From IMG/VR virus record IMGVR_UViG_3300033064_001545, positions 1-23,829 of that record: DNA of 23,829 nt. The stretch is one strand, 5' to 3'. Under the pieces are notes generated by a model. It saw nothing but the letters and a program-made list of their open reading frames with translations, made no database searches and was not told where the DNA came from. The position numbers and the translations under genes are program-made. Position 1 is the first letter of the stretch, and each line of letters opens with the position of its first letter. The stretch comes from a virus. This document shows positions 1 through 23,829 of this stretch, piece by piece.

Positions 1-390
1 GCTCAGGGTAGTCGCGCCATCCCAAGTGACCAAGCAGAATATCAGGTCGCCAGCGGTGCCGGTGGTTGGTGCGCTAGTGGACTTGGCTAATGCCGGGACG
101 CTGGCATCCCAATAAACGTAGTAGTCATCCGCAGCATCCGAACCGGAGAATGTGATACTCTCCGCGCCGAGGTAGCGCCTGCCGCTTGCATACCCCCTGC
201 CGGAAGCAATGTCAATATCGGCGCTGTCAATACTGGCAGCGAGGCCGCTGATGATACCCGCCTGCGCCCATTCGTCAAGCCGCTCCTCAAACTCAAGCTG
301 GAGGCCGTCGCCAGCGTTGTTGAATATGCTGGGCACTACGGTATCGGTACTGGCGATGCTGTACTTGTCGTCGTAATTGTCTTTTGCCAT
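1..390 (-). CDS. Putative tail fibre/structural protein, C-terminus cut by window edge
   Basis: The frame stays open from ATG at 390 to the window edge (130 codons), so the protein is partial at its C-terminus. The start is supported by a GGAGGAG ribosome site overlapping the end of the upstream gene, whose TAA stop lies 3 nt before the ATG. The visible protein begins MAKDNYDDKYSIAS and is rich in Asp, Ser, Gly and Thr. A segment near residues 75-130 (ESITFSGSDAADDYYVYWD, later GTAGDLIFCLVTWD) resembles the repeated beta-strand surface modules of phage fibre and appendage proteins. It follows the hub and baseplate genes, which is where receptor-binding fibres are usually encoded. No enzymatic motif is visible. 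The fibre role is inferred from position and composition only. Confidence 0.7.
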   Translation of the reverse strand, partial: MAKDNYDDKYSIASTDTVVPSIFNNAGDGLQLEFEERLDEWAQAGIISGLAASIDSADIDIASGRGYASGRRYLGAESITFSGSDAADDYYVYWDASVPALAKSTSAPTTGTAGDLIFCLVTWDGATTLS

Positions 391-393
391 TCG

Positions 394-699
394 TTACTCC
401 TCCGCAAAGTCTATGTCGCGGTTGAAGAAACTGCGCCCGTCGAAGAACCCTGTGTCTGGCTGCGATTCAGTTGCGAATACGTTCATGTCCTCAAAGGCGT
501 TGATACCGTCAAACAAAATCCAGCCGTAGGGAGCGAATGTAGTGAGGCCGTCGAATGTGACCGAGGCATTGAAGGTAGCGTTACCCGTCGAGCCATACCC
601 TGGCCGCGCCGCCGCAAGCCTGCCCATAGCCTCCGCCGCACCCACAGTCAGGGCGCGGGGCTGTGCGAACCGGCCTATGACATCCTTGGCTCGTGGCAC
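394..699 (-). CDS. Small tail-associated protein of unknown function
   Basis: This 101-aa protein starts with GTG at 699, preceded by GGGAG eight bases upstream; no ATG alternative has better support. It lies 12 nt after the hub-like gene and 3 nt before the next gene, so it belongs to the tail operon. The N-terminal third is Ala/Arg/Gly-rich and possibly flexible. The C-terminal half is aromatic and acidic (FDGLTTFAPYGW, FFDGRSFFNRDIDF), suggesting a small beta-rich domain. I recognise no family. A minor tail or fibre-attachment role is inferred from location. The GTG start and small size make it easy to mis-annotate, but the tight spacing and ribosome site support it. Confidence 0.65.
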   Translation of the reverse strand: MPRAKDVIGRFAQPRALTVGAAEAMGRLAAARPGYGSTGNATFNASVTFDGLTTFAPYGWILFDGINAFEDMNVFATESQPDTGFFDGRSFFNRDIDFAEE

Positions 700-711
700 T
701 AGTGCTGCTCC

Positions 712-3000
712 CTATGCCGAACTTGTAGTAAGGGGGAAGTAGAGTTCTGCCGTGAATGTCTGCCGCGCCGAGAAGCGGTCGGGCATATCCCCCTCCTCTT
801 CGACTATCCGGTAAATCGCATCAGTCGTTATGTTCATCTTGCTAACCTGCACCTGCACGAACTTGTTGGGGCCGAGGCTCGTATCAGGTGTCATGCTCCA
901 CTTGATACGGCTCGGCATTTCGCCCAGTTCATTCCAACGCCGCCATCCCGCCTCAAGTCCCGTTGCCATATCCGTCTCTCGTATAACCTCCCACAGGTCG
1001 CAGCCGATGAAGTTGCTGCTGCTTGAGGTCAGGTGCGAAGGTTGGTCAGCCCACAATACCGACTGCTCCCTGCCGCCAGTCGCAACAATCAGCAGCAGGT
1101 AGTTACGGAACTCTTCGCGAGAGGAAGTGTGTTCCACCATCCACGCGAAGTCGGCGGCGGTAGCGGTATCATCGTCAAGTAGCCAGTCCCGCGTGCCGCT
1201 GTAGCTTGGCCGCACTCGCAGGAAATACTGGCTAGTCTCCGCATCCCAACCCCACTCGCGGCCCATACTACCCACTACTTGGTCGAGCGCATCGGGCACG
1301 GTAGCAGTCGGGTCATAGGCATGGGCGTGTTCGTCCTGCGGCAGGCCTATCGGTATCACCGGATCGTCAACTGTATCCACCATCGCCAGGATGTCCGTCA
1401 GGCGTGCGGCTGGTTCGCCCGCATTGTAGAGTGTGGCATGTACCCAAGTAGCAAGTTGGTCGCCGCCCGCCGCTGTAACCCACGCCATATACTTCTTGCT
1501 CAACCGCGCGTCAATCGGGTCTTGTACTGGCAGAGTGATATATGCCGCCGTACCTACCTCACGTTCGCCCTCCCGCAACCTTCCGAGGTCACCGACATGC
1601 CCTTGGAATTTCTGCGCCTTAGCGTCACCGTGCTTGCCGATACTGACGGTGACTAGCTCCTGCCCTTGCCAGGTGCGACTGCCAGCAGTGTCGCGGACGG
1701 AGATTGTTGCGCTCTGCCCGCGCCCGCTAGCGTTGAGGGAATAGCTGAGAGACTGGACATCTTGGTCGCCCGTGAGCGAGACCGGGCTGCTGTTGGCCGC
1801 CTGCCGATGGGCATTGATTGCCATAGTCGCGACGTAGCAGACGGGGCAGGAATTCTTCGCGGCGGTATGACCGTAAGTGAAGGTGGTCTTGGCGGCTATC
1901 TCAATACTGCCCACTAATCCGCAGGCTTCCGTGCAAGTGTTGTACCCAGTAATACAAGCCTGTATAGCATCGGGGTCATCGCCAGCGTCTGTAACGCAGG
2001 TCTCATAAGCTGCGAGGCAGGCATTGAGGCAATCACGGTCGAGTTCCCCTACGCTTCCGGTCTCGGCGGTAGTGCGAACATACCAGTAATCATTCGGCTC
2101 CCAACTATGATTGTGCCAACTACGGTCTTCGGCGGCCACGTTGTACAATTGGTCATTGAGCAGCAACCACGGGCGGCCAGTGACGGAGGACGAGCTTGGG
2201 TATTCTATCTCTGCGGCATACACTTTGCACGGAACGCCGACAACTGAGATGACTAGCCGGCCCGCTGGAATTGGCCAGGGGGTACTAGGCCGAATCACCC
2301 ACGCATTGTCAACGCCGAGCCGCCTGATAACCCACGCGCCGTCCAATAGCTCAAACCAGAATTCGTCAACCAACTCCTCGTTGGCCGTCTTGTACTGCGA
2401 GCTTCCTGCACCTTGCCAGGTTGATAGTACCTCGGAGTAGCCCGTCGTGCGATTGGTGGCGAGCATAAACGGGTACTTGTATGTCTGGTCAGCTATCGGG
2501 ACGAACCACTCGTACATGTGACCTTCAGTCAGATAGGACACTAAGATATACGACGAGGAGGCGGTGTCGTCGTCTCGCTTTGGCGGCGCTGCCCTCGCTG
2601 TAACGATACCGAAATTCGGTTGCACTAACCAGTTCGTACTAATGATACCGACTGCGAGCGGGTCGGCGTTATACATATCCGCAAATTGCGGGCGTTTGTC
2701 CAGGATAGCTACGCGCGTGCGCCGCCAGTTGCCATAATCTCTCCACCAGCCGCGCCCCTCGCCCTCGCTTCCTGTTGCCCACGTCATGTCCCCCTGCGGC
2801 AACCAACCGGCAGGCTTGACACCACGGATAGCCTCGATGTATTCCGTGCCGTCGTGGCGGGCCTCCGCTTCCTCGTTACCCCCATAAACACCGGGGCGCT
2901 TGTGGACTTTGTGATACCAGTCCTTATGTAGGCCGAAGAGGTCAATAGCGCCTTCAGCGTCCGGGTTGTCTATGACTATTTCGGCTTCGTAAAAGGGCAA
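712..3000 (-). CDS. Large tail hub/baseplate-like protein with Cys-rich helical-hairpin motif
   Basis: I place the start at TTG 3000, seven bases after a GAGGAG ribosome site that overlaps the upstream stop. An in-frame TTG at 3018 inside the upstream gene would add six residues. The product is about 762 aa. Around residues 320-361 is a symmetric cysteine pattern, C-x3-C-x6-C then C-x6-C-x3-C, resembling a helical hairpin stapled by disulfides. A CPVC motif follows roughly 20 residues later. The C-terminal half (from DQDVQSLSYSLNASGRG onward) has the look of hub-type beta domains, ending in an IYRIVEEEGDMP segment. Position directly after the BNR-containing protein supports a tail-tip hub or baseplate role. 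There is no lysozyme or endopeptidase motif I can identify. The function is inferred from size and gene order. Confidence 0.75.
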   Translation of the reverse strand: MPFYEAEIVIDNPDAEGAIDLFGLHKDWYHKVHKRPGVYGGNEEAEARHDGTEYIEAIRGVKPAGWLPQGDMTWATGSEGEGRGWWRDYGNWRRTRVAILDKRPQFADMYNADPLAVGIISTNWLVQPNFGIVTARAAPPKRDDDTASSSYILVSYLTEGHMYEWFVPIADQTYKYPFMLATNRTTGYSEVLSTWQGAGSSQYKTANEELVDEFWFELLDGAWVIRRLGVDNAWVIRPSTPWPIPAGRLVISVVGVPCKVYAAEIEYPSSSSVTGRPWLLLNDQLYNVAAEDRSWHNHSWEPNDYWYVRTTAETGSVGELDRDCLNACLAAYETCVTDAGDDPDAIQACITGYNTCTEACGLVGSIEIAAKTTFTYGHTAAKNSCPVCYVATMAINAHRQAANSSPVSLTGDQDVQSLSYSLNASGRGQSATISVRDTAGSRTWQGQELVTVSIGKHGDAKAQKFQGHVGDLGRLREGEREVGTAAYITLPVQDPIDARLSKKYMAWVTAAGGDQLATWVHATLYNAGEPAARLTDILAMVDTVDDPVIPIGLPQDEHAHAYDPTATVPDALDQVVGSMGREWGWDAETSQYFLRVRPSYSGTRDWLLDDDTATAADFAWMVEHTSSREEFRNYLLLIVATGGREQSVLWADQPSHLTSSSSNFIGCDLWEVIRETDMATGLEAGWRRWNELGEMPSRIKWSMTPDTSLGPNKFVQVQVSKMNITTDAIYRIVEEEGDMPDRFSARQTFTAELYFPLTTSSA

Positions 3001-3010
3001 AGCAATCTCC

Positions 3011-6000
3011 TCAGTCAATCACGTCTGCAACTGCCCACGTCTCTCCGCCGTCGTCGCTGACCATTGGCCTGACCTTGTTGTCTAACGCCACCACTACTAG
3101 CACACGCCCATCGGGTATGGGTACAACGCCAGGCTGCTGCGCGTCGGCGGCAGCAATCTCTTTGACTGTACCCCCTCCGCCGAATTCACATAGCGTCTTT
3201 CCCCCATCATCGCTGCGCTGATACCACATCTTAGCCTCGCTATAGCCCGCGATATGTATGACTCCGCTACGGTCGGCTTTCGCATTCACTAAGGTCAACC
3301 CGTCGCCCAGCAATGCAACCGCCTCCCATGTCTCGCCCTGATTGATACTGATAAATGCGGCGGTCTTAGCCCTGCCCCGGTCATGTCCTGTGACTACAAT
3401 CCTGTCATCGGGCAAGCGCGTCACACTAGGATTATCCCACGGGCCGGTTGTAGCGCCATCCATGACGAGCCGCTTATGTACGCTACCCGCCTCGGGTTCT
3501 ATCGCTCCGTAACGCCAGCCCTCCAACCCGTCGTCAACCTGCGCGTAATAGATGCTTCCGGCATCCATCCATGCCAGGTGGGTGATACCGTCTATGCGCC
3601 CGATGTCAATGTCCGGCTGGCCGAAGAGCGAAAGAAACTGACAGGCCCAGGGGGTCTGCGCGAGTCTTGTAATCGGCGTCGGCGCGTCAATGAAGGCGGG
3701 GGTATCCCCCACCACCCGGAAGCTGTTCGGGTCTTCGCTGAGGCTGCTCGTGATATTGGTCACGTCGGCGATGAAGTCGCAGGCGGCAGGCGTGGTCACA
3801 CCCTCGGCGTCGGCGGCAACAACCTTCGCGCTTGTAGTCATCTGCTTAGGCAAGTCAAGGCCTGCTGGCAGTGGTATCAAGAAATCGCGGGCGTACCCAT
3901 CGGCCATTGTGCAGGTGATTGTGTAGGTAGCATCGGCAACGATGGTTGCCGGTATTACCTTGGGTTGGACATAGACGGTATTGACTAACTCATTGGTGGC
4001 GGCAATGGCAGCGTTATCAGCCCCGTCGGTGAAGGCGTTGCCACTCCACGTTGCCAGTGTCGGGTGTTGAACAACCCAACGCCCGCCAGAAATATAAGCG
4101 TCGGTTTCGAGGTAGTCAACGGGCCGCAGCCACTTGTCGAGTAGCCGGTCGCTAAGGTTGTTGGGGCGATAGCGAAGGGCGCGAACATCATAGTCGTCAC
4201 TCGCTACGGAACTGCCCACACTTGGGAGTCTTACCCAACTTCGTGCATCCCTCCAGCACAACGTCTGCATACAGTAGCCGTACAGGTAACCGGAAGCAGA
4301 CGGCCAACGCCAGACAGGACCGTGGCAATAAGGGCAGGTGTTGCCCGTGATACAGCCTACGTGTACATTGTCATCCCCGCCGTCACCCGACAGCACCCGC
4401 ACCTCGTGCCGCCGCCAGTCACCCCATTCCAATCCATAGCGGTCAGCCTCCGTGAGGTTCCCGGAATGTATGCGCGTGAAGTGCCCGTCAACGATATTGC
4501 CGGATAACTTGCCGCCGACGAGTTTTGGCGATATTCGGGAGGAGCCGATTTGTTGATCGTACAGTGGTGTGGCTGGGTCTTGGTACAGACCGTTGGGATC
4601 ACCAGTGCGGCTGGACGTATTTGGCGCGACATTGAGGACACTTTCGTCATGCGCTTCTAGGTCCCAGATATAATCGCCATCTGCGCTCCACTGCCACGTA
4701 TAGTCACCCGTAGGTAACCCTGTTCCAGGATCGATTTCTTCTATCTGTTCCGGCGCAGGCCTCACACGGACAGGTTCCGACCTTACTCCGCGTGGGATAC
4801 TCTCGAAGCCGACACTAGGCTGCCGCCCGTTTCTTTCTACCAATAAGTACGGTGGGCGCATCGTTTGCCAGTAGAGGTCGCGGTGGGCAGTGTCATCCCT
4901 GAACCAGACGTAGCCGCCCGCCTCCTCGGGGTCTATGAGTATGCAACGACCTCTAGCAGTGACTTCGTAACATATGCGGTCTGGAGGGTCGGCATCGCGC
5001 CGTACATAGAATCCAGTATCATTTAGTACAACAACGCAAGGCCAAGTGCCCCCAGATGCCGTCATGTCCGCCTCTGTCCAAGCAATCTGCGAACCGCTAC
5101 CGATATACCCCACGGGTGCTTCGCTATAGAGGTCTGCACTAACTGGATCGCCCGCCTCATCATAGGCGTATAGCCAATATGTATCTGCTGGCGGCGCAGC
5201 TAGTGCAGGCAGCGCCACCTCTGTCGTTGCACCCGCAATGACCGTACAGGTTGTACGAGCTGCGATTTGCGTCCAGTGTAAGTCGCCCTCGATGCGTTCC
5301 ACGCAGATGTATTTACCAGGTACAAGTCCCGTGATTGTACCGTTGCCCGCGCCATCGAGTTTGACTCTAGTGGTAGGGGCAGGAGTACCAGCAACGTCCT
5401 CATGCCACGCATGTGCGACAACACCAGGCGGGTCCCCGCTGGGTGTCCCCGTGAAGGCGATGGTGCCGCCCTCAACATTCAGGGTGACATCCTCGCCCTC
5501 AAGCACCCGCACCCGCTCGCCGCGATGGTAGCACCACACGGTAGCTGCGTATTCATCCGGCTTATCCGCATGGTCATCGCGCAGGTCATTCTCTCGTTGG
5601 AAAAGTGCGCCGTGTCCGTTCGGAAAGTATATGTCGTGCAGCCCGGTGCCATTAGCGCGATTCTGCATAACTCTGCCGGCGGCATTGGTCATCCACTCGC
5701 CCGTCGTGCCGCTACCCGTGTCCACGAATATGTCTGCGCCGTATTGGTGCTCCACTATCCCGTCGGCCACAGTCTGGCGCTCTACGGTGAATGTGACATA
5801 CTCGTATGCCTGCACTACGCCATCGTGTTCAATGGTGATGTTCGGGCATTTCCAACCCATCACCAACGTCTCGCTGATGGGCTTAGTGCTCCCCGGCGAA
5901 GGCGCAATTCGCAGGCCGAGTGCAGGATGATAGACGCCGACTGCGTACTTGTCGGGTTCGTCAATGCCCTGCAGGACGAAGGCGCAGAAGTTGGCATCAG

Positions 6001-6253
6001 AGACAAACTGGAGGGCCTTATCCGGCCCGCGCTTCACTACCAGCGTTATGCCAGTCTCGGCGAAACCTACTCTACCCCAGGCGTCGGTAGTGTGGGTCGC
6101 TTCGATGAGTCGGAACTGCTTGCCGGCTAGCGTCACCGTGTCAAGGTTCGCGCAGGCACTCAGGCCTGAGGCCGCGCCCGGGGAGACAGTGAGTGCCCAT
6201 GCCTCTATGCCGCCATAGCCGCTTGCGTTGTATTTGGTGGCGTTATAGGACAC
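3011..6253 (-). CDS. Tail tip/receptor-binding protein with C-terminal BNR (Asp-box) repeats and Cys cluster
   Basis: This 1080-aa protein starts MSYNATKYNASGYGG two bases after the upstream stop. The C-terminal quarter holds three Asp-box-like motifs, SINQGETW (about residue 968), RSDDGGKT (about 1015) and VSDDGGETW (about 1066). These are the signature of BNR/sialidase-type beta-propellers, found in phage tailspikes and glycan-binding proteins. Around residues 632-672 a cysteine cluster (C-x5-C-x2-C, then C-x4-C) could form a zinc-ribbon-like or disulfide knot. The middle region has Ig-like or carboxypeptidase-regulatory-like beta character (GTITGLVPGKYICVE). The likely role is a tail-tip protein touching a surface glycan. 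The classical sialidase catalytic arginine triad was not identified, so enzymatic activity should not be assumed. Its TGA stop overlaps the start region of the next gene. Confidence 0.78.
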   Translation of the reverse strand: MSYNATKYNASGYGGIEAWALTVSPGAASGLSACANLDTVTLAGKQFRLIEATHTTDAWGRVGFAETGITLVVKRGPDKALQFVSDANFCAFVLQGIDEPDKYAVGVYHPALGLRIAPSPGSTKPISETLVMGWKCPNITIEHDGVVQAYEYVTFTVERQTVADGIVEHQYGADIFVDTGSGTTGEWMTNAAGRVMQNRANGTGLHDIYFPNGHGALFQRENDLRDDHADKPDEYAATVWCYHRGERVRVLEGEDVTLNVEGGTIAFTGTPSGDPPGVVAHAWHEDVAGTPAPTTRVKLDGAGNGTITGLVPGKYICVERIEGDLHWTQIAARTTCTVIAGATTEVALPALAAPPADTYWLYAYDEAGDPVSADLYSEAPVGYIGSGSQIAWTEADMTASGGTWPCVVVLNDTGFYVRRDADPPDRICYEVTARGRCILIDPEEAGGYVWFRDDTAHRDLYWQTMRPPYLLVERNGRQPSVGFESIPRGVRSEPVRVRPAPEQIEEIDPGTGLPTGDYTWQWSADGDYIWDLEAHDESVLNVAPNTSSRTGDPNGLYQDPATPLYDQQIGSSRISPKLVGGKLSGNIVDGHFTRIHSGNLTEADRYGLEWGDWRRHEVRVLSGDGGDDNVHVGCITGNTCPYCHGPVWRWPSASGYLYGYCMQTLCWRDARSWVRLPSVGSSVASDDYDVRALRYRPNNLSDRLLDKWLRPVDYLETDAYISGGRWVVQHPTLATWSGNAFTDGADNAAIAATNELVNTVYVQPKVIPATIVADATYTITCTMADGYARDFLIPLPAGLDLPKQMTTSAKVVAADAEGVTTPAACDFIADVTNITSSLSEDPNSFRVVGDTPAFIDAPTPITRLAQTPWACQFLSLFGQPDIDIGRIDGITHLAWMDAGSIYYAQVDDGLEGWRYGAIEPEAGSVHKRLVMDGATTGPWDNPSVTRLPDDRIVVTGHDRGRAKTAAFISINQGETWEAVALLGDGLTLVNAKADRSGVIHIAGYSEAKMWYQRSDDGGKTLCEFGGGGTVKEIAAADAQQPGVVPIPDGRVLVVVALDNKVRPMVSDDGGETWAVADVID

Positions 6254-6254
6254 G

Positions 6255-6461
6255 CTATCCCTCGGCTGCTTTGCGGACGAAGCCGCTATAGTCTGGTGCT
6301 AGCTCCCATGCGCCGCCGTCGGCAGTTAGTCCATGCTCATCCGACAGATAGCCAGCGAAATTGTCTACGTCTCGTTGCGCCGCGCTCAATGCCTGAATCA
6401 GCGCGGTCAACCGTCGCACCTGCGCATCCGTGAACTGTTTGTTGCCACTCTTCTTAGTCAT
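6255..6461 (-). CDS. Small hypothetical tail-region protein
   Basis: This 68-aa protein begins MTKKSGNKQFTDAQVRRL. The ATG at 6461 is preceded by AAGGGG, nine bases upstream, which overlaps the TAA stop of the preceding fibre-like gene. The N-terminal half looks helical and contains a run (LTALIQALSAAQRDVDNFAGYL) that could form a short amphipathic helix. The C-terminal part ends WELAPDYSGFVRKAAEG. It ends in TAG one base before the next start, consistent with translational coupling. No family is recognised. Short helical proteins between fibre and hub genes can be chaperones or minor tail components, but nothing in the sequence decides this. Confidence 0.65.
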   Translation of the reverse strand: MTKKSGNKQFTDAQVRRLTALIQALSAAQRDVDNFAGYLSDEHGLTADGGAWELAPDYSGFVRKAAEG

Positions 6462-6473
6462 GCCATTTGCCCC

Positions 6474-8321
6474 TTAGCTGTCAGTGACTGTCTTCTCTAC
6501 GCCGCCCCTGTATAGATGGACACCATCCGCCTCCATCCATATCATACCGTTGGCGAGGCTCGCGGGTGCGCCTGCCAAGTAAGGAACTGTCACCACACCG
6601 TCGCCGCGAATCTCCATGCCCGTCGCCTGCGAAGCGTACAGCTTGAAAAAGTCTTCGACTGGCATTGTCGGCGGGTCGCCTACGCGGGTGCGGACAACCT
6701 TGATGTAGTAAGCGTTGGTGAGGTCGGTTGCATCCGGCACCGAGCTATCCGACTTTGCCCAGCCGGTTAGCTCTGTGGTATTCCAGTCTGCCAGGCCAGA
6801 CATTGTACCATTCTGCGTACTATCATCGGGGAAGAATTCCACCCACACGCCATTCGCCTGCGAGTAGTACCATTCTAGGGCAAGGCTCTTACTGGAGCCG
6901 GTTGCCAGGATTATCTCGATGACCTCGAATGTAGCGTCATCACCGATGAGAATGTATTCGTTTGCCGCGTCCCAAATCTGGAGGTCATTGCCTGCTTCGA
7001 GGAAGGCGTTGCCATCGCCGGCAGCACCGTTGACCCTATCGGTCGTATTCTCATATCCATAGTCAGGGTCTGCTGCAGCGGCACCTGATACGTGCAGCGC
7101 TATGTCGAAACCGGTGCCGACATGCAGGGCCTGCTTTTCCAGATTGGACTGCACCTCAGTTGTCTCAAGAAATATGAGCGCGAGATTGCCAGCGGTGGCG
7201 CCCGACTCATCAACACTTATCTGCAATACCTGATTATGGTCGGCGGCCTGCAAAGCCCCCGTCTCGTAGAATATCTGGATAGCGTCGACGTTACCGTGGC
7301 CAGCCGCATCTACGTGGAGATGAAATGCGTCTGAATGGTCGGCAGCGATTAGCGCATCCAGTTCAAGCATGGCATGTTCTGTGAAGCCGCCGCCGCTATT
7401 GGCTACATGAAACGCGCCAGTTGTGCCAACGTGAACCTCCGTGGAGAATCCGTCACCGACAATGAATTGTGGCGCGGGGTAAATGCTGTAGTCAACATTC
7501 GTCAGGTCGGCATCCCAACTGTGCGTATGGAGCGTCACATTGTCCGCGTCTATGTATTCTTCTATCTCAGCCATAGCACCGCATTTGGCACCACTCGTTA
7601 TTACTATCCAATTACCGTTGGTCGCATCGGTAGAGGTAAACGGACTGTTTGTGGTATCCGTGAAAAGCTGCTCAGCCGACCCGCCGGTATAGTCATAGTT
7701 GCCCTTGTTATCCGTGATTGTATGCTCTGCCGTGAAGCCGCCGTAGTCCCAACCTGCAAAGCTGTCGCCCCATTCATTCGCAGAGGCCTTGACCCCCGCG
7801 TCGGTTTGTAGCGTGCCCTCTGCGGTTATCCAAGTCATGTTCGCATCGGAATTGTCCGTCCAGACCTGCAGGTTGGCAGTCTGCGAGGCGGCTGCCTTCA
7901 CCGTCAAGCCCACGTTGCCCGCGCTGTCAATGACAATCTTTATCGGGTCAGCCGCCGAGAGTGCGCCACCATCACCCGCTACATGCGCATGGGTATTGAT
8001 GGCGGCTTCCCACTCATCAGACTGCGCCTTGGTAAGCAACAACGCAACCGCGTCGCCCGTATCATGTGTGACCGCGCTCGTGCTTTCTTGCGCCCGTGTC
8101 ACCGTCAGCGTAGTGCCCGCCGCGCTAGTGACTTTGACAATCTCCGCGTTGCTATCATCGCCGGGGTCTGTGTAGGTGGAATCGTCCCAAATGGTGAGGT
8201 GATAATCGAAGGTAGCTGGAAGTGTGGCGACGCTAGTAACAACGATAGTACCGTCGCCCGAGGCTACATCTGTCGCGATGGTGGTGCTTGCGTTATTGGC
8301 CTTTTTGAGGAAAGTTGCCAT
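6474..8321 (-). CDS. Putative tail fibre/tail structural protein
   Basis: This 615-aa protein starts MATFLKKANNASTTIAT. It follows the tape measure gene by 50 nt, with only a weak ribosome site (GGGTAAACACCT). The N-terminal 100 residues contain a beta-rich segment (GTIVVTSVATLPATF, later TTLTVTRAQESTSA) followed by KAQSDEWEAAINTHAH. This arrangement recurs in N-terminal attachment regions of phage fibres. The rest is rich in Gly, Asp, Thr and aromatic residues with no recognised enzymatic motif. The last 60 residues (MEIRGDGVVTVPYL, NGMIWMEADGVHLYRG) resemble fibre tip or trimerisation segments. A tail fibre or distal tail role follows from position between tape measure and hub genes. No chaperone or intramolecular peptidase motif was seen. 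Confidence 0.72.
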   Translation of the reverse strand: MATFLKKANNASTTIATDVASGDGTIVVTSVATLPATFDYHLTIWDDSTYTDPGDDSNAEIVKVTSAAGTTLTVTRAQESTSAVTHDTGDAVALLLTKAQSDEWEAAINTHAHVAGDGGALSAADPIKIVIDSAGNVGLTVKAAASQTANLQVWTDNSDANMTWITAEGTLQTDAGVKASANEWGDSFAGWDYGGFTAEHTITDNKGNYDYTGGSAEQLFTDTTNSPFTSTDATNGNWIVITSGAKCGAMAEIEEYIDADNVTLHTHSWDADLTNVDYSIYPAPQFIVGDGFSTEVHVGTTGAFHVANSGGGFTEHAMLELDALIAADHSDAFHLHVDAAGHGNVDAIQIFYETGALQAADHNQVLQISVDESGATAGNLALIFLETTEVQSNLEKQALHVGTGFDIALHVSGAAAADPDYGYENTTDRVNGAAGDGNAFLEAGNDLQIWDAANEYILIGDDATFEVIEIILATGSSKSLALEWYYSQANGVWVEFFPDDSTQNGTMSGLADWNTTELTGWAKSDSSVPDATDLTNAYYIKVVRTRVGDPPTMPVEDFFKLYASQATGMEIRGDGVVTVPYLAGAPASLANGMIWMEADGVHLYRGGVEKTVTDS

Positions 8322-8371
8322 AGGTGTTTACCCGACTACGAGATTCTGCTACCGAATGATAATGCTCGGCA

Positions 8372-10978
8372 CTACACTGCTGCCCAGCGCCATTGCCCCA
8401 TCCGCTTGTCAAATTCCATCCCGACAGCGTGCGCGAGCTTGTCGGGGTCAGGGACATCGCCCTCAATGTTGATGTTGATGTTCATGTTGGGGGGAGGGAT
8501 TGGAGCGATTCTTGTATCGCGTGCGTCACCGCCAGGCATACCGCGTGCGTCACCTGCATCAGTGCCGATGGGTCTCACGGGCATCGGGGGACGCATATCG
8601 CCCGCCGCTGGGGGCGCTATTGCTGGCGGTGCAAACGCTGTCTCTGCTGCCATTCTCTCCGCCGCCGCCTTCATCTCCGCTGCCTTCTTGTCCGCCGCCC
8701 TCATCGCCGCCAACTTCGCCCACCTCTGCGCCGCCGCCGCCTCCCGCGCCTCCCTCGCTGATAGCACCTCTGCCGCAGATGGTCCAATGCCTGTCTGCGC
8801 GGGAGCCTGACCGCCAGGTGTTATCGGTACCGTTATTCCACCACCAAGAGCCGCTTCAGCCGCAGCACGAGCATCTTTCGCGCCCTTGCTTATGGCATCT
8901 CCAAACTTGCTCCCCCAACTCTCGCCAGCATCCTTCCCTGCATCACCCGCCATCGCCGGAATATCAACGCCGAGTACATCAGCTACTGCCTGACGCATCT
9001 TGTTCGTAGCCTTGATGGTTTCTGGGTCTTCCCAAGCCTTCTTCCATTTCTCGGGCAGTTTATCCATCGCATCGCCGGCAGCATTTACCGCGCCCTCTAT
9101 GCCCGTCCCCATGCCTTCATAGGTAGCCGTTTGGAGGGCTTCACCCGTACGCCTAAGGCCCTCCATCGCGGCGACTGTACCCACGCTCGCCGCAACCAAC
9201 TGGGCTGCAATTCCCTGTGCTCCTGGAACCAAGAAGGCAAGCCCCACCATCAACGCCGTCATAACCGCTAGGGGCTTGAGCATCGAGGACAGGAATAGCC
9301 CAGCGAACTTGACTACCATCAAGCCTAGCGCGCGGAAGACCTCAAAGCTCGTTCTTCCTAACGCATCCCACACACTGGAAGCAGCAGTGTCCCCTACAGC
9401 CATCTCAATAGTCTTGAACACGCGAACGATAAACCCAACCGCTTCTACGTGCGCCATCGCGATAGCCTCCCAAACCTTCGCGATGCTGCCGCCGGACTCG
9501 GCGTACTCACCTACCAAATAGCGGATACCTGCAACGATGCCGCCGACTCCCGCCGCGACGCCAATCACAGCCCGCTTGAGGCCATCGGTTATAGCAGTGA
9601 CGAATTCCTGCAAGCGGCCCGACTCTGAAGTCGCGTCAAAGAAGTTGCTGATAGCGTCGGTGGCGTTGGTGAAGGCGCCAGCCAAAGCCTCGCCGACCAT
9701 CAGCTTTAGTTCGCCAAACCTTGCCTTGAGTCTATCCCAGGCGCGCCCGACAGTACCAGCCATCTTTGCGTATGCCTCGGCAGCCGCGCCCGCCTTGTCG
9801 TTCATCAACTCAAGTGTCTCAGCGAACTTCTTGCCCCCCGCGCCAGTCAACGCCAGCCCAGCCCGCGCCGCCATGCTGCTACCAAGCAACTTGCCCATCT
9901 TTTCAACACTGCCGCCAGTGGCTCGGTCAAGGTCCGCCATAACGCCAATGAGACCCTTGGTGCGCAAGGCGGTTTCGCTCAACTCGACACCGAGGCTCTT
10001 TGCGTACTTTTGTATTTCCTCAGTCGGCTGCGTTATCGAAATCAGGGCTTGGTTGAGGCCGCGTGCCGCCATCTGCGTACTCATGCCCTGTGTCGTCATC
10101 GCTGCAAGCGCGGCGTTGACTTCGTCAATACTCAAGCCTGCTGTGGCTGCCGTACCCGCAATATACGCATACGCGCCAGCTAATTCACCAAATGTGGTCT
10201 TACCCGCCTTGACTGCCGTGAACATTGAGTCAGCGAGTTCGGTAACATCCGACGCGCTCTTGCCCCAGGCATTCATCAGTGTAGTCAGGCCGTCAACAGC
10301 GGTCGCGGTATCAGTGACGCCGCCAACTGCGCTCCTGGCCGCGACACCAAGGAAGGCTACAGCATCGCCAGCAGCAACACCGGCGGAGATGGTCTGGTAG
10401 AGGCCCTTAGTCAAGTCCACGGCGGCCTCACCAGTTTGCAGCGCCAAGTCCCGGACACCTCGGCCCAGGTTGGCCATGCTCACCCAAGCCGTATCAACCA
10501 GTGTGCTGACCTCGCCCAAGGCCTTGGCGAACCCCATGTACGCAGCTATCGCCTGCTGGGTAGCCGCGACCACTAGGGCCGTCGTAACCATTGCCAACTG
10601 CCGGAGGCGGTTGATTAGCTGGCGGACGAAGTTGATTACGCTCCTGAGTATTCGCGTGCCGAAATTCCACAAGACCCTGCCGGCCCGCATAACAGCCGAC
10701 GTAAGGGGCCTCAAGGCTTGCCCGGCGGCACTGTAGGCAGTTCCCAACCCCTTCGTCCAAGCCGCCTGCCTTGCGACAGCGGCCTGCATTATCGCCTTTT
10801 CCTTCGCGGCGGCGGCCTGTACTATAGCCCTTCGCTTCGCAGCGACGGCGGCTGCTGAGGCTGCTGCTGCCTTTTCCGCCTGCATGACTTTATGCAAGCC
10901 TGCAACGACGCTGGTTATAGCCTTTGAGGTGTCGTCCTTGGCGCTGATTACGACACCGAGCTTGAAGTCGTTAGCCAT
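8372..10978 (-). CDS. Phage tail tape measure protein (TP901 family type)
   Basis: At 868 aa this sets tail length; by the usual scaling of about 0.15 nm per residue it implies a tail near 130 nm, plausible for a siphovirus. Residues 30-100 are an Ala/Lys-rich helix. A TP901-type core spans roughly 145-450 (AKALGEVSTLVD, TKGLYQTISAGV, ADSMFTAVKAGKTTFGELAGAYAYIAG). Hydrophobic helices lie near 125-150 and 540-590, as is usual for tape measures that reach the host membrane. The C-terminus is Ala/Pro-rich, then NININIEGDVPD. The start follows AGGAAG closely, 11 nt after the T-frame stop of the chaperone fusion. The order chaperones, tape measure, tail-tip genes is the classic siphovirus arrangement. 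No lytic or peptidase domain was noticed. Confidence 0.93.
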   Translation of the reverse strand: MANDFKLGVVISAKDDTSKAITSVVAGLHKVMQAEKAAAASAAAVAAKRRAIVQAAAAKEKAIMQAAVARQAAWTKGLGTAYSAAGQALRPLTSAVMRAGRVLWNFGTRILRSVINFVRQLINRLRQLAMVTTALVVAATQQAIAAYMGFAKALGEVSTLVDTAWVSMANLGRGVRDLALQTGEAAVDLTKGLYQTISAGVAAGDAVAFLGVAARSAVGGVTDTATAVDGLTTLMNAWGKSASDVTELADSMFTAVKAGKTTFGELAGAYAYIAGTAATAGLSIDEVNAALAAMTTQGMSTQMAARGLNQALISITQPTEEIQKYAKSLGVELSETALRTKGLIGVMADLDRATGGSVEKMGKLLGSSMAARAGLALTGAGGKKFAETLELMNDKAGAAAEAYAKMAGTVGRAWDRLKARFGELKLMVGEALAGAFTNATDAISNFFDATSESGRLQEFVTAITDGLKRAVIGVAAGVGGIVAGIRYLVGEYAESGGSIAKVWEAIAMAHVEAVGFIVRVFKTIEMAVGDTAASSVWDALGRTSFEVFRALGLMVVKFAGLFLSSMLKPLAVMTALMVGLAFLVPGAQGIAAQLVAASVGTVAAMEGLRRTGEALQTATYEGMGTGIEGAVNAAGDAMDKLPEKWKKAWEDPETIKATNKMRQAVADVLGVDIPAMAGDAGKDAGESWGSKFGDAISKGAKDARAAAEAALGGGITVPITPGGQAPAQTGIGPSAAEVLSAREAREAAAAQRWAKLAAMRAADKKAAEMKAAAERMAAETAFAPPAIAPPAAGDMRPPMPVRPIGTDAGDARGMPGGDARDTRIAPIPPPNMNININIEGDVPDPDKLAHAVGMEFDKRMGQWRWAAV

Positions 10979-10989
10979 AATTCTTCCTA

Positions 10990-11519
10990 CTACCTCGCAG
11001 CGTTGGCTTGTCGGTTCTTCGCCCTGGCCTCTTCGTCCATTATAATCAGCCAGTGTTGAATGATATACGCAGGTTCCTCAGCTAGCGTCTCCCGCGTGTA
11101 TCCACTAAGCCGTTCCAGCAGCGCAAACTCAACCATTTCGTCAGGCGGGCTTTGCACCGGCCAACCCGCAGCCCAGTTCGCGGCGGCATTGCGGAACGGC
11201 GTTACGAGTTTCCCGATTCGTCATCATCCTCGGAACCGATGACTGCCCGGAAGAGCCGCTTGACGAAGTCCGGGTCATCGAATTCGGCAAGCTCTTTTTC
11301 TGTGAGTTCGGTGATTGGCTTGCCATTCTCATCCTCGTACCCTTCGATGCCGACTACGTGGTCTAGCAACGTCTTCTCGGCAAGCGCGACCTGAGCATCT
11401 GCGTCATCATCGCTCACATCCGCATACTCCTTGACTATGCGCCTCAGGTCGCCCCATTTGAGAACGATACTGAAGGTCACGTCATCAACGGTAACTTTGC
11501 GGTACTCGCCTTTTCTCAT
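10990..11519 (-). CDS. Tail assembly chaperone G-T fusion made by -1 ribosomal frameshift
   Basis: The product is read as G to base 11208; the ribosome then slips back one base and re-reads 11208 in the T frame, continuing to TAG at 10990-10992. The fusion would be 176 aa: 104 residues of G and 72 of T. The T part begins LVTPFRNAAANW and ends KNRQANAAR. It has a helical segment (EMVEFALLERLSGY, AYIIQHWLIIMDEEARAK) typical of the C-terminal extension of siphovirus chaperones that bind the tape measure. The T frame has stops immediately upstream of the slip site and no good start of its own, so it is reachable essentially only by frameshifting. In lambda the gpG/gpGT ratio is critical for tail assembly; the same is expected here. 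Confidence 0.85.
11202..11519 (-). CDS. Tail assembly chaperone (gpG-like)
   Basis: This 105-aa acidic protein begins MRKGEYRKVTVDDVTFSIVL and ends in a run of Asp, Glu and Ser. The start at 11519 is preceded by AAAGGGG. It sits between the second tail tube gene and the tape measure, exactly where siphoviruses encode the tail assembly chaperone. Just before its TAA stop lies a canonical slippery heptamer in the correct frame, giving the alternative G-T product. The protein is expected to coat the tape measure in the cytoplasm and recruit tail tube subunits, then leave the finished tail. Sequence similarity to lambda gpG is not visible by eye. The call rests on position, size, acidic tail and the frameshift signal. 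Confidence 0.88.
   Translation of the reverse strand: MRKGEYRKVTVDDVTFSIVLKWGDLRRIVKEYADVSDDDADAQVALAEKTLLDHVVGIEGYEDENGKPITELTEKELAEFDDPDFVKRLFRAVIGSEDDDESGNS
11208..11214 (-). promoter_or_regulatory. Programmed -1 frameshift slippery heptamer GGGAAAC
   Basis: On the minus strand the reading frame is TCG GGA AAC TCG TAA, so the heptamer fits X XXY YYZ exactly. After a -1 slip the tRNAs re-pair on GGG AAA and reading continues as CTC GTA ACG for 72 codons. The zero-frame stop is two codons downstream. A possible weak stimulatory stem (CCGCA 11190-11194 with TGCGG 11166-11170) starts 13 nt after the heptamer. I rate the stem only as possible. Confidence 0.88.
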
Positions 11520-11543
11520 TACATCTGCCCCTTTCTGGGCTGA

Positions 11544-12398
11544 CTACGCGATTCCGATTGCGCCTGCTGTATTCGGCGTTGCCTCAAACTCGACAGTGTA
11601 GAACGCTACACCATCTGCTACCCACGGCACGCTCCAGCGCGTCAGTGTCATATTGGCCAACGTGATAGTCACAGTTACCGGCGTCGCGGAAGTGAACGCC
11701 AAGCTCGCACCGTTGGTGGCAGTCGGCGCGTCGGCCCAGCCATCATCAAGGCCAGCAGAGACAGCCGTACCGGGAGGCACGCCTAGCTCAAAACTGCCGC
11801 GCACGCGCTCGGCACCGATGACAAGTTCCTCGGGGTGACGCTGCGCCGCTGCGGTCGCGGTATCAAGTGAACTATAGGGCGTCAGGTTATTCTCGACGGT
11901 GACGCTGAAACTCTGCATGGAATATGTGGCACCGTTGAGCGTGCAGACGCCTTGGTACCATTGCAGGATAGCGCCAGCATCAACTGTCTGATAGCCAGCA
12001 CCCGTTATCTGACTCGGTGTCCTGGAAATCCATTCGATGGTTGACATGAGCGGCTGACCTATCCGGCCCTCCAATGTCAGCCTGTTTATCTTGGAACTCA
12101 CATGCCGGAACTTGCTGGTGGTATCGCCCCCCTCGAAGGTGAGGTCGGTCAGCGTTGGCGTGGTTACACTGGCCCGCAATGCCAGCGCCATTAGCGTAGC
12201 CGCAGTAGGTGCAAACGTGGCCGTACCGGTCGCCCCCACCATCCCATACTGAGCGTCCGCCGCGCCCGATAACGAGAACAAGTAGTCTAGGCCAGTGTCC
12301 GTCTCCCACGATCCCCCTGTGACTTTGCCAGCAGTCGCGGTGACGCTTGCACCCTCGCCGTAGTCAAGCCCCTGTACAAATCCTGTGCGTAACGCCAT
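11544..12398 (-). CDS. Major tail tube protein, second copy
   Basis: This 284-aa protein starts MALRTGFVQGLDYGEGAS, with AGGAGA eight bases upstream of the ATG. It is the same length as the gene just upstream and, by hand alignment, roughly 78% identical to it. Most differences fall in the last 80-85 residues; residues 1-200 are nearly collinear without gaps. High Ser/Thr/Gly content, beta-rich character and position directly before the chaperone genes indicate the siphovirus tail tube protein, which polymerises in hexameric rings around the tape measure. Two near-equal copies suggest either a mixed tube or a specialised second ring protein. The C-terminus, often a surface-exposed Ig-like or decoration region in tail tubes, is where the two differ most. 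The assignment to the tube is inferred, without a search. Confidence 0.82.
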   Translation of the reverse strand: MALRTGFVQGLDYGEGASVTATAGKVTGGSWETDTGLDYLFSLSGAADAQYGMVGATGTATFAPTAATLMALALRASVTTPTLTDLTFEGGDTTSKFRHVSSKINRLTLEGRIGQPLMSTIEWISRTPSQITGAGYQTVDAGAILQWYQGVCTLNGATYSMQSFSVTVENNLTPYSSLDTATAAAQRHPEELVIGAERVRGSFELGVPPGTAVSAGLDDGWADAPTATNGASLAFTSATPVTVTITLANMTLTRWSVPWVADGVAFYTVEFEATPNTAGAIGIA

Positions 12399-12487
12399 TC
12401 GTATCGTTCTCCTATCAGAGACCCAACCGGCTATTGATAACTGCCACGCTCGCCCCCTGCTTGCGGCCCCTCTGCGTCTTTCCGTGC

Positions 12488-13342
12488 CTAGCTAATCGCG
12501 ATGGAGTTAGCCGTGTTCGGTTTGCATTCCATTTCCACAGTTGCGAAGGCGACACCATCGGGCACGAATGGCATACTCCAGCGCGATATTGTCATGCCGG
12601 CCAGCGCGATGGTTACTGTGGTGGCGGCGGCATTGGTGAATGCCAGGCTCGCGTCCTGAGTGGCGACTGGCGCATCAGCCCAACTATCATCAAAGCCAAG
12701 CTCCACGTTTGCGGTAGGCGGTACACCTATCTCAAAACTGCCGCGTACACGTTCGGCGCCAATGACAAGCTCCTCAGGAAGGCGTTGCGAATCCGTAGTC
12801 GCGGTATCCAACGAACTGTAGGGAGTGATGTTATTCTCGACCGTGATGCTAAAACTCTGCATTGAATAGGTAAGACTGTTGATTGTGCAGACGCCCTGAT
12901 ACCATTGCATAATTGAGCCAGTATCAACTGACTCAAAAGCAGCACCCGTTATCTGACTCGGTGTTCGCGCAATCCACTCAATCGTTGACATTAGCGGTTG
13001 CCCTACCCGGCCTTCCAGCGTCAGGCGGTTTATCTTAGCGTTCACATGCTTGAACTTGCTAGTGGTGTCCCCGCCTTGAAAGGTCAGGTCGCTTAGTGAA
13101 GGCGAGGTTATACTGGCGCGGAGGGCTAGGGCCATCAGCGTAGCCGACGTAGGCGCGAAGGTGGCCGTGCCGGTAGCACCTACCATGCCGTACTGTGCAT
13201 CCGCCGCGCCACTCAATGAGAACAGGTAGTCCAGCGCAGTGTCGTTTTCCCAACTGCCGCCGCTGACCTTACCCACGGTCGCAGTAACCGAGGCGCCCAC
13301 ACCATAGTCGAGTCCTTGAACAAATCCCGTGCGTAGTGCCAT
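12488..13342 (-). CDS. Major tail tube protein, first copy
   Basis: This 284-aa protein starts MALRTGFVQGLDYGVGAS. A GGGAG/GAAAG ribosome site lies upstream. It is the gene-order equivalent of lambda V: after the tail terminator-like protein, before the chaperones. It lies 35-40 nt downstream of a strong intrinsic terminator and ends in TAG. The 89-nt spacer to its paralogue holds no gene and no clear hairpin with a T-run. Its sister copy has the same length and about 78% identity, so the pair arose by tandem duplication. Separate retention of both copies with gap-free alignment argues that both are functional. Nothing in the sequence shows which copy dominates in the virion. Confidence 0.83.
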   Translation of the reverse strand: MALRTGFVQGLDYGVGASVTATVGKVSGGSWENDTALDYLFSLSGAADAQYGMVGATGTATFAPTSATLMALALRASITSPSLSDLTFQGGDTTSKFKHVNAKINRLTLEGRVGQPLMSTIEWIARTPSQITGAAFESVDTGSIMQWYQGVCTINSLTYSMQSFSITVENNITPYSSLDTATTDSQRLPEELVIGAERVRGSFEIGVPPTANVELGFDDSWADAPVATQDASLAFTNAAATTVTIALAGMTISRWSMPFVPDGVAFATVEMECKPNTANSIAIS

Positions 13343-13380
13343 AGTTGTCTTTCTCCCGTAGCCCTGAGAGGCCGGGCATC

Positions 13381-13407
13381 AAAAAAGCCCCCGATGTCTC
13401 GGAGGCT
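13381..13407 (-). terminator. Intrinsic terminator between tail terminator-like gene and tail tube genes
   Basis: On the minus strand AGCCTCC, an 8-nt loop and GGGGGCT form a 7-bp stem (one T-G pair) followed directly by TTTTTT. It lies 41 nt after the TAA of the upstream gene and 38 nt before the first tail tube start. It should reduce readthrough into the tail tube genes unless antitermination operates. No convincing -35/-10 pair is visible between it and the next ATG. Confidence 0.8.
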
Positions 13408-13447
13408 CCATTGATTTGTAGTTGCAGCTTACGTCCGTCCTTGCCTG

Positions 13448-13888
13448 TTACGCCGGAAGCACCTGTGGCGCGTTATACACCATAGTCATTTCGATGATGC
13501 GCTCGCCCGTTTCCCCTTCAGCCTCGAAACCGTAGCTCCATGACTTGCTGCTGAGCGTGGCCTGCTCACCGCCATCGTTCTCGAAGTAGTTGTTGTTGGC
13601 TACAATCTGGTGGATTTCCTCGCACAGTTCAAGGTGGTCGTCAGTATTCTCCCACCGCAGCGGTATTCTGGCCTCGAGCCGAATCGAAAAGTCGGTGTAC
13701 CAACCGCCGCTGCCGATGAACATTTCTACGTCTTCACTACTCAGCGGTATCAAGCGGATTTCGGGGATGCGGTCATTCCGCTCAGTAGTTGGATAGTCAA
13801 ACTTGTGGACACGGGCATCGGTAAGGTGGGCACTGGTTGCGGCGTCCAAGAAACCCTTCAGCTTTGTGAGAACCTCGCTCATCTTCAT
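13448..13888 (-). CDS. Probable tail terminator/tail completion protein
   Basis: This 146-aa protein starts MKMSEVLTKLKGFLDAATSAHL. Its ATG overlaps the upstream TGA in an ATGA junction. It lies between the HK97 gp10-like gene and the tail tube genes, the usual location of tail terminator proteins that cap the tube before joining to the head. A central segment (PEIRLIPLSSEDVEMF, SIRLEARIPLRWENTDDHLELCEEIHQIV) resembles the alternating strand-helix pattern of minor tail proteins of the lambda gpU type. Family membership cannot be proved by eye. It ends with TAA and is followed by an intrinsic terminator. Confidence 0.7.
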   Translation of the reverse strand: MKMSEVLTKLKGFLDAATSAHLTDARVHKFDYPTTERNDRIPEIRLIPLSSEDVEMFIGSGGWYTDFSIRLEARIPLRWENTDDHLELCEEIHQIVANNNYFENDGGEQATLSSKSWSYGFEAEGETGERIIEMTMVYNAPQVLPA

Positions 13889-14364
13889 ATTCGGTCAAGG
13901 CCTCCGCTGATTTCGTCCTTGAAGAAGTCCTTGATGCCCGCCCTGGCTCGGTCAAAGGCAGGTTGCAGCCAAGGGCGGCGAGGCATCTTTATGGCAGGTA
14001 TTCGCACGCTCTTGCGGAAGATAGCAAGCCCAGTCGGGCCGAACCAACGTAACGCCTTTGCGTGGCGAGCTTTCACCGTGTGCGCCGGAATAGTTGCGCC
14101 GAACTCGTGAACCGGCCCGTAGACTACGTTAGTGCCGACCTGCGCCTCCAACTTTGCTTTGTCTATATCAACGCGGATGCTGGATCGCAGGGTATCGTCC
14201 TGCACATGGAGTGGCCGACCAGCAGTCAAGTTCTGTTTCGCATTCCTCTCTACCAAATGCGCAGCCTTAGTCAGCGCCTTCTCCGTACTCCGCCGCGTCT
14301 CCTTCGTGGCGTTGTCTAGCGACCGCAGCAGTTTCTCAACACCTCTGATTTGGAATGTGAGCAT
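13885..14364 (-). CDS. HK97 gp10-like head-tail joining/neck protein
   Basis: This 159-aa protein starts MLTFQIRGVEKLLRSLDNAT. It contains the hallmark layout of the HK97 gp10/virion morphogenesis family: a basic N-terminal helix (TKETRRSTEKALTKAAHLVE), a VGTNVVYGPVHEFGATIPA segment near residues 76-94, and a C-terminal RPWLQPAFDRAR motif near 130-141. Proteins of this type act in the neck, completing the tail or joining it to the connector. It overlaps the next gene by 4 nt and begins 3 nt after the preceding stop. Length and motif order are normal for the family. Confidence 0.87.
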   Translation of the reverse strand: MLTFQIRGVEKLLRSLDNATKETRRSTEKALTKAAHLVERNAKQNLTAGRPLHVQDDTLRSSIRVDIDKAKLEAQVGTNVVYGPVHEFGATIPAHTVKARHAKALRWFGPTGLAIFRKSVRIPAIKMPRRPWLQPAFDRARAGIKDFFKDEISGGLDRI

Positions 14365-14367
14365 GGG

Positions 14368-14760
14368 CTATCTATCCCTGCGTTCTTGGGTAAGCGCGTC
14401 GGGCAGCGGCGGCGGGTCATCCATAACCGATATATCGCAGATAACGTGGTCGGGCCTACCTGCCGCGCTCCGCTTGTTCGATTCCCGCACGCTCATTACT
14501 AACCAGCACTTGTCATCTGAATGCCGCCGAAGCAACGCCGCCACCTTCAAGTCTGCCGACGGTTCTGCTCGCAGGATATGTGTCGCCAAGGGGCTGTAGT
14601 CACCAGCAGCGTTTGCGGTCAAGGCCTGCGTATTCGTCATTGAGACAATACGCCCGCGCAGGCTCGTGGTATCTGAGGGCAACCAGTCTGGCGGGTCAGT
14701 GTCGCCAAACTCAGGGGTATGATAGACTGTCAGGCGGTCAGGGAACGGTATCAGTGCCAT
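14368..14760 (-). CDS. Probable head closure/head-tail joining protein
   Basis: This 130-aa protein starts MALIPFPDRLTVYHTPEFGD. Its opening strand followed by a GRIVSMTNTQALTANAAGDY segment and a later CWLVMSVRES strand resembles SPP1 gp16-like head closure proteins, which plug the connector and link it to the tail. It lies between the gp6-like connector and the gp10-like neck gene, the expected slot. The start follows AAGGGA about 11 nt upstream, after a 142-nt gap holding an RNA stem-loop. Similarity is weak by eye; position carries most of the weight. Confidence 0.72.
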   Translation of the reverse strand: MALIPFPDRLTVYHTPEFGDTDPPDWLPSDTTSLRGRIVSMTNTQALTANAAGDYSPLATHILRAEPSADLKVAALLRRHSDDKCWLVMSVRESNKRSAAGRPDHVICDISVMDDPPPLPDALTQERRDR

Positions 14761-14834
14761 AGGTGGGTGCTTCCCTTACTTAGAACTACAAACGCCCCAG
14801 AGAGCTTCCTGGAGCGGAGAAATGCTATTGAGGT

Positions 14835-14901
14835 GGTGCGCCAAGAGGCGGGAGGAGGGGGTGGTGCTTGTTGGCAGGGCAGCCAAACCCCTCGGCGCAC
14901 C
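14835..14901 (-). other. Long RNA-like stem-loop in the connector/head-closure intergenic gap
   Basis: In minus-strand RNA the arms at 14888-14901 and 14835-14848 form a continuous 14-bp helix with two G-U wobbles. On the plus strand those positions would be A-C mismatches, so the fold favours the transcribed strand. Inside the 39-nt loop, TTGGC and GCCAA (14882-14886 and 14871-14875) make a second hairpin. The structure begins one base after the TAA stop of the connector gene and has no T-run after it. It could be an mRNA stability or translation-control element. Confidence 0.65.
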
Positions 14902-14902
14902 G

Positions 14903-15487
14903 TTACACAATCAACTTGTCCAGTCGCCTGTATCTATCCAGCACCATCTTGACTTGACTGGCAAACCCACTGCTCTCATCATAGCTGATAGATACCCCGT
15001 CCGCCGCCTGTGCAGCTATGCCTATCCGTTCGCGATGGTCAATCTCGAAGAGTATCTGGTCAATCAGCGCGGTCTTGAGGCCAGCAGGGAATGTCGCCTC
15101 ATCATAGCCGCCGCTGTACACTATCTTGACTGAGGCGTCGCCATTGTAGAACACCGACTCCCCATTGAATAGTTGCACCTTGCCAGCGTCCTTGTACTCG
15201 GTCTCGTCTATCACATCATCATCGGCGTCAATAGTCACCGCCGCTACCTGCTCGTTGTGGGTCAGCGTAGTTATCGAAACCCACGGAGGGTTGTCCACGT
15301 AGAAGAAGCTGGGGTTGCCTACAATGTCATGGTGCTCAGTGCGCGTGGCAAGCTCAAACATACGCATACAGTAGGCTTCAGCCTTGGCGGTGACCGAATC
15401 AATCCTGCGCAAGATACGAGCGTCAAGCTGCGCACCCGCGATACCACCTTCGTCTTTGACATCATCGAGCGTTATCAGGTCGGGCAT
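14903..15487 (-). CDS. gp6-like head-tail connector protein
   Basis: This 194-aa protein begins MPDLITLDDVKDEGGIAG with GGAGAG just upstream. The opening (LITLDDVK, then a long helix RILRRIDSVTAKAEAYCMRMF) and a late helix pair (GLKTALIDQILFEIDHRERIG, SQVKMVLDRYRRL) match the layout of gp6/gp15-type connector (adaptor) proteins. These bind under the portal and form the first ring of the neck. The middle insertion (NPPWVSITTLTHNEQ to YSGGYDEATFP) is the usual beta segment of this family. It overlaps the upstream small gene by 13 nt. It marks the head-to-tail transition in the gene order. Confidence 0.85.
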   Translation of the reverse strand: MPDLITLDDVKDEGGIAGAQLDARILRRIDSVTAKAEAYCMRMFELATRTEHHDIVGNPSFFYVDNPPWVSITTLTHNEQVAAVTIDADDDVIDETEYKDAGKVQLFNGESVFYNGDASVKIVYSGGYDEATFPAGLKTALIDQILFEIDHRERIGIAAQAADGVSISYDESSGFASQVKMVLDRYRRLDKLIV

Positions 15488-15756
15488 GTTCTCTCCTTCT
15501 CCGCCTGCCGTTCCTCAAAGAACCTGCGAGTCTCTTGGAGCCAATATCGAATATTCTGATAGCCGATATGGTCTGGCATAACTTGCAGGATGTTTTCAAT
15601 TGCTACGATATTCTGAGTGTATATCAGGCTTTCCCACGTTAGCATATCGCAGACAACATCCAGTATGGGTTCGCGCCAGCGCGGGCGCATATGGCGCCCG
15701 CCTGAGGCAAGGCCTTGTGCGATACCTCGTGCCTCCTGCTGTAAGTCAGGTTGCAT
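15475..15756 (-). CDS. Small hypothetical protein upstream of the connector
   Basis: This 93-aa protein starts MQPDLQQEARGIAQGLASGG after a strong GGAGG site nine bases upstream. It looks largely helical, with hydrophobic stretches (EPILDVVCDMLTWESLIY, IVAIENILQVM) and a basic/acidic tail (RRFFEERQAEKE). Its TGA stop lies inside the connector gene, giving a 13-nt overlap and likely translational coupling. It starts 36 nt after the RF2-like gene. No family is recognised. A minor neck or scaffold-type role is possible from position but unproven. Confidence 0.65.
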   Translation of the reverse strand: MQPDLQQEARGIAQGLASGGRHMRPRWREPILDVVCDMLTWESLIYTQNIVAIENILQVMPDHIGYQNIRYWLQETRRFFEERQAEKERTCPT

Positions 15757-15792
15757 CGCCGCCCGCCTCCGTGTGCGTACTCAAACATGCGC

Positions 15793-16302
15793 CTACGCAT
15801 CTAGGCCCAACAGGTATGCAGTAACGAATTCGCCGAGTTTACCGTCGAGCACCGCCTGCGCATCCACAACCTCAACACTGGTACGGTGGTCCTTGACCAT
15901 TGTGTACGGATGTAATACGTATGACCGTATCGGCGGATTGCTCTTGGGTACGTGTGGAATATCGCAGCAGTCGTCGATATCCGGCATTACACTAACTGCG
16001 GCAAAGCTCGTGTGTCGGCGCTTCGAAGCATCGAATGGCGATATCCTCACTAGGCGATGGACACCCGCCTCGCCATTGAGTTGACCATAGGCACCAAGAC
16101 CACGGACTGTAGCTACAACCAGGCGAATGCCAGGACCATCACCGCGAATTGCAGAACCCACTGTGAACTCATAGCCATTGATTTCGGCAAAATGCCGATA
16201 CATCCGCAGCAGTATTGCCGCCCAAGCGCACGCCTCGATGTTACCGCCCCCCGCATTCACCGACAGAACTGCTGACTTTTCATCCAGCACTAGTTTATAC
16301 AT
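15793..16302 (-). CDS. RF2-like protein lacking the GGQ domain
   Basis: The ATG at 16302 lies 4 nt after the upstream TGA with GAGG about 10 bases before it; the 169-aa product starts MYKLVLDEKSAVLSVNAGG. It aligns with bacterial release factor 2 from the start of domain 2: NAGGGNIEACAWAAILLRMY (16-35), GVHRLVRISPFD (80-91, containing the SPF stop-codon-recognition tripeptide at 88-90), RRHTSF (95-100). After MPDIDD the alignment jumps over about 110 residues of domain 3, including the GGQ loop, to a 13-residue linker, then resumes at IRSYVL (125-130), VKDHRT (136-141) and QAVLDG (149-154), the RF2 C-terminal region. Domain 1 is also absent. It should be able to read UGA/UAA but not hydrolyse peptidyl-tRNA. 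The frame is intact, so this looks like a maintained architecture rather than a decayed gene. Function is inferred. Confidence 0.88.
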   Translation of the reverse strand: MYKLVLDEKSAVLSVNAGGGNIEACAWAAILLRMYRHFAEINGYEFTVGSAIRGDGPGIRLVVATVRGLGAYGQLNGEAGVHRLVRISPFDASKRRHTSFAAVSVMPDIDDCCDIPHVPKSNPPIRSYVLHPYTMVKDHRTSVEVVDAQAVLDGKLGEFVTAYLLGLDA

Positions 16303-16306
16303 CTGC

Positions 16307-16942
16307 TCAGTCCTCGTGGACCTCCAGCTTCTTCTCATACTCCAGCCGCCCGCGTCGCGGCCAGCAGCCAATCGCGTTCCCCTCAAACGGGTACTCGTAC
16401 AATATCCAGTTAGCCCTGTCTTCCATATCGCCGTCGATGTCTTCCATCCCGCGCATTGTCAGTATGCCAGTAGCGCGCTCCCCCTCACGCGACCACTCTA
16501 TCGCCCAGACAATGACCTCCGCCGCCACATCAGTGCTTACCGTTTCTGGGCAACTAATCTCGACCTCGTCCATGTTTTCGGGATAGCGGTCATGTTTGTT
16601 GAGCATCATCAGCGGGATGGGCTTGGGTGGCCTCAACACTAGCAGGTAGGTCACAGCCCAGTCCCCCGCCTCCGCAATCTCTATGCCCACTATCTGCTCG
16701 GGCTCTGTCTCAAGCAGCGCCGCCGCAGTTAGCTTGCCGAGTTGCCCGTTGCGGAGTGTTGCTGATGGACTGAGTACGATTTCGGATAGCGCCCGCCCCT
16801 CCAGAATTGCCAAGGTGACTTCGCTGCGGTAGTCGAGCCAGCGTTGCGCGATAGCATCACGAGCAACCATTTCGGCGGCCCGCCAGACTAGCTGCCAGTT
16901 GAAGTGCTTGGTCTCAGACTTCGTCTCTGCCGCTGTTGTCAT
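16307..16942 (-). CDS. Hypothetical protein upstream of the RF2-like gene
   Basis: This 211-aa protein starts MTTAAETKSETKHFNWQLVW. The ATG overlaps the end of the preceding 51-aa gene by 29 nt; the AGGGG next to it is too close to be an ideal ribosome site, so translational coupling is likely. The N-terminal third looks helical (LVWRAAEMVARDAIAQRWLD). The centre contains IVGIEIAEAGDWAVTYLLVL, suggesting alternating strands. The C-terminus (NWILYEYPFEGNAIGCWPRRG) is aromatic. It ends in TGA 4 nt before the RF2-like start, so the two are probably co-translated. I recognise no family. Confidence 0.72.
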   Translation of the reverse strand: MTTAAETKSETKHFNWQLVWRAAEMVARDAIAQRWLDYRSEVTLAILEGRALSEIVLSPSATLRNGQLGKLTAAALLETEPEQIVGIEIAEAGDWAVTYLLVLRPPKPIPLMMLNKHDRYPENMDEVEISCPETVSTDVAAEVIVWAIEWSREGERATGILTMRGMEDIDGDMEDRANWILYEYPFEGNAIGCWPRRGRLEYEKKLEVHED

Positions 16943-17069
16943 CCCCTGTATCAGTCCATCTACCCAGCAACTGCTTTACAGTTCGCATAGTCTCAATTAG
17001 CTTTGTGTATTCATCAGTGGGTATCTGCCACAACACCCTTTCGCCCGAACAGATAGTAGCCATCATCAT
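16914..17069 (-). CDS. 51-aa protein sharing a module with a nearby gene
   Basis: This small gene starts with three consecutive ATG codons (MMMATICSGERVLWQI) that overlap the stop of the gene before it. Residues 6-36 (ICSGERVLW then VKQLLG) resemble the C-terminal part of the 133-aa protein at 17226-17627 (ICLGDEEVLRL then VKELLG). The tail is polar and acidic (TDTGDDNSGRDE). Its TGA stop lies inside the following gene. Overlap on both sides and the shared module support it as a real gene despite its size. Function is unknown. Confidence 0.72.
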   Translation of the reverse strand: MMMATICSGERVLWQIPTDEYTKLIETMRTVKQLLGRWTDTGDDNSGRDEV

Positions 17070-17272
17070 CACCGCCCTTGTTCCCATTCAAGTTGCTCTA
17101 TGCGCCTCGTCAAGCTCCTGATGCGGGCATCTATTAGCCGCAGGGCTGTTGACAGAGAGATTGCTGCCGTGGGGCTAAACTCTGCAAAACTATCAGCAAC
17201 ATCCTCCTCCGTACAACCGCCGTAGCTAAGTACCAGCTCCTCTGTTGACAGCACCTTCGTCTTTGCCATCAT
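17069..17272 (-). CDS. Small coiled-coil-like protein ending in triple UGA
   Basis: This 67-aa protein starts MMAKTKVLSTEELVLSYGG; the second ATG (17269) is an equally good start. GGGGCGAGG precedes it. The C-terminal 30 residues (LSTALRLIDARIRSLTRRIEQLEWEQGR) have a heptad-like pattern suited to a short coiled coil. Its frame ends in three consecutive TGA codons (17063-17071), while the next gene's three ATGs occupy the overlapping frame. It overlaps the preceding gene by 47 nt. Function is unknown. Confidence 0.7.
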   Translation of the reverse strand: MMAKTKVLSTEELVLSYGGCTEEDVADSFAEFSPTAAISLSTALRLIDARIRSLTRRIEQLEWEQGR

Positions 17273-17627
17273 CCTCGCCCCTTTTACTATCCTGCTCGCT
17301 GCCCTGTTCGTCAGTATTCTTACCCAACAACTCCTTCACCATTTCCAAGTCATCCATAGTCAGCCGCAACACCTCTTCATCACCCAGGCAGATAGCAATA
17401 TCCTGACCGGCGGGGAAGCTTATGTATGTAACGCCGAGGGGCTCATATACAGCATCCAGCCGCTGTTCCTCGGGACTGCGCTCAGGCCCTGCATTGCTTG
17501 CGGTAACAGTTAGGTCAATCTCGGAAGGACCGTACAACCCATACACGATGTCCGGCATATCGCCCTCATCCTTCTCCACCTCATGCACGATGTTCAGTAC
17601 ATTGCCATCATTCTTCTCCGCCATCAT
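17226..17627 (-). CDS. Acidic hypothetical protein with module shared by the 51-aa gene
   Basis: I start it at the double ATG 17627/17624 (MMAEKNDGNVLNIVHEVEKD), preceded by GGGGCGAGG; a longer open frame upstream has a low-complexity Arg-rich stretch and overlaps the previous gene heavily, so it is unlikely. The product is about 133 aa. Residues 35-110 carry a mixed region (PSEIDLTVTASNAG, YEPLGVTYISFPAGQDIAIC) followed by LGDEEVLRLTMDDLEMVKELLG, which resembles the downstream 51-aa protein. The tail is very acidic and polar. Function is unknown. Confidence 0.7.
   Translation of the reverse strand: MMAEKNDGNVLNIVHEVEKDEGDMPDIVYGLYGPSEIDLTVTASNAGPERSPEEQRLDAVYEPLGVTYISFPAGQDIAICLGDEEVLRLTMDDLEMVKELLGKNTDEQGSEQDSKRGEDDGKDEGAVNRGAGT
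17265..17281 (-). promoter_or_regulatory. Repeated translation-initiation cassette, copy 1
   Basis: The minus-strand sequence GGGGCGAGGATGATGGC occurs identically at this site and at 17620-17636, each serving as ribosome site plus double ATG start within the overlap of two small genes. The identity suggests a duplicated start cassette. Confidence 0.75.
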
Positions 17628-17901
17628 CCTCGCCCCCGTTGTCGCCCTTGGCTTCCTCGGCGCTTGCAATGACCTTCCGGTTCTCTGGCGCAACCCTCTT
17701 CGACGCCGTTGCGGGAGCGGCGCGCAACCGAATAGTCTGCGCCAGGACAAATGCGTCCATGTCCTCCCAAGTAGTGGGGTCGGCACGCAGTATATCAGCC
17801 TCGCCATCGCTTACTGTAACGCAATCGCCCTCCGCGACATCCGGCGACCCTATCACACCATCCGGCAACTTTGCATCCTTCTTAGCTCGGAACCTCGGCA
17901 T
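17608..17901 (-). CDS. Small protein paralogous to the end of its upstream neighbour
   Basis: I start it at ATG 17901 (MPRFRAKKDAKLPDGVIG), with GGAG seven bases upstream; a longer version from 17955 lies in the upstream gene. The product is about 97 aa. Residues 3-49 align with residues around 115-160 of the neighbour: FRAKKDAKLPDGVIG against FKAMCDAYLPHGVEG, and EADILRADPTTWEDMD against EAEIMRADADNWEEMD. It overlaps neighbours on both sides and ends in TGA. The C-terminal tail is acidic (GGEDDGGEE). Function is unknown. Confidence 0.72.
   Translation of the reverse strand: MPRFRAKKDAKLPDGVIGSPDVAEGDCVTVSDGEADILRADPTTWEDMDAFVLAQTIRLRAAPATASKRVAPENRKVIASAEEAKGDNGGEDDGGEE
17620..17636 (-). 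promoter_or_regulatory. Repeated translation-initiation cassette, copy 2
   Basis: This is the second copy of the 17-nt cassette GGGGCGAGGATGATGGC (first copy at 17265-17281). Here it starts the 133-aa protein inside the end of the 97-aa gene. Confidence 0.75.
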
Positions 17902-18400
17902 CGGCTTGCTCCATTTCGATTTGGGCCTCGTCCATCTCTTCCCAGTTGTCGGCATCGGCGCGCATTATCTCAGCCTCGCTAGCGGTGACGGTAACGTAGC
18001 CCTCCTCGTAAACGATAGTTGGGCCTTCAACGCCATGTGGTAAGTAGGCGTCACACATTGCCTTGAATGTTACCCCCACGTTACCAGTCTCCTGCTTGCG
18101 CTGAATGGCGGCCTTGGCAAACTTGGCTACCGCCGCCTCATCATCTTGCCAGTCCGCGTTCTCGATTGAAGCCGCTAGCAAGACAAGCGCGTTATCGAAT
18201 GTCGGCGCATTTGCCCGGATCACGTCGTACCTATATTGGTATTCGCGGTTGGGCCACAACTCCTTGCGTGCTACCGCAGTGACGCCGCCGCGCAATGTCA
18301 TGTTCTTCCCGTAGGTGATACCACTCTCCCATTCAATGACCAAGGCGCATCCGTGTGATTCGAGCTCCTGTAGTAACGCGATTAGCTTAGAGTGCTCCAT
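17882..18400 (-). CDS. Hypothetical protein with recurring RAD-x3-WEEMD module
   Basis: This 172-aa protein starts MEHSKLIALLQELESHGCAL with AAGGGG and AGGAAG upstream; its start overlaps the upstream glycosidase-like gene by 14 nt. The N-terminal part looks helical, with LVIEWESGITYG at 20-31. The middle (RYDVIRANAPTFDNALVLLAASIENADWQDD) is mixed. Near residues 115-160, FKAMCDAYLPHGVEGP and EAEIMRADADNWEEMD recur in the next gene. It ends in TAA inside that gene. No family is recognised; tandem paralogy within an overlapping array is the main feature. Confidence 0.72.
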   Translation of the reverse strand: MEHSKLIALLQELESHGCALVIEWESGITYGKNMTLRGGVTAVARKELWPNREYQYRYDVIRANAPTFDNALVLLAASIENADWQDDEAAVAKFAKAAIQRKQETGNVGVTFKAMCDAYLPHGVEGPTIVYEEGYVTVTASEAEIMRADADNWEEMDEAQIEMEQADAEVPS

Positions 18401-19580
18401 CTTCCTCCGCCCCTTTCTCTATCCGCGCAGCCTCCTCGTTGCTCCACGGCTTCAGGTCGAGCAACGGAACCTCAGGCTCATCGGCAGTCTCCATATCCGC
18501 AAACGCCGGCTTGCCCTCCCTGCCCTTGTGCGCCCATTCCTGTATCACATCATAGGTCGGCTTCTTCTTCCCGTCACTCGTCATCAGTCCGCAGAAGCCG
18601 CCCCAGTGTTTGGCAGCATTCAAGTCGGGGTCATGGTCAGATAGTTCGTGTACTATTACAACCTGAAACCCATGCCGCTCCATTATCTCAAGGTCGGTCT
18701 CATACCACTCCACGGCCTCTTCGCACGTAAGCTGCTGGACGCCCTCCTTGACTACGACGCTTTTTAGGTATTCCTTGAACTCCTCCGGTATATCTGGCGG
18801 TAGCGTCGGGTAGCCCCACTCAGTACAGGCAAAGGGTTGATTGGTGCCCGCCGCCTCAAGGTTCCTGCGGATTTCGGCGTATCCTCTTTCGGCCAAATCG
18901 GTAGCGCGGGCGCGGTCGCGGATGTGCATGAAGTACGGATGCCAATTGGCGACCTCGAAGCTCTCTGCCGCGCCCTCCTGCAACAGGCCGAGGATGAAGT
19001 TTATGTCCAAGTCCATCCCATAGCCGCCATTCCAGACGCGCGCCGACGGCATGACATCATGTATCGCTTCGTGAATAGCAGTCAGGATAGCCGGATATGC
19101 CTGGTGCTTGTCAAACATGCCTCGGCTTACCCAGGCGCAACGGTACTCGCCCCAGAACTCATAGTCCTCGCATAGGTCTTTGTGCAACTCGACGAATGCC
19201 CTGGCATTGTCGGCGAGCCGACCGTTTGCGATGGCCGAAGCAACCTCTTGATTGTGAATGATGATTTCTTGGATGCGTTCGGGGCTGTCGCCAGGTTGCT
19301 TCCCCAGCAGCTTGCCCTCCTCATTCAGCCGTACCTGCGCGTCAATAGCGATAGTGCTCAGGTACTCAACCGAACCGTGCATGTCTAGTACGCAACGCAG
19401 GCCGGCCTCGCGCGCCGCCTCAAGCCGTGGCCGCATATCATCAACACGCTGGTCCTCAATGATATTCGCCCCGATTTTAGTCCAACTGAAGCCAAGGTCC
19501 TTACAGTGCCCGGTATAATCATCTAGTTCCCGATATGGCCCGGAGTGTTCTTTGTTGAATGCGTGTATGCCGATTTCCAT
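18387..19580 (-). CDS. Clan GH-A-like TIM-barrel protein (putative glycosidase)
   Basis: I start it at ATG 19580 (MEIGIHAFNKEHSGPYREL), nine bases after AAAGGGGC; a TTG nine codons earlier is weaker. The product is 397 aa. Landmarks fit a clan A glycoside hydrolase barrel: LGFSWTKIG near 29-37, an acid/base candidate E145 in FWGEYRCAW, NWHPY at 212-216, and a nucleophile candidate E254 in CTEWGYPT. No signal peptide is seen, so it would be cytoplasmic or virion-delivered. It could act on host or capsule glycan or on phage or host sugar residues. Family number and substrate cannot be assigned by eye. Confidence 0.78.
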   Translation of the reverse strand: MEIGIHAFNKEHSGPYRELDDYTGHCKDLGFSWTKIGANIIEDQRVDDMRPRLEAAREAGLRCVLDMHGSVEYLSTIAIDAQVRLNEEGKLLGKQPGDSPERIQEIIIHNQEVASAIANGRLADNARAFVELHKDLCEDYEFWGEYRCAWVSRGMFDKHQAYPAILTAIHEAIHDVMPSARVWNGGYGMDLDINFILGLLQEGAAESFEVANWHPYFMHIRDRARATDLAERGYAEIRRNLEAAGTNQPFACTEWGYPTLPPDIPEEFKEYLKSVVVKEGVQQLTCEEAVEWYETDLEIMERHGFQVVIVHELSDHDPDLNAAKHWGGFCGLMTSDGKKKPTYDVIQEWAHKGREGKPAFADMETADEPEVPLLDLKPWSNEEAARIEKGAEEDGAL

Positions 19581-19618
19581 TGTCTCAGTGCCCCTTTGTA
19601 TTGTCAAAGTGCGCGGTG

Positions 19619-20428
19619 CTAGTCTGTACTCAAGTGCGCCGTCACTAAGCGCATCGCATGGACTACGTCTATCACTACCGCAAAGTCCGCTGCGGGCGAC
19701 GGGTACGAACCATAGCCGACAGAGAGGCCGACCGCCTGCGGCACGTGTTGCGAAATTGTATGTGCGTCTGACTGCTCGCCCTCTTCCGCCCAGGAATAGG
19801 CCAGGCCCAGCTCCCGCGAGAATATCATCAGGCGGTCAACGAACCAGTCCGAGGCAGTAGCGCGGCGGTTGTACACCGATACAATGTCCTGCTTGCCGGG
19901 CCGGTCGAGACACAAGCAGTAGTCCAAGCCTGCGAAGAAGTCCGCATCAACCGCCGTAGCTCCCCCGTTCTCGTTAGCCCGTTGTGCGCTCAGTAGCACA
20001 CGGAAGGGCAAGTTGGTGACTTCAGCCAATGCCAGGATTATCGCGATGCCACACTTGTCATCTGCGCCGATGCAAAGCGTCTCGCCGCCATCATCCTGGC
20101 CTTCGATTTGTAGCAACCCTTCCTTCTCCGGGAAGGCCAGTGCCGCTGAGTTCAACCGCGCCAATACCTCTACATCGCGCATCTGCTGAGCGGTGTCCAT
20201 GTGGGCGGCCAGCAGCGTTGCCTGTGCCCCCTCGTCACCGCGCGAGGCTAGTAGGTTACCATTGGCATCCTGCTCCGCCGTGAAGCCTGCGTCGGTAAGG
20301 GCAGTGCGACAGTAGAGCCGGACGCCCTTCTCCGCACCGCTCGGCGATGGTAGTAGGAATAGCTGCTTCAGGTGTTGCGTAATTGAGAGGTACTCATCTA
20401 GCCCCGACGACTGCACCCGTTCGCCCAT
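19619..20428 (-). CDS. M20/PepT-like zinc peptidase with altered catalytic residues
   Basis: This 269-aa protein starts MGERVQSSGLDEYLSITQHL after AGAGGGG, 10 bases upstream. It follows the PepT/M20 family: AAHMDT (75-79; zinc ligand H76, catalytic D78), GADDKCGIA (121-129; bridging D123), and a CLCLD ligand (D175). Deviations are clear. Where family members have an EE pair before the GA motif, this has NENGGA (152-157), so the catalytic base glutamate is Asn. The C-terminal HT/HS-x-E zinc site is replaced by SPAADF (244-249). It may be inactive, or have changed its function to peptide binding. The family is otherwise M20; a peptidase in a phage island is unusual. Confidence 0.8.
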   Translation of the reverse strand: MGERVQSSGLDEYLSITQHLKQLFLLPSPSGAEKGVRLYCRTALTDAGFTAEQDANGNLLASRGDEGAQATLLAAHMDTAQQMRDVEVLARLNSAALAFPEKEGLLQIEGQDDGGETLCIGADDKCGIAIILALAEVTNLPFRVLLSAQRANENGGATAVDADFFAGLDYCLCLDRPGKQDIVSVYNRRATASDWFVDRLMIFSRELGLAYSWAEEGEQSDAHTISQHVPQAVGLSVGYGSYPSPAADFAVVIDVVHAMRLVTAHLSTD

Positions 20429-20455
20429 GCCGGCATTGCCCCTCTTACCCCAGTA

Positions 20456-20743
20456 TTATAGGTCTTCGGGCTCCCATGAGCGGCAGCCGAAGGTTGATTT
20501 ACATAAGCCAACTGGAGCACCGGCCCTTGCACACCGGCCCCCGCTAACCCCAAACAGCCGCCTCTCCCAGAAGCGGCAGTGCTTGCATGTGCGCTGCGCA
20601 CGTTCAAGCTCAGCTGCATTTCCAGAGAACCCTATAATAGTTACCCCGCACGGATACCCAGTGTCACCGATGTCTATCGTTGCTTCCCTTGCCGAGCAGT
20701 CAACGCCATCTATCGTTACGGGAAACCTAGTGGGTATCGCCAT
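20456..20743 (-). CDS. Cys-rich small protein, possible zinc finger
   Basis: I start it at ATG 20743 (MAIPTRFPVTIDGVDCSA), placed after GAGAGGGGCGAGG; an in-frame GTG at 20761 would add six residues. The product is about 95 aa. Cysteines lie at CKHCRFWE (near 60), GRCAR, and GLCKSTFGCRSWE (near 80-90), a C-x2-C plus paired-C pattern that could bind zinc. It starts 17 nt after the previous stop. Such small Cys-rich proteins are frequent in phages and may bind DNA or protein; no family is assigned. Confidence 0.72.
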   Translation of the reverse strand: MAIPTRFPVTIDGVDCSAREATIDIGDTGYPCGVTIIGFSGNAAELERAQRTCKHCRFWERRLFGVSGGRCARAGAPVGLCKSTFGCRSWEPEDL

Positions 20744-20760
20744 TGCCCTCGCCCCTCTCA

Positions 20761-21027
20761 CTACGCCGGATACACCCTGCCCATACCCGTAGTATCGCGA
20801 GGGCCGTGGCGCGGCTTGACCTCTGGTGCCGCTTCCGTATTGACGACCTCCACCTGCGGCTCGTCAATCCACACTGGCTTATATACATCGCCATCCTCGC
20901 TCAACTCTTGCCTCTGTACGAGCACCTGCACGCAACCATACAGATACTCTGCGCGGGCGGTCACCTTGCCCTCATAGCCCGTGATGCTGTCCTGTACAAC
21001 CTGCCCTAGCTTTACTGTCTTTGCCAT
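20761..21027 (-). CDS. Small phage-associated protein with ITGYEG-YLYGCVQ motif
   Basis: This 88-aa protein starts MAKTVKLGQVVQDSITGYEG, six bases after AAAGGGGC. Its layout (KLGQVVQDSITGYEGK, then ARAEYLYGCVQVLVQ at 24-38, then a DVYKPVWIDEPQVEVV segment) matches a widespread short phage protein type that I remember as LGDxVxDxITGFxG-type proteins with a YLxGCxxxxVQ core. I cannot assign a name. The C-terminus is a Pro/Arg-rich tail. It ends in TAG. Confidence 0.75.
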   Translation of the reverse strand: MAKTVKLGQVVQDSITGYEGKVTARAEYLYGCVQVLVQRQELSEDGDVYKPVWIDEPQVEVVNTEAAPEVKPRHGPRDTTGMGRVYPA

Positions 21028-21052
21028 TGGACTGCCCCTTTCGTCTTACATT

Positions 21053-22075
21053 CTACCTCTTCGGCAGCAACTTGTCAAAGTCTATCGTCGGCTTCGTCGT
21101 CGTAGCCCCGCCCTGCGCAATCCACTCCTTGACCGGATAGCCCTCCCAGTCAAACTCCGCGCGGTACTTGTCAAGTCGCGCCTGCGTAGCGGTTAGGTGG
21201 TTGTAGTCTTTCACGCCCTCGCCATAAGCTATCAACTGTTCGCTCGGCTCAGGATTAGCCATGTCGCAACCGGCCTTCAGGTAGTCCTTCCAGCACCACG
21301 ACAAGCGCATACGCGGCTGCACTAGCCACGTCCATAGGCCGATGCTCCACCTGACCATCTCCGGCGTGCAGGGCGCGTGGGCTAGCTGCGTGTCGTATAC
21401 CCAAAACTCCTTCTTGCTTGCTTCGATGAGTCGCTTGCAACCGTGCATATCGCCGCCGATGATGATACTCACGCAGACAATATCGAGCAGCGGCACCATG
21501 TTCTTGATGTTCGGGTAGCAGACTGCGGTGCCGCAGCGTACCCCCTGGTCGTTGTTGCGATTCGTTAGCTCGCCAATGACTCTCTTCTCAGCACTAGTCA
21601 TCGGTTTGCCGCGACCGGGTTCGTCAATGTTGTAGGCTACAATCTCCGGCCATTGGTCGGGATACTTGGACATGCTCCGGGCGAGTTTAGTGAGGTAGGC
21701 CTTGCCAGCAAACTGTCCTTGTCCATGCCCTGGCAGCGGGTTCTTCTCAGCGGCCTTGACCTTCTCCCAGTCAGGTACGAGTTGCGCGAATGTTGCCTCC
21801 CCGATGTTGGCAAACGCAAAGACAGGGAATTGCGGGTCAAGCATTTCCTCCTCAATAGCTATGTCTATCTGGTCGCGGAACTCCTCGACCGTGCCATACT
21901 CAATGACAAACGTGTTCATCCCGTACTTCTTCATCAGCTTGACGTGTGCTCGCCAGTTCTGCACGCCGCCGATATGCGAACGGTAGGCATACGTTCCGAA
22001 ACCCGTCTGCGCCTGCGGAACCGTTGCGGCCAGTAGTACGAGTGCGGCTATGGCAAACGCCCTTAGCATTCTCAT
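21053..22075 (-). CDS. Secreted TIM-barrel-like glycoside hydrolase-type protein
   Basis: This 340-aa protein starts MRMLRAFAIAALVLLAATVP, a signal peptide likely cut after the QAQ at 21-23; it follows AAAGGGG ten bases upstream and lies 2 nt after the previous stop. Barrel-like landmarks are KYGMNTFVIEYG (50-61), FPVFAFANIGEA (83-94) and EIVAYNIDEPGRG (144-156) with a DEP motif at 151-153, as in many unclassified glycoside-hydrolase-like proteins. Other clues are Trp-rich stretches (RLSWCWKDYL). It is presumably exported by the host. Substrate and activity are unknown; it may instead be a non-catalytic carbohydrate-binding barrel. Confidence 0.75.
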   Translation of the reverse strand: MRMLRAFAIAALVLLAATVPQAQTGFGTYAYRSHIGGVQNWRAHVKLMKKYGMNTFVIEYGTVEEFRDQIDIAIEEEMLDPQFPVFAFANIGEATFAQLVPDWEKVKAAEKNPLPGHGQGQFAGKAYLTKLARSMSKYPDQWPEIVAYNIDEPGRGKPMTSAEKRVIGELTNRNNDQGVRCGTAVCYPNIKNMVPLLDIVCVSIIIGGDMHGCKRLIEASKKEFWVYDTQLAHAPCTPEMVRWSIGLWTWLVQPRMRLSWCWKDYLKAGCDMANPEPSEQLIAYGEGVKDYNHLTATQARLDKYRAEFDWEGYPVKEWIAQGGATTTKPTIDFDKLLPKR

Positions 22076-22077
22076 AA

Positions 22078-23016
22078 TTAGTCAGTCCCCTTTGTAGCTC
22101 TGTTTGCTGCGGCCTCTCGTGCTCGTTTCCGCCTTGCCCGTAAGCTCGTCTTGGTACGTGTTCGCATCATCTTGATATGCGCGCGGGCCTCTGGTTCATA
22201 CGGCTTACCCGGTATGCTACTGCTGTGCGTCTCCTCCGCGTAGAAGTCATCCAATTCGACCGGGCGCACCTTGGCAGAGGTCAGGTAGCCGTGAGGTATC
22301 AGTAGTTGCGTATTGTTCGCGGGGAATACATCTCCATCGCTTGTCAGGTGTTCCCTCCCGTGGTCAACGCCCATCTGCCGCAGGCTACGCAAGATGTCCC
22401 CAGGTATATAGCCAGCCTCACGCAAGCTCCGTATCGAGTCATCGCCATTGTTGCTGTCGCTCTTGCTTATCTTGGCACCGGTAAGCTCATGGCGTATGGT
22501 CGGCATATACTGCTGGCATGGCGTCTTCCAACCTAGCGCGCAACAGAAGTAGTCGTAAAGCTCCGTCTGCGCTATCAAGTCGGCCCCTCTGTAGAATCCG
22601 CCAATCTCCATTGTGTGGTCATCAACAACGCTGGTGAATGTAAGCCAAGGATGGTATGGGTGTTCAATTGCCGGTGTTGCATCCATGTTGGTAACCGCGC
22701 GGTTTGTGCCCCAGAAGCGTGGCACCTGCGGGACTAGCCTCTGGTTCGCTTCCCAGTGTGCATCGGCGTTCCTCGTGCTCCACATCACATCGTCCGGCGA
22801 CAACCCCAGCCAAGCCAAGTCCTCAATGTAGTGTTCAACAAGCGTGGCTATGGAGTGGCACCCCTTCGCGTATTGCTTCAAGTAGTACGGCGCGTCGTGC
22901 AGGTGCAAGATGAACTTGCCACCAGTGTGAAACGCCTTTGCCCAGTTGGCTTCGATGATCCGGATATGCCCGATGTGCAGGTCGTGATATATTGCGATGG
23001 AAAAGCGTGTGTTCAT
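22078..23016 (-). CDS. Glutamyl-tRNA synthetase-like catalytic core without anticodon-binding domain
   Basis: I start it at ATG 23016 (MNTRFSIAIYHDLHIGH), since the longer frame would cross the terminator; a G-rich ribosome site precedes it. The 312-aa product has class I synthetase signatures: HIGH at 14-17, GGKFILHLHD at 32-41, DLAWLGLSPDD at 66-76, FYRGADLI at 141-148, and KISKS at 182-186. This order and GluRS-like spacing match glutamyl or GluQ-type synthetases (GluRS is about 470-500 aa; GluQ-RS about 300). The RIEDTD loop of GluRS reads HLHDAP here, so glutamate recognition may differ. The C-terminal 60 residues are not an anticodon domain but a basic tail (RTRTKTSLRARRKRAR). A role on an RNA or a protein substrate is inferred. 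Confidence 0.82.
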   Translation of the reverse strand: MNTRFSIAIYHDLHIGHIRIIEANWAKAFHTGGKFILHLHDAPYYLKQYAKGCHSIATLVEHYIEDLAWLGLSPDDVMWSTRNADAHWEANQRLVPQVPRFWGTNRAVTNMDATPAIEHPYHPWLTFTSVVDDHTMEIGGFYRGADLIAQTELYDYFCCALGWKTPCQQYMPTIRHELTGAKISKSDSNNGDDSIRSLREAGYIPGDILRSLRQMGVDHGREHLTSDGDVFPANNTQLLIPHGYLTSAKVRPVELDDFYAEETHSSSIPGKPYEPEARAHIKMMRTRTKTSLRARRKRAREAAANRATKGTD

Positions 23017-23045
23017 TGAAAACCCCCATTCGTTTCGTGTTGAAG

Positions 23046-23078
23046 AAAGAGGGGCGGCAGCCGATAGACCGCCGCCCC
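23046..23078 (-). terminator. Intrinsic terminator after the prepilin-like gene
   Basis: On the minus strand GGGGCGGC and GCCGCCCC form an 8-bp GC stem with a 12-nt loop, followed by TCTTTCTT. It lies 21 nt after the prepilin-like stop and 30 nt before the synthetase-like start, separating the two units. Confidence 0.82.
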
Positions 23079-23099
23079 ATCCGTGTCTATTGGCGTGGT

Positions 23100-23816
23100 C
23101 TACGGTTGGGCTTCGATGGCCGCCCACCAGTTCAGGCCCGACATCATTTCGCCCTGAGTCAACCCCTTCACATGGCCGTCGCGGAAACACATATTGTTCC
23201 TGTTGCCATGCGCGGCGTACTTTGCCTGATACGGTTGTGCTGGCGTGCCCTTCTCCGCCCCCTTAGGCTCGTAGAAGTAGGTGGCGTGGCCGTAGAAGTC
23301 GCAGCTATCAGGGGATACCATCAGCTCAGGCGGGATGGATATGTCTGCTACCATCATCGCGTTCGCCGCCGACAGCCCCATGTGTTCATAGACATTGGTC
23401 GCATCTATATTCCACTGCGGGGTCTGGCCGGGCCATGAGCCGCCGCCAGCCCAGGGCAGCCCGTAGGTTGTCTTCTTGCCCTTGCCGTCGCATACGAATA
23501 CGGGATTGATGTCGTTCGTCCACCTGTTCCTGATAGGCAACCCATAAGGTCCGAGTTTGTGCAGGCCATTCGAACCGGGGTAGTCGGTATCTCCAGCATT
23601 CCAGGTAAGCATCGGGCCGAACCCGTCATGGTCTCCGCAGTATTGGATAAGAGCCAGTCCAATCTGCTTGAGGTTGCTGACACAGGTTGCCGTCTTTGCC
23701 TTCTCCCGCGCCTTTGCGAAGACGGGGAAGAGGATCGCCGCCAGCACCGCGATTATCGCGATGACTACCAGCAATTCAATGAGCGTAAAGCCGAGTTTTG
23801 ATTTGTAGGCCTTCAT
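23100..23816 (-). CDS. Prepilin-type N-methylation (DUF1559-like) protein
   Basis: This 238-aa protein starts [18 protein letters not shown] after GGAGAG, near the window edge. The prepilin peptidase site is G-F at 9-10 with Glu at mature position 5, followed by a hydrophobic helix to about residue 35 and [12 protein letters not shown]. The C-terminus contains [17 protein letters not shown], typical of DUF1559-type prepilin-like proteins of Armatimonadota/Planctomycetota. It would be processed by a host prepilin peptidase and assembled in a type II secretion or pilus-like structure. It is unexpected next to phage genes and is isolated by its own terminator, so it may be a cargo gene. A host-chromosome boundary nearby is the alternative. 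Confidence 0.88.
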
Positions 23817-23829
23817 GTTTGTCTCTCCA

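What the first reader, a model, noticed from the sequence alone, without database searches (positions are those of the whole stretch)
15793..16302. GGQ-less release factor 2: a stop-codon reader without the hydrolase domain
The protein keeps RF2 domain 2/4 features including SPF (88-90), RRHTSF, IRSYVL, VKDHRT and QAVLDG, but about 110 residues holding the GGQ loop are replaced by a 13-residue linker. Domain 3 is a separable insertion in the RF2 fold, so the excision looks structurally clean. Known RF relatives such as ICT1/ArfB and mtRF-R (C12orf65) keep GGQ and lose codon recognition; this is the reverse. Inferred roles: a decoy that occupies A-sites at UGA/UAA, delays host termination, promotes readthrough or coupling, or stalls ribosomes. 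I know of no described system of this design.
Basis: partly seen in the sequence, partly recalled or inferred. Interest (0 to 1): 0.95.

Follow-up and report, generated by a model that had tools for sequence, protein, structure and literature searches.

The report
Phage release factor without catalytic domain
Two unrelated bacterial viruses have each taken a bacterial stop-codon-reading protein and cut it down to the part that should recognise the stop codon, dropping the part that releases the finished protein, which suggests a tool for interfering with how the host ends protein synthesis.

Summary
The minus-strand gene 16302..15793 encodes 169 aa that match RF2 domain 2 and domain 4 only. 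Domain 3 with GGQ is gone: about 90 residues are replaced by about 9. No GGQ domain exists in the window or in the same phage's apparently complete 78-kb contig, and three assemblies carry the identical gene.

It is not a one-off. A second phage contig (L014) encodes a 178-aa RF2 trimmed the same way at different junctions. Phylogeny puts the window protein inside Armatimonadota RF2 and L014 inside Pseudomonadota RF2 (one origin rejected, p about 1e-7). A pattern that tests as 76-100% sensitive on cellular RF2s finds no such gene in 84,980 prokaryote species and only these two lineages among 2.9 million viral contigs.

Substitutions avoid columns conserved in RF2, the stop-codon contacts inferred from RF1 and RF2 are kept (F207 is Y in L014), and both proteins model confidently as the RF2 decoding superdomain.

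Best explanation: a ribosomal A-site competitor at UGA/UAA that cannot release the peptide, so it delays termination. Domain content and sequence constraint are shown; ribosome binding and effect are inferred.

The parts
15793..16302 (-). GGQ-less RF2 gene, 169 aa (P0001), domains 2 and 4 only
   Evidence: translation; PCRF E=4.5e-31; phmmer to RF2; prfB 194.6 bits, below cut-off 370
15958..16287 (-). RF2 domain 2 (codon recognition), residues 6-115
   Evidence: tree and conservation
16231..16251 (-). helix alpha5 tip, residues 18-24 (GGGNIEA; RF2 consensus GAGGTEA). G137 and E140 (E. coli numbering), equivalents of the RF1 residues that contact U1, are kept; G138N and T139I are changed
   Evidence: RF1 contacts from PMC3974865
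16033..16041 (-). SPF stop-codon motif, residues 88-90
16003..16014 (-). HTSF, residues 97-100 (E. coli RF2 214-217)
15931..15957 (-). linker residues 116-124 (PHVPKSNPP) where domain 3 with GGQ (E. coli RF2 233-322) is missing; low model confidence (block 111-120, pLDDT 54)
15796..15930 (-). RF2 domain 4 part, residues 125-169 (IRSYVLHPYTMVKDHRT...)
   Evidence: second stretch
16312..16325 (-). Shine-Dalgarno-like sequences (GGAGG and GAGG) inside the 3' end of the upstream gene, before the ATG at 16302
16307..16942 (-). upstream gene, 211 aa, unknown; its TGA ends 4 nt before the RF2-like ATG (tight operon)
14903..15487 (-). head-tail connector/head completion protein downstream: the gene lies in the structural gene run
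   Evidence: PF05135 E=2.8e-4

Best explanation
The gene is a host-derived RF2 (Armatimonadota) that the phage keeps as a selected, minimal stop-codon-recognition module (domains 2+4). Most likely it enters the A site of ribosomes standing at UGA/UAA, covers the stop codon and decoding centre, and excludes RF1/RF2; lacking domain 3 it cannot release the peptide, and lacking domain 1 it lacks the L11-stalk contact. The expected result is delayed termination, queuing and some readthrough at RF2 stops, including the UGA of the host's own prfB frameshift site. Shown: architecture, origin, absence of GGQ from the phage contig, sequence constraint, retained contact residues, independent second occurrence. 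Inferred: ribosome binding, codon specificity, effect on termination, benefit to the phage.
For: Domain content and fold. No PF00472 in the phage's 78,240-b contig; that contig has a 141-bp terminal repeat, so it is probably a complete circle of about 78.1 kb. Identical gene in three assemblies. Independent second case L014 with the same architecture, cut differently (D2 ...VVDD-ANASSAAKTDIGWGNH-IRSYV...), also seated behind a Shine-Dalgarno sequence in a phage-like gene cluster. Tree: P0001 in an Armatimonadota clade (100/99), L014 in Pseudomonadota (99/95); monophyly of the two rejected, p-AU 9.7e-8. Constraint: P0001 keeps 38/43 columns invariant in cellular RF2, L014 41/43; P0001 changes avoid conserved columns (6 of 50 vs 20 of 40, Fisher p=1.3e-4). 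Kept: G137, E140, R203, S205-P206, H214, T215 in both; F207 in P0001 and Y in L014. Parallel loss: the invariant switch-loop Q322 is P in P0001 and H in L014. L014 AF2 pLDDT 86.7; Foldseek to RF2 TMq about 0.82-0.83. The pattern finds only these two lineages in viral contigs and none in 84,980 species; on real RF2 loci its D2+D4 parts match 61/80, 29/29 and 15/15 cellular and 8/12 viral. The closest cellular prfB genes carry the CTTTGAC frameshift site. Precedent for the effect: sequestering RFs makes ribosomes queue at stops and read through (apidaecin, PMC7544508).
Against: No binding or activity data. P0001 has changed two invariant residues between G137 and E140 and lost the switch-loop aromatic. 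Without domains 1 and 3 the 50S contacts are gone, so affinity may be low. Each lineage is known from one genotype only (three near-identical assemblies; one 6-kb contig). GC3 of the gene (0.54) is lower than in eight other phage genes checked (0.60-0.71). The phage's own genes do not avoid UGA/UAA (ORFs: TGA 49, TAG 32, TAA 24), as might be expected if it poisoned RF2 stops strongly. A contig with a 62%-identical terminase lacks the gene, but shares almost nothing else.
Confidence: 0.47

Rival explanations
1. Remnant: a captured host prfB whose catalytic and N-terminal domains were deleted recently and which is decaying; the surviving piece still looks conserved because it was constrained until the deletion.
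For: Long branch (0.66 vs about 0.1 in kin); two changed invariant residues at the alpha5 tip; GC3 lower than in other phage genes; gene not seen outside one phage genotype; rare.
Against: No stop or frameshift; Shine-Dalgarno sequence and tight operon position; two losses (N-terminal and internal) both at domain borders; same architecture independently in a second phage from another donor phylum with different junctions; changes avoid conserved columns.
Confidence: 0.22
2. Repurposed RNA-binding or regulatory protein, as plant PrfB3 (an RF2 relative that stabilises petB mRNA): the decoding superdomain binds particular mRNAs or stop-codon contexts to regulate late phage genes, e.g. coupling or readthrough inside the structural operon.
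For: PrfB3 precedent (PMC5897788); location in the structural gene run; several phage gene pairs are in frame across a single UGA (terminase to portal).
Against: [quoted passage not shown] in-frame neighbours arise by chance in about a third of pairs.
Confidence: 0.12
3. Ribosome-sitting hibernation or protection factor late in infection (works like Balon), occupying A sites irrespective of a stop codon.
For: Balon is a release-factor relative without GGQ that sits in the A site (PMC10901736).
Against: Balon also lost its stop-codon motif and binds EF-Tu; here codon-contact residues are retained and no EF-Tu-binding domain exists.
Confidence: 0.08
4. Decoy for proteins that bind RF2 (ArfA, BrfA or similar rescue factors that grip domain 2 and the switch loop), blocking ribosome rescue.
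For: ArfA contacts RF2 V198, F217 and W319 (PMC5378476); F217 is kept in both and W319 in L014.
Against: Codon-contact residues would not need to be kept; P0001 lost the switch-loop aromatic; no such rescue factor was identified here in the presumed host.
Confidence: 0.06

Closest known systems
Bacterial class-I release factor RF2 (prfB, TIGR00020; Pfam PCRF + RF-1)
   Same: Domain 2 and domain 4 sequence and predicted fold, SPF, H214/T215, IRSYV...KDxRT; up to 66% identical to Armatimonadota RF2 over 152 aligned columns
   Different: No domain 1, no domain 3, no GGQ, switch loop gone; cannot catalyse release by any known mechanism
Plant plastid PrfB3 (RF2 relative, petB mRNA stabiliser; PMC5897788)
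   Same: RF2-derived, lost the GGQ motif, not a terminator
   Different: PrfB3 lost SPF as well as GGQ; nuclear plant gene; the phage proteins keep codon-contact residues and lack domains 1 and 3 altogether
Balon (aeRF1-family hibernation factor; PMC10901736)
   Same: Release-factor relative without GGQ that sits in the A site
   Different: Different (aeRF1) family, lost the stop-codon motif too, binds EF-Tu; not related in sequence
ArfB/YaeJ/ICT1, mtRF-R (C12orf65)
   Same: Release-factor family members with a reduced domain set
   Different: They keep the GGQ domain and lack codon recognition: the mirror image of this protein
Full-length RF2 encoded in viral contigs (Lak phages, L015-L026)
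   Same: RF2 gene in a viral contig
   Different: The full-length ones read here keep GGQ (Lak), so they could terminate
Apidaecin-type RF trapping (PMC7544508)
   Same: Expected outcome: A site at stop codons blocked, queuing and readthrough
   Different: A peptide in the exit tunnel that traps real RFs after release, not an RF-derived competitor

Membership tests
RF2 (prfB) class-I release factor | SPF and other stop-codon contact residues in domain 2 | tested here: met
   SPF, R203, H214, T215, G137, E140 kept in P0001 (G138N and T139I differ); L014 has SPY, rest kept
RF2 (prfB) class-I release factor | GGQ motif / domain 3 (PF00472) | tested here: not met
   absent from the protein and the phage contig; L014 has only the last 28-30 positions of PF00472, below the cut-off
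RF2 (prfB) class-I release factor | domain 1 | tested here: not met
   protein starts at E. coli RF2 residue 118
RF2 (prfB) class-I release factor | NCBIfam TIGR00020 curated cut-off 370 bits | tested here: not met
   194.6 bits
PCRF domain family (Pfam PF03462) | score over cut-off | tested here: met
   108.6 bits vs 24 (P0001); 152.6 (L014)
ArfB/ICT1/RFH-type rescue factors | GGQ domain kept | tested here: not met
Balon hibernation factors | aeRF1 fold and EF-Tu-binding domain | tested here: not met
   the 50 best Foldseek PDB matches are bacterial or mitochondrial RF1/RF2-type factors; no further domain in Pfam
PrfB3-type RF2 derivative | loss of both SPF and GGQ | tested here: not met
   SPF retained; PrfB3 definition from PMC5897788
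Stop-codon A-site competitor (mechanism) | binds ribosomes at UGA/UAA and competes with RF2 | not testable with these tools
   needs ribosome binding and release assays

The most novel reading that the evidence does not exclude
Phages of different hosts repeatedly turn captured RF2 into a stop-codon-specific A-site blocker made of the decoding superdomain alone: a class of viral anti-termination proteins that read stop codons but never release, used to stall or redirect host translation at UGA/UAA.
Probability: 0.4. Interest if true: 0.93.

Novelty: new variant of a known kind. Interest (0 to 1): 0.78.

Why it matters
Release factors couple codon reading to peptide release through domain movement. 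A natural protein that keeps only the reading half would separate the two and show whether the decoding superdomain alone can find and hold a stop codon. If it works as a blocker it would be a viral attack on translation termination of a kind not found in the papers searched here, a possible genetic tool for tunable readthrough, and a compact test of which contacts set RF affinity. The two independent origins make the design itself, not one accident, the thing to explain.

Tried and rejected
One-off decay of a single genome: weakened by the independent L014 case but kept as a rival. Split partner with GGQ: rejected for the 78-kb contig. Assembly error: rejected, three assemblies agree. Two GGQ-less proteins as one family: rejected by the tree. 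Other examples: longer linker, looser D4 part, and an RF1-type GGQ-less pattern in viral contigs gave nothing new; genomes gave none; the two-piece phage and plasmid tblastn matches listed span about 625-745 nt against 507 for P0001, so they contain domain 3. Relatives by terminase: only a distantly related circular contig without the gene. Phage stop-codon bias: none seen. Host assignment through other cargo genes: GluRS-like and peptidase-like genes are only about 30% like those of the RF2 donor clade, no help; no terminase relative in 26 genomes of that order, no positive control. BFVD: no match with E<0.001. Papers: no description of a GGQ-less phage RF2 in the open-access library.

Full report
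What was claimed and what is there. The finding places a GGQ-less RF2 at 15793-16302. The plus strand there has stops. The gene is on the minus strand, ATG at 16302, stop at 15793-15795, 169 aa, kept as P0001. Pfam finds only the PCRF domain (residues 6-103, profile positions 97-194 of 194, E=4.5e-31). phmmer against solved structures matches RF2 in two pieces, 6-116 to domain 2 and 124-164 to the C-terminal part (B. subtilis RF2 118-228 and 317-357), so the chain runs from domain 2 straight into domain 4. In E. coli numbering (SPF = 205-207) residues 233-322 are absent and nine residues stand in their place; seven residues around the junction may be a vestige of domain 3 (IPHVPKS beside ITHLPTG, 3/7 identical). 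The N-terminus corresponds to E. coli residue 118, so domain 1 is gone too. What is left is the codon-recognition superdomain 2/4 as defined in RF2 structures (PMC5378476).

Is it a real, complete gene? It sits in a tight minus-strand operon: the upstream 211-aa gene ends 4 nt before the ATG, with GAGG and GGAGG at 16312-16325. The window is a virus record. The same phage is in IMGVR_UViG_3300032738_000111 (78,240 b, 100% identical to the window, 141-b repeat at its ends, hence very likely a complete circle of about 78.1 kb) and in IMGVR_UViG_3300033279_000010 (99.98%); the gene is identical in all three. A fourth contig of the same phage does not reach the gene. PF00472 has no match in the 78-kb contig, so there is no split GGQ partner in it. 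The gene lies between capsid-side cargo genes and the head-tail connector.

Where it comes from. In Armatimonadota genomes the best matches are 63, 59, 59 and 55% identical over domain 2, every listed match lying in a frame of 250 aa or more, most about 350. In a tree of 69 proteins on 152 domain 2+4 columns P0001 falls in a clade with four of these RF2s (100/99), on a long branch (0.66). The host is therefore probably an armatimonadote, by inference from this gene only.

A second, independent case. A viral-contig search with a domain-3-free RF2 alignment returned L014 (IMGVR_UViG_3300025687_004659, 6,069 b): a 178-aa protein, 46% identical, again domain 2 plus domain 4, joined by ANASSAA before a preserved switch loop (KTDIGWGNHIRSYV). 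The other newly found hits that reach domain 3 are full RF2s with GGQ. L014 has only the tail of PF00472, below the cut-off, a Shine-Dalgarno sequence (AAAGGAG), and neighbours matching phage families. Its closest RF2s are Pseudomonadota, 71-75%; the tree puts it there (99/95), and an AU test rejects one origin of the two GGQ-less proteins (p = 9.7e-8). The junctions differ as well. So the same domain set was cut out of RF2 twice.

How rare. A pattern requiring MY, TSF, IR[ST]Y and KDxR with a 63-93-nt gap where domain 3 should be found the window phage and L014 in viral contigs and nothing in genome contigs of 84,980 species. A looser version gave the same set; a longer gap and an RF1-type version gave nothing. 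On known full-length RF2s the two flanking halves match 61/80, 29/29 and 15/15 cellular loci and 8/12 viral loci, so the absence from genomes means something, within that pattern and linker length. Phage and plasmid records listed by tblastn show no short version.

Is it kept by selection? P0001 retains 38 of 43 columns that are invariant in cellular RF2 and L014 41 of 43. Where four close relatives agree, P0001 has changed 6 of 50 highly conserved columns but 20 of 40 weakly conserved ones (Fisher p = 1.3e-4). Some of this constraint may predate the truncation, so it lowers but does not remove the decay explanation. Of the RF1 residues that read the stop codon (G120, E123, R186, H197, T198; PMC3974865), the RF2 counterparts G137, E140, R203, H214 and T215 are all present in both proteins; F207 of SPF is Y in L014, as in some full-length viral RF2s. 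Changes worth noting: G138N, T139I and D143A at the alpha5 tip in P0001; the invariant Q322 of the switch loop is lost in both (P, H), as expected if domain 3 no longer has to be placed.

Structure. AlphaFold2 on an alignment with full RF2s gives pLDDT 86.7 and pTM 0.83 for each protein, with the linker weak. Foldseek matches RF2 chains with TM 0.83-0.84 and about 0.82-0.83 of query length for the top hits. Because the alignment contains RF2, the model shows compatibility with the fold rather than independent proof. BFVD has no match at E<0.001.

Most likely mechanism. RF2 without domain 3 cannot reach the peptidyl-transferase centre; without domain 1 it lacks the L11-stalk contact (PMC5378476). 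What remains should bind the 30S decoding centre at UGA/UAA and exclude RF1, RF2 and tRNA. The expected outcome is slow termination, ribosome queues and some readthrough, as when RFs are sequestered by apidaecin (PMC7544508). The closest cellular relatives and the closest Pseudomonadota RF2 (L149) carry the CTTTGAC frameshift site in prfB, so the host's RF2 supply would depend on the same codon. Whether affinity without 50S contacts is sufficient is the weakest step. The phage's own stop codons show no avoidance of UGA/UAA.

Compared with the known. It fails two defining features of RF2 (GGQ, domain 1) and must not be called a release factor. It is the mirror image of ArfB/ICT1. PrfB3 of plants is an RF2 derivative without release activity, but it lost SPF as well (PMC5897788). 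Balon works in the A site without GGQ but belongs to the aeRF1 family, lost its stop motif and binds EF-Tu (PMC10901736). No paper found here describes a decoding-superdomain-only RF2, though the library is open-access only.

Verdict. A real, structurally clean, twice-evolved and constrained GGQ-less RF2 in phages; function as a stop-codon A-site blocker is the best single explanation but unproven.

Noticed in passing
22078-23013 (minus): Stand-alone class I Glu/Gln-tRNA synthetase catalytic domain (311 aa) with HIGH (LHIGH) and KISKS motifs and no anticodon-binding domain, GluQ-RS-like in size, in the same cargo region as the RF2-like gene; only about 30% identical to relatives in the RF2 donor clade.
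   Followed up: partly
19619-20428 (minus): M20/M42-type peptidase-like protein of 269 aa, matching mainly the N-terminal parts of the profiles; it too looks like a trimmed host enzyme.
   Followed up: partly
23100-23816 (minus): Pilin-like protein with a type IV N-terminal prepilin motif (TIGR02532) encoded in a phage.
   Followed up: no
11544-12398 and 12488-13342 (minus): Tandem paralogues (284 aa each, 78% identical), probably major tail proteins.
   Followed up: no
contig 3300032738_000111 (G001), 17637-18989 and 15528-17627 (minus): Terminase and portal genes are in one frame, separated by a single UGA and three codons; two further gene pairs (40687-42465, 38314-40440) are in frame across one UGA. 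Possible readthrough targets, but in-frame neighbours are expected by chance.
   Followed up: partly
contig 3300032738_000111 (G001), 35385-36968 (minus): TnpB-like (IS200/IS605 family) protein in the phage genome, judged from its sequence.
   Followed up: no
L014, 2471-3373: Fpg/Nei-type DNA glycosylase and, at 1247-1996, a class 3 lipase next to the second GGQ-less RF2.
   Followed up: no
BFVD A0A6J5T9T2: A 164-aa phage protein named PrfB: by size possibly the opposite, GGQ-only type; not a significant structural match.
   Followed up: no
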